From: Candidatus Woesearchaeota archaeon
GTDB taxonomy: Archaea > Nanobdellota > Nanobdellia > Woesearchaeales > JACPIF01
Assembly: GCA_016188215.1 (NCBI GenBank)
Contig: JACPIF010000008.1
Coordinates: 56,448 to 101,438 of the forward strand
Reading direction: 5' to 3'
Length of the DNA stretch: 44,991 nucleotides
The notes beneath the pieces are model-generated. The model was not told where the DNA came from and ran no database searches. It was given only the letters and a program-made list of their open reading frames with translations. How positions within the stretch are numbered: position 1 is the first letter of the stretch; every line of letters begins with the position of its first letter. Below, piece after piece: positions 1-44,991 of the stretch. Made by a program: the position numbers and the translations under genes.

Positions 1-1405
1 TTCTGCCCTGCAGGAGCTCCCTGCCTATATAGCGCGCATTAAAATAAAATCTCTTGAATGCCTTGGCGGCCTGCTGCTCAAGGTATTCCTGGCTAAGCTC
101 TTCTGATAAATGCATGGATGCTGTATAGCCGCCAAGGGAATCAAAACTCTCGTCCTTGATCCAGTTATTGCTCTTAGCCATGCCATACAGTTGAGTTCCT
201 GGGAAGGGGGTTGCAATCTTGTACTCTACCTGGTGCGGCAGGAGCTTTATGCTAAAATCAATGGTTTCCTGGACGGTCTTGCGGGTAGAGCCGGGCAGGC
301 CCAGTATGAAAAAGCATGTTGTCCTAATCCCGTTTTTCTCGCATAAGCGTATAGTGTCAAGGATCTGCTGCGTGTTAATCGGCTTGCGGTTTATCATCTT
401 CAAGATATCTGGATTGATGTCCTCAACGCCGAAATTGATGCATTCGCATCCTGCCTTTGCCAGAAGCTCAATGGTCTCCTTTTTCAATAATTCTGGGCGT
501 GTCTCAAACACAAATCCGACTTTCATCTTGCTGCCTATGATCAGGTTGCAGAGGTCTTCAACCCTTTTTTGATGCAGTGAAAATAATGGGTCGCGGAAGA
601 AAAAACCTTTGATGCCGAATTTCTCATAATTATGCTTAATTTCCTCGAAAATATTTTGAGCATCCCTTGCCCGCCATTTCAAGCCCTGATTCACAGGATA
701 AGGGCAATAGCCGCATCCGTACGGGCAGCCCCGTGATGCCTGTATAGTTACCAGAGGAGCTTTTGAGACCATGGGATAATACACATATTTCTTGTAAGGG
801 AAGAGGCTCCAATCAGGAAATGGCAGTGTGTCCAGCACCTCTTTTTCCAAGCGCTTTGCAGGAGTGGTTTTTTTGACATCTTTTCCCGATAAGTAGGCAA
901 TACCAGGTATCTGGTCCAGGTCTTCCCCGAAGCATATTCTCTGAATGCATTGTTCAACTTCTCCAAGGATTGCAATGTCATAATATGGAGGAAGAAGGTC
1001 AGGCCTCTCATTTATCATCTCCCCTTCAACAATTATCTTCACATTAGGGCAAGCTTCTTTAATGGTTTTGGCAACCATATCCCGCTCATAGAGAAAACAG
1101 CTTGCTGAACAAGCCATAAGTACATAGTCAGGAGCGAAATCCTTGATCTTTGGCGTTATATTCCCTAATGCCAGCCCTTCATTTGCAGCATCTATCACAA
1201 GCATCTCAAAACCATGATTCCTCAAGATAGTTGCTGCATAAACAAGCTGCACTACTGGAATTCTGACGAATTTGTTTTTAAGGCCAGTAATAAAGTTATT
1301 TACAATGCTCTTTGCAAAATTATTCTTTACACCCATGCCGCCCATCAAGTCGCGGTTGATATAATATTTGTCCGGACCTGGGGGGTTGAGAATCAATATT
1401 TTCAT
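1..1405 (-). CDS. Radical SAM protein with B12-binding-type N-terminus (3' end off window)
   Basis: An open frame runs from an ATG at 1405 to the left edge without a stop, giving 468 codons, so the C-terminus is missing. The protein starts MKILILNPPGPDK, as B12-binding-domain radical SAM proteins often do. A Rossmann-like region of about 200 residues follows, then the radical SAM motif C-x3-C-x2-C at Cys227, Cys231 and Cys234 (sequence RGCPYGCGYC). Later blocks (GVEDINPDILKMI, FILGLPGST) match the SAM barrel. Family members catalyse radical methylations or rearrangements; the substrate here is unknown. A TATA-like box at 1430-1438 on the minus strand, 29 bases upstream, supports this start. 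It is divergent from the glycosyltransferase genes at 1684. Two related proteins occur at 6249 and 27296. I am sure of the superfamily, not of the reaction. Confidence 0.9.
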   Translation of the reverse strand, partial: MKILILNPPGPDKYYINRDLMGGMGVKNNFAKSIVNNFITGLKNKFVRIPVVQLVYAATILRNHGFEMLVIDAANEGLALGNITPKIKDFAPDYVLMACSASCFLYERDMVAKTIKEACPNVKIIVEGEMINERPDLLPPYYDIAILGEVEQCIQRICFGEDLDQIPGIAYLSGKDVKKTTPAKRLEKEVLDTLPFPDWSLFPYKKYVYYPMVSKAPLVTIQASRGCPYGCGYCPYPVNQGLKWRARDAQNIFEEIKHNYEKFGIKGFFFRDPLFSLHQKRVEDLCNLIIGSKMKVGFVFETRPELLKKETIELLAKAGCECINFGVEDINPDILKMINRKPINTQQILDTIRLCEKNGIRTTCFFILGLPGSTRKTVQETIDFSIKLLPHQVEYKIATPFPGTQLYGMAKSNNWIKDESFDSLGGYTASMHLSEELSQEYLEQQAAKAFKRFYFNARYIGRELLQGR

Positions 1406-1457
1406 GCACTTGGGGGTTACTATAATGGTTATATAAATCTTATTATACTCTGGCTTC

Positions 1458-1610
1458 ATTGAAAAGTTCCTCAGCATGCGCTTCGGTTGCCATCGGCTCA
1501 GGTTCGTATAACGTAGCCTATAGCACGTTTCTCTCTGGAACCTCGAAACGCGCCCAAAGCAAGGCTTAGATAACCTTCGCAATATTGATGGCAACTTCGA
1601 ACTTTTCAAT
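1458..1610. repeat. Long nested foldback element A in divergent spacer
   Basis: The 278-base spacer 1406-1683 has no credible gene. It contains perfect inverted arms of 12 bp (1458-1469 attgaaaagttc with 1599-1610), nested arms of 9 bp (1486-1494 gttgccatc with 1587-1595) and an inner 6 bp pair (1500-1505 with 1538-1543). The inside is more GC-rich than the flanking promoters. It could be a small non-coding RNA or a MITE-like foldback remnant. Similar but not sequence-identical structures lie at 19161-19322 and 39449-39595. Confidence 0.55.
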
Positions 1611-1683
1611 AACGCTTATGCTCTACAAGGCCAATAAACGGTGCATAACATTAATAAACAAATATGCCAAACTAAGAATCACG

Positions 1684-3300
1684 ATGAAAATTAATGGGGC
1701 CTGGAAACACAGGTTCTTGATTGTTATCCTGCTAATTGCTGCCTTTTTGCTCTTTACCAGCCTTACTGACAGATACCTTTGGGGAGATGAAGCTGAGGTT
1801 TCCTTGCTGTCAAAGAATATCCTTGCTTTCGGCTACCCAAGCATGAATGATGGCAGAAATATAATCTTCAGTGACTATAAAGGCGATATCATATTGCCTG
1901 TTGTGACAAGCGGCGACTATGTCTGGAAATGGCATCCATGGCTGCCGCATTATGTCATTGCGGCATCCTTTTCTTTATTTGGAATGAGTACGTTTGCTGC
2001 CCGCTTCCCGTTTGCGCTTGCCAGCTTATTGACAATTATTCTGACATACTTCCTTGCGCTGAAAATAAGCAATAAGAAGACAGCTAACCTTGCTGCTTTG
2101 CTGCTTGCCCTTTATGTGCCGTTTTACCTTTACTCAAGGCAGAGCAGGTACTATGCGCTAGCAATATTACTTACGGTTGCAGTGCTCTATGCATATGTGA
2201 AGTTTCTCCGGAGCGAAAGATATGCGCCTGTATGGCTGGCTGCTGCACTAGTGCTTACATTTTACACAAATTATAATGCGTTCTTCAGCCTATACCTAGC
2301 ATTAGGAGCGCACTTTCTGTTGTTTAATTACAACTGGGATAAGCTCAAGAAGCTGATTCTTATTTCACTAGCGGTTGCATGCCTTACACTGCCCTGGTTC
2401 CTCTATGCCAGCCTTGGCAGCAAGTATCAGGGATTCCAGTATAATATCCTGTTTGGGCTGGCGTATCTGGTTGCGTATTTCTCGCTTTACATCTTTCCCG
2501 TGGTCTTCTGGGCTCTTTTGTATGCATTGTTTAGGAAACGATTATTGGGGAAGGAAGAAGCAAGCTATTATTACCTGCTACTGCTGTTTGTCTCGGCAGC
2601 ACTGCTTGTAAATGTCTTGATTATCCCCTGGGAGTTGCCTACTTTCAGGTATATCATCATCCTGTTTCCTGTGGCAGCTGTCCTGAGCGCGCGAATCATA
2701 GAAGCGGCATGGGAGCATAGGAGGTATATGGCGATTGCGCTTCTTGTCCTGTTAGTTAGCTCTAATGCGCTGTTTATCTTTTTGCTCAAGCCTGTTGAGC
2801 CCATTGCACTTGACTATACAGAGAAGGATTCAGAATCATATTTCTTTGTGAAAGAAAACCTGCAATTGAGATTCTTGCTTTGGGATTATTTGTATGAGAT
2901 AACGCACCATTATGAAGGGCCTACAGAAAAGCTCGTGAATTATTTATTGGAGCATGGCAACAGGGATGATACGTTTCTTACGAACACTAATGACCTGTCT
3001 ATCATTTTTTACACTGATATGATCAGCTATAAAGTTAATGAGCAGCTGCCAGATTGGGTCATACCGAGAGAGGCGAGCTGCAGCTGGGGTAATCTCGGAA
3101 AAGAAGCATGCGATTATCTTGCCAATTTATTGGCAGAGAACAAAGATAAGTATGAGGAGATTCTCATAGAAAGCACGGATTATATTTATATCCTGGATGA
3201 GCCTCATCCAAGGACGCACAGGTTCAGAGAGAATGCCGGAATGCCGGTGTACAGGCACGAGACATATCCATTGAAGATTTACAGGCTGAATAATGGCTGA
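1684..3300 (+). CDS. GT-C membrane glycosyltransferase, PMT/ArnT (GT39)-like
   Basis: 538 residues. The N-terminal transmembrane helix (IVILLIAAFLLFTSL) is followed by an extracytoplasmic loop with RYLWGDEAEVSLLSKNIL, the acidic DE motif typical of polyprenyl-phosphate-dependent GT39/GT83 enzymes. About ten hydrophobic helices and then a soluble C-terminal part of about 150 residues follow. Such enzymes move a sugar from a lipid-phosphate carrier onto protein or lipid on the outer face of the membrane. The frame is open from an earlier ATG at 1585, but that start lies inside foldback element A; the ATG at 1684 gives a normal N-terminus, with an AT-rich TATA-like stretch at 1650-1658. The stop overlaps the next gene by 8 bases, so the two are co-transcribed. 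Confidence 0.85.
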   Translation: MKINGAWKHRFLIVILLIAAFLLFTSLTDRYLWGDEAEVSLLSKNILAFGYPSMNDGRNIIFSDYKGDIILPVVTSGDYVWKWHPWLPHYVIAASFSLFGMSTFAARFPFALASLLTIILTYFLALKISNKKTANLAALLLALYVPFYLYSRQSRYYALAILLTVAVLYAYVKFLRSERYAPVWLAAALVLTFYTNYNAFFSLYLALGAHFLLFNYNWDKLKKLILISLAVACLTLPWFLYASLGSKYQGFQYNILFGLAYLVAYFSLYIFPVVFWALLYALFRKRLLGKEEASYYYLLLLFVSAALLVNVLIIPWELPTFRYIIILFPVAAVLSARIIEAAWEHRRYMAIALLVLLVSSNALFIFLLKPVEPIALDYTEKDSESYFFVKENLQLRFLLWDYLYEITHHYEGPTEKLVNYLLEHGNRDDTFLTNTNDLSIIFYTDMISYKVNEQLPDWVIPREASCSWGNLGKEACDYLANLLAENKDKYEEILIESTDYIYILDEPHPRTHRFRENAGMPVYRHETYPLKIYRLNNG

Positions 3301-4843
3301 AAAGTTTGACAAATTTCTTGCGATAGTGCTTGTAGCATCCTTTATACTAAGGTTGTATTTGTCACTGGTTGCAGTTCCATTGAATGGTGTTGAGACAAAT
3401 CATCCGAATATTATACGGTATATGGCGCATGCAAAGGCAATTCCTGTAATCATGCCGTTGCAGCCTGGCGCCTCATTGTACCATGACACGCCTTTGTTTC
3501 ATATGACTGCCGCAGCCCTTTATTTTGTATTCTCACAGCCTGGCATTTTCTGGGGAGAATTTATACTTAAACTGATATCCCCTGTGTTTGCATTGCTGAC
3601 TATGATCCTGCTTTATGCAACTGCCATCAGGCTGTTTGGCAGCAAGAAGATCGGTTTTTATGCAGTATTATTCTATGCGTTCCTGCCTTTAAGCTTGCGC
3701 CTGACTACCTATATGACGCTGGACACTGAATTTGCTTTCTTTATCCTACTGAGCTTTTACCTTCTTTTGGAGCAAAGGTCATGGCTTGCAGCCCTGTCAT
3801 TTGGCGTTGCATATAATATCAAGGCATTGGCATTGTTCTATTTCCCTTTCCTGGCGTATGTGCTCTACCACCAGAATAAGGATGCTGGATACAGGAAGAA
3901 ACTGCTCGTGTTTTTTCTGATAGCTTTATTATTTATTGCGCCATGGATGATCAGGAATGGGGTTGCACTGCATAATCCTGTATATCCAATGTTCAATAAC
4001 CTGTTTGATGGGTATAAGCATGAGCTTGATGACTCCTTTAACAGGGGCGGCTCGCTCGGGCATTTCTTCTACAGGAATTTCCCTGCCAAATTCTTCTTTG
4101 GGATGTTCGGATTTCCTGAAGAGAACAAGGATATTGAGTTCAGCTTCTACGGGGTTTCAGAGGATACTGTGTTCAACCTGATTAAATTGAGTGATCCGTG
4201 GATAGTGCTGCTGGTTAATTTATGGGCCATGCTCATAATTGTATTTTCACTGCCAATCTGGTTTGGTATTTACTACCTGTTCAAGAATGCCCATGTGTTT
4301 AGCAGGTATTTCCTGGCTGCACTAATTTCTGGAAGCCTGATACATGCTGTTTACATATTCCTGACGAGCGATACTGCAACCAGGTACTACAGCCCGGTTT
4401 TCCCCCTGATTGCCTTGCTGTGGGCGTATGGATTAGTTAATGCTATACAGAAGCCATTTTTCCAGCATAATTTTGTGAAGAAAGCCGGGAGGCTGTTCAT
4501 TGTTGGGATGCTGCTTGGGTTTATTGCTGTGCAGACTTATGAGACGCACCTTATCTCTTTTGAGATACATAAGTATGATGCTCTGTTTAAGTGGGTAAAT
4601 ACATATATACCGGATGATGCTTACATTTATAGGGTTAGCGGCATAGTTACATATTATACAGGAAACTATTACACTGATTCAGTTGAGAAGGTGCGCGATA
4701 CGCAGGGGTATATCATCACGCAGCACGTTACTGATTACGGACCTAGCCTGTATCTGCCTGAGAAAGTTCCAGATGAATTGGAGGTCAAGGAGCTGTATTC
4801 AAATGAGAAGATGGGGGTCAGGGTGTATCGGGTGGTGACCTAA
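3293..4843 (+). CDS. GT-C membrane glycosyltransferase, PMT/ArnT (GT39)-like
   Basis: 516 residues with many predicted membrane helices. It starts MAEKFDKFLAIVLVASFILRLYLSL, and the first extracytoplasmic loop carries acidic and histidine residues (NGVETNHPN, then YHDTPLFHM). Later SLRLTTYMTLDTEFAFF resembles the PMT_2 (GT39) pattern. The C-terminal soluble tail is short and has many tyrosines. It overlaps the preceding GT-C gene by 8 bases (ATG at 3293, previous TGA at 3298-3300), so the two are a tandem pair, perhaps adding successive sugars from lipid-linked donors. The acceptor and sugar cannot be read from sequence. Confidence 0.82.
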   Translation: MAEKFDKFLAIVLVASFILRLYLSLVAVPLNGVETNHPNIIRYMAHAKAIPVIMPLQPGASLYHDTPLFHMTAAALYFVFSQPGIFWGEFILKLISPVFALLTMILLYATAIRLFGSKKIGFYAVLFYAFLPLSLRLTTYMTLDTEFAFFILLSFYLLLEQRSWLAALSFGVAYNIKALALFYFPFLAYVLYHQNKDAGYRKKLLVFFLIALLFIAPWMIRNGVALHNPVYPMFNNLFDGYKHELDDSFNRGGSLGHFFYRNFPAKFFFGMFGFPEENKDIEFSFYGVSEDTVFNLIKLSDPWIVLLVNLWAMLIIVFSLPIWFGIYYLFKNAHVFSRYFLAALISGSLIHAVYIFLTSDTATRYYSPVFPLIALLWAYGLVNAIQKPFFQHNFVKKAGRLFIVGMLLGFIAVQTYETHLISFEIHKYDALFKWVNTYIPDDAYIYRVSGIVTYYTGNYYTDSVEKVRDTQGYIITQHVTDYGPSLYLPEKVPDELEVKELYSNEKMGVRVYRVVT

Positions 4844-4849
4844 ACCGAT

Positions 4850-5548
4850 ATGAGAAAGAAAATATTTGTTATTTTCATTATAGCATTGTTTATTGTAGGT
4901 TGTGTCCCTCAATCTGATGAAGTCTCAAAAAAGACTACAGTTACCCAAAACGCGAGACAGGAGATTGTATCATTAGATAATTTGTATTTGAGTATAAGGC
5001 CTATTTCATTTAAAGATGGTGTTGGACCAAATATTGTATATGAAAAATTAAATGAGGATTTAATAATTGTTCTTAAAGATAATAATCCGGATATTGACCC
5101 GAAATTTCGAGTGTATAGTTATGTTCTTGAGCAAGATTTACCAAAATATAAAGTACCAAAAGACGAACTTTTTAAAATTGCTCTTTCAAATTTTGAAGAG
5201 GAGGAATTCCCATTAAATATTTTAACTTCTGAAGACGGTATAGCTATAGCCATATTTCCAATATGGAATGAGTCTTTTATGATTGGGGAAGATATTGTTC
5301 AGTCTCATTTACTTTCGGAATCATCCCTCTCAATACTAAGAGATCAGCTTGGCGAAGAATATTATATAAGAATATCGAACTGGGGCGTTTTTATGGCATT
5401 TAGAAAGTATATCCCAGAAGAAGCGTGGGATGGGCTTAGAAATATTGCATTAGAAGCCTACCAAAATGAGATGCAGCCATTATCGGATAAACTTTTTCTT
5501 TATAAAGAGGGAAAAATAATAACCGTAAAGGATGAATATCCTTCATAG
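4850..5548 (+). CDS. Predicted lipoprotein of unknown function
   Basis: 232 residues. A short basic start (MRKK), a hydrophobic segment (IFVIFIIALFIV) and the lipobox-like end LFIVGC point to a lipid-anchored exported protein with mature Cys17. The rest is acidic, soluble and has no motif I recognise. It begins 6 bases after the GT-C pair on the same strand and is probably transcribed with it. Codon use is clearly more AT-rich than in the genes on either side, a sign of separate origin. It could be a surface solute-binding or scaffold protein; I make no functional claim. Confidence 0.7.
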   Translation: MRKKIFVIFIIALFIVGCVPQSDEVSKKTTVTQNARQEIVSLDNLYLSIRPISFKDGVGPNIVYEKLNEDLIIVLKDNNPDIDPKFRVYSYVLEQDLPKYKVPKDELFKIALSNFEEEEFPLNILTSEDGIAIAIFPIWNESFMIGEDIVQSHLLSESSLSILRDQLGEEYYIRISNWGVFMAFRKYIPEEAWDGLRNIALEAYQNEMQPLSDKLFLYKEGKIITVKDEYPS

Positions 5549-5597
5549 CAGATTTAGGATAACCAAGAATCTTTTCCATGATAACCTCTTTCACTAA

Positions 5598-5606
5598 CTT
5601 TAAATA
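5598..5606 (+). promoter_or_regulatory. Archaeal TATA box for ferredoxin-DUF4346 gene
   Basis: The sequence ctttaaata is centred 26 bases before the ATG at 5628, matching the TATA-to-first-base distance of the 5S gene in this window. The mRNA probably begins at or next to the start codon (leaderless). Confidence 0.7.
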
Positions 5607-5627
5607 CCCTATGGGGCTTTCTCCGTC

Positions 5628-6221
5628 ATGATGAAGAAGCTCAGGGTAGAGTATAATCATGAGAAGTGCATCGGGACGAAAACGTGCATAGCGGCCGCTC
5701 CAAGGTATTTTGAGCTGAAGGGGGGGAAGGCGCATCTTGTTGGGAATTACAAGCAGGAAGGGATACAGGTTTCTGATTATGAGGCAGATGAGACTGCTTA
5801 CAATGAGATAGTGGAAGCTGGCGCTTCATGCCCGGTGAATGCGATCAAGGTCAAGGACATGAATTCAGGAAAGGTGCTGGTTGGCACTGAGATAACAACT
5901 GCTCCGGATTACAGGGAGGTCACTGCACAGTATGATGACATGAAGGAATTTGCATTGGATCCTAACGGGTATTTCCTGATAAGGGTTAATCATGCAACCA
6001 AAGAGATTGAGGTGGGGTTCTGCAAGGAAAGGAACCATGTATTAGTCAAGATAACTGGAAAGAAGCCGATTGATATCTATCAGACTATCATCAATAAAGA
6101 GAAGCTCATCAGCAGGATAGACCATGGGGCATATCTGGGAAGGGAACTGCAGAAGGCATACATGGCATTGCAGCATGGCCTTGAGTATGTGCAGGATGAT
6201 GAGCTGAAAGCTAAAGGTTAA
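5628..6221 (+). CDS. Single-cluster ferredoxin fused to DUF4346 domain
   Basis: 197 residues in two parts. Residues about 4-75 are a single-cluster ferredoxin: Cys14 and Cys20 (KCIGTKTC) and the distal Cys68 (SCPVNAI). The usual second cysteine of C-x2-C-x2-C is Thr17, so only three cysteines remain, as in [3Fe-4S] ferredoxins. Residues about 105-195 match DUF4346 (DPNGYFLIRV, SRIDHGAYLGRELQKAYMAL, YVQDDEL), a domain otherwise seen with pterin- or thymidylate-related proteins. A role as electron donor is likely, and the radical SAM gene 27 bases downstream is the obvious candidate partner; that pairing is inference. Start: the first of two adjacent ATGs, 26 bases from the TATA box. Confidence 0.8.
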   Translation: MMKKLRVEYNHEKCIGTKTCIAAAPRYFELKGGKAHLVGNYKQEGIQVSDYEADETAYNEIVEAGASCPVNAIKVKDMNSGKVLVGTEITTAPDYREVTAQYDDMKEFALDPNGYFLIRVNHATKEIEVGFCKERNHVLVKITGKKPIDIYQTIINKEKLISRIDHGAYLGRELQKAYMALQHGLEYVQDDELKAKG

Positions 6222-6226
6222 AATAC
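6217..6226 (+). promoter_or_regulatory. TATA-like box for radical SAM gene at 6249
   Basis: The sequence ggttaaaata is centred about 27 bases before the ATG at 6249 and overlaps the stop region of the ferredoxin gene. It suggests that the radical SAM gene has its own leaderless promoter in addition to read-through. Confidence 0.5.
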
Positions 6227-6248
6227 GAAGAAAATATACTATTGGGCT

Positions 6249-7817
6249 ATGGCATCAAAAATCATTCTGGTATACCCTTCTTCTTCCCCGGATATTGAAG
6301 GCGGAGAGGTTGATTTTGACCGCTATAAATCAGTCCCTATCGGAGTCCTTAATATTGCAACTTGGCTAGACCATAACGGGTATGATGTCAAGATAATAGA
6401 CGGCAGGGCATACACGAAAAAGGAGACTCTGGAAAAGCTGAAGAAGGAGCTTCCAGGAGCGTTGTGCGTCGCGTTCGGCATCACCACAGTCCAGATAAAG
6501 CATGGGTTGCACCTTTCTGAATTCATCAGGAATTTTGACAAGAACATACCGATAATCTGGGGCGGCATACACCCAACAATGTTTCCCCTCCAGACTATAA
6601 AAGACAAGGCAATGGATTACCTGCTGTACGGGGAGGTTGAATATCCACTCCTTGATTTAATACATTACCTGGAGGGAAGGAAGAGCAGCATTAAATCTGT
6701 TAAAGGGCTTGTGTACAGGAAAGATGGGCAGGTAATCATGAATCCTATGCATCCAGGCATCAATCCAAATGAGCTCCCTGTGCCAAAATATGAGCTGTTA
6801 GATATTGAAAGGTATATAGAGCGGGATTTTCTCACTAATCTGGGAAAGATAAAAAAGATGCGGGCTTTAGACATCAACACAAGCAGGGGTTGCCCATATA
6901 GATGCAATTTCTGCCCGAACACCATGGATGTCTTTAAGCGGTACAGGGTCCAGGAGATCAACCGCGTCTTTCAACTGATTGACCATCTGGTTGAAACCTA
7001 TAAGCTTGACCATATCTGGTTCTGCGATGAATTGTTCTTCGTGGAGAAAACAAAGGTACGGGCAATTGCACAGCATATCATAGACAAGGGATATAACATA
7101 ACATGGGAGTCTAATGCAAGGGTTGACCAGTTCAATGAGAGATTATTGAATGATGAGCTGCTTGCCCTGATAAAGAAATCTGGATGCTTTGCATTGCGGA
7201 TGGGCATGGAATCAGGCTCTAACCGCATACTGCAGCTCATGAAAAAAGATTGTGTGGTTGATGATATTGTAAGGGCGGTTGAGCAGTGCGAGAAATACGG
7301 CATCATCCCTATTGGCAATTTCATAATCGGATTTCCGACTGAAACCAAGGAAGAGATGGTGGCTACTGCCAAGCTGATATTGAAATTAAAACAGATATCA
7401 CCTAATGGATTGTTCTATTCACCTGGGCTGCTAAGGCCGTATCCAGGAACTGAAATATATGAATATGCACGGCAATACGGCGGGTTTGACGAGCCTAAGA
7501 CTTTGCGGGAATGGGCTGAGAAGGAGATTGATGTGGGATTATTTGTCAATCCTTCAGATTTGAGATGGATAAAGGATCCTGAATGGCTATTGAATTTCCA
7601 GGTTTACTTTTATGTATTGACAGTCATGAAAACACATCAGCTGACAAAGAAGCACCTTTCCCCTGCCTGGAAACTAGCAGGGAAGATATCCGAGTTCAGG
7701 CTTAACCATAATTTCTGGAAGTTTGGCATAGAGCCGAAGATGATGATAGCTGTCAAGAAGTTCCTGGACAAGAATTCCGCGATGGCGCAAATGATGAAGA
7801 AGACATTGAGCTTATGA
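6249..7817 (+). CDS. B12-binding-domain radical SAM protein
   Basis: 522 residues. The N-terminal cobalamin-binding-like Rossmann domain (residues about 1-150; IILVYPSSSPDIEGG, PIGVLNIATWL, IIWGGIHPTMFP) is followed by the radical SAM core with Cys215, Cys219 and Cys222 (RGCPYRCNFC) and the downstream blocks GMESGSNRILQLMKK and IIGFPTETKEEM. The family performs SAM-radical chemistry such as C- or P-methylation. The substrate is unknown; the setting among glycosyltransferases and methyltransferases suggests a lipid or sugar modification. Its last 6 bases overlap the convergent methyltransferase gene at 7812. It follows the ferredoxin-DUF4346 gene, a plausible reductant. Confidence 0.9.
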   Translation: MASKIILVYPSSSPDIEGGEVDFDRYKSVPIGVLNIATWLDHNGYDVKIIDGRAYTKKETLEKLKKELPGALCVAFGITTVQIKHGLHLSEFIRNFDKNIPIIWGGIHPTMFPLQTIKDKAMDYLLYGEVEYPLLDLIHYLEGRKSSIKSVKGLVYRKDGQVIMNPMHPGINPNELPVPKYELLDIERYIERDFLTNLGKIKKMRALDINTSRGCPYRCNFCPNTMDVFKRYRVQEINRVFQLIDHLVETYKLDHIWFCDELFFVEKTKVRAIAQHIIDKGYNITWESNARVDQFNERLLNDELLALIKKSGCFALRMGMESGSNRILQLMKKDCVVDDIVRAVEQCEKYGIIPIGNFIIGFPTETKEEMVATAKLILKLKQISPNGLFYSPGLLRPYPGTEIYEYARQYGGFDEPKTLREWAEKEIDVGLFVNPSDLRWIKDPEWLLNFQVYFYVLTVMKTHQLTKKHLSPAWKLAGKISEFRLNHNFWKFGIEPKMMIAVKKFLDKNSAMAQMMKKTLSL

Positions 7818-8627
7818 TTTCTTGCCGTATAAAAGGATAGGATTGCCTGGCAGGCCGAAGTATGCGTACGCTCTTGAGAAAAGGCTGAATAAGGGCTTGT
7901 ATTTGAGCAACCTGTAAGCCAGCTTTCCTTTCATTGTCTTGCTCTGTTTTATGGCATCTAATTCTACCAATGAGATTGCCTTTACTTGTGTTAATCCAGC
8001 TCTTTTCAGCGCTTTTTTGTACCTAAAGGTTGTGTAGAGATGCTCGTTTGCCCCTAATTGGGCAGCAAGGAAATCCTTGCGCCATTTTGCATCGCTCATG
8101 AAAGGAGGTTTCATGACCTCTGATTGCGCTATGAATATGCCGTCTGGCTTCAGGCTTCTTGCTGCTTCCCTAACCATTGCATCCATGTCAGTTGCATGGT
8201 GCAGCACATGGTTGCAGTAGACTACGTCAAACACATCATCCTTTAATGGGGATCGCTCAATATCTCCTGCTACAGGATTTAAGGAAACTTTTGAGAATTT
8301 CTTATAGTCTTTTATTGCGGCAAGGCCGCATTCTTTGCTTTGGTTCATGTCCATAGAAACAGTGAAGCAGCCTTTTTTGGCGAAGAAGTAAGAAGCCATG
8401 GCGCGGCCGCAGCCGAATTCCAGTATTTTTTCTGTACCTCTCAGGTTCAGGATGTTGAGGACTTTCTGAAATTTCTTATCTTTCCTGTAGCGCTCGGTTG
8501 CTTTCTTCAGGTCTGCATCAAGGTAGCCTTCCTCTACCATCTCTTTGTATTTAGGAGAGCTTCTTATTTTCCTGACAAACGCAATGTAGCCCATGATTTC
8601 CTGCTGCTTGATAGTATGCACATCCAT
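7812..8627 (-). CDS. Class I SAM-dependent methyltransferase
   Basis: 271 residues. Motif I is ILEFGCGRAMASYFF, the motif II acidic residue lies in VSMDMNQS, and FDVVYCNHVLHHATDMDAMV with LKPDGIFIAQSE are the usual motif IV/V blocks of Methyltransf_11. The basic N-terminal extension of about 65 residues may fix the substrate. A minus-strand TATA box at 8648-8658 is 26 bases upstream of the ATG, so the start is well placed. It is divergent from the next methyltransferase and probably modifies a sugar or lipid of the surface glycan; the target is not identifiable. Confidence 0.88.
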   Translation of the reverse strand: MDVHTIKQQEIMGYIAFVRKIRSSPKYKEMVEEGYLDADLKKATERYRKDKKFQKVLNILNLRGTEKILEFGCGRAMASYFFAKKGCFTVSMDMNQSKECGLAAIKDYKKFSKVSLNPVAGDIERSPLKDDVFDVVYCNHVLHHATDMDAMVREAARSLKPDGIFIAQSEVMKPPFMSDAKWRKDFLAAQLGANEHLYTTFRYKKALKRAGLTQVKAISLVELDAIKQSKTMKGKLAYRLLKYKPLFSLFSRAYAYFGLPGNPILLYGKKS

Positions 8628-8647
8628 ACGTAGACGGCAAATTATAG

Positions 8648-8658
8648 CTTATTTAAGC
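8648..8658 (-). promoter_or_regulatory. TATA box for methyltransferase gene starting at 8627
   Basis: On the minus strand this reads as a cttaaataag-like box centred 26 bases upstream of the ATG. It forms one half of a compact 91-base divergent promoter region (8628-8718). Confidence 0.6.
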
Positions 8659-8686
8659 TTTTGCATGGATGCATTACAAGGGATAG

Positions 8687-8697
8687 GTTTAAATAAA
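8687..8697 (+). promoter_or_regulatory. TATA box that fixes the start of the methyltransferase at 8719
   Basis: gtttaaataaa is centred 27 bases before the ATG at 8719. Upstream in-frame ATGs at 8593 and 8665 would place the start codon before the promoter, so they are unlikely to be used. Confidence 0.65.
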
Positions 8698-8718
8698 GCT
8701 GCAGAAGCCCTCTTGCCA

Positions 8719-9438
8719 ATGGCTGCATCTGCAGTAAAATGGCTGTATGAAAGGACGTGGGCAGACCTGCATTTCCAGAGGCGAGCAGAGTGGCACTATA
8801 TCAGGAAATGGCTCGCTCCGCGGAAAGGAGAGCACATACTGGATCTTGCATGCGGCGGAGGGTTTTACTCAAGAAAAGTTGCAAAGGTTGGATGTAAAGT
8901 GGCGGCCATTGACCTGAGCAGCTCAGTAATTGCCCTAGCTAAAAAGTACAACTCGCATCCTAATATCACATATCTTGCGGCTAATGGCGAGAAGCTGCCG
9001 TTTCCTAATTCTTCGTTTGACAAGGCTTTCAGTGTAAGCTCTATTGAGCATTTCAATAATGATATGAAAGCGTTTAAAGAACTCAATAGGGTGCTAAGGA
9101 AAGGAGGGGCCTTGGTCATCAGCGTGGACAGCTTTGATCATCCAGATGTCAATGATAAAGTGAGGAAAGCACATGCGAAGCAGCACCATGTGGCGCATTT
9201 CTATACTAAAGAAGAATTAAGGACGAGGCTTATGAAAGCAGGATTTAGGGTTGTGGAGAGCAGGTATATATTGAACTCAAAGGTTTCAAGCGCGGTCATG
9301 AAGCTGTGGATACAGATGAATTTCACGCGGGCATTCCTGCTTGGATTTCCTGTGCTATACCCTTTAAGCAGGGTTTCTGACATGCTGTCTGATAAGGATA
9401 AGGGGTATGTGCTTGTGGTGAAGGCTGTCAAGAAATAG
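8719..9438 (+). CDS. Class I SAM-dependent methyltransferase
   Basis: 239 residues when started at the ATG 27 bases after the TATA box (MAASAVKWLYERTW). Motif I is ILDLACGGGFYSRKVA, followed by VAAIDLSSSVIALAK, FDKAFSVSSIEHFNN (motif IV) and LRKGGALVISVDS, all typical of the UbiE/Methyltransf_11 group. The frame is open further upstream but lacks family similarity there. It ends 8 bases before the convergent methyltransferase gene. The N-terminal part (WADLHFQRRAEWHYIRKWL) resembles methyltransferases of polysaccharide clusters; the substrate is unknown. Confidence 0.86.
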   Translation: MAASAVKWLYERTWADLHFQRRAEWHYIRKWLAPRKGEHILDLACGGGFYSRKVAKVGCKVAAIDLSSSVIALAKKYNSHPNITYLAANGEKLPFPNSSFDKAFSVSSIEHFNNDMKAFKELNRVLRKGGALVISVDSFDHPDVNDKVRKAHAKQHHVAHFYTKEELRTRLMKAGFRVVESRYILNSKVSSAVMKLWIQMNFTRAFLLGFPVLYPLSRVSDMLSDKDKGYVLVVKAVKK

Positions 9439-9446
9439 CATCTTAG

Positions 9447-10112
9447 CTACTTTACTTTTCTTAACTTTGCAATTAATGAATCGCCGAACCATTTGCTCTT
9501 GAAGGGCAGCTTGATCCTCAGCAACGGGATAATAGCGAAAGGGAAGAATAGCTTTTCTATCCTGTAGTTGTCTTTTGCCATGCGCTTGAGGTTCCACACA
9601 AACAAGGGATGTGTGTGGCCGATCCAGCCAATATAATCACTGTAAAAGAAGTTGAAGTAATCTGTAAAGAGGAAGATGAACTTGCTGATCCATGTGTGCG
9701 GGTTAGGGGTTTCAATAATGACGATGCCGCCTTGTTTCAGGATGCGGTTGATCTCCCTCATTAATATCCATTGGTTTTCAACGTGCTCAATGACTTCCCT
9801 GCATATAACCACATCAAATGTGTTTGAAGGATATGGCAGGCTTTTACTGAAATCTGCTTTCTTGAAAGGGATATCTTTTGCCTTGTAGAACTCTACATCC
9901 AGGTCGCAGGCGTATGCATCATAGCCAAGCGCCTTTAATTTCCTTGCAAACCTGCCGTCGCCTGCGCCGCAGTCCAATGCCTTGGCTTTCTTTGATTGCT
10001 TTTTATCAAGCAGGCTGATGATAACCTTATCCTTCTGCTCCTCAAACTTGAAGTCAACAGCGTACCTCTGGTTCTTTACCCGATCCCTGCCCATTGTCTC
10101 ATGAACCATCAA
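9447..10112 (-). CDS. Class I SAM-dependent methyltransferase
   Basis: 221 residues. Motif I is ALDCGAGDGRFARKL, the acidic motif II lies in AYACDLDVEF, and FDVVICREVIEHVENQW with LKQGGIVIIETPNP are typical of Methyltransf_23/11. The C-terminal half is aromatic and hydrophobic (FIFLFTDYFNFFYSDYIGW), suggesting membrane-surface or lipid-substrate binding. The start region overlaps the end of the upstream GT4 gene by 14 bases, so translation is coupled; a shorter start at the MGRDRV methionine (10094) is possible. It probably methylates the product of the neighbouring glycosyltransferase, by context only. Confidence 0.86.
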   Translation of the reverse strand: MMVHETMGRDRVKNQRYAVDFKFEEQKDKVIISLLDKKQSKKAKALDCGAGDGRFARKLKALGYDAYACDLDVEFYKAKDIPFKKADFSKSLPYPSNTFDVVICREVIEHVENQWILMREINRILKQGGIVIIETPNPHTWISKFIFLFTDYFNFFYSDYIGWIGHTHPLFVWNLKRMAKDNYRIEKLFFPFAIIPLLRIKLPFKSKWFGDSLIAKLRKVK

Positions 10113-11313
10113 GCATCTCCTTATAGTATCGTTCTGCCTTTTTGCTTATAGTCTCAAAATCATATTTTCCCTTTACCAGGTTCCTGGCATGCGAAGATAA
10201 TATTTTCTTTATTTTCTGGCTGCTTAATATCTTTTGGATGGATTCAATATATTCTTCCGCAGTCTCGGCCAGCATGATGCCACGCCTGTCAGTTATTTCA
10301 AGGCCGCGGGTGCCGAACCTTGTGCTTATTGTCGGCAGGCCTGCTGCAAGGTATTGCAGCAGCTTGACATTGGTGCCGGAGCCTGAGGTGATATTGTTCA
10401 GGGCAACATCTGCCACTTTAAAATACTTAAGCATTTCATCATGGGTGCCGCCGCCGGTGAAGCGCATGTTATGGGTGGCATGCTCCCCATCGCCTATTGC
10501 GCCAGCGATAAGGAAAAGTACATCCGGATCCTTTACTTTTGCAGCGAGCTGCTTTATCATGGATAAGGCCTCTTGATTTGGATGGTGAGTGCCGCCTACA
10601 AAAAATACTACCTTCTTGCCTTTCAGCCCCATAGCAGCCTTGCTCTGCTCCCTAAGCTTGTCTGTAACCAAAGGGAATTCTCGCAGGTCAACACCATTCG
10701 GGAGCACTTTCAGCTTATCCTTGTCTGCACCATAGAATTCCATGAATTCCTGCCTGTCTTTTTCAGAGGCGCAAAAAATAATGTCTGACATGGTTACATA
10801 GCGCTTTTCCATTCCAAACAGCTTTTTCAGGACCTTTTCGCGCCTCCTTGATTTTGTCAGGAAATAATTGGGGGATTTTGCCAGGACATACTCAACGTTC
10901 TGCGAATCCGCAACTATCTTCTTTCTCCCCTTGTTTTTCTTATAGATATAGTCAAACTGAAAGGGCTCCTCTACCTGGATAAAATCACAGGCCTGCATTT
11001 TCCTGTAGAGGATTGAACTGGTTGAGGTTGCCATCAACTCGTTTGCATAAACCAAAGGCGGGATATTCAGGCCGTGGGCTATTAAAGAGAACATGCTATA
11101 ATGCGGGGGCGAATGCACGTATTCAGTGAAGTTTTTGTTTATATAGCTGGTGAACGAATAAAGCTGGAGCCTGCCTACATACCTGAAGAAGTTGCAGGAA
11201 TACTGGAAAACCTTATGCTTCTTGGACAGATATTCATAAAGCTTGAAGATGCGCGTCTTGCCGCCGTTATCAGCAGGATAAGTGTAAAACGGTGAAACTG
11301 CGAGTATTTCCAT
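10099..11313 (-). CDS. Glycosyltransferase family 4/1
   Basis: 404 residues with the GT-B layout. The N-terminal domain begins MEILAVSPFYTYPADNGGKTRIFKLYEYL (nucleotide-sugar GT4 style). The C-terminal domain has VVFFVGGTHHPNQEALSMI and the donor-binding block LLQYLAAGLPTISTRFGTRGLEI. It would transfer a sugar from a nucleotide-activated donor in the cytoplasm. A TATA-like A-T run at about 11335-11350 on the minus strand lies about 28 bases upstream of the ATG. It is the first gene of a two-gene unit with the methyltransferase at 9447. Confidence 0.87.
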   Translation of the reverse strand: MEILAVSPFYTYPADNGGKTRIFKLYEYLSKKHKVFQYSCNFFRYVGRLQLYSFTSYINKNFTEYVHSPPHYSMFSLIAHGLNIPPLVYANELMATSTSSILYRKMQACDFIQVEEPFQFDYIYKKNKGRKKIVADSQNVEYVLAKSPNYFLTKSRRREKVLKKLFGMEKRYVTMSDIIFCASEKDRQEFMEFYGADKDKLKVLPNGVDLREFPLVTDKLREQSKAAMGLKGKKVVFFVGGTHHPNQEALSMIKQLAAKVKDPDVLFLIAGAIGDGEHATHNMRFTGGGTHDEMLKYFKVADVALNNITSGSGTNVKLLQYLAAGLPTISTRFGTRGLEITDRRGIMLAETAEEYIESIQKILSSQKIKKILSSHARNLVKGKYDFETISKKAERYYKEMLDGS

Positions 11314-11365
11314 GATAGTATTGCAGGATAGCAGCTATAAAAAAGTATAGTAAAATGACTATAAA

Positions 11366-12361
11366 TTACTCCATCTCTTTGACAATCTTGTTGATCCAGG
11401 CGCTCATCCTTGAGATGCCTTCCTTGACTGAGACCTCAGGCTTCCAGTTCAGCATCTTGCTGGCTTTGGTAATGTCAGAATAGTATACCTTCTGGTCAGC
11501 AGGGCGCCAGTCTGCAAATTTCGGCTTTATGTCAAGCATCTTGCATAACTCAAGAAGCGATATTGTATTGTCATGGCCGCCGCCGACGCAGAATACCTCG
11601 CCTTTCAGCTTCTTGGCATTCAGCCCTTCCTGCTCCAGCAGGCGGACATTATCCTGGATGTGCAATAAATCCCTTACCTGCTTTCCATCGCCATAAATAG
11701 TTATTGGAATGCCGCGCACCTTGGAAAAGACAAAATGAGAGACCCAGCCCTGGTCTGCATCGCCGAACTGGTTCTCGCCATAGATGCACGAGAACCTGTT
11801 TGCAATGCCGCCGAATTCGCGGACATACATCTCGCCTACAAGCTTAGAGACGCCATAGGGAGTGTGCTTCTTGCTGTCAATACTAAAGCTTTCAGAGATT
11901 CCCCTGCCTTTCAAGTCTCCCTTGAATTCCCACCGCGTAGGAAGCTCCTGCAGCTCAATATCGTTTACATTATCGCCGTAGACCTTGTTGGTAGAAGCAT
12001 ATATCACCGGGATGCCGCGGCTGCCTGCTGCAGAGGCAACTTTAAAGCTGCCCTGAGCATTGATGCGGAAATCGTCAGCAGGGTTTTCATAGCTTTTTGT
12101 GACTGCAACCTGGGCTGCAAAATGATAGACAGCATCAACGTCAAGCTTTTGCACAATCTTGTCTGCATTGTCCAAATCATCCTTAAGGATTGCAAGCTTT
12201 GGGAATTCTTTCTGCATGCGCTTCAAGTTGATTTCAGATCCTTTGCGCTGCAGATTATCAAGAACTGTAACCTGGTAGCCCTTGCCTATAAGATGGCGCG
12301 CAAGGTTTGAACCAATGAAGCCTGCACCGCCTGTAATCAAGACTTTCTTTATTGCAATCAC
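11366..12361 (-). CDS. Extended SDR NAD-dependent epimerase, CDP-paratose 2-epimerase-like
   Basis: 331 residues. The NAD-binding motif [15 protein letters not shown] lies at residues about 10-24, the active-site serine/threonine in ASTNKVYGD, and the Y-x3-K pair in TPYGVSK. NKVYGDN together with ENQFGDADQGWVSHF is characteristic of the CDP-paratose/tyvelose 2-epimerase (TyvE) subgroup rather than plain GalE. No other CDP-tyvelose genes are in the window, so the sugar substrate is uncertain. The start is a GTG at 12361, supported by a minus-strand A-T box about 29 bases upstream near 12390. It sits between two GT4 genes and probably supplies one of them with its donor sugar. Confidence 0.8.
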   Translation of the reverse strand: MIAIKKVLITGGAGFIGSNLARHLIGKGYQVTVLDNLQRKGSEINLKRMQKEFPKLAILKDDLDNADKIVQKLDVDAVYHFAAQVAVTKSYENPADDFRINAQGSFKVASAAGSRGIPVIYASTNKVYGDNVNDIELQELPTRWEFKGDLKGRGISESFSIDSKKHTPYGVSKLVGEMYVREFGGIANRFSCIYGENQFGDADQGWVSHFVFSKVRGIPITIYGDGKQVRDLLHIQDNVRLLEQEGLNAKKLKGEVFCVGGGHDNTISLLELCKMLDIKPKFADWRPADQKVYYSDITKASKMLNWKPEVSVKEGISRMSAWINKIVKEME

Positions 12362-12395
12362 CTATCGGCTATGATTAGGGTTCTCTTTTTAAGTA

Positions 12396-13514
12396 TTATG
12401 TATGTTTGCTATATTTCCCTATGATACGTGCAACCTGGGCAGCCTGCTTATTTAGATTATAGTATTGCCTGGCACGCTGCCTTGCCCTCTTGCCCAGTCC
12501 TGAGCGAAGCTTTGGATCGCTTATTAATCTTTCTATGGCGGCAGTAAGGCTTTGCACAGTGTAATCAATAAGGATACCTGCTTTTCCATTGTCCAAATCC
12601 GTGATATTCTCGCCTACATTAATGGCTATAGCAGGCTTTTCCATTGACATATACTCCTTAAGCTTCATTGAGCTGCGGTTTTGCATGTTCTGCAGCTTTG
12701 GGTCGCCAAAGGCATCAACACAAATATCTGAAAGAGCAATGAATTTCGGCATATCCTTATTTGAAACAAATCCGGCAAAGATGAAATAAGGATCAAGCTC
12801 ATGCTGCTTTACCCATTCTTTGAACATGGGCAGGCCTGCGCCATAGCCTACAATGAAGAATTTAATGTTCCTGTGCTGCTTTATTATTTCTTCTGCTGCC
12901 AATGTCAATTCCTTCCCTACAAAAAGATCTTTGTAAACTCCGATGTTGCCAAGGAAGAATATGACTATATCATCATCCCTAATATTCCAAGCTTTACGCA
13001 GCTTTTGCTTGTTAAAGCGTTTCATGCTGAACTGCTTTATATCAACTCCATTTGGAATGTAATAGATATCTTTTGATGATTGCCTTAGATGCTGCGCTAT
13101 CTTTTCCATCCGTCTTGAAACTACAAGGACTGCATCTGCTTTCCTGGCTGCCCTGTATTCCCAGTAAGGGATAGTGCCGAAAGCAGGCTTGTAATTCCTG
13201 AAATCGTAGAATGAGTCATCCCAGTCTATAATCAATGGCCTTTTCTTCTTAGATTTTGCATACAAGCCCGGGATAGAGCCTGTTACTAAGGGGCCGGCTG
13301 AGTAGATTATATCAGGGAAGAATGAATGTATTGCCTTTAACTGCCTCAGGAGATAGCTTACCTTTCCTACATACGATTCCTTCCAGTTTTCTATGACAAG
13401 CTCCCTTGCCTTGATATGCTTGGGAAGCCGCTGGACAAAACGTTCAATGCGGATGCTGACGCCAAACTGCTTAGGCATTGGATATATGATCAGGGCTTCA
13501 ATAGGTTTTACCAT
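12396..13514 (-). CDS. Glycosyltransferase family 4
   Basis: 372 residues, GT-B fold. The N-terminal domain (EALIIYPMPKQFGVSIRIERFVQRL) is followed by a linker with IIDWDDSFYDFR, then VIFFLGNIGVYKDLFVGKELTLAAEEII and the C-terminal donor-site region MSMEKPAIAINVGENITDLDNGKAGILIDY. It begins 2 bases after the stop of the carbamoyltransferase gene at 13517, so the two form one operon. The pair may attach and carbamoylate one sugar; this is inferred from adjacency. Confidence 0.87.
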   Translation of the reverse strand: MVKPIEALIIYPMPKQFGVSIRIERFVQRLPKHIKARELVIENWKESYVGKVSYLLRQLKAIHSFFPDIIYSAGPLVTGSIPGLYAKSKKKRPLIIDWDDSFYDFRNYKPAFGTIPYWEYRAARKADAVLVVSRRMEKIAQHLRQSSKDIYYIPNGVDIKQFSMKRFNKQKLRKAWNIRDDDIVIFFLGNIGVYKDLFVGKELTLAAEEIIKQHRNIKFFIVGYGAGLPMFKEWVKQHELDPYFIFAGFVSNKDMPKFIALSDICVDAFGDPKLQNMQNRSSMKLKEYMSMEKPAIAINVGENITDLDNGKAGILIDYTVQSLTAAIERLISDPKLRSGLGKRARQRARQYYNLNKQAAQVARIIGKYSKHT

Positions 13515-13516
13515 TG

Positions 13517-15202
13517 TCAGCTTATCTCTTTCTTGATGAGATAGTTGCCAAGCGCAAGATAGTCAAGGCCGGTGCCGTAGAAGCAGCGGAGCGCATCATA
13601 AGGCGTGCAGACAATCGGCTCACCGCGGACATTGAACGAGGTGTTCAGCACAACAGGAACACCTGTCTCTGATTCAAATGAGCTTATGAGTTTGTAGAAA
13701 CGCTCGTTATAGGATCTTTTTAATGTCTGCGGCCGGATAGAGCCATCAACATGCACTACCGCAGGAATCTCTTTTTCCTTGCCTTCGGCAATCTGATATG
13801 CCATTATCATATAAGGGCTGTTGCTGGGCTTGTCAAGGTATTCTTCTTTTGCCTCAAATGTCATGCTTGGGCAGAACGGGCGGAATGGCTCGCGATGCTT
13901 TACTCTTTTGTTGATTATGTCTTTCATCTCTGATTTCAATGGGCTGGCAAGGATGCTTCTGTTTCCTAGTGCCCTGGCACCCATCTCCATCCTGCCCTGG
14001 AACCAGCCTATAAGCTTGTTCTTTGCAAGCAATTCTCCGGCAACGCCTGCAATGTCGTCATAATACTTGTACTTGAGCTTGCACTCGTCCAGAATCTTTT
14101 TGATCTGCTCATTAGTGTATTCAGGGCCAAAATAAATATGCTCAAATACATGGTTAGGCTTCTTGCCAAGCTGCTTGTAAGCTTCCATGGCTGCTCCTAT
14201 TGCAACGCCAGCGTCGTATGCAATTGGCTGCACAAACATCTCTTTCATTATTCCAGTGCGCCACAAAACTCCATTCATCTTGCAGTTCAATGCAACACCG
14301 CCTGCAATGCAGAAGTTCCTGCTGTCAACCTTTGCAGCTAATTTGTTTAGCAAATGGACTGCAGCCTCTTCTAACCGCTTCTGGACAGATGCTGCAAGGT
14401 TTTCATGCTCTTTATTAAATGGCACGTCTTTCATTTTTGGCCGGCCAAAACGCTTTAGCATTTTCTTGCCAGGCTTTAATACACCGTAGTCTGTGTTATA
14501 TTTATATCCTGAATCTGTGAGGATGATGGCATCTTGCAGGTCATGCACCGGTTTGCCATAAGGTGCAAGGCCCATCACTTTTCCTTCTCCTGAGAATGCC
14601 TTGAAGCCAAGCTGCTCGGTAAAGGTTGCATAGAAATGGCCAAGGGAATCAGGGACATTAATCTGGGATATCTTTTGGAAGCTTCCGTTGTCTGCAGATG
14701 CGAAGGTTGTTGCTGCAATCTCTGCCCTGCCTTCAATGTCCATGATCATTGCATCCTTGCTGTTGAAAGGTGATGCGTAGTACGCTGAAGCCAGATGACT
14801 TACGTCATGAGGAATATATCTTACTTTTGGGAATTCCTGGAAGTTTTGCTTGAACTTGGCCTGCAGATCCCGCCTTATCTTTCCTGTCATGAATATGTAA
14901 AGCTCATAGAAGAAAGCCTCGCCGACTGCTTTTCTGTAATGATAGGCATGCCTTATTAAGTATGGTATTGTCTTGCGCCAGGTCTGGCCCTGCTCTTCAA
15001 ACGGGCAAGCTACAAAGTCAATGTCTTTTAAGGCGATGCCTGCAAAATCAAGGCAGAACTTTATTGCGCTGACAGGGAACTGGCCGTATGCATGCTTCAT
15101 GCGGGTAAACCGCTCTTCCTCAACCGCAGCTACTATCCTGCCGTCTTTTAGCAATGCTGCAGAAGGATCATGAGCGCCATATGAGATTCCGAGGATATAC
15201 AT
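13517..15202 (-). CDS. Carbamoyltransferase, NodU/CmcH/TobZ family (paralogue 1)
   Basis: 561 residues, full family length. The N-terminal Kae1-like domain starts MYILGISYGAHDPSAALL; the metal-binding histidines appear as H-x3-H in PHDVSHLASAYY. The nucleotide-binding blocks are FSGEGKVMGLAPYG and FCIAGGVALNCKMNG. The C-terminal YrdC-like part has GWFQGRMEMGARALGNRSIL, HVDGSIRPQTL, VVLNTSFNVRGEP and ends LDYLALGNYLI. The family uses carbamoyl phosphate and ATP to carbamoylate a hydroxyl of a sugar or similar small molecule. A minus-strand TATA box at 15223-15235 is 27 bases upstream. It is one of three paralogues here and closest in layout to the one at 25417. Confidence 0.93.
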   Translation of the reverse strand: MYILGISYGAHDPSAALLKDGRIVAAVEEERFTRMKHAYGQFPVSAIKFCLDFAGIALKDIDFVACPFEEQGQTWRKTIPYLIRHAYHYRKAVGEAFFYELYIFMTGKIRRDLQAKFKQNFQEFPKVRYIPHDVSHLASAYYASPFNSKDAMIMDIEGRAEIAATTFASADNGSFQKISQINVPDSLGHFYATFTEQLGFKAFSGEGKVMGLAPYGKPVHDLQDAIILTDSGYKYNTDYGVLKPGKKMLKRFGRPKMKDVPFNKEHENLAASVQKRLEEAAVHLLNKLAAKVDSRNFCIAGGVALNCKMNGVLWRTGIMKEMFVQPIAYDAGVAIGAAMEAYKQLGKKPNHVFEHIYFGPEYTNEQIKKILDECKLKYKYYDDIAGVAGELLAKNKLIGWFQGRMEMGARALGNRSILASPLKSEMKDIINKRVKHREPFRPFCPSMTFEAKEEYLDKPSNSPYMIMAYQIAEGKEKEIPAVVHVDGSIRPQTLKRSYNERFYKLISSFESETGVPVVLNTSFNVRGEPIVCTPYDALRCFYGTGLDYLALGNYLIKKEIS

Positions 15203-15222
15203 ATGACTAGGCAGATGGCAGG

Positions 15223-15235
15223 GCTTTTATAAAGA
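15223..15235 (-). promoter_or_regulatory. TATA box for carbamoyltransferase at 15202
   Basis: The minus strand reads ctttataaaag, centred 27 bases upstream of the ATG at 15202, which predicts a leaderless transcript for the carbamoyltransferase-GT4 operon. Confidence 0.6.
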
Positions 15236-15300
15236 TTGTGGATTAAGGTTTATAGTTAAAGTTTATAAGTAAATAGAGTCATATAATCTCAGGTGATACT

Positions 15301-15669
15301 ATTAGGGAAACTAAGGTAAAGAAAAGTGATAAATTAATCCTTATTATTGATAGTTGGCACAATAATAAAATAAGTCATGAGATTGTCAGAATTGATTATG
15401 TAGAACAATTAAAATATCTTTCAATGTTCCTAAAGAATTTTATTTCAGACAATCGTAAAATTAAGATCATAGTATCCAGTTCTAAATATAGTCTTAAATC
15501 AAGTCAAAAGTATAAAGAAACAACATTTTCTTCATTTAGGATTGAAGATAAAAATTCAGATATTGATTTTCTTGAGATAGAAGAAGGTGGTACTCTTTTC
15601 TTATTCATGTCTATTCATCATAAAGGTAAGAGGAAGAAATGGTCTGCTGAAGATTATTTTAATATTTAA
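15301..15669 (+). CDS. Small unknown protein with unclear start
   Basis: The frame is open from 15277 to the stop at 15667-15669 and reads as real protein (KSDKLILIIDSWHNNK, later IEEGGTLFLFMSIHHKGK), but the only in-frame ATG is internal, at 15424. A TATA-like run at 15259-15275 would start transcription near 15292-15300. The only nearby conventional start, GTG at 15293, is in another frame and reaches a stop after eight codons. Either a rare ATT codon (15301) is used, or a one-base frameshift has separated the start from the body. The sequence is AT-rich and unlike its neighbours. I do not recognise the family; the 532-base spacer 15203-15734 holds nothing else clear. Confidence 0.45.
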   Translation: MRETKVKKSDKLILIIDSWHNNKISHEIVRIDYVEQLKYLSMFLKNFISDNRKIKIIVSSSKYSLKSSQKYKETTFSSFRIEDKNSDIDFLEIEEGGTLFLFMSIHHKGKRKKWSAEDYFNI

Positions 15670-15703
15670 TCCTCAACCAGCATTTTAACCTGTGATAGGC
15701 AAA

Positions 15704-15712
15704 ATATAAATA
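15704..15712 (+). promoter_or_regulatory. TATA box for flippase gene
   Basis: atataaata is centred 27 bases before the ATG at 15735, so the flippase mRNA is expected to be leaderless. Confidence 0.65.
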
Positions 15713-15734
15713 CACGGCTGAAAGCCTTTCATGT

Positions 15735-17207
15735 ATGTCAGACTCAACGACTATTGCGAAGAATACTCTTGTGCTGTTTGCAGGGGAACTGGTGGCGCAT
15801 GCGCTCGGCTTCTTAATAACTATTGTTTTAGCCCGTACATTAGGGGATGCTGGATTCGGAACCTATTCATTTGCTTTTGCCATAGCACAGCTAGGAATAA
15901 TATTTACAGATTTAGGCATGTCAACATTAATGGTTAGGGATGCTTCTAAAGATAATAAAAAACTGAGATACTATAGTAAAAATGTATTTTGGCTAAAATC
16001 TATCTTATCTATTACCGTATTTGTCACTCTAGGTTTTATTATGTATGAAACATATAAACCAGTATTAGTTCCTGTCCTCTTGGCTACTATAGCAATGATA
16101 TTTCTAGAACTTGGGTTTTTCTTTAGAAAATTCTTTAACATTTTCCAAAAATTGGAATATGAGGCTCTTGTGAAGGTTTCTGAGAAAATAATAACATTTT
16201 TGCTCCTGCTGTTATTATTTGTATTTCACAAATATACGATTGTATCTGTAATATCAATATTTGTTATTTCTTATGCTATAACACTTATAATAGTCCTATT
16301 TTGTGTACACAGATTTATTTCTATAGACAATCTCCTAAGACACACTTTCAATACGGTTAGTCTAAAGGATTTGAACAAATTTTATCAAACCAAGAGATAT
16401 ATCTTCCTACAATTTGGTTTGGCTACTGTTTTTGCTATCATCTATTTTAGAATTGATACGGTAATGTTATTTTATATGTTAGGTAGTGGAGCCGAAGCTG
16501 TAGGTTGGTATAATGCTGCATATAAGCTTATTGATGGGTTAAATTTCATTCCGACCTTATTTATCGCGGCTATTTTTCCCGCTATGTCGTTTTTATATAC
16601 TAAAAATAACCAATATCTGCAGATAGTATATCAAAAGTCTATTTATTATCTATTATTGCTTGCAATTCCAATTGGAGTTGGGGTATCACTACTTTCTGCA
16701 CGTTTTATTTTAATTTTTTACGGTTCTGAATATTTAAATGCGGTATTTGCTTTGCAAATATTAATATGGGCGGAAGTTTTTGTCTTTGTTAATTATTTCA
16801 CTGGTTTTCTTTTAAATTCTATTGAGAAACAAAAACTATTTACTATAACGGTTTTTATTGGACTAGCATTTAATGTCGCGCTTAACCTCTTTTTGATCCC
16901 AATATATGGCATTTACGGGGCAGCTGCCGCAACATTAGCAACTGAAATCCTGAATTTCATCATGCTATACATCTTTTCAAGGAATAATGGGTATAGCTTT
17001 AGCTTGATTAAAACTATATATAAGCCGGTGGCTGCTGCCTTGGTCATGGCTGCTGCCATCTATGCAAGCCTGTCATTGCATATTATCGCTATAATACCGT
17101 TAGCTGCGGCAGTGTACGTTGCGGCGCTTGTCTTACTTAAAGGGATTGGGAAGGGGGAGTTTGACTTATTCCTGCGTGCCATTGCCAAGCTGAGAAAGAA
17201 GACTTAA
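15735..17207 (+). CDS. Wzx-like polysaccharide flippase (MOP/PST superfamily)
   Basis: 490 residues with about 12-14 hydrophobic helices. The N-terminus (NTLVLFAGELVAHALGFLITIVLARTLGDAGFGTYSFAFAI) is the standard start of Polysacc_synt proteins, which flip lipid-linked oligosaccharides across the membrane. The C-terminal block IPIYGIYGAAAATLATEILNFIMLY also fits. The first 170 or so and last 290 or so bases have the composition of neighbouring glycan genes, whereas the middle (about 15900-16880) is distinctly AT-rich, which suggests mosaic origin by recombination. The stop touches the stop of the convergent gene at 17208 with no gap. Confidence 0.9.
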   Translation: MSDSTTIAKNTLVLFAGELVAHALGFLITIVLARTLGDAGFGTYSFAFAIAQLGIIFTDLGMSTLMVRDASKDNKKLRYYSKNVFWLKSILSITVFVTLGFIMYETYKPVLVPVLLATIAMIFLELGFFFRKFFNIFQKLEYEALVKVSEKIITFLLLLLLFVFHKYTIVSVISIFVISYAITLIIVLFCVHRFISIDNLLRHTFNTVSLKDLNKFYQTKRYIFLQFGLATVFAIIYFRIDTVMLFYMLGSGAEAVGWYNAAYKLIDGLNFIPTLFIAAIFPAMSFLYTKNNQYLQIVYQKSIYYLLLLAIPIGVGVSLLSARFILIFYGSEYLNAVFALQILIWAEVFVFVNYFTGFLLNSIEKQKLFTITVFIGLAFNVALNLFLIPIYGIYGAAAATLATEILNFIMLYIFSRNNGYSFSLIKTIYKPVAAALVMAAAIYASLSLHIIAIIPLAAAVYVAALVLLKGIGKGEFDLFLRAIAKLRKKT

Positions 17208-19103
17208 TTAGGAGACTGCAAATACAACTGCTCCCTGATTCTGGAAAATGATGCGGAACCTGCCTGAATCAGCAAAGCTTTGCAATATTCTTGGGGTGTT
17301 GTTGCCTAATGGATTGGGAAGCATTTCCTTTCCGTTGAAATATGTCGGCTTGAAGCAGTCGCCATCAGCTATCATGAAGCTATACCCTCTTGATGTGATA
17401 TAATTTGCAGCTTCCTCTGGCTTCATGACTGCGGCTTGGTCCAAAGTCTTGTATTCCCAGGCACCTTCATCGCGCCAGGAAAATACTAATTTGTCAAATC
17501 CAATAAGCTTCTTGTCACCTGGGCCGCATAACGGGTATACTTTCGCATTAACAGGCAGATTCTGCTGCAGCGAGTAATAAGCCTGCAGCTCTTCACCTGA
17601 GTTCCAGATAAAGCCAGGAGGCCAGCCTGGAGATGTGTTGAATGTGTATTTTTGCATGCCCGCAGTGAACCAGATGCCTGAGAAGAGGACAAGATACGTT
17701 ACAATGTGCGGGATGCTGAGCTGTTTTGCTTTCTCTGCCAGAAGATACATTGCTTCTGCTGCAATAATGGCAACTGTAAAGGCCAGAAGCATCCAGCTCC
17801 TGTGGAAATCCAATCTGATTGGGAGATAGCTGCCCAATACTGAGAGCAGGTTGAAGATAAACCATGCCATTACAATTGCGATGTAGCTGAACTTTATCCT
17901 GTCTTCCTTGTTTCTGAAAACTGAGGGGAATGCAAAGAGGATATATGCTGCTCCTAATATTGTCAATATGCTGATAACAATGCCAATGCCCACCGGGCTG
18001 TTAATCATGTTCTGTTTTTCTGCAAAGAAGAATGTGGAGAATGTATAGAAGCGGTTGGCTGTTGGCGTGAAGATTGCCTCTACGCCAGTCTGGCCCAGGC
18101 CCCTGAGCAGAGCTGATAACGAGCTGTACTTAATAGCCATGGGAATCCACCAGAATAATGCGGCAAGCAAAGCGCCAAGTGGAGCTGCAAGGAAAAGGTG
18201 CCATTGGAAGTTTCTGGCTGAAACTGCCTTGATGAGCCAGTAGATGCCGAAGAAAATAGCAAACTTAACGCTTAAGGTTGTCTGTGTCACCAGGATTGCA
18301 GCAATAGTTAAAGCAGCAGGATACAACCAATTTTTATCATGTCTGATGCGCTCCATGCAGTAGAAAGCAACAAAGTATAGCGCCATGGACAAGGAAAGTG
18401 ACCAGATAAAATGGCTGAGATACGCAGGGACAGCTGCAAGGACTATGGTTGCGAGTAATGCTTTCTGGCTGTTGCCGGTGAACTCTTTGGCGAAAAAGTA
18501 GAAAAAGATGATTGACAGTGAGATGATTAAAGCATTGAAAAATTTGAGTGTCCAATTTAATGATGGAGATATCTGGTGTAAAATTCCAAGCAGCATGCCA
18601 TAGCTTGGTGGGTATGGATCTAGATAATGGAACAGGCCATGACCTGGCAAGCTTAATGCAGAAACCGGCTCAAAAGCTGTCTTTTCTATCGCTATGTATT
18701 TTATGCTTCTCGCGTGCTCCCATGAATCATCATCCTCAAGATATGGATAGGCGAACGAGCCTTTCTCGTACATGTAAAGCGAAAAGGCGAAAATAAGGAG
18801 GACGATAATGATGCAGATGTTTGATTTTGTGAGCTTGAAATGCTCTTTTATGTTAAGGATACGATAGTTTCTTGCGATGTCATAGGCTGGCAGGAGCATT
18901 GCCAATAATGCAAAGAGCCACCAGTTCAAAGGGATTCTTATGAAGTTGAGGAATGTTGCGAGGATGCTGAACACCCCAAGGCCGATGCCTATGTCCATCA
19001 GGTTTCTTTCAAGGAAGTTATCTGCGCGCTTGGTGAACCTGGTGACTGAGTATCCAAGGCCCCATGATATTATGAAAAAGAGGATGATTGCAAGGTAGCT
19101 CAT
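17208..19103 (-). CDS. Large GT-C-like integral membrane glycosyltransferase
   Basis: 631 residues, about a dozen hydrophobic helices, then a soluble C-terminal region from about residue 470. The loop after the early helices holds YLEDDDSWEHARSIKYIA, an acidic DDD plus His cluster placed like the catalytic motif of GT-C enzymes (oligosaccharyltransferase STT3/AglB and PMT relatives). HYLDPYPPSYGMLLG follows. I cannot assign it to a named GT family. It could be an oligosaccharyltransferase-like enzyme or a polymerase acting on flipped lipid-linked glycans, which would suit the flippase next door. A TATA box at about 19126-19136, 28 bases upstream, supports the start. Confidence 0.7.
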   Translation of the reverse strand: MSYLAIILFFIISWGLGYSVTRFTKRADNFLERNLMDIGIGLGVFSILATFLNFIRIPLNWWLFALLAMLLPAYDIARNYRILNIKEHFKLTKSNICIIIVLLIFAFSLYMYEKGSFAYPYLEDDDSWEHARSIKYIAIEKTAFEPVSALSLPGHGLFHYLDPYPPSYGMLLGILHQISPSLNWTLKFFNALIISLSIIFFYFFAKEFTGNSQKALLATIVLAAVPAYLSHFIWSLSLSMALYFVAFYCMERIRHDKNWLYPAALTIAAILVTQTTLSVKFAIFFGIYWLIKAVSARNFQWHLFLAAPLGALLAALFWWIPMAIKYSSLSALLRGLGQTGVEAIFTPTANRFYTFSTFFFAEKQNMINSPVGIGIVISILTILGAAYILFAFPSVFRNKEDRIKFSYIAIVMAWFIFNLLSVLGSYLPIRLDFHRSWMLLAFTVAIIAAEAMYLLAEKAKQLSIPHIVTYLVLFSGIWFTAGMQKYTFNTSPGWPPGFIWNSGEELQAYYSLQQNLPVNAKVYPLCGPGDKKLIGFDKLVFSWRDEGAWEYKTLDQAAVMKPEEAANYITSRGYSFMIADGDCFKPTYFNGKEMLPNPLGNNTPRILQSFADSGRFRIIFQNQGAVVFAVS

Positions 19104-19160
19104 AGAGGGTAAAATCCTATATTTGCATATAAAGGTTTGCTCTTGAGATTAGAGTAGCAC

Positions 19161-19322
19161 TGAACTAAATTTGCACCGCTTCGCGGCATGCGCTCGGATA
19201 AATCCTCGCGCACTGTGAACAGTCCGCGAGTTATAGCGTAAGCATTCTGTTGTTCGCGGACCACTCGCACAGTGCAGTTTAGGTAAACCTAAACTGTCCT
19301 CCTTTTTCTCTTAACTAGTTCA
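19161..19322. repeat. Long nested foldback element B in divergent spacer
   Basis: The 278-base spacer 19104-19381 has no gene. It contains perfect 8 bp arms gcactgtg 19210-19217 with 19268-19275, nested 8 bp arms gtccgcga 19222-19229 with 19254-19261, and a tight 9 bp hairpin (19276-19284 with 19287-19295, loop of two A) followed by a T-rich run. A weak outer 7 bp pair is at 19161-19167 with 19316-19322. The content is GC-rich against AT-rich flanks. Candidate ncRNA or foldback element. Confidence 0.55.
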
Positions 19323-19349
19323 TTCCAAACAAATTCCTTTATACATAAA

Positions 19350-19358
19350 CTTTAAATA
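19350..19358 (+). promoter_or_regulatory. TATA box for carbamoyltransferase operon at 19382
   Basis: ctttaaata is centred 28 bases before the ATG at 19382. This selects the MKILGVHNSH start over the ATG nine bases upstream. Confidence 0.65.
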
Positions 19359-19381
19359 ATATCCGACAAGTCTTGCATGCT

Positions 19382-21082
19382 ATGAAAATCCTTGGGGTGC
19401 ATAATTCTCATGATTCAGGCGCAGCCATCATTGAGGACGGCAAGATACTCGCGGCTGTCAATGAAGAGCGGCTCAATAGGGTGAAGATGTACTGGGGCGT
19501 TCCAGAGCTTTCCATTAAAGAAGTGTTCAGGATAGCAAAAGTTTCGCCTAAAGATATTGATTATGTCGCGTTTTCTAACATTACACCTGGCGGGGGTGCG
19601 CACGGAAATTTCAGCAGGCTGACCAAGAGAATCCAGGTCATGAACATGGCAGCTAAGATAGCGCCATGGCTGGTGGGCAGCAAATTATTTGCAGATGCCT
19701 ATCGGGCAGTGTACTCAAAATTCAGGAAAGGGAGCAGTGTGCTTGCCTATCTGCAAAAGATGGGAGTTGAGGCGCCTGTAAAATACGTTGAGCATCACCA
19801 GTGCCATGCAGCTTCTGCGTTCTATACTGCACCTTTTGATGCTGACACTATGCTGATAACCACTGACGGGACAGGAGACGGATACTGCTCGTCTGTAAAC
19901 ATCATTGAGAAGGATTATGAGATAAAACGGGTAGCGGCAACCCCATTCTTCCATTCTCCAGCTGCTATCTACGCTTACATTACCTGGAACCTTGGATTTG
20001 AGCCGAACAAGCATGAGGGCAAGATTACAGGGTTAGCTGCGTACGGAAAGGCTGAGAGAACGTATAATGTGTTCAGGAGAATTATGCAAGTTAGCGGATT
20101 GCATTACAAGACTGTTGGACTAACACCTGGCCATCAGGGATGCAGGAAGCTGCAGATGATGCTAATAAACAAGAAATGGGAAGATATTGCGGCAGGGCTG
20201 CAGAAAAGGTTTGAAGAGGTTATTGCTGAATTGACAAGGAATGCGATCAAGAAATATCCTAGAAAGAATGTTGCGGTTGCGGGTGGGGCGTATGCTAACG
20301 TGAAAGCTAATCAAAGAATTGCGGAAATCAATGGCATCAAAAAGCTGTGGGTGCATCCGCACATGGGAGATGGAGGGCTAGCAGTTGGGGCTGCGCTGCA
20401 GGTGTGGGCTGATGCAATGCTTGCGCAAGGGAAAGTGCCGAAGCCGGTTGCGATTGACAACGTATATTTCGGTCCTGAATACAGCGATGAGCAGATTGAG
20501 GCTGCGCTGCGGAAAAATGGGCTTAAGTTTAAGCAGCTTAAAAATGTGGAGACCGAGATTGCAAACCTGATTAAGCAGAAGAAGATTATCGGGAGGTTTA
20601 ATGGCCGCATGGAGTATGGGCCGAGAGCGCTTGGGAATAGAAGCATACTGGCTGATCCTACTGACAAAACTATTAATGATTGGCTGAATAAAAGGCTGAA
20701 GAGAACAGATTTTATGCCATTCGCTCCTTCTATCATGAGGGAGTATGCCGAGCAGTTCTATAAGAACTTTGCACCAGGTGAAGAGGCTGCGCAGTTCATG
20801 ACCATTACGTTTGATGTGACCGAGCATGGGGCAAAGAAAGCTGCGGCTGTCAACCATATAGATAATACGGCAAGGCCGCAGACAGTTACAAGAAAACAGA
20901 ACAAGAGCTATTATGAGATATTGAAGGCGTACAAGGATGTGGCTGGGCTGCCGATATTTGTGAACACTTCCTTTAACATGCATGAAGAGCCTATCATCTG
21001 CAGCCCTGAGGATGCTGTAAGGGCATTCAAGCAGGGCAGTGTTGATGTTTTAGCTATCGGAGATTATCTTGCATATAAATAA
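19382..21082 (+). CDS. Carbamoyltransferase, NodU/CmcH/TobZ family (paralogue 2)
   Basis: 566 residues from the ATG chosen by the TATA box. It starts MKILGVHNSHDSGAAII; the metal site is EHHQCHAASAFY. The C-terminal domain has GRFNGRMEYGPRALGNRSIL, HIDNTARPQTV and VNTSFNMHEEP and ends VDVLAIGDYLAYK. It differs from the other two paralogues where they read GGVALN-x-KMNG: here it is AVAGGAYANVKANQRI, a divergent nucleotide-site loop, so a different acceptor is likely. It heads an operon of five tightly spaced genes (to 23834) with an OB-fold membrane protein, a YdjM-like protein, a GT2 and a UPF0104 protein, suggesting a lipid-linked sugar pathway. Confidence 0.92.
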   Translation: MKILGVHNSHDSGAAIIEDGKILAAVNEERLNRVKMYWGVPELSIKEVFRIAKVSPKDIDYVAFSNITPGGGAHGNFSRLTKRIQVMNMAAKIAPWLVGSKLFADAYRAVYSKFRKGSSVLAYLQKMGVEAPVKYVEHHQCHAASAFYTAPFDADTMLITTDGTGDGYCSSVNIIEKDYEIKRVAATPFFHSPAAIYAYITWNLGFEPNKHEGKITGLAAYGKAERTYNVFRRIMQVSGLHYKTVGLTPGHQGCRKLQMMLINKKWEDIAAGLQKRFEEVIAELTRNAIKKYPRKNVAVAGGAYANVKANQRIAEINGIKKLWVHPHMGDGGLAVGAALQVWADAMLAQGKVPKPVAIDNVYFGPEYSDEQIEAALRKNGLKFKQLKNVETEIANLIKQKKIIGRFNGRMEYGPRALGNRSILADPTDKTINDWLNKRLKRTDFMPFAPSIMREYAEQFYKNFAPGEEAAQFMTITFDVTEHGAKKAAAVNHIDNTARPQTVTRKQNKSYYEILKAYKDVAGLPIFVNTSFNMHEEPIICSPEDAVRAFKQGSVDVLAIGDYLAYK

Positions 21083-21086
21083 GCAA

Positions 21087-21518
21087 ATGAGAAAACTTGC
21101 ACTTTTAGGTTATATTGCATGCGCGCTTGTGCTAGTTTCCCTTATGTATTATTCTTATGTCAATTACCATTCATATTATCCTTCCCTTGCAACCCTGAAA
21201 GAGAACCCTGCTGCAATTGAAGGCGTAAGGGCTGAGAACTGCGGGATTATGGAAAGGCTGCAGGAAGATGGGTTTGTGCTGCGCGGCGGGCCTGAAGAAG
21301 TTGTTGTACAGATGCAGGATGCGCGGTTTCCCAAGTATGGCACGGTGTGCGTGGTTGGCACGTATCGGGAAGGAATGATTGAAGCAGAATCTGTCAGGTA
21401 TAATGACTATATCTTTGTAAAATATGCTCTGTCTGCGCTTTCATTGCTATTCGTGATTTACATATTTCTAAAGGAATGGAAGCTTAATGCATGGCGATTT
21501 GTGCCGAGGTCAAGATAA
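21087..21518 (+). CDS. Two-helix membrane protein with an OB-fold-like domain
   Basis: 143 residues. Membrane segments lie at residues about 6-25 and 110-128; between them, residues about 40-100 (IEGVRAENCGIMERLQEDGFVLRGG, VVGTYREGMIEAESVRYND) read like a small beta-barrel of the OB-fold type, as in CcmE or exported nucleic-acid-binding modules. It starts 4 bases after the carbamoyltransferase stop; an upstream in-frame ATG at 21069 would overlap that gene. The stop overlaps the next ATG (TAATG). The function is unknown; the place in the operon suggests a role at the membrane in glycan assembly. Confidence 0.72.
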   Translation: MRKLALLGYIACALVLVSLMYYSYVNYHSYYPSLATLKENPAAIEGVRAENCGIMERLQEDGFVLRGGPEEVVVQMQDARFPKYGTVCVVGTYREGMIEAESVRYNDYIFVKYALSALSLLFVIYIFLKEWKLNAWRFVPRSR

Positions 21519-22003
21519 TGCCGGACTGGATAGCTCATATTTTAATCGGGCTGATACTTGCGGAATTGTTCAGGGTAAAGAGGAAGAGCCTTGTGGTAGT
21601 GGGGGCAATCCTGCCGGATATCTTGGTTAAGCTTGAGCTGCTCAGTGTGCTGATACCAGTGGATAAGTATGCCATAACGTGGCTCTTCAACCCATTGCAT
21701 ACTCCTATTGGGATGATATTGTTCACCGTCTTGCTGCTGCCGCTTTTTGCCGTGCCTTACCTGCAGACATATTATCTGCTGTTCATAGGATGGGGCTCGC
21801 ACCTGATTGCGGATGTTGTCTTTAACAAGCACGTACTGCTTAGCCAGAATCTCCTGCTATTCCCGTTTTCATGGCATGGCTTTGAGATTGGTTTGGTGTG
21901 GCCTGATGAGTACTATTTTGTGCTGCTCCCATTGGCAATTATATACTGCATTATATTGATTCATAAGTATTATAAAAGCTCTTTAAATAAGCGAAGAAGA
22001 TGA
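21518..22003 (+). CDS. YdjM-like membrane-bound metal-dependent hydrolase family protein
   Basis: 161 residues from the ATG that overlaps the previous stop by one base. It begins MPDWIAHILIGLILAELF and has NPLHTPIGMIL and GWGSHLIADVVFNKH, the spaced histidine/aspartate residues and four to five helices typical of the YdjM/DUF457 group. The family is annotated as predicted membrane-bound metal-dependent hydrolase, with no firm biochemical role. A longer frame from 21491 would overlap the previous gene and adds no family sequence. It ends with an ATGA overlap into the GT2 gene. Confidence 0.75.
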   Translation: MPDWIAHILIGLILAELFRVKRKSLVVVGAILPDILVKLELLSVLIPVDKYAITWLFNPLHTPIGMILFTVLLLPLFAVPYLQTYYLLFIGWGSHLIADVVFNKHVLLSQNLLLFPFSWHGFEIGLVWPDEYYFVLLPLAIIYCIILIHKYYKSSLNKRRR

Positions 22004-22884
22004 ATGTAGTCATAACTATACCTGCGTATAATGAAGCTGACACTATCCTGCAGGTTGTGCAGGAAATCAAGAAAGTAATGTCAGCCAGCAGATATAGCTA
22101 TAAAATCCTGGTAGTGGATGACGGAAGCAAGGATGCAACAGCAGCTTTGGCAAAGAAGGCAGGAGCTATTGTCTATTCGCATCCGAAGAATTATGGGCTG
22201 GCTGAGACTTTCAAGACAGAAATTGAGCAATGCCTGAAGCTTAATGCGGATATTATCGTGCATACTGATGCAGACGGGCAGTATCCTGCTGGTGACATTC
22301 CTAAACTGATTAAAGAGGTTGAGAATGGGACTGACCTGGTGCTGGGAAGCAGGCTGCTGGGAAAGATTGAGGAGATGCCTTGGATCAAAAGAATCGGGAA
22401 TAAGGTTTTCAGCAAAATAATATCAGGAGTTGCAAGGCTTAGGGTTTATGATTCGCAGACAGGATTCCGGGCTTTTACAAAAGAGGTCGCGTCAAAGATT
22501 GAGATAACTTCCAACTTTACCTATACGCAGGAGCAGATAATCAGGGCTGTGCGGGCAAAGTTCAGCGTCAAGGAGATCCCCATCTATTTTGCAAAAAGGA
22601 AGCATGGAAACAGCAGGCTGATAAAAAACCCGTTTGATTATGCTTTACGGGCTACAATCAGCATATTGAGGATTTATCGTGATTATGAGCCGCTCAAGTT
22701 CTTCTGGAGCGTAGGAGGGACATTTTTTATCATCGGGGCAGCTGCAGGAAGCTGGTTGCTGTACCTGTTTTTGATGTACGGAAGCATCGGGCATGTTCCC
22801 CTTACTATATTAAGTGCGGTGCTGATGCTGATTGGGGTGCAGATAATGCTGTTCGGGTTCCTTGCCGATATCATGCGAAGATGA
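22000..22884 (+). CDS. GT2 glycosyltransferase, dolichyl/polyprenyl-phosphate sugar synthase type
   Basis: 294 residues. The GT-A domain has IPAYNEADTILQVV, LVVDDGSKD, HTDADGQYPAGDI (the DxD metal site) and LVLGSRLLG, as in DPM1-like enzymes that load a sugar from a nucleotide donor onto polyprenyl phosphate on the cytoplasmic face. Two hydrophobic helices at the C-terminus (residues about 235-260 and 267-290) anchor it. It is linked by ATGA overlaps to the genes before and after it. Together with the next gene it resembles haloarchaeal AglD, where a GT2 domain and a multi-helix domain are one protein. Confidence 0.9.
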   Translation: MNVVITIPAYNEADTILQVVQEIKKVMSASRYSYKILVVDDGSKDATAALAKKAGAIVYSHPKNYGLAETFKTEIEQCLKLNADIIVHTDADGQYPAGDIPKLIKEVENGTDLVLGSRLLGKIEEMPWIKRIGNKVFSKIISGVARLRVYDSQTGFRAFTKEVASKIEITSNFTYTQEQIIRAVRAKFSVKEIPIYFAKRKHGNSRLIKNPFDYALRATISILRIYRDYEPLKFFWSVGGTFFIIGAAAGSWLLYLFLMYGSIGHVPLTILSAVLMLIGVQIMLFGFLADIMRR

Positions 22885-23834
22885 GAAAAGCTATTGAGTT
22901 TCTTGCGAAGGCTGCAGTTGCCACTGCACTATTGCTGTACCTGTTCTACCAGATAGGGGTGCAACAGATCGTTAATGTGCTGCCCAGGCTTGAGCTGCTT
23001 TACTTTATGCTGTTCGGGGCAGTGTTCTTTGCATCATTGTTTCTCGGGGTCATCAATATCAAGCTGCTGTTGGACGGCCTGGGGTATAGGCTGCCTTTTA
23101 AGAAAATAGCGCAGTACTATATAACCAGCTGGTCTCTAGGGTTGTATGCCCCCGGCAAATTAGGTGAGTTTTCACTTGTGTATCTGCTAAAAAGAGAGAA
23201 GATAGGAATGGGGCAGAGCATGGCTATTTCCGTGATTGATAAAGTCATTACGTTTATTGTGTTCGGGACAGCGGCGGTTACAGGGTTTATTGTTTTCCTT
23301 ACTTTTATTGAATCGTTGTGGCTGCTTTCACTCCTTATGCTAGGATTGGCTGCTGCATTATACTTCCTTCTTTCTGAGACTGGGCGGGCCATCCTGAAAA
23401 AGTATATCCTAAGGAGGTTTGCAGCTAAGTTTTCCGGATTTAACACGACGATGCGGCTATTCCTGAAAGAGAAGAAAAAGGTGCTGATCTATAATGTTAT
23501 ATTGACTGTTGTCAAGCTCCACCTGATGGCATTATCCATATCCCTGCTGTTCATTTCATTCGGAACGCATGTCTCGTTCTTCTATACCTTGCTGATAATA
23601 GCAATAGGGACAATAATTGCATTGATCCCTGTGACGTTTTCAGGGCTTGGCGTGAGGGAGGCTGCCTCTGTGTACCTGTTTTCTAAGCTGGGAGTGGATC
23701 CTGCGGTCACATTGACTGTTTTTTTGGTTGCATTGATTACCAATTTCATGGTATCTGCGCTTTTCGTATTGCTTGTGCTGAAAAGGATGAAGCTGTATGA
23801 TGAGATGAGGGAGGCTAAGGAGATGTTGAGGTAA
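22881..23834 (+). CDS. UPF0104 / lysylphosphatidylglycerol-synthase-TM-type integral membrane protein
   Basis: 317 residues with about eight hydrophobic helices. SWSLGLYAPGKLGEFSLVYLLKRE and VTFSGLGVREAASVYLF are hallmarks of the LPG_synthase_TM (UPF0104, flippase-like) family. In haloarchaeal AglD such a domain is fused to a dolichyl-phosphate sugar synthase; here it directly follows that enzyme with an ATGA overlap. It may hand the lipid-linked sugar across the membrane (inference). Last gene of the 19382-23834 operon. Confidence 0.85.
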   Translation: MRKAIEFLAKAAVATALLLYLFYQIGVQQIVNVLPRLELLYFMLFGAVFFASLFLGVINIKLLLDGLGYRLPFKKIAQYYITSWSLGLYAPGKLGEFSLVYLLKREKIGMGQSMAISVIDKVITFIVFGTAAVTGFIVFLTFIESLWLLSLLMLGLAAALYFLLSETGRAILKKYILRRFAAKFSGFNTTMRLFLKEKKKVLIYNVILTVVKLHLMALSISLLFISFGTHVSFFYTLLIIAIGTIIALIPVTFSGLGVREAASVYLFSKLGVDPAVTLTVFLVALITNFMVSALFVLLVLKRMKLYDEMREAKEMLR

Positions 23835-23884
23835 GTAGTAAGTTACTGTGGCAAATATTTTAAACAACAGAATTCCACTCATCT

Positions 23885-24532
23885 ATGATGGGAACTTGTA
23901 AATCTTGCGCTGAAGAATCTGGAAAATATGATTTGTGTAAATCCTGTCATTATGAGTTCTTAGAAGGATTAATTGATAAATGTAAATGTGGAAATTTCAA
24001 AGATTCTGAATACAATTTATGTAAAGACTGTTATAAAAAATCAAAACAAGATCAAGATATTCAGAAAAAAACTAAGATAAGCGATTCTTCTATTAAAGGG
24101 CGTCTTGCAGAAGCAATCGTAGAAGAAATGTTCTTGGCAATGGGTTATAGAGTTTTTCGTTTTGGAATGGAGAATACAGTTCCTGGTTTTGGCGATAGAT
24201 ATCTCCCCAGAAAAGGTGACGTTGCAGATGAAGTAAGAAAAATGCCAGACTTCATTGTAGTAAAAGACTCTCAGATTGCCTATATTGAAGTGAAATATAG
24301 GACCAGTGGAGAATTTGACTTTAAGTCCCATTACACAAAGAAAGGTGGATATCCATATCAGAACGCTTTTTTCATACTTGTAACTCCAAAACACATCAAG
24401 GTTCAAAAGGCATCTGAATTAGAAAAAGGAGAGGAATTCATTTTCTTGAATAAATGCAAAGATTTTGAGACTGATAAGGAGATTATTCTCCAATACATAG
24501 AGTTCTGCAAGAAGTTTTTTGGGAACTGTTAG
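23885..24532 (+). CDS. Zinc-ribbon PD-(D/E)XK nuclease-like protein
   Basis: 215 residues. The N-terminal 50 residues carry two four-cysteine zinc sites: Cys5/Cys8/Cys18/Cys21 and Cys33/Cys35/Cys46/Cys49. A charged linker leads to a restriction-endonuclease-like core: Glu76 in GRLAEAIVEEMF, Asp122 in MPDFIVV and Glu135-x-Lys137 in IEVKY, the complete PD-(D/E)XK set. It should bind and cut nucleic acid; the role could be defence, repair or an element function. Codon use is AT-rich and unlike the glycan genes. An A-T box at 23855-23864 lies about 26 bases before the ATG. It stands directly before the repeat-flanked RHH/PIN pair. Confidence 0.78.
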   Translation: MMGTCKSCAEESGKYDLCKSCHYEFLEGLIDKCKCGNFKDSEYNLCKDCYKKSKQDQDIQKKTKISDSSIKGRLAEAIVEEMFLAMGYRVFRFGMENTVPGFGDRYLPRKGDVADEVRKMPDFIVVKDSQIAYIEVKYRTSGEFDFKSHYTKKGGYPYQNAFFILVTPKHIKVQKASELEKGEEFIFLNKCKDFETDKEIILQYIEFCKKFFGNC

Positions 24533-24568
24533 AATTAATATGTATCTGTTTTATGATGATTTTAGACA

Positions 24569-24622
24569 TCACTTAAACACCAAATAATTCCCAATAGCCA
24601 GATAATCCATGCCGGAGCCGAA
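24569..24622 (-). pseudogene. 3'-terminal remnant of a carbamoyltransferase gene
   Basis: On the minus strand these bases encode FGSGMDYLAIGNYLVFK and a stop, identical at protein level to the last 17 residues of the carbamoyltransferase at 25417-27102. The upstream coding sequence is missing. The three base differences from the intact gene are all third-position synonymous changes (Ser tcc/tca, Tyr tat/tac, Leu ttg/tta). The fragment therefore diverged while part of a functional gene and was cut off later. Confidence 0.85.
24571..24622. repeat. 52-bp direct repeat, left copy
   Basis: It matches 25419-25470 in the same orientation, 49 of 52 bases. The two copies bracket the RHH/PIN pair, 848 bases apart from start to start. 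Confidence 0.9.
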
Positions 24623-24624
24623 AC

Positions 24625-24634
24625 ATTTAAATAT
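24625..24634 (+). promoter_or_regulatory. TATA-like box for RHH gene
   Basis: atttaaatat begins at the right edge of the left direct repeat, about 31 bases before the ATG at 24661, slightly further than at other genes here. A second A-T motif (gtatatac, 24641-24648) is too close to the start to be the TATA box but could be an operator for autoregulation. Confidence 0.4.
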
Positions 24635-24660
24635 TACTTTGTATATACTAAGTAATACCA

Positions 24661-24921
24661 ATGGAGACTATAACTATCAAGATGGAAGATAAGCTTTTGG
24701 AAGAGATTGACCAAAAGCTAGAAGAACGCAGATATAGCACCAGAACTGAATTCATCAGGGACGCAATCCGAGAAAAGCTTTCTGAATTAGAAAAGGAAGA
24801 AGTATTAAAAAATCTAGCTCAATTAAAGGGCTCTTCAAAGAGAAAAACAAGCGATGCTGAATTGCATAGTGCGCGGAATAAGGCATTTGAGATGCTTGAA
24901 AATAAATTCAAGGTTAAATAA
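24661..24921 (+). CDS. Ribbon-helix-helix (CopG/ParD-type) protein, probable antitoxin
   Basis: 86 residues. Residues 1-45 (METITIKMEDKLLEEIDQKLEERRYSTRTEFIRDAIREKL) are a textbook ribbon-helix-helix DNA-binding dimer: a beta strand, two helices and the turn around TRTEF. The charged helical tail (residues 46-86) is where antitoxins grip their toxin. It would act as antitoxin and autorepressor of the adjacent PIN gene. Oddly, the PIN gene is on the opposite strand and converges on it, with the last 8 bases overlapping, instead of following it in one operon. Confidence 0.82.
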   Translation: METITIKMEDKLLEEIDQKLEERRYSTRTEFIRDAIREKLSELEKEEVLKNLAQLKGSSKRKTSDAELHSARNKAFEMLENKFKVK

Positions 24922-25330
24922 GGTCTTGCGGTCTTTTTGACTTATTGATATCTAATAATTTCTTGAAATGCCTATCTAGGGTTACCACTATCGCCTTGTT
25001 ATCTCTTGCAATCAGTGCATGCAATGCATCACCATTGGGAACGCCCCGTTTTGATGATAAGTCTTTTGCTTTTCTTACTTGTTTTTCCGTAGATTCTATG
25101 AATATAAGAATTGGCTTGATTCTATCAAATAAATTTTCAATCTCTTGAGGAGAGTATCCAGCCGCACCAAGCTCTATTATTACAATGTCAGAATAGATTA
25201 TTTTATCATTATTTTCCGTGATTTTACCTAATAATTTATGCGCCCAGTCTCCTTTGGGAAGATTTGGCTCATTTCTATTTTCAAAGAAATCCAGCCAAAT
25301 TGAGGTATCCAGATAATATTTTTTGATCAT
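24914..25330 (-). CDS. PIN-domain ribonuclease, VapC-like probable toxin
   Basis: 138 residues. All four acidic PIN catalytic positions are present: Asp8 (YYLDTSIW), Glu53 (VIIELG), Asp101 (NGDALHALIA) and Asp119 (VTLDRHF). VapC-type toxins cleave tRNA or rRNA. A minus-strand A-T box at 25351-25360 is 26 bases upstream of the ATG, so it has its own leaderless promoter and is not translated from the RHH transcript. The 3' end overlaps the convergent RHH gene by 8 bases. Pairing with that RHH protein is inferred from proximity and the shared flanking repeats. Confidence 0.87.
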   Translation of the reverse strand: MIKKYYLDTSIWLDFFENRNEPNLPKGDWAHKLLGKITENNDKIIYSDIVIIELGAAGYSPQEIENLFDRIKPILIFIESTEKQVRKAKDLSSKRGVPNGDALHALIARDNKAIVVTLDRHFKKLLDINKSKRPQDLI

Positions 25331-25416
25331 CAGGAATATGAAAAGCGCTCAGTTTATTAATTTTGGCTTACACATTTTAGTGAGATTATTCAGGAGTTAT
25401 TTTGACAGGTTTAAAC

Positions 25417-27102
25417 CTACTTAAACACTAAATAATTCCCAATAGCCAGGTAATCCATGCCTGAGCCGAAGAAGTCTTTTATTGCCTCCTCTGGTTTCAT
25501 GACGATTGGCTCGCCAGCCAAGTTAAAAGAGGTGTTGAGCAGAACAGGTGTTCCGGTCTCCTTGCCGAATTCAGAAATTAATTTGTGGTATAATGGATTG
25601 TGCTTCTTTTCCAGAGTCTGCGGCCTTGTTGTGCCATCAACATGGACACCTGCGATAACTTCCTTCTGCCTTTCCTTAGGAACATCGTCTATCATGATCA
25701 TGAAGGGTGACTTAAAGCCGTGCACTAGATACTTGTCTTTGTCCTCGTAAAGCATGGATAATGCGAAAGGGCGCCATAATTCCCTGTTCTTGACATAGTA
25801 GTTGACCTTATGGACCATCTCCCTGTCAGAAGGATCAACAAGAATACTGCGGCAGCCTAAGGCTCTTGGGCCGACTTCCATCCTGCCCTGGAACCAGCCG
25901 AATATCTTGCCCTTTGCCAATAATTCTGCAGTCTCGCCTGCAATATCCTTTACTTTCTTGTACTTGACCTTGCATTTGTCAAGCACTTTCTTGATTTCTT
26001 CATCTGAGGATTCAGGACCCAGATAGACATGCTCAATAGGCTCAGGCCTTTTTCCGGTAAGCTTATTGTAGACAACCATGGCTGCACCCATGGCTGCGCC
26101 TGAATCTGTTGCAGCAGGCTGGATATAGATGTTGTCAATGAAATCCTGCTGCGCTATCAAGCCGTTCATCTTTGCATTTAAAGCAACACCGCCGGCAAGC
26201 ACAATGTTCTTATATCCTGTCTTTTCATACAGCAGTTTTGCCATATGCAGGCCAATATCTTCAGTCTTCTTCTGCATGGATGCGGCAATGTGCTCATAAT
26301 GATTGTTTATGGGATCTTCATTTGTTCTTGGCTTGCCTAAGAGCTTAACAGTATCTTTAGTATACCATCTGGCCTTGCCACGGCCCCATTCCTCAATGTG
26401 GCCCCAGATGTATTTAGGATTTGTGCGGAAGCCATCTTTTGTTGGCCAGATAATCTTGTCAAATTCTTTGCGAAACTTGTCCTTACCATAGGGAGCAAGG
26501 CCCATGACCTTTCCTTCACCATCATTTGGGCGGAAATTCAAGAAATCGGTTATTGCAGTGTATGTGACGCCAACTGAATGCGGCAATGGCACTTCTCCAA
26601 TCTTATGCAATTCTGAACCATCACCATAGCCGAAGTAGCTGGTTATAAGCTCGCCCCTTCCGTCTAATGTCAGGATGTTGGCTTTCTTGTAGTCAGAGCC
26701 GTAGAATGCAGAGGCTGCATGCGTCAGATGATGCTCAATGAAATGAACCTTTGCTTTAGCCTCCTCGCCCAACTTCAAGACTTCCTTATCATTTTGCTTG
26801 AACAAGTATAATGCGCCGAAGAATTTCCATGGTGTCCATATCAATTTGTTGAAGTATGGCTGGAAACGCCAGGGCTTCCTTATGAAAAGGTTCTGGTCAA
26901 TGTAATAAGCGATATGGTCAATGTCCTGCAGTTTAATGCCAGCTTGTTGCAGGCAGAACTTAATTGCATTATGGGGAAATGTATGGGAGGCGTGCTTCTG
27001 CCTTGTAAAGCGCTCCTCTTCAACCAGGCTCAGGACTTTACCATCCTTCATAAGACAAGCAGAAGTGTCATGATAAAATGCATTGATGCCTAGGATATAC
27101 AT
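25417..27102 (-). CDS. Carbamoyltransferase, NodU/CmcH/TobZ family (paralogue 3)
   Basis: 561 residues. It starts MYILGINAFYHDTSACLM; metal-site histidines in IEHHLTHAASAFY; then NDGEGKVMGLAPYG, VLAGGVALNAKMNG, GWFQGRMEVGPRALGCRSIL, HVDGTTRPQTL and LLNTSFNLAGEP, ending MDYLAIGNYLVFK. All expected motifs are intact, so it should be active on a sugar or other hydroxyl acceptor. It is closest in motif wording to paralogue 1. Its last 17 codons are one of the two 52-bp direct repeats around the RHH/PIN pair. Upstream, 27103-27295 holds only AT-rich promoter sequence shared with the divergent radical SAM gene. Confidence 0.93.
   Translation of the reverse strand: MYILGINAFYHDTSACLMKDGKVLSLVEEERFTRQKHASHTFPHNAIKFCLQQAGIKLQDIDHIAYYIDQNLFIRKPWRFQPYFNKLIWTPWKFFGALYLFKQNDKEVLKLGEEAKAKVHFIEHHLTHAASAFYGSDYKKANILTLDGRGELITSYFGYGDGSELHKIGEVPLPHSVGVTYTAITDFLNFRPNDGEGKVMGLAPYGKDKFRKEFDKIIWPTKDGFRTNPKYIWGHIEEWGRGKARWYTKDTVKLLGKPRTNEDPINNHYEHIAASMQKKTEDIGLHMAKLLYEKTGYKNIVLAGGVALNAKMNGLIAQQDFIDNIYIQPAATDSGAAMGAAMVVYNKLTGKRPEPIEHVYLGPESSDEEIKKVLDKCKVKYKKVKDIAGETAELLAKGKIFGWFQGRMEVGPRALGCRSILVDPSDREMVHKVNYYVKNRELWRPFALSMLYEDKDKYLVHGFKSPFMIMIDDVPKERQKEVIAGVHVDGTTRPQTLEKKHNPLYHKLISEFGKETGTPVLLNTSFNLAGEPIVMKPEEAIKDFFGSGMDYLAIGNYLVFK
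25419..25470. repeat. 52-bp direct repeat, right copy (inside intact carbamoyltransferase gene)
   Basis: It is part of the coding sequence for the last 17 residues of the intact carbamoyltransferase. It matches 24571-24622 at 49 of 52 positions; similarity stops abruptly at the right edge of both copies. Confidence 0.9.
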
Positions 27103-27295
27103 TCAATCACCGGAAGGAATGGATTCGAGCTGTTTTAATAAAGCTTGTCTTTTGGATTGTGATGGCTATAAGACCAGTTTACTGCTGTTACAGAACCTTT
27201 GGAGAGCTTATTTAAAGCTTATGAAATAGACTACAGAAAGCTTTATAAAGCAATTTTAATCTTTAGTTTCACTATAGTTAATTGCTTACTGCCAC

Positions 27296-28729
27296 ATGAG
27301 ATTTTTACTAGTCAACCCGATCATCAGGGCTTCTGAATACCCTCCATCTAGGTTTCCCTTAGGTTTGGCTTACATGGCTGCTGTATTGCTGGACAAAGGG
27401 CATGATATTGAGGTCATAGACATGAATATGAACAGGCTGCCTGAGGATGAATTAAAGCGCAGGATTAGGACTTCTAAGTTTGATGCGGTCGGCATTACTG
27501 GCATGATAACTGAGTACCAGCACGTGAAGTACCTTTCTGCATTGATTAAAGAGATACGGCCTGATGCGCCTATTATTTTAGGCGGGAGCGGCGGAACTTC
27601 TGTGCCTGAACTGATGCTGAAGAAAACACAGGTAGATTTTATCGTCATCAGCGAGGGCGTTGATACAATTGTTGAGCTGGCTGATGCACTTGAGCGAGGC
27701 AAAGAGCTGAAAGATATCAGAGGATTGTATTATAAAGGAAAGGATGGGAAGATACAGATAACATTGCCCAGAGCTCCTATTAAAGATGTGGATAAAATCC
27801 CGCTGCCTGCACGTGATGAGTTTGATTTTGAGAAATATATCCAACCTTCTAATTTAAGGATCTTTAACAACAAAGCAAGGACCACCAATGTTATTGGGAG
27901 CTATGGTTGCCCTTATCGTTGCACTTATTGCTATCACCAATTGTTTGGCTATGATTTTAGAGGAAGAAGCCCTGCCAACCTGATTGCTGAATTAAGGATG
28001 CTTTATGATGACTACAAGATAAATGGAATTCTGTTTAATGATGATGAGTTTGTCATGGACAAGGGAAGGGTGCATGATATCTGCAATGAGATCAAGAAAG
28101 AGAAGCTTGATATCTTATGGGGGCAGAATGGAAGAGTTAATCTGATGGATAATGAATTGCTTGCTAATATGTATTCTGCAGGTTGTAGAGTATCCTGCTA
28201 TGGGATTGAATCAGGAAGCCAGGTCATATTAAATGAGATCAAGAAAGGAGTCAGGGTAGAACAAGCTAAGGAAGCTGTGTTGAAAACCTGGGAATCCGGG
28301 ATGCTGCCGCACGGTTATTTGATAATCGGCTCGTTTTCTGAGACGCCTGAGACTGTAAAAGAAACAGTTAAGTTCTGCCATGAGACTTCTCTTATCGGAC
28401 AATTCTCGTTTATGACGCCTCTGCCTAATACGCACCTATATCAGCAGGCAAGGCAGATGGGTAGATTGACGCAGAGCGATGAATGGCTGCTTGAAAGATG
28501 GGGAGAATGGAACGAGAAGCTTATTACTAATATGTCCCTGATACCTGATCAAGAGCTTATTGACCTGAAACGGTGGGCGGAGAAGCAGGTATTGTTTGGA
28601 AACTTAATGGGAAATGTCTGGCAGCACATGAAAATAATCAAGATGCGCAACATCGTGAAGGAAGGTGTTGTTCTAGCTAAAAGATGGTATACCAGAAGCT
28701 ATGAGCCTGCTGGAAGTGTTCCGGCTTAG
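27296..28729 (+). CDS. B12-binding-domain radical SAM protein
   Basis: 477 residues. The N-terminus (MRFLLVNPIIRASEYPPSRFPLGLAYMAAVLLDKGHDIEVIDMNM) and PIILGGSGGTSVPELML form the cobalamin-binding-like domain. The radical SAM motif has Cys205, Cys209 and Cys212 (YGCPYRCTYC), followed by NDDEFVMDKGR, CYGIESGSQVILNEIKKG and IIGSFSETPETV. The nearest radical SAM relatives in the window are at 6249 and 1405. It probably makes a SAM-dependent radical modification of a surface lipid or sugar; the substrate is unknown. It is divergent from the carbamoyltransferase at 25417-27102. Confidence 0.9.
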   Translation: MRFLLVNPIIRASEYPPSRFPLGLAYMAAVLLDKGHDIEVIDMNMNRLPEDELKRRIRTSKFDAVGITGMITEYQHVKYLSALIKEIRPDAPIILGGSGGTSVPELMLKKTQVDFIVISEGVDTIVELADALERGKELKDIRGLYYKGKDGKIQITLPRAPIKDVDKIPLPARDEFDFEKYIQPSNLRIFNNKARTTNVIGSYGCPYRCTYCYHQLFGYDFRGRSPANLIAELRMLYDDYKINGILFNDDEFVMDKGRVHDICNEIKKEKLDILWGQNGRVNLMDNELLANMYSAGCRVSCYGIESGSQVILNEIKKGVRVEQAKEAVLKTWESGMLPHGYLIIGSFSETPETVKETVKFCHETSLIGQFSFMTPLPNTHLYQQARQMGRLTQSDEWLLERWGEWNEKLITNMSLIPDQELIDLKRWAEKQVLFGNLMGNVWQHMKIIKMRNIVKEGVVLAKRWYTRSYEPAGSVPA

Positions 28730-28758
28730 ATTCTCAAATATATAAGTTTAATACATAT

Positions 28759-28767
28759 GTTTAAATA
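28759..28767 (+). promoter_or_regulatory. TATA box for TM2 gene
   Basis: gtttaaata is centred 27 bases before the ATG at 28790. This rules out the out-of-frame ATG at 28786. Confidence 0.65.
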
Positions 28768-28789
28768 CATCCTTAAGATTACTACATGA

Positions 28790-29137
28790 ATGGTGGAAGC
28801 CTCAAAAAAGAAAAAGAGTCACGATGAGATGTATTGTTCAAGTTGTGGAGCTGTCATTAAAAAAGATGCTGAGATTTGCCCAAAGTGCGGTGTTAGACAA
28901 AAGCATAAGGGAAATGATATAGAAAAACCAGCTGGGCGAAGAAAATTCTTGGTGGCGCTCCTGTTATCTATATTTTTAGGCTCTATTGGTATTGATAGAT
29001 TTTACATGGGATTGATAGGTACAGGAATTTTAAAATTATTAACGCTAGGTGGATGTGGCATATGGTATATCATTGATGTTATACTTATTGCTACTAATTC
29101 ATTGAAAGACGCAGATGGAAAATATTTACAAAGTTAA
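28790..29137 (+). CDS. Zinc-ribbon TM2-domain membrane protein
   Basis: 115 residues. The N-terminal zinc ribbon has YCSSCGAVIKKDAEICPKCG (two CxxC pairs). A basic linker leads to the TM2 domain, two helices with the signature GSIGIDRFYMGLIGTGILKLLTLGGCGIWYIIDVILI. TM2 proteins are small membrane proteins of poorly defined function. It overlaps the next gene, which looks like DUF2752, by 23 bases; the two probably work together. Composition is AT-rich relative to the flanking glycan genes. Confidence 0.88.
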   Translation: MVEASKKKKSHDEMYCSSCGAVIKKDAEICPKCGVRQKHKGNDIEKPAGRRKFLVALLLSIFLGSIGIDRFYMGLIGTGILKLLTLGGCGIWYIIDVILIATNSLKDADGKYLQS

Positions 29138-29462
29138 ATTTATTCTGCAAAAATTCTTATTTTTAATAAGTCTATCAAAACCACTTAGCAGAGTAATAGT
29201 CTTTATTTCTGGATTAATAATACTGTTTGTAATTCCTACAAATAAACTTAATTATTTACCAGTTCGCTCATTATATGAAACTATTCTGGATGTTAAACCG
29301 TATTCTTCCGGAATCACTAGAGCAATTTCAAGTATGCTGCATGGGGATATTATTGGAGCTTGGGAATATAATCCATTGGCTTATTTAGTAATGACCGTTG
29401 TAATTTTCATATTAATTAAAGATAGTTTGTATTTAAGAAAAACGAAGGATTTTTCTATCTGA
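29115..29462 (+). CDS. DUF2752-like membrane protein lacking the usual cysteines
   Basis: 115 residues with hydrophobic helices near residues 26-42 and 88-102. The block KPYSSGITRAISSMLHGDIIGAWEYNPLAYL lines up with the DUF2752 signature CPxCGxTRA...L.G....A...NPL, but both cysteines are replaced (Pro-Tyr-Ser-Ser-Gly). The start codon lies within the TM2 gene (23-base overlap). DUF2752 proteins are often found beside TM2 proteins; their function is unknown. Loss of the CxxC suggests a structural rather than metal- or redox-linked role for that motif here. Confidence 0.65.
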   Translation: MENIYKVKFILQKFLFLISLSKPLSRVIVFISGLIILFVIPTNKLNYLPVRSLYETILDVKPYSSGITRAISSMLHGDIIGAWEYNPLAYLVMTVVIFILIKDSLYLRKTKDFSI

Positions 29463-29476
29463 TCACAAAAACCTTT

Positions 29477-29704
29477 TTATATCTCTAGTTCCTTTTTTGC
29501 AGTTTTCCAAGAAACAAAATCTGAAGTGTCGCCTGCCTTTATTTTTGATATACTTTCTTCTAATTGTTTTCTTTCTTCCTCAGAGAGTTTCGTGTCTTCT
29601 ATATACTCTGTTAAATAATTGATATCTTTTCTTAATGTTTCTATACTGTTTTTCATCTCTGCTAGAGTGCCTAAAATCTGCTTTTGTAACTCTGCTTCTG
29701 CCAT
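29477..29704 (-). CDS. Small coiled-coil protein, antitoxin-like tail
   Basis: 75 residues, highly charged and almost entirely helical (heptad pattern through residues 5-40, LQKQILGTLAEMKNSIETLRK). The C-terminal part, LEESISKIKAGDTSDFVSWKTAKKEL, resembles the toxin-binding tail of RelB/ParD-type archaeal antitoxins, but no toxin gene is adjacent. A minus-strand A-T box at about 29726-29736 is 27 bases upstream of the ATG, which supports expression. The match is weak and it may simply be a small structural protein. Confidence 0.6.
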   Translation of the reverse strand: MAEAELQKQILGTLAEMKNSIETLRKDINYLTEYIEDTKLSEEERKQLEESISKIKAGDTSDFVSWKTAKKELEI

Positions 29705-29745
29705 AGTCTAAATTGAAAGCCAAATATGTATAAAAATCTATCGCC

Positions 29746-30798
29746 TCACAAAAACCTCTCAACCTCTTTCATGACATCCTCAACCGTAATCTTCTCTAAG
29801 CTTTCTCTGTAGTCGCCCTCTGGCTCAGGATTTGTTGAGTAGAAGGGGTACTTGATAAGTATAGGTCCTTTTTGGATGACTGCTACCTTCTTGCCCCAGG
29901 GTCTGGTGCGGTTTGGGTTGGCAGGGCCGAATAATACCACTACTGGGATGTTTTTAGCGGCGGCAATGTGCCCCAGACCGGAATCTGTTGAGACAAATAA
30001 TTTGCAGTGCCATATCAGGGCTGCTACCTCATTTAGGTTCATGTCTTTGGCTATGGTTACTCTGCTTTTGTCATCTACTCCTCTTAGGATGTCCGCTGCC
30101 AAGCCTGCTTCATCAGGGCCTTCAAACAGTAAGATGTGGGCTTTCTCATAATCATTCAAGATATTGTTGCAAAGTTGGCTGAAGCTGCGGCTGGGCCATC
30201 GCCTGTATAATGCAGTCTTGCTAGTGCCAGGATGCATGCCGATAAGCCAGGATTTCTGGAGCTTGTTGCTTCTGATAAATTCAAGGGCTTTCTTCTCATC
30301 TTCTTTGGAGGTCTCAAAAATCAATTCCCTTTTCTCTTTTTCTGTATTGATGCCAAGGTGCTCAAGCAAGTTAAGGTTGTTCTCCACATCGTGCAGCTTC
30401 TCATCAACAGGCACAAACTCTGTCTGCAGGTTAGCTAATGTATTCCCGACTTTATATCGGTGTGTTATCCTGCGCTGCGCTCCAATGAGCCATGCAAATA
30501 GATTGAATTCATAACGGTTAGAAGGGAAGGTTGTCAAAGAAATATCATATTTTACTTTGCGCAATGCCCGCAGTTTCCTGAGCCTGTCAATTATGCTGCC
30601 ATTAAAGACTATAACTTCGTCCACAAAATCGCTGTCCCTGATGCAGCTAGCAAAGCTCTTTTCTCTCACCAGCAAGGTAATGCTGGCTTTTGGCAATTGC
30701 TTCCTTAATATGCGTAGGGCAGGAGTGAATAGTATGGTATTGCCAATGCCTGACAAGCATGTAATGAGGATTTTCAGCTTTTGGTGCTTGAGGTCCAT
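29746..30798 (-). CDS. Glycosyltransferase family 9 (heptosyltransferase-like)
   Basis: 350 residues from the ATG at 30798 (MDLKHQKLKILITCLSG). A TTG nine bases earlier is in frame, but an A-T box near 30825 lies 27 bases before the ATG. GT9 marks: LITCLSGIGNTILFTPALRILRKQLP, GMHPGTSKTALYRRWPSRSF, and the donor-site block FVSTDSGLGHIAAAKNIPVVVLFGPANPNRTRPWG. The family is best known for adding heptose to bacterial lipopolysaccharide; in archaea the sugar is unknown. It follows ugd, nucleotidyltransferase and UDP-xylose synthase genes in one operon, so it may use a sugar made there. Confidence 0.9.
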   Translation of the reverse strand: MDLKHQKLKILITCLSGIGNTILFTPALRILRKQLPKASITLLVREKSFASCIRDSDFVDEVIVFNGSIIDRLRKLRALRKVKYDISLTTFPSNRYEFNLFAWLIGAQRRITHRYKVGNTLANLQTEFVPVDEKLHDVENNLNLLEHLGINTEKEKRELIFETSKEDEKKALEFIRSNKLQKSWLIGMHPGTSKTALYRRWPSRSFSQLCNNILNDYEKAHILLFEGPDEAGLAADILRGVDDKSRVTIAKDMNLNEVAALIWHCKLFVSTDSGLGHIAAAKNIPVVVLFGPANPNRTRPWGKKVAVIQKGPILIKYPFYSTNPEPEGDYRESLEKITVEDVMKEVERFL

Positions 30799-30823
30799 AT
30801 AAGGCAAGAACTTAGCATTATTA

Positions 30824-31765
30824 TTAAGCTTTACTCATTTCTTCTCTAAAGAAATCAATTGTCTTTTTCAGGCCCTCCTGCAGGGAAACCTTGGGCTCCC
30901 AGTTCAACTCTTTCTTAGCCTTTGTGATATCAGGGCATCTCACATGGGGGTCATCTATAGGCAAGGGCTTGTGGACAATCTTGCTCCTGCTTTTAGTGAG
31001 CTTAATTATTTCCCCTGCGAACTGCAATATGGTCATCTCCTGCGGATTACCTAGATTCACAGGATCATTTATTTTAGAATTTATCAGCTTATAGATGCCT
31101 TCAATAAGGTCAGAGACATAACAGAAGCTGCGTGTCTGTTTTCCATCACCGAATACTGTAATATCCTGCCCCCTTATTGCCTGGTTGATGAATGCAGGCA
31201 CTACCCTGCCGTCATTCGCCCTGTTTCTAGGGCCATATGTGTTGAAAATCCTGACTATTTTTGTGTCAAGCTTATGGATGCGGTGGTATGCCATTGTCAA
31301 TGCTTCTGCAAAACGCTTGCTCTCGTCGTAGCAACCTCGAACTCCAACCGGATTCACGTTGCCCCAATAGGTCTCAGGCTGTGGATTTACCAAAGGATCG
31401 CCATAAACTTCAGATGTGGATGCGAGCATGAACTTTGCTTTCTTGTCCTTTGATAATCCAAGCAGGTTGTGAGTGCCGAGAGAGCCTACTTTTAGCGTCT
31501 GGATAGGAATCTTGAGATAATCCACCGGGGATGCGGGACTTGCAAAGTGCAAAACGAAATCTAATGGACCTTCAATGCTGATATGCTTGGAAACGTCATG
31601 GTCAACATAAGTAAACTTAGGATGCCCCATCAAATGCTGGATATTAGTCTGATTGCCGGTAATCAGATTGTCCATGCAAATGACTTCATGCCCCTTGGCA
31701 AGAAGAAATTCACAGAGATGGCTGCCGATGAATCCCGCGCCGCCGGTAACAAGTATCCTAGCCAT
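30824..31765 (-). CDS. uxs: UDP-glucuronate decarboxylase (UDP-xylose synthase)
   Basis: 313 residues, full length for the bacterial/plant-type enzyme. The NAD motif [15 protein letters not shown] is followed by the UXS-specific [32 protein letters not shown], then [11 protein letters not shown] with the catalytic Y-x3-K, and [21 protein letters not shown]. It converts UDP-glucuronate to UDP-xylose with loss of CO2 in the cytosol. Its substrate is the product of the ugd gene two genes upstream. It overlaps the nucleotidyltransferase gene by 8 bases (31758-31765). Confidence 0.93.
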
Positions 31766-32519
31766 CTGTAAACTTCTGCCTCCAAAACATGTCTGCTTCC
31801 TTCAACTGCTCATGGCTGCCGATGTCAAACCATTTTTCCTCAAACACGAAGCCATAAACATGCTTCTTTTCTGAAAGGTACTTTATAAAATCTCCGAGAT
31901 TGTCCGGCTTTTTATTGGCTTTAATGCATTCCTCAAGCAGCTCAACATCTTCTTTAGTAAGCAAATAGCAAGCGGTTGCAGCTAACGTTGTTTTAGGCTC
32001 GGCTGGTTTTTCCTCAAACTTAATTATCTTGCTGTCATCCCCTACTTCTACAGCTCCTAACTTATTTGCTATTATATGCTTGTGCTTGACATCGTAGAGA
32101 GCAACTACTGAGGCTTGCTTTTCTTTATAAAATTCATATAAATTGAGCAGGCTGAACTCAAATAAGTTATCGCCGGCAACAACCAAAATGTCTTCATCTA
32201 TATTAGCGGTCTGGATTGCAAAGTGGATGTCACCGACTGCGCCTAAGCGCTCATGCTCAGACTTAGTATTATCATTAACAATAGTAATTGGAATCTTGCT
32301 GTCAAAGTTCTCCTGCCAATACATGAATTTGTCATAGAATTTATTGTTGGTCACAATGTAGATATGGTCAATTGCATCTATCTCTTCTATTCGCTCAATG
32401 ATATGCTCTATCATCGGCTTGCCGGCTATGGGCAATAATGGCTTTGGCTTGTCAAGCGTTAACGGGTATAGACGTGTCGCATAGCCCGCGCATAACAAGA
32501 TTGCATTCGTAGTAATCAC
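31758..32519 (-). CDS. Sugar-1-phosphate nucleotidyltransferase
   Basis: 253 residues. The activation motif [31 protein letters not shown], the metal-site [11 protein letters not shown] and FEEKPAEP are standard for NTP_transferase enzymes making NDP-glucose or NDP-mannose type donors. There is no C-terminal left-handed helix domain, so it is not bifunctional. Since it sits between ugd and uxs with overlapping ends (ATGA at 32516-32519), it probably makes UDP-glucose (a GalU role) for them; thymidylyltransferase activity cannot be excluded. Confidence 0.87.
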
Positions 32520-35215
32520 CTTCCAACTGAGATATACTTAAAACCAAGTTTCCTTACTGTAGCAGGATCGTATATGTTTCTGCCATCTATAATGATTTTG
32601 GTTCTCATAAGCTGTTTAATCTTGTTTAAGTCAAGTTCTGAGAATTCCTTCCATTCTGTCAATATTAAAAGAGCATCTGCCTGCTCGGCAACCTGGTATG
32701 GGTTATCGCAATAGGTTATGCCCTGGATAAACTCCTTTGCCCTTTCCTCTGCCTTTGGATCATAAGCCTTAATGTTGGCTCCCTCATGCTTTAAGGTGTT
32801 TATAATCTCTATGGATGGAGCTGAGCGCATGTCATCTGTGTTCGGCTTAAAAGCCAATCCGAGAACCCCTATATTCTTGCCCTTTACTATCCATAATGCC
32901 TTTTCAACTTTCCTGATGAAGTTAAATTTCTGCAATTCATTGATCTCCTCAACTGCCTTCAGCAGCTTGAAGTTATATCCGTTCTTTTCAGCTATCTTGA
33001 TGAATGCAGAGACATCTTTTGGAAAACAGTTATGGACCACCAATCCATTGCTTAAAACCATAGTATGAGTATCTTCTACCTCTAATGAATATACATCCAA
33101 TTCAGATTCAGAAATTTCCAAATTTTTAGCCTTAACAGTTGCAAAATCGCTGTTTATATTTTTAAATCCGGTCGGTTTAATGATTTTCTTATATCTTGTC
33201 AGCCTATCCTCAATTTCTTTTTGCTTTGATGCATCCTTAAAATTAGGTAATTTCTTTATTTGATCCCTTCCGGAAACTCTAAGGAAATGCGCATAATCAG
33301 TAGATTTCTTAGATATTGATTTCTTATAGCTTGGAACAATGCTTAAGGAGTGGAATAAAGTCATCATTCCAGTAATAAGCTCCCTGCTTATTGAGCCATA
33401 ATCATATACTACTGCAGGAGTATTTCTTTCTTTTGTAATATGACCATCGCCCTTAAATACAGTTGATAGAAACTGCAATTTTTGCTCATTATTTGCGGAA
33501 TATACTACCTGAGGAACTCTTGAGGTATAACTATCTGTGCCGCAGTTCAAGATTTGATCTAGTAAAAATGCGAATATCCGCGATGAGATGGAGATAGAAA
33601 TTGTATTGTTTGGCGGATTTCTGAAGATAGTGTAGCGTATAGACATTGTATCCAATATGGTGCATAACTCCTCAACATATTCGCTTTCTTTTATATTAAA
33701 TGTGAACTGTATCCTAGCTCGAGTGCCCCTTAGTCCATTCTCGTAGGTAATATGCCCCTCACTGATGTAGTAGCCTAATAATTTGCAGAACTCAGAATTT
33801 ATTTCTATGAGAGCCGGACAATAGGTAGTATTTCCCTTGCTCGTGAACAAGACCACGTCTTTTCTGGTTATCCATTTTGAGATATTATCCTCTATGCTTA
33901 GAAATTCATTAAGAGTCATGCAATTGCTTCTCAGGATATCTCTGTCTCTTCCATGGTATGTTTTTAGTGATTTTATAGCGGTAACTACACTTGCATGTTT
34001 ATCAAATCGGGTATTAATTGGGCGCACTCTTATTTTACTCTTATCAAAAGCTGAACTGGCAATAATCTTATCAATCATATCAATTATGATCTCTTCATTA
34101 GATACCGGAATATCAAAAAAGACCGGTAATTCATCATTATTTTGTAATTCATCTGCAAGCTTTATCTTAAACTTCCCTCCTTCATATACAAGGAAAGGAT
34201 GATCTGCTGTAGCAATAACTGTTTTATTCATCCTAGACGTTACTTTAACCAGCTTGCCCTTATAGCGTCTTTTAGTTGTGCATAAAATCCTTTTGAATAT
34301 TGTTTTTTTCGATTGAGGATCAAAACTGAGCACTTTAATTGGTGTCATTAAGTTAAACTTATTAAATAAAACTTTTAGTTTAATAGGGTATATTGAGCCG
34401 TTATCATTAATAATCACTTCCTCACCGCCATCCAAGCAGGAGCCGCCATAACCGATTCCTGCGTATAGGAATTGCCTGCCTATCCTTGTGTCATATCCCA
34501 TGCCTTCTGCCACCTTGTTGACATCTGCCCCGGTCAATTCGCAGATATTTGCGATAGCATTAATGAATGAGATTTTTGTGGCAAGGAATGAGTTGGAGGC
34601 ATGCTTGATTATCTCTGCACTTCTTATGTCAGTCACTACAATCGGCGCTTTCAAAGGGGCATAGAGTTCCTTCATGATATCCGCTGCCTTTTCTGATGAA
34701 GTGCCTATGACTACCCTGTCCGGATTAAATGTATCATGGACAGCGCTGCCTTCCCTTAGAAATTCAGGATTTGAGACAACATCAAATGGAACATCGTTGG
34801 TGTTATACATCTGGATGGTTTCTGCAATCTTCTCACCGGTCTCCACAGGCACAGTACTTTTCTCAACAATCACTTTATACCTATCAAGATGCTCAGCTAT
34901 TGTCCTGGCAACATTTTCTACATAGGAAAGGTCAGCTTCCCCATTTGGCTTAGGTGGCGTTCCTACACAGACAAAGATGACATCGCCGTGCTTAATTGCC
35001 TTATTCAGGTCTGTAGTAAATGCAAGGCGCTTTGCCCTGATATTCTTGTGTATAAGCTCGTCAAGCTGTGGCTCAAAAATAGGGATTATGCCCTTGTTCA
35101 GAGCTGCTATCTTGTGCTCATCTATGTCTACACCCACTACATCATGGCCCAGCTCTGAAAGCATTGCGCTTGTAGTGAGCCCCACGTATCCAACTCCGCA
35201 TATAGTAATCCTCAT
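32516..35215 (-). CDS. ugd: UDP-glucose 6-dehydrogenase interrupted in frame by an intein
   Basis: 899 codons: N-extein residues 1-259, intein 260-729, C-extein 730-899; the spliced enzyme is 429 residues, normal for the family. The N-extein starts MRITICGVGYVGLTTSAML (NAD motif) and has FVCVGTPPKPNG, VEKSTVPVETG, SNPEFLREG and the catalytic-lysine region EIIKHASNSFLATKI. The active-site block GYGGSCFPKD is split exactly before its catalytic cysteine, which doubles as the +1 splicing residue. It oxidises UDP-glucose to UDP-glucuronate, feeding uxs. The TATA box at 35236-35246 is 26 bases upstream. First gene of the operon to 29746. Confidence 0.96.
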   Translation of the reverse strand: MRITICGVGYVGLTTSAMLSELGHDVVGVDIDEHKIAALNKGIIPIFEPQLDELIHKNIRAKRLAFTTDLNKAIKHGDVIFVCVGTPPKPNGEADLSYVENVARTIAEHLDRYKVIVEKSTVPVETGEKIAETIQMYNTNDVPFDVVSNPEFLREGSAVHDTFNPDRVVIGTSSEKAADIMKELYAPLKAPIVVTDIRSAEIIKHASNSFLATKISFINAIANICELTGADVNKVAEGMGYDTRIGRQFLYAGIGYGGSCLDGGEEVIINDNGSIYPIKLKVLFNKFNLMTPIKVLSFDPQSKKTIFKRILCTTKRRYKGKLVKVTSRMNKTVIATADHPFLVYEGGKFKIKLADELQNNDELPVFFDIPVSNEEIIIDMIDKIIASSAFDKSKIRVRPINTRFDKHASVVTAIKSLKTYHGRDRDILRSNCMTLNEFLSIEDNISKWITRKDVVLFTSKGNTTYCPALIEINSEFCKLLGYYISEGHITYENGLRGTRARIQFTFNIKESEYVEELCTILDTMSIRYTIFRNPPNNTISISISSRIFAFLLDQILNCGTDSYTSRVPQVVYSANNEQKLQFLSTVFKGDGHITKERNTPAVVYDYGSISRELITGMMTLFHSLSIVPSYKKSISKKSTDYAHFLRVSGRDQIKKLPNFKDASKQKEIEDRLTRYKKIIKPTGFKNINSDFATVKAKNLEISESELDVYSLEVEDTHTMVLSNGLVVHNCFPKDVSAFIKIAEKNGYNFKLLKAVEEINELQKFNFIRKVEKALWIVKGKNIGVLGLAFKPNTDDMRSAPSIEIINTLKHEGANIKAYDPKAEERAKEFIQGITYCDNPYQVAEQADALLILTEWKEFSELDLNKIKQLMRTKIIIDGRNIYDPATVRKLGFKYISVGR
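33029..34438 (-). mobile_element. Intein with LAGLIDADG homing endonuclease in Ugd
   Basis: 470 residues. It begins CLDGGEEVII (block A, Cys1), with TADHPF (block B, TxxH) about 85 residues in, and ends SNGLVVHN (block G, His-Asn) before the extein Cys. The central part has two LAGLIDADG-type motifs, LLGYYISEGHI and FLSTVFKGDGHI, each with an acidic residue at the metal position (Glu and Asp), so the homing endonuclease looks intact. Base composition is much more AT-rich than the extein coding sequence, fitting recent horizontal entry. Confidence 0.95.
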
Positions 35216-35235
35216 ATAACCCCAACAATAACACT

Positions 35236-35246
35236 TTATTTAAATA
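35236..35246 (-). promoter_or_regulatory. TATA box for ugd operon
   Basis: A symmetric ttatttaaata stretch is centred 26 bases upstream of the ugd ATG at 35215. With the opposite box at 35276-35284 it makes an 88-base divergent promoter region where the RHH-fusion protein could bind to control both directions. Confidence 0.65.
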
Positions 35247-35275
35247 TCTTACCTTTATCCTACCTTATGCGATAA

Positions 35276-35284
35276 CTTTAAATA
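35276..35284 (+). promoter_or_regulatory. TATA box for RHH-nucleotidyltransferase gene
   Basis: ctttaaata is centred 27 bases before the ATG at 35307, which favours the second of two adjacent ATGs (35304, 35307). Confidence 0.65.
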
Positions 35285-35306
35285 GGGATGTAGGTTTTGC
35301 TGTATG

Positions 35307-36101
35307 ATGAAGCAGAAGATTAGCATTACACTTGATGAGCATGCGATAAAGGAGATTGATTCTACAGTAGACAATATCTATATCCGGAACAGGAGCCAGG
35401 CAATTGAGCATCTTGTCAAGACTGCTCTTGGAGAGAACAAGACTGCTGTTATCCTAGCCGGAGGGCCTGAGGAGCAGCTTAAAACAAAGGGCGAGTTCTG
35501 CTTTTCATTGCCAGTCAGGGGAAGCAGCCTGATTGAGGGCATGGTGAAAAAATTTAGGGAGCACAGGTTCAAGGCAATTTATGTGATCGGAAGGCATGCG
35601 GTAATCACGAGGATATTTGAGCTGCTTAAAGATGGGAGCAGCTACGGTGTAAAGATAACCTACATTGAAGAAAAACACTCTAAGGGAACGGCTGATTCGC
35701 TGCGGCTGCTGAAAGGGAAAGTAAGCGGAACATTCCTGACTGTCTATTGTGATATTTACTTTAACAGGATAAACCTGGATGAGGTGTGGAAAGACCACCT
35801 GAAGCAGGGCAGCTTGTGCACGCTCATGCTGACTACATCTTCAAAGCCAAGCGAGAAAGGGACTGTAATTGTTGAAGGCACAAAGATATTACAGTTCATC
35901 CAGAAGCCGAAGCAGTCTGATATTTACCTTGTGTTCTCGCCTATATTTGCTGCAGAGCCAGAGATATTTGACTATCCTGGGACAAGCCTGGAGCAGGACG
36001 TGTTCCCTGCGCTTGCTGAGAAAGGGCTCTTATACGGGCATATGAGCTCTGAGAAGGAGATACATGTGAGGAGCAGGGAAGAGGCTGGCAGGGTGCGATA
36101 G
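35307..36101 (+). CDS. Ribbon-helix-helix domain fused to a degenerate sugar nucleotidyltransferase
   Basis: 264 residues. Residues 1-42 (KISITLDEHAIKEIDSTVDNIYIRNRSQAIEHLVKTAL) are a ribbon-helix-helix DNA-binding domain. From residue about 46 a nucleotidyltransferase fold follows: TAVILAGG, SLPVRGSSLIEGM, GTADSLRLLKG, TVYCDIYFNRINL and FIQKPKQ. The catalytic signature is decayed: GTR after the GG is PEE, the PK lysine is missing, and the usual GD is CD. It may bind a sugar nucleotide or sugar phosphate without catalysis and repress or activate DNA accordingly. It is divergent from the UDP-glucuronate/UDP-xylose operon, the likely target. The 5S gene starts 45 bases after it. Confidence 0.85.
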   Translation: MKQKISITLDEHAIKEIDSTVDNIYIRNRSQAIEHLVKTALGENKTAVILAGGPEEQLKTKGEFCFSLPVRGSSLIEGMVKKFREHRFKAIYVIGRHAVITRIFELLKDGSSYGVKITYIEEKHSKGTADSLRLLKGKVSGTFLTVYCDIYFNRINLDEVWKDHLKQGSLCTLMLTTSSKPSEKGTVIVEGTKILQFIQKPKQSDIYLVFSPIFAAEPEIFDYPGTSLEQDVFPALAEKGLLYGHMSSEKEIHVRSREEAGRVR

Positions 36102-36114
36102 CGATAACCATAAG

Positions 36115-36126
36115 GCTTATAAAGTA
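36115..36126 (+). promoter_or_regulatory. TATA box for 5S rRNA
   Basis: gcttataaagta is centred about 26 bases before the inferred 5' end of 5S RNA at 36146. This distance calibrates the leaderless reading of the protein-gene promoters. Confidence 0.7.
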
Positions 36127-36145
36127 CTATTTATTCCAAGTCTAC

Positions 36146-36262
36146 GTGGACGGTCATAGGGGCGTGGTTCCACCTGATCCCATTCCGAACTCAGAAGTTA
36201 AGCACGCCACCGTCTTGGATGGTACTGTACTTGCGTACGGGAAGTCCAGGAAGCTGTCCCAC
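36146..36262 (+). rRNA. rrf: 5S ribosomal RNA
   Basis: 117 bases with the conserved core (36179-36204: cccattccgaactcagaag followed by ttaagc) and a cggtcatag start block as in archaeal 5S RNAs. The ends pair as helix I: gtggacgg at the 5' end with gctgtcccac at the 3' end, allowing one bulged C and one G-U pair. No 16S or 23S gene is adjacent, so the 5S gene is unlinked and has its own promoter, as in several archaea. Ends are inferred from the pairing and may shift by one or two bases. Confidence 0.95.
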
Positions 36263-36271
36263 TTTTATTTT
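36263..36271 (+). terminator. T-rich terminator of 5S rRNA
   Basis: ttttatttt follows the last paired base of 5S directly, the usual archaeal U-tract termination signal. Confidence 0.7.
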
Positions 36272-36310
36272 AACTAAGAACGTGTGCAGGGATGGGAACC
36301 TTTCTTAGTT
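36272..36310. terminator. Inverted repeat between convergent 5S and phosphatase genes
   Basis: aactaagaa (36272-36280) and ttcttagtt (36302-36310) pair perfectly over 9 bp with a 21-base loop. It lies at the stop codon of the convergent gene and could end transcription from either side or protect a 3' end. Confidence 0.5.
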
Positions 36311-37149
36311 TATTTAAAAAATTCCAGTAACTTTTCTCCTATTTGTCTATTGGCGGCACCTACAACTTGATATACTGCATTGAAATCATATTTCTGATCT
36401 GCCAATGGCTTCCCCATTATATCACTCATGAATCCGCCTGCTTCTGTAACTAATAGGTTACCTGCGCCAATCTCGTGCGCTTTCTGAGCTACATTTGCGT
36501 AGCCATCAAACATTCCGCTGCTTAGTCCGGCAAGATGTATTGAGGATGCTCCAAAATCTACCACCCAGAATAATTTGTCCCACTCTGATACTTTAGCATG
36601 ATAAGGTTGTGCCTTTTCTGCCTTGAATGCATAATGATCCACTGCTATGCGCGATAATGCATCAAGCTGTTTTGTTTGATCAGTGTATACCTGAGTCCCA
36701 TTTACAAAGGTACCTTTTCCCCTGCGCGCCATCCAAAGTGTTTTTGAGTTATGCTCCAGTATAGCAGCAAACCGGGCATCTTTAAATGTCGCTTCGGTGC
36801 CATCGCCATCAAATAATGCAATAACACTGCAATATGGCAGTATTGTCCTGCCCTTCTCTAAATTTTTACTTCCATCAATGTCGTCCCAAGTCACCATATA
36901 GAGTGGATTTTGAGATAATATCTTCCTGTGGAACGGCTCTTCTGTGAATTCTTCAGCATATAATACTATTGGAGCTCTATGCTGACTGAAGAATGCAGAG
37001 ATACCTTCAGAAATTGCACGGTCTCCCTTTGTTACAACATCTTTGTCGCTTTTTACTTTTTTCGACCCTTCGACACCCAATTGATTTAGAATATCATGAG
37101 CTTTCCATAAGGCTTGAATACATAGCTCTTCAAGATGTTCGGCTCTCAT
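36310..37149 (-). CDS. Inositol-monophosphatase-superfamily (FIG) phosphatase
   Basis: 279 residues. The metal-binding residues appear as YAEEFTEEP (the EE pair), TWDDIDGSKNLEKG (a variant of D-P-I-D-G-T) and, late, ANVAQKAHEIGAGNLLVTEAGG where the family normally has W-D-x-A-A. The family dephosphorylates inositol-1-phosphate, fructose-1,6-bisphosphate or PAP. GASSIHLAGLSSGMFDGY resembles the archaeal SuhB/FBPase group, but Lys-Ala replaces the last aspartate region, so activity may be altered. It follows the gene at 37167 by 17 bases on the same strand. The substrate is not determined. Confidence 0.8.
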   Translation of the reverse strand: MRAEHLEELCIQALWKAHDILNQLGVEGSKKVKSDKDVVTKGDRAISEGISAFFSQHRAPIVLYAEEFTEEPFHRKILSQNPLYMVTWDDIDGSKNLEKGRTILPYCSVIALFDGDGTEATFKDARFAAILEHNSKTLWMARRGKGTFVNGTQVYTDQTKQLDALSRIAVDHYAFKAEKAQPYHAKVSEWDKLFWVVDFGASSIHLAGLSSGMFDGYANVAQKAHEIGAGNLLVTEAGGFMSDIMGKPLADQKYDFNAVYQVVGAANRQIGEKLLEFFK

Positions 37150-37166
37150 CTTATTATAAATACTTT

Positions 37167-38270
37167 TTATCCTTTAATCTCGGGGATTAGGAATTCTGTC
37201 CTTTTATAGAGATTGAGCATTCTATTCAATGTTTCATAATCTTTGTTTGCAATTTCTGGGCCGGTTTCCTGTAATCGTTTAGCCAAGAATGCATAAGCAA
37301 GGCTCATTTCTCCTGTTGTGAGAAGCTCCCCTGTAGCACCCATTATCGCAACCCTGCTCGTAAATTCTACAGGAGTAGTTGGAAATATGACAAGTCCTGA
37401 TACATCGGTTTGCCCAGGCGTTGTCTTCTGCAGTTGTATTATTCTCTTAAATGAAATTCTTGCTTTGCTATAACCTGCGATTTCAAGTCTTGGGTGGGCA
37501 CCTCCACCATAGTACATATCAGATCCAATTATTAAGACTCTTGACTCGTCTGGATTATAGTGAGCTTCAGCTTTTGGATCATAATCAGGATCTTCTGGTT
37601 TAAGAATTGGTTTTAAACCGATTTCCTGTAATTTTTGCTGATATATTGCTTGTGCGAATGTGTTCATAGGTGGAAGTGCCCCTCCTACTGCGAAAACAGT
37701 TCCAGGATAATTTGTGGTGTCTATTGGTCTTTGTGTTCCAATAAAAAATTCATCGCTTGATTCTATAGTTTCATTAATACCAATGCCGGCTCCAGGTCTC
37801 TTTCCGATAGCATCGTATGCAGCTGTGAATCTTCTGCTTTTACATGCCATCCACTCGCTATAGAGAATTTGATACACTTCCAATCTAACTCCATCGTCAG
37901 AACGAACTATTTGGTGAAGATTAACATGCTGATCTCCATCATAGTTCATCCTTTTAGCTTCTCCGTTAGGCAATCTTTCAAAAAGAGCTAACGGGACTGC
38001 ATTTTCAGACACTTTTTTGTATTCTCCTATAAAGAATTGCCTTCCATCACTTAATCGTGCACTTCTTCGTTCCAACCAGGTAAGCGTATTTGGCAGTTCA
38101 ACTTCTTTGAAATATTCAAAACGTGCCCTTCTTGCTGCGTCTGGCTCAGGGTAGGGCCTTTCTACCAATTTAATTTCAAGCTCAGAAGGATGTACATCAA
38201 GGACTTCAAAAGTATCCCAAGTCTCAGTGCTTATTTTTCTGTTCCCTAGGAATTCTTTTAAGGTTACCAT
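37167..38270 (-). CDS. Unknown protein with a degenerate Nudix-box-like segment
   Basis: 367 residues, soluble, no signal or membrane helix. I recognise no named family overall. Residues 196-219 (GGALPPMNTFAQAIYQQKLQEIGL) have the exact spacing of a Nudix box, but the key Glu, Arg-Glu and first Glu of EE are Asn, Gln-Gln and Gln, so hydrolysis is unlikely if the fold is real. A histidine/glycine stretch SDMYYGGGAHPRLEIAGY follows. A minus-strand TATA-like box at about 38291-38300 lies 26 bases upstream of the ATG. It is the first gene before the phosphatase at 36310 and may regulate or scaffold it. Confidence 0.65.
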   Translation of the reverse strand: MVTLKEFLGNRKISTETWDTFEVLDVHPSELEIKLVERPYPEPDAARRARFEYFKEVELPNTLTWLERRSARLSDGRQFFIGEYKKVSENAVPLALFERLPNGEAKRMNYDGDQHVNLHQIVRSDDGVRLEVYQILYSEWMACKSRRFTAAYDAIGKRPGAGIGINETIESSDEFFIGTQRPIDTTNYPGTVFAVGGALPPMNTFAQAIYQQKLQEIGLKPILKPEDPDYDPKAEAHYNPDESRVLIIGSDMYYGGGAHPRLEIAGYSKARISFKRIIQLQKTTPGQTDVSGLVIFPTTPVEFTSRVAIMGATGELLTTGEMSLAYAFLAKRLQETGPEIANKDYETLNRMLNLYKRTEFLIPEIKG

Positions 38271-38305
38271 TGTAGAGGAAATGCTTTATGGGTTTTTAAA
38301 CCTTG

Positions 38306-39400
38306 TTACAACTCAACTTCAACCTTCCCTTCCTTTTCATTAACGCTCTTGATAAACTTGTGGTCTTTCAGTTTCTCCTTGATCTCTTTCCAGGAATATT
38401 TCTGCCTTGCCTTCTTTATTTCCCTGAGGATTTCATCTGCAAGCTGGTAATTAGCATATAGAGCTTCTGCCTTCTGCTTCTCTTCAATCTCCTGGGTTTC
38501 GTACTCAGCTATTGTCTGCTTTTCATTGGCTATGATTTTCACTAGCTTCTGAATCTCTTTCTCGTGTTTGCTTGGCTTCTTAATGGTAAGCTGGCTGAAA
38601 TAGTCTTGAATAGCATCGTTGAAAGTCTTGTGGCCTTGTGCCTTGCATTCTTTATACACTTCCAATTTTATAGGCACTACATCAATCATGGCATCGTTAT
38701 CAATAATGATTGCAGCATTTGGCTTTGCATTTGCCAAGCTGATTATGGCTTCATATAATTGGGTTATTTCCTTTTCAGAAAGCTTCTGCTTAGTCTTATC
38801 TATACCTGCCCTTGAGCAAGCTTCCTCTGCGTACGTGCCGCCAAGACCTATGTCAGTTGCAAGAGTCTTGACAATGGAATCTTTTGCGCTCTCCTCTAGG
38901 ACTTTCTTGAATAGTTCCTTATTTGGCTCAAGCACATTGTACTTTGATCTTGGGTATTTGTATGTAATGCCTGGCTTTACTTCCCTGTCCCTGAATGTCT
39001 GGTTCTCCAACGCGCGCATGATTGCCTGCTCGCTGCCCAAAAAAATAAGGTTGCCTTTACTGAACATCTCTATGACAAGGGAATACTGTTGCGATCTCAG
39101 CTCAAAATCAATCTGGATAATGCGCTCTGAATCCAGCTGCCTTATTGCCTTTATCTTTGCCCCCTGCAGATACTTCCTCAGATATTCGCAGAAATTGCCA
39201 AAGCCTGCGCCTTTTTCAGGAGTCAGGCAGACATACTTGCCCAGTACAACCTTGAGCACCTGCTTGCCTTTTGAAGGCACATAGAACTCAAAGTACCATG
39301 TTTCCTCATCATTATTGAGCTTGTCTAATCTGGAATTGACCAAAAACTGTAATTCCCTAACAAGGTAACTGTAATCTAATGAGGATATTTTGTCTTTCAT
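38306..39400 (-). CDS. Short NFACT protein (RqcH/NEMF-like) without the C-terminal NFACT-R domain
   Basis: 364 residues against the roughly 600 or more usual for archaeal NFACT proteins. The NFACT-N domain is clear: ISSLDYSYLVRELQFLVNSRLDKL, ENQTFRDREVKPGITYKYP, TLATDIGLGGTYAEEACSRAGI. A long coiled coil (residues about 275-335) follows, and the protein ends at VNEKEGKVEVEL with a normal stop where full-length proteins continue into NFACT-R (DUF814). The family binds stalled 60S/50S-peptidyl-tRNA complexes. Either a natural split with NFACT-R encoded elsewhere, or a truncation. The TATA box at 39421-39431 is 26 bases upstream. Confidence 0.85.
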   Translation of the reverse strand: MKDKISSLDYSYLVRELQFLVNSRLDKLNNDEETWYFEFYVPSKGKQVLKVVLGKYVCLTPEKGAGFGNFCEYLRKYLQGAKIKAIRQLDSERIIQIDFELRSQQYSLVIEMFSKGNLIFLGSEQAIMRALENQTFRDREVKPGITYKYPRSKYNVLEPNKELFKKVLEESAKDSIVKTLATDIGLGGTYAEEACSRAGIDKTKQKLSEKEITQLYEAIISLANAKPNAAIIIDNDAMIDVVPIKLEVYKECKAQGHKTFNDAIQDYFSQLTIKKPSKHEKEIQKLVKIIANEKQTIAEYETQEIEEKQKAEALYANYQLADEILREIKKARQKYSWKEIKEKLKDHKFIKSVNEKEGKVEVEL

Positions 39401-39420
39401 GGAGAAGAATGATGCTCTTG

Positions 39421-39431
39421 GTTATTTAACT
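39421..39431 (-). promoter_or_regulatory. TATA box for NFACT gene
   Basis: The minus strand reads gttaaataacc, centred 26 bases upstream of the ATG at 39400. Confidence 0.6.
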
Positions 39432-39448
39432 GTTACGCTCTTTTTGTC

Positions 39449-39595
39449 AGTTTCTTATCTAACTAAGGAGAACGCTTCGCGATAGCGCTATTCGTTCGTG
39501 CCCATGGTCTTAACGGCAATCACTTTCACATAATCTTGTGAATACGCACTAGCAAGTAATGCGCACAACGTGAGATTATGTGCCTGTAAGAAACT
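39449..39595. repeat. Long nested foldback element C in divergent spacer
   Basis: The 286-base spacer 39401-39686 has no gene. Outer 9 bp arms agtttctta (39449-39457) pair with taagaaact (39587-39595). Inside is a strong hairpin at 39527-39582: 10 bp cacataatct/agattatgtg, then tgtg/caca and cgca/tgcg. A second hairpin has arms gaacg 39470-39474 and cgttc 39493-39497, closing on a cgc-gata-gcg stem. Directly after the element, atgatac/gtatcat (39597-39612) forms a tight 7 bp hairpin. Candidate structured ncRNA or foldback element. Confidence 0.55.
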
Positions 39596-39656
39596 AATGA
39601 TACCTGTATCATAATAAAATAGAGCTTTATGGGAAAAACTTGAATAGAATGGAAAA

Positions 39657-39665
39657 ATTTTAATA
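39657..39665 (+). promoter_or_regulatory. TATA box for AIPR gene
   Basis: attttaata is centred 26 bases before the ATG at 39687 and selects it over the in-frame start at 39669. Confidence 0.6.
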
Positions 39666-39686
39666 GAAGTGACTGCTTTTTCTCTT

Positions 39687-41411
39687 ATGGTAGACTATTC
39701 CAAATTTTATTATGATCAGATTAAATCTCAAGTAATCAATATTAATAAGCAGTATCCAGAAGATGAAATTTCTACCTCTTTTCTAAGATTATGTTGCTCA
39801 ACCATTTTAGATTTAGAATATGAAGATGTAGATGATGATATAACTGATGAAGGGGAAGATCTTGGAGCAGATGCAGTACACTTCGCTATTGACGAAGATA
39901 AAACAAGGTTTAAAATTTTTGTAATCCAAACAAAATTTAATTCAAAAAAATGTGACAACGGAATTTTTAATGTGAATATGGGGGAAGAAGTTGTTAACAA
40001 ATTTAAAAATGTTTTTGATTATTTTGCCTCCAGTGATACTGGGGATAATGTTTCAGACAAAGTTAAATATAAAAAAGAAGAATACCAGTCGCTCCTCCAA
40101 GAGGGGTATATTCTTGATGAAATCTATTTTGTTTCTTGCCATCTGGGGATAGGATTAGCAGATAATAGTTTAGAAATCTGGAATAGATGGTATAATATGA
40201 ATCCATACAAAGAAAAAATAAGATTAGAACAATATGGGCTAGTAGACATTTTTAAGAGGCTCGAAGAATCAAGGGTAAGTAAAATAGATGAAAAAATAAG
40301 TTTAAATGGGAAATACTTTGAATTTAGCAATCCAGATGTCAAGGGTTTAATTAGTTCAATAAAGGGGGAAGAATTAATCAGATTATATGGGAAGTATGGA
40401 AACAAACTATTCCAAAAAAACATTCGTTTTTCCTTGGGAGAAAACATTATCAATTCTAAAATAATTAAAAGTGCGTCCGAAGCAGAAACTCGTGATAAAT
40501 TTTGGTTTCTCAATAATGGGATTACAGTAGTATGCGATAATTATGAAAGAACAGGAACACAACCTGAAAATATTATGTTAGAGGTGAAATCATTTTCTAT
40601 TGTAAATGGAGTTCAAACAACTACATCTATAGAAAAAGCATTTAAAAAAACTGGAAATATTGATGATGTTAAGATTCTAATCAAAATATTTAAGGCGCCA
40701 GATAAGCTAGCAGAATTAATTACCGAATCAACAAATAGCCAAAATCCCGTTAATAAACGTGATTTAAGATCCAATGACGATGTCCAAAAATTAATTGAGA
40801 ATATGTTAAAAGATAATGGTTATTTTTACCAAAGAAAACGTAATCAATGGATTGAAATATCCCAAAAAGATAAGATAATTGATAATTATGATTTTGCACA
40901 AAGGTATCTAACATTCTATTTAGAAAGGCCAATGGATGCGCAAAAGCAAAAATCACTTGTTTTTACAGATGATGATACTTATAAGAAAATTTTTAATCCA
41001 AATTTGTCTCCAGAAAGCATGATTTTTATTCATAAATCATATAAAGAATTACTGAAACAACTAAGAGTTGTTAGGAGAAAATTACGAATGAAACAGATAA
41101 GATTGTCAAAAGAAGAAATAAGTATTATTCCTAGAGTCAAAATTCATCTATTTTATGCTTTTAGGGTTTATCTTGAGAAGAAGGGATTTAATATTTTATC
41201 AGACTCAGATCTAAGTGAGAATGCTCTTAAAGAGTTTAACCAAGAAAACACCGTCTTACTCTTAAATATAATTGTAGAAGCAATTAAAAAAGTATATGGT
41301 TCTAAACCCTTAGAATACGTAAACGTTTTCAAGAAAAAAGAGCTAGCACAGAAAATTAGAGAAGTTATTGAGAAAATGCAAATCAATAAAGAAGCTTCAT
41401 CGAAGAGCTAG
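39687..41411 (+). CDS. AIPR (abortive infection phage resistance) family protein
   Basis: 574 residues from the ATG supported by the TATA box. The N-terminal part looks like a PD-(D/E)XK nuclease core: acidic helix region, GADAVHFAID (Asp62) and FVIQTKF (Gln81-x-Lys83). The AIPR domain is clear around residues 240-340: KNIRFSLGENIINSKIIKSA, FWFLNNGITVVCD and FSIVNGVQTTTSIEKAF, the conserved blocks of PF10592. The family is named for abortive phage infection proteins, so a defence role is likely (family knowledge; not shown here). It stands alone between structured spacers, is strongly AT-rich, and was probably acquired. Confidence 0.88.
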   Translation: MVDYSKFYYDQIKSQVININKQYPEDEISTSFLRLCCSTILDLEYEDVDDDITDEGEDLGADAVHFAIDEDKTRFKIFVIQTKFNSKKCDNGIFNVNMGEEVVNKFKNVFDYFASSDTGDNVSDKVKYKKEEYQSLLQEGYILDEIYFVSCHLGIGLADNSLEIWNRWYNMNPYKEKIRLEQYGLVDIFKRLEESRVSKIDEKISLNGKYFEFSNPDVKGLISSIKGEELIRLYGKYGNKLFQKNIRFSLGENIINSKIIKSASEAETRDKFWFLNNGITVVCDNYERTGTQPENIMLEVKSFSIVNGVQTTTSIEKAFKKTGNIDDVKILIKIFKAPDKLAELITESTNSQNPVNKRDLRSNDDVQKLIENMLKDNGYFYQRKRNQWIEISQKDKIIDNYDFAQRYLTFYLERPMDAQKQKSLVFTDDDTYKKIFNPNLSPESMIFIHKSYKELLKQLRVVRRKLRMKQIRLSKEEISIIPRVKIHLFYAFRVYLEKKGFNILSDSDLSENALKEFNQENTVLLLNIIVEAIKKVYGSKPLEYVNVFKKKELAQKIREVIEKMQINKEASSKS

Positions 41412-41420
41412 TTTTTCAAA

Positions 41421-41436
41421 CTTTTCTTCAGAAAAG
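41421..41436 (+). terminator. Short hairpin after AIPR gene
   Basis: cttttc-ttca-gaaaag is a perfect 6 bp stem with a 4-base loop, starting 10 bases after the AIPR stop and just after a T run (gtttttc). Confidence 0.5.
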
Positions 41437-41441
41437 ACGTG

Positions 41442-41628
41442 ATTGCGCCCCAACTGTACCCTCTTCACCCTCATCAAAGCGCGCTCGCCCACCTAACTTT
41501 TCCAAGCCAGACGCTGTGGGATGTCTCAGCATTCGGGGGAAAAAGTTCGTTTAGCTCAAAGTTAAGCTCACCGTGCTGAATGTCCCAGGTTCCTATTGTA
41601 ATTTTGCTGTAAGGGGGCGACTAGCAAT
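41442..41628. other. Structured spacer between convergent AIPR and glmS genes
   Basis: The 216-base spacer 41412-41627 has no gene. attgcgcccc (41442-41451) pairs with ggggc (41614-41618) plus gcaat (41624-41628) around a 5-base bulge. Inside, aacttttcc (41495-41503) pairs with ggaaaaagtt (41538-41547) with one extra A. The region is GC-richer than the AIPR gene. I found no tRNA cloverleaf, RNase P or SRP RNA signature. Confidence 0.4.
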
Positions 41629-43391
41629 TATTTTACAGTGACACTTTTGGCCAGATTTCTGGGTTTGTCTGGATCAAGATTACGCTCTATGGCAAGATAA
41701 TATGCCAGTATTTGGATAGGGATTATCATGAGGATTGGATTTGCCATGCCTGCCTCTGGGACTTCAATAAAGTAATCGTATACATCATCCTGCCTGCTGT
41801 TGATGCCGATGATGTAGCCGCCTCTTGCTTTTACTTCCATCGCATTTGCCAATATTTCTTTTTTAGTATGCTCAGTTGCCAGTACAATTACAGGGACATT
41901 GTCTTCAATCAGGGCTATTGTTCCATGTTTCAGCTCGCCGCCCGCAAAGCCTTCTGCATGGATGTAGCTGACTTCCTTTATCTTCAGGGCGCCTTCCAGA
42001 GCGCTAGGATATGCCATGTCCCTGCCTATGAGAAATATGCTCCGTGAATCCTTTATCTTTGAAGCCAGCGCCTTGATCTTTGGAGTGCTATCTCTGATAA
42101 TATCAGGTACTTTTGCAGCTGCCTGCAGAACAAGTTTCTTTCCTGCCTCAAGCTTTCCCGCAAGGCCGTACACCAGTGCAGTCAGGATAGCGAGCTGGGC
42201 AGTATAGCTCTTGGTGCTCAGCACGCAGATTTCAGGGCCGCAGTTCATCATTATAGTCTCATCGGCAAGCTGCGTCAGGGTTGAGCTAACAACGTTAGTA
42301 ATCGCAATTATCTTGACGCCTTTATCTTTTGCTATCCTTACTGCTTCAAGGACATCAGCTGTCTCCCCTGACTGAGAAAGTGCTATTAGCAAGGTCTTAT
42401 TAGTCAAGAATTCCCTATGATTCTCAAACTCTGAAGCTAACACAACATTAACATGCTTCTTTGCTATATGAGAAAATACGTAGGATGCGGAGACGCAGGC
42501 ATGGTAGCTTGTGCCGCAGCCAACAAGAAATACCCCAAATGCTTTCTTTACCATACTAACAGCTTTTTTCATCAGCTTAGCATCCTGCTGCACTGCTTTT
42601 TTTATCGTAGAGCCCTGCTCATCAATCTCCTTCATCATGAAATGCTCATAATCGCCTTTCTTTGCCTGCTCATAATTCCAATGCATCAGGAATATTTTCT
42701 TCCTGACCGGCTTTCCAGTCCTGAAGTTCAGTATCTCCAGCTTATTGTCCAGTATGACGGCCTCGTCATCTTCCAGCAACACTGCCTTTTTTGTGGCCTC
42801 AATAAAAGGGCTGACATCTGATGCAATATACGTGCCATCCCTGGCCAAGCCCAGTACCAGGGGAGAATTGTGGCGCGCCCCAAGGATTGTGCCGCTTCCT
42901 TCATCAAGCGCAACAATGGAAAATGTGCCTTCCAGCTGCCTGAGAGTCTCCAGGAATGCCTGCTTTAGGCTTTTTCGCTTCATGTGATGCTCAATAAGAT
43001 TGGGGATTACTTCAGTATCAGTCTGGCTTTTCAATGTGTATCCATTCTTTTGCAGGAATCCCTTTAATTCCTGATAGTTTTCAATTATGCCGTTATGGAC
43101 AACAGCGATTTTGCCGTTATTTGACAGGTGTGGGTGCGCATTTTCATCAGTGACTTTTCCCGTAGTGGCCCAACGTGTATGCGCAATTCCCACATTCCCT
43201 GGCATCTCTGCAAAATGGAGTTTTTTATCTACCTCTTCAACGTTGCCAACAGCTTTCCTTACTGAAAGCCTTTGCTCGTGCAAGGTTGCGATGCCAACAG
43301 AATCATATCCCCTGTATTCCAGCCTTCTTACAGCGTCCAGCAATATGGGGCTTGCTTTCCTTTTTCCAAGATATCCTGCAATGCCGCACAT
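41628..43391 (-). CDS. glmS: Glutamine--fructose-6-phosphate aminotransferase (isomerizing)
   Basis: 587 residues, full length. Nucleophile Cys2 (MCGIAGYLG), HTRWATTG and VVHNGIIENY form the glutaminase domain (residues 1 to about 225). Two SIS domains follow (VGCGTSYHACVSAS, ALSQSGETADVLEA, CVLSTKSYTAQ, HAEGFAGGELKHG), and the C-terminus is the conserved KPRNLAKSVTVK. It makes glucosamine-6-phosphate from fructose-6-phosphate and glutamine, the first step to UDP-GlcNAc. It is last in a minus-strand operon 2 bases after the glmU-like gene, downstream of glmM, so all steps of the pathway are together. Confidence 0.97.
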   Translation of the reverse strand: MCGIAGYLGKRKASPILLDAVRRLEYRGYDSVGIATLHEQRLSVRKAVGNVEEVDKKLHFAEMPGNVGIAHTRWATTGKVTDENAHPHLSNNGKIAVVHNGIIENYQELKGFLQKNGYTLKSQTDTEVIPNLIEHHMKRKSLKQAFLETLRQLEGTFSIVALDEGSGTILGARHNSPLVLGLARDGTYIASDVSPFIEATKKAVLLEDDEAVILDNKLEILNFRTGKPVRKKIFLMHWNYEQAKKGDYEHFMMKEIDEQGSTIKKAVQQDAKLMKKAVSMVKKAFGVFLVGCGTSYHACVSASYVFSHIAKKHVNVVLASEFENHREFLTNKTLLIALSQSGETADVLEAVRIAKDKGVKIIAITNVVSSTLTQLADETIMMNCGPEICVLSTKSYTAQLAILTALVYGLAGKLEAGKKLVLQAAAKVPDIIRDSTPKIKALASKIKDSRSIFLIGRDMAYPSALEGALKIKEVSYIHAEGFAGGELKHGTIALIEDNVPVIVLATEHTKKEILANAMEVKARGGYIIGINSRQDDVYDYFIEVPEAGMANPILMIIPIQILAYYLAIERNLDPDKPRNLAKSVTVK

Positions 43392-43393
43392 TG

Positions 43394-44578
43394 TTACAAG
43401 AGGTCGGATTTCACGATGTCGCCCGGCCTGGTAAACTTACCGGGCCAGATCTTCCGGCCGGGATAGATAGATGTGTGAATAGCAAGCTTTACATTATCAG
43501 CGATGACTGCACCGAATTTCCTGCGGTTTGTGTCAACCAATTTCTCGTCATAGAAGCTCTGCACGTTGGTATTGTCATGCCTTAAGTCTGCTATTACTGT
43601 GCCTGCGCCAATGTTGACGCCTTCAGCAATGATGCTCTCGCCGATGTAGGCAAAGTGCTTTGAGGTGACATTATCCATCAAAATGGAATTCTTGACTTCT
43701 GAAAGGCCAATGCGGCATTTGTTGCCGATAGCAGTAAACGGCCGGATGTAGCAGTTCGGGCCGAGCTCACAGTTCTCCCCTATAATGGCAGGACCTTCAA
43801 TATAGCTGCCTGCTTTTATGACAGTTCCCTTGCCTATTTTTACCATGCCTTTAATAGTGACATTTTTTTCAACTTTGCCGGAAATGTCTTCCTTCATTCC
43901 TTCCAGAAGCAGCTTGTTCGCATCCAGCAGATGCCAGGGATAGCCGATGGGCAGCCATTTATCTGCCCTTGTCACCTTGACCTGCTCTTTTGCAGCAAGC
44001 TGGTTAATGGCATCTGTTATCTCAAATTCTCCTCTCATTGATTTTTCAGTTGACTCAAGGATTGGAAAGATGGATTCCTGCAGGAGATACATGCCTGTGT
44101 TAACCTGGTGCGAGATGAATTTCTCAGGCTTTTCCACAATCTGTTTCAGCACCCCTTTCTCTTCAACAATGACACCGAAGGATTCCGGCCATTCCATGTC
44201 ATGGCACATGACTGCAGAGCCTTTGTTCTTGAGAAGGTCCTTGACATCCTGCCTGAAGAATAAATCGTCAGCGCCGCAGACTACAAATGAGCCTTTCACG
44301 TGCTCCTTTGCCTGCAGGACAGCATGCCCTGTCCCAAGCTGCTCCAGCTGCTCAACATACTTTATTTTAGTCCCATGAATCTTATCGCCAAGCAGCTTCC
44401 TGATCATATCGCCCTTGTAGCCTATGATAATGATGAGCTCATCAAAGAGGTCAGCGAATTCCTTCAGGTTATGCTCCAATATCGTTGTATTGGCGAGCCT
44501 GAGAAGTGGCTTTGGCCTGGTCAAGGTCAACGGATAGCAGCGCTTGCCGATGCCGGCTGCAAGAAGCACTGCTTTCAT
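43394..44578 (-). CDS. glmU: Bifunctional sugar-1-phosphate nucleotidyltransferase / acetyltransferase (GlmU-like)
   Basis: 394 residues. The N-terminal nucleotidyltransferase has LLAAGIGKRCYPLTLTRPKPLL, QLGTGHAVLQA, VCGADDLFF and IVEKPEKF. From residue about 235 a left-handed beta-helix of hexapeptide repeats follows (ENVTIKGMVKIGKGTVI, AIIGENCELGPNCYIRPF, INIGAGTVIADLRHDN-type blocks, AIHTSIYPGRKIWPG). This layout matches archaeal ST0452-type enzymes that acetylate glucosamine-1-phosphate and join it to UTP, giving UDP-GlcNAc. The start overlaps the stop of the upstream zinc-ribbon gene (ATGA). Confidence 0.92.
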   Translation of the reverse strand: MKAVLLAAGIGKRCYPLTLTRPKPLLRLANTTILEHNLKEFADLFDELIIIIGYKGDMIRKLLGDKIHGTKIKYVEQLEQLGTGHAVLQAKEHVKGSFVVCGADDLFFRQDVKDLLKNKGSAVMCHDMEWPESFGVIVEEKGVLKQIVEKPEKFISHQVNTGMYLLQESIFPILESTEKSMRGEFEITDAINQLAAKEQVKVTRADKWLPIGYPWHLLDANKLLLEGMKEDISGKVEKNVTIKGMVKIGKGTVIKAGSYIEGPAIIGENCELGPNCYIRPFTAIGNKCRIGLSEVKNSILMDNVTSKHFAYIGESIIAEGVNIGAGTVIADLRHDNTNVQSFYDEKLVDTNRRKFGAVIADNVKLAIHTSIYPGRKIWPGKFTRPGDIVKSDLL

Positions 44579-44721
44579 TTCGTTTCACCCAATGTCTTGT
44601 TTACTGAAACTGCATGCAAGGCCTTGCAGGCGGTGCACTCCATAATGGCATCTTTCTGGAACATGTCTTTTGTTCTGGTAAATTCGGTATTCTTTTTGCA
44701 GTTTTCGCAGTAGATCTCCAT
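44575..44721 (-). CDS. Very small zinc-ribbon protein in the UDP-GlcNAc operon
   Basis: 48 residues: MEIYCENCKKNTEF, then MECTACKALHAVSV, ending GETK. Two CxxC pairs (Cys5/Cys8 and Cys29/Cys32) form a complete four-cysteine zinc site; almost nothing else is in the protein. Its ATG overlaps the glmM stop by one base (TAATG) and its stop overlaps the glmU-like ATG (ATGA), so translation is coupled on both sides, strong evidence that it is a real gene. The function is unknown; it may be a regulatory or structural partner of the pathway enzymes, or an RNA-binding protein. Confidence 0.82.
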   Translation of the reverse strand: MEIYCENCKKNTEFTRTKDMFQKDAIMECTACKALHAVSVNKTLGETK

Positions 44722-44991
44722 TATACACCTAAAGCAGCTTTAATTTCTCCTGCTATTGATTCTGCTGCTCTTTTAATTTGCAGCTTATCTTTGCCTTCTA
44801 CCATCACTCTGGCAAGGTTCTCTGTGCCTGAGTAGCGCACCAGGACGCGGCCTGAGCTGCCTAATGCCTGCTGGGCTTGCCTGATACTATTATAAACTTT
44901 TGGTATGGACTCAAAATCTTTTTTCTCCCTTACCTTTACATTAACTAAAATTTGAGGATATTTCTGGAATTGGGCAAGCATGGACAGGGGT
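44721..44991 (-). CDS. glmM: Phosphoglucosamine/phosphohexose mutase, C-terminal part (5' end off window)
   Basis: The last 89 codons of a gene entering from the right edge. PLSMLAQFQKYPQILVNVKV and the domain-4 phosphate-binding loop RVLVRYSGTENLARVMVEG (R-x-S-G-T-E/N) identify the C-terminal domain of the alpha-D-phosphohexomutase family. With glmS and the glmU-like gene downstream it is most likely the phosphoglucosamine mutase (glucosamine-6-P to glucosamine-1-P); archaeal members may also act on other hexoses. The catalytic serine lies outside the window. The stop overlaps the next gene by one base. Confidence 0.9.
   Translation of the reverse strand, partial: PLSMLAQFQKYPQILVNVKVREKKDFESIPKVYNSIRQAQQALGSSGRVLVRYSGTENLARVMVEGKDKLQIKRAAESIAGEIKAALGV

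Follow-up and report, generated by a model that had tools for sequence, protein, structure and literature searches.

A ribbon-helix-helix protein with a catalytically decayed nucleotidyltransferase domain as a probable regulator of UDP-glucuronate and UDP-xylose synthesis in a woesearchaeal archaeon

ROK regulators (NagC, Mlc, and XylR) combine a degenerate sugar-metabolizing enzyme with a DNA-binding domain and sense sugars. In the Nudix-related regulators NrtR and AraR, an enzyme-derived domain joined to a DNA-binding domain serves as metabolite sensor and repressor (PMC6800001, PMC4666351). PutA, a trifunctional protein with a ribbon-helix-helix (RHH) domain and proline dehydrogenase/P5C dehydrogenase activities, is an autogenous repressor of its own pathway (PMC5293562). 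GMPPA is a dead paralogue of GDP-mannose pyrophosphorylase which lost catalysis, kept GDP-mannose binding, and has a feedback role (PMC11228364).

The window analysed here, 44,991 nucleotides of contig JACPIF010000008.1 of a Candidatus Woesearchaeota archaeon, encodes an RHH domain and an NTP_transferase domain in one protein (Table 1), which resembles each of these systems in part. As in PutA, an N-terminal RHH domain precedes a metabolic enzyme domain, but the enzyme of PutA is unrelated and has kept its activity; the window protein, in contrast, is a pseudoenzyme, and the active pathway enzymes are encoded by separate genes. With NrtR and AraR it shares the fusion of an enzyme-derived, here putative, sensor domain to a DNA-binding domain; those regulators are bacterial and carry a winged helix after the Nudix domain, while the window protein comes from a DPANN archaeon and has the RHH domain first and the NTP_transferase fold. 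ROK regulators differ by their sugar-kinase fold and winged helix. GMPPA has the NTP_transferase fold and the loss of catalysis in common with the window protein, but it is without a DNA-binding domain and acts on an enzyme, not on transcription. NikR, the closest RHH sequence relative, also consists of an RHH domain and a C-terminal sensor domain, but its sensor is a nickel-binding ACT-type domain; the C-terminus here is an NTP_transferase domain, and the protein does not qualify as a NikR. RmlA, AglF, and archaeal GlmU share the fold and domain family with the window protein, which lost the catalytic motifs and gained the RHH domain. We also considered eIF2B as a parallel for a sugar-sensing nucleotidyltransferase and set it aside, since the sugar phosphate is reported to be tied to the regulatory subcomplex and not clearly to the nucleotidyltransferase-like subunits. 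The preliminary description, made from the sequence of the window, knew of no characterised regulator of such build, and neither an RHH-nucleotidyltransferase fusion nor a Woesearchaeota ugd regulator was found by us in the open-access literature.

The feature had been taken to start at 35236, which is not in frame and takes in the upstream region; the open reading frame begins at 35304. The second ATG (Met2) is probably the true start, as read from the sequence, because it lies 27 bp from the centre of the right TATA box and because the orthologues begin at the residue aligned to M2. The NTP_transferase profile PF00483 matched residues 48-225 (E 1.4e-15, above the curated cutoff), which meets the family-profile test. 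The single-sequence match of the RHH domain was weak (NikR TIGR02793, E 2.3e-4), and a profile of 31 family N-termini matched NikR 1q5v (E 1.9e-6) and the RHH antitoxin Rv0298 (E 2.8e-5). An AlphaFold2 model from 54 family members (mean pLDDT 93, pTM 0.83) has N-terminal helices at residues 12-21 and 30-41 and then a complete nucleotidyltransferase fold; the RHH strand forms only in the dimer, which was outside the scope of this model. Its best PDB matches by Foldseek were RmlA, the GMP pyrophosphorylase VTC1, and human GMPPA/GMPPB, and the RHH-nucleotidyltransferase architecture was absent among the matches listed. K5, S7, and T9 align with R3, T5, and T7 of NikR, which we take to be its base-contacting residues. 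The DNA-contact strand K-I-S-I-T is retained in nearly all of 41 aligned orthologues, and an NRSxAIE-type helix start in all 41. With the profile match to NikR, the two helices, and the (nearly) invariant KISIT and NRSxAIE motifs, the protein has what is expected of an RHH sequence. The fusion to a decayed nucleotidyltransferase, as originally claimed, is borne out by the profile matches, the model, and the loss of catalytic motifs.

Table 1. Features of the regulator gene, the divergent promoter region, and the facing operon (positions within the window).
Feature	Position	Strand	Remarks
RHH-pseudonucleotidyltransferase regulator gene	35304..36101	+	265 aa; probable start 35307 (second Met); predicted leaderless mRNA
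N-terminal RHH DNA-binding domain (residues 2-45)	35307..35438	+	NikR profile matches, model helices, alignment
NTP_transferase-fold domain (residues 47-265)	35442..36098	+	PF00483, fold matches, alignment; catalytic Arg, PK lysine, second metal Asp lost
Left TATA box of ugd (TATTTAAA on - strand)	35239..35246	-	Centre ~27 bp from ugd ATG 35215; conserved at alignment columns -6 to 0
Right TATA box of regulator gene (TTTAAATA)	35277..35284	+	Centre ~27 bp from ATG 35307; conserved in alignment
Predicted 30-bp operator TATCTTACCTTTATCCTACCTTATGCGATA, between the two TATA boxes	35245..35274		Conserved in orthologue upstream regions; no binding data
Operator box 1 ATCTTAC	35246..35252	+	Positions 97-100% conserved in 34 loci
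Operator box 2 ATCCTAC	35257..35263	+	11 bp from box 1
Operator box 3 ATGCGAT	35267..35273		Inverted-type half-site here; direct ATCNTAC box in some orthologues
ugd, UDP-glucose 6-dehydrogenase, intein-interrupted, divergent target gene	32516..35215	-	PF03721/00984/03720
Separate NTP_transferase (AglF/RmlA-like) of target operon	31758..32519	-	PF00483; TRL and PKPL motifs kept
uxs, UDP-glucuronate decarboxylase	30824..31765	-	E 3e-106 to human UXS1
Glycosyltransferase family 9 gene, last operon gene considered	29746..30807	-	PF01075, E 1.8e-32

The loss of catalysis was assessed by comparing 41 aligned close orthologues (group I) with 18 paralogues of the same architecture (group II), which retain the motifs GGxGTR...PK, GTAGPL, (G/A)DEL, EKP, IN(S/A)G, and GQWFDTG. 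While GG is kept in all 41 group I sequences, the GTR arginine is present in only two of them (14/18 in group II), and the proline of PK in none (all Tyr, Phe, Cys, or Leu) versus 18/18. The PK lysine has become Arg in 31/41. The first metal Asp is kept in 37/41; the second (FDTG) is His in 38/41, as against Asp in 16 of the 18 paralogues. All group I members have Gln for the EKP glutamate, with the Lys kept, and Phe for the IN(S/A)G asparagine, positions at which all group II members have Glu and Asn, respectively. The window protein has the E-to-Q change at 200 and the N-to-F change at 211 and keeps GG, D150, and K201, so that of an active-enzyme signature (GxGTR...PK, two metal Asp, and EKP) nothing is left but GG, the first Asp, and the KP lysine. 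The loss of the GTR and PK signatures noted previously was therefore confirmed by the alignment, whereas the supposed loss of the metal-aspartate context holds for the second Asp (WFDTG) and not for the first. As to whether the nucleotide pocket is retained, the predicted structure keeps the nucleotidyltransferase fold and several ligand-side residues, and the catalytic positions are replaced. Orthologues with full catalytic residues and activity but no DNA binding would have refuted the original reading; all 41 aligned orthologues lack the catalytic set. Judged by its residues, the window protein belongs to the NTP_transferase fold but is predicted to be no active enzyme.

The median dN/dS of the nucleotidyltransferase domain was 0.063 (NG86, 5 usable pairs) and that of the RHH domain 0.049 (9 pairs). 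These values rest on few pairs, but by this estimate strong purifying selection is acting on the dead domain. Because the replacements are uniform and the ratio is this low, we read the pocket as repurposed, not decaying; chance or pseudogene decay was ruled out by the 41 aligned intact orthologues, the dN/dS near 0.06, and the fixed replacements. Since paralogues of the same architecture keep all catalytic motifs, group I is a pseudoenzyme branch, and the existence of catalytically intact RHH-nucleotidyltransferases indicates that the fusion probably preceded the decay.

Group I genes were found in 78 of the 353 genomes of the order (Woesearchaeales-type DPANN archaea), at 42-65% identity to the window protein (the window itself excluded), and beyond the order but within the class in five genomes (G528, 56%; G359, 51%; G376, 50%; G462, 44%; G495, 42%). 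Some match to the regulator is present in 272/353 genomes, and paralogues of the same architecture at 30-40% identity occur in many more genomes of the order than group I. The named relatives retrieved from the public collection belong to Woesearchaeota MAGs and to one uncultured archaeon. In a maximum-likelihood tree, whose root is arbitrary, group I forms one clade (support 100/98) and group III another (100/99), both apart from the intact group II.

Group III is a second degenerate RHH-nucleotidyltransferase clade (L041 2024-2845, L058 13629-14459, L066 1786-2610, and L067 1295-2095), which is divergent from dTDP-rhamnose-type genes (in L041 these are RmlC-, RmlB-, and RmlD-like; L066 has comparable ones). 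At group II loci (L090 5598-8863 and similar), the catalytically intact gene is followed by a phosphoglucomutase/phosphomannomutase gene, and group II genes are often divergent from a glpX-type fructose-1,6-bisphosphatase gene with ATCATAC tandem sites; group II proteins are candidate bifunctional enzyme-regulators of gluconeogenic flux into sugar nucleotides and would be the direct analogues of PutA. The 1.1-Mb genome of the window itself has a second RHH-nucleotidyltransferase (C11:50531-51277, that is L078 7523-8278; 36% identity to the window protein) ~5 kb left of the window, which is degenerate in a different way (GG lost, EK and NAG kept) and overlaps a PMT_2-type membrane glycosyltransferase gene, and an intact nucleotidyltransferase without an RHH domain (C10:29837). 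In another genome (G227:C40:46322-47835), an RHH-nucleotidyltransferase and a second nucleotidyltransferase match without RHH lie head to tail, which suggests a split or duplicated fusion.

The operon facing the regulator gene, proposed to be ugd-NTase-uxs-GT9, was confirmed as such by the matches in Table 1; the pathway leads from UDP-glucose to UDP-glucuronate and UDP-xylose. Most group I genes are divergent from ugd, which is commonly followed by the nucleotidyltransferase gene and uxs, and ugd also stands opposite a group I gene in two genomes of other orders (G528 and G376). The divergent arrangement, whose lack of conservation would have counted against the first interpretation, is thus conserved across many families and beyond the order. 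In G362 and G474, more distant relatives stand opposite a uxs-like gene, and a related site is present there.

Several further observations concern this neighbourhood. In L039, ugd is replaced opposite the group I gene by a sugar kinase of the GHMP type (5353-6417), which may act in sugar-acid salvage. In one genome family (f14), a protein of 302-308 aa is encoded between operator and ugd (L055 2549-3466, L062 7880-8785, L063, and L064); its L055 copy had no Pfam match. The intein of ugd, missed in the preliminary description, has a LAGLIDADG domain and is placed exactly before the catalytic-site Cys (YGGS/intein/CFPKD; the intein ends in VVHN). A second ugd (L057 1254-3923, 889 aa) carries an intein at the same site, and the other ugd orthologues (~435 aa) have none. 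A 5S rRNA gene (36146-36262, + strand; RF00001, 79 bits) follows the regulator gene on the same strand after only 45 bp.

The divergent region of 88 bases (35216-35303) contains two TTTAAATA boxes, back to back as already reported, and the predicted operator fills the space between them, adjoining both BRE positions. From the TATA-to-ATG distance on both sides and the usual archaeal TATA-to-start distance, we infer that both mRNAs are probably leaderless. Successive operator boxes lie 11 and 10 bp apart, a distance of one helical turn, which fits side-by-side RHH dimers on one DNA face, with the binding itself inferred. A search for a conserved palindrome in 35216-35306 across orthologues had been suggested, and this 30-bp operator is what was found. 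The sequence TTTAAATATCTTACCTTTATCCTACTTTATGCGATAAGTTTATATA is common to the regions upstream of group I genes. The 30-base core was matched with <=8/30 mismatches in 30 of 41 upstream regions, in a test that left out the bases after the start codon, and none of the dinucleotide shuffles of the same 41 regions reached this level. A genome-wide scan detected the operator pattern in 78/353 genomes of the order (reversed-pattern control, 2 hits), namely in 71 of the 78 genomes with group I and in 7 others without it. Fisher's test for this co-occurrence (p 1e-57) ignores shared ancestry, and we read it only as "strong."

The gene immediately leftward of the site was ugd in 42 of 56 inspected cases, and in more it was ugd one gene further. 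In G105 and G114, the contig that carries the regulator has no site, which lies instead at ugd on a different contig (L107/L119 and L108/L120), and in G090 and G066 the site is likewise at ugd, apart from the regulator (L116/L050 and L115/L077). A gene of 400 aa separates regulator and ugd in L068, with the site 30 bp from ugd, and in L038, L048, and L061 only 15-30 bp lie between the site and ugd, as against 170-240 bp between the site and the regulator. Because the operator remains with ugd where the genes are separated, the conserved target is ugd, and autoregulation follows from the sharing of the promoter. That the operator merely reflects common ancestry of the locus was rejected, since in an alignment of 34 loci on the core most box positions are 94-100% identical and the flanking columns 35-60%, and since the site follows ugd in rearranged genomes. 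A wider regulon was also rejected, the scan of the own genome having found a single site. The genomes compared are MAG-based and have gaps. Two of them, G002 (98% complete) and G121 (91%), have the site at ugd with no group I gene detected; in G080 and G242 a group I gene is present and no recognisable site was found, and in G269 and G282 the group I gene is at a contig end or partial. No sensible target could be assigned to three off-locus hits (L111, L113, and L117), which are probably due to chance, and a fourth (L110) is a group II site beside the FBPase gene.

The site ATCATAC-N3-ATCATAC of group II promoters was matched with at most 3 mismatches in 8/18 cases (shuffled rate 0.0006), and the promoters of group III have their own GTTACT..AGTAATA element. 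The group II site had no good match in the own genome, in agreement with the absence of an RHH domain from its intact paralogue (L003). RHH strand residues at positions 5, 7, and 9 differ between the groups (K-x-S-x-T, R-x-T-x-T, and R-x-S-x-S), and this change of strand residues in step with the sites is indirect evidence that the site is read directly.

We consider it likely that the window protein is a one-component regulator of UDP-glucuronate/UDP-xylose synthesis that senses a sugar nucleotide in its dead nucleotidyltransferase pocket and probably represses both the pathway and its own gene. The domain architecture, the catalytic loss, the purifying selection on the dead domain, the conserved operator, its single genomic copy, and its link to ugd were computed here, and a pseudoenzyme sensor of the NrtR or ROK type would be expected to have just these elements: a DNA-binding domain, a non-catalytic domain under purifying selection, and an operator at pathway genes. 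A one-component regulator had been the simplest reading from the start, and it is supported by the loss of the catalytic set in 41 orthologues, the conserved divergent arrangement, and the operator; sensing by the pocket is an inference, and no ligand has been shown. The DNA target is strongly supported, although direct binding is inferred: RHH strands of dimers, joined through the nucleotidyltransferase domains, would bind the tandem ATCNTAC-type boxes. The bound operator would most likely shut off the ugd operon and the regulator's own leaderless gene, because it lies directly upstream of both TATA boxes and over the TFB-recognition positions; that the effect is repression rather than activation is likewise inferred. 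The ligand is inferred to be a metabolite of the pathway and most probably one of its UDP-sugars (UDP-glucose, UDP-glucuronate, or UDP-xylose), whose binding in the dead pocket would, through an inferred allosteric link, change DNA affinity and give end-product feedback. By analogy with GMPPA (PMC11228364), a pocket that keeps GG, the GTA/GSA loop, D150, and K201 without the catalytic Arg, Lys, and second metal ligand could bind a nucleotide sugar without converting it. C66 of the window protein and the lost phosphate-loop Arg may weaken nucleotide binding, and it is speculation that the invariant E-to-Q change suits a charged sugar such as glucuronate.

The same protein might instead activate ugd, binding beside the BRE and recruiting TFB/TBP or RNA polymerase to both promoters, and the standard arrangement, in which the operator is upstream and not downstream of both TATA boxes, would permit this. 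We think it unlikely. Most RHH regulators are autorepressors, and in a short form of the locus (L041, L058, and L066; site 27 bp from the ATG, start codon of the regulator within or adjoining box 3) the operator sits between a single upstream TATA box and the regulator ATG, where binding should block the regulator transcript; repression is therefore favoured. It is also conceivable, but rather improbable, that the dead domain senses no small molecule directly and contacts the active nucleotidyltransferase of the operon (31758-32519) or another sugar enzyme, relaying its state to DNA via the RHH domain, as GMPPA partners GMPPB. GMPPA, itself non-catalytic, inhibits GMPPB allosterically and binds GDP-mannose (PMC11228364), the best fold matches include GMPPA/GMPPB chains, and many ugd operons encode a separate nucleotidyltransferase. 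However, six loci (L043, L044, L056, L073, L075, and L076) have ugd without a nearby nucleotidyltransferase gene and keep the operator, and the invariance of the changed pocket positions points to use of the pocket.

We give very little credence to the view that another factor binds the conserved site and that the RHH-nucleotidyltransferase gene adjoins ugd for unrelated reasons. Although G002 and G121 would fit it, their assemblies could have lost the gene or they could use a paralogue; moreover, site and group I gene co-occur as described, the site is within the shared promoter, and the paralogue groups differ both in their RHH strand residues and in the sites of their own promoters. That the regulator is a trigger enzyme, still a working nucleotidyltransferase which also binds DNA, seems hardly tenable, even though D150 and K201 remain in group I and group II proteins, beside phosphoglucomutase/phosphomannomutase and FBPase genes, keep all catalytic motifs. 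The window protein has other residues in place of the catalytic Arg, the PK lysine, the second metal Asp, and the EKP Glu, and the target operon encodes its own nucleotidyltransferase; of the motifs that a PutA-like trigger enzyme should have, the window protein is deprived, and only group II meets this expectation in sequence.

As for the repressor with a sensing pseudoenzyme domain that we prefer, the principle of an enzyme turned regulator is already known; the domain pair, the family, the operator, and the link to the pathway are new as far as we found. On balance, we lean slightly towards regarding the RHH-nucleotidyltransferases as a whole family of DPANN regulators. In this proposal, a bifunctional ancestor coupled sugar-nucleotide synthesis (with phosphoglucomutase/phosphomannomutase and fructose-bisphosphatase) to transcription and gave rise to at least three pseudoenzyme offshoots, each with one nucleotide-sugar pathway (UDP-glucuronate/xylose, dTDP-rhamnose type, and a glycosyltransferase locus) and its own ATCNTAC-type operator variant. 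The sugar nucleotidyltransferase fold joins the short list of enzyme folds turned gene switch, and because intact RHH-fused enzymes survive beside dead ones, the path from metabolic enzyme to transcription factor can be traced here. How uncultured DPANN archaea control transcription has hardly been explored; in this case sequence alone suffices to name regulator, operator, and target pathway together, with a site conserved enough for an in vitro test. The pathway feeds glycan synthesis, which in turn probably affects the cell surface of these small and likely host-dependent organisms.
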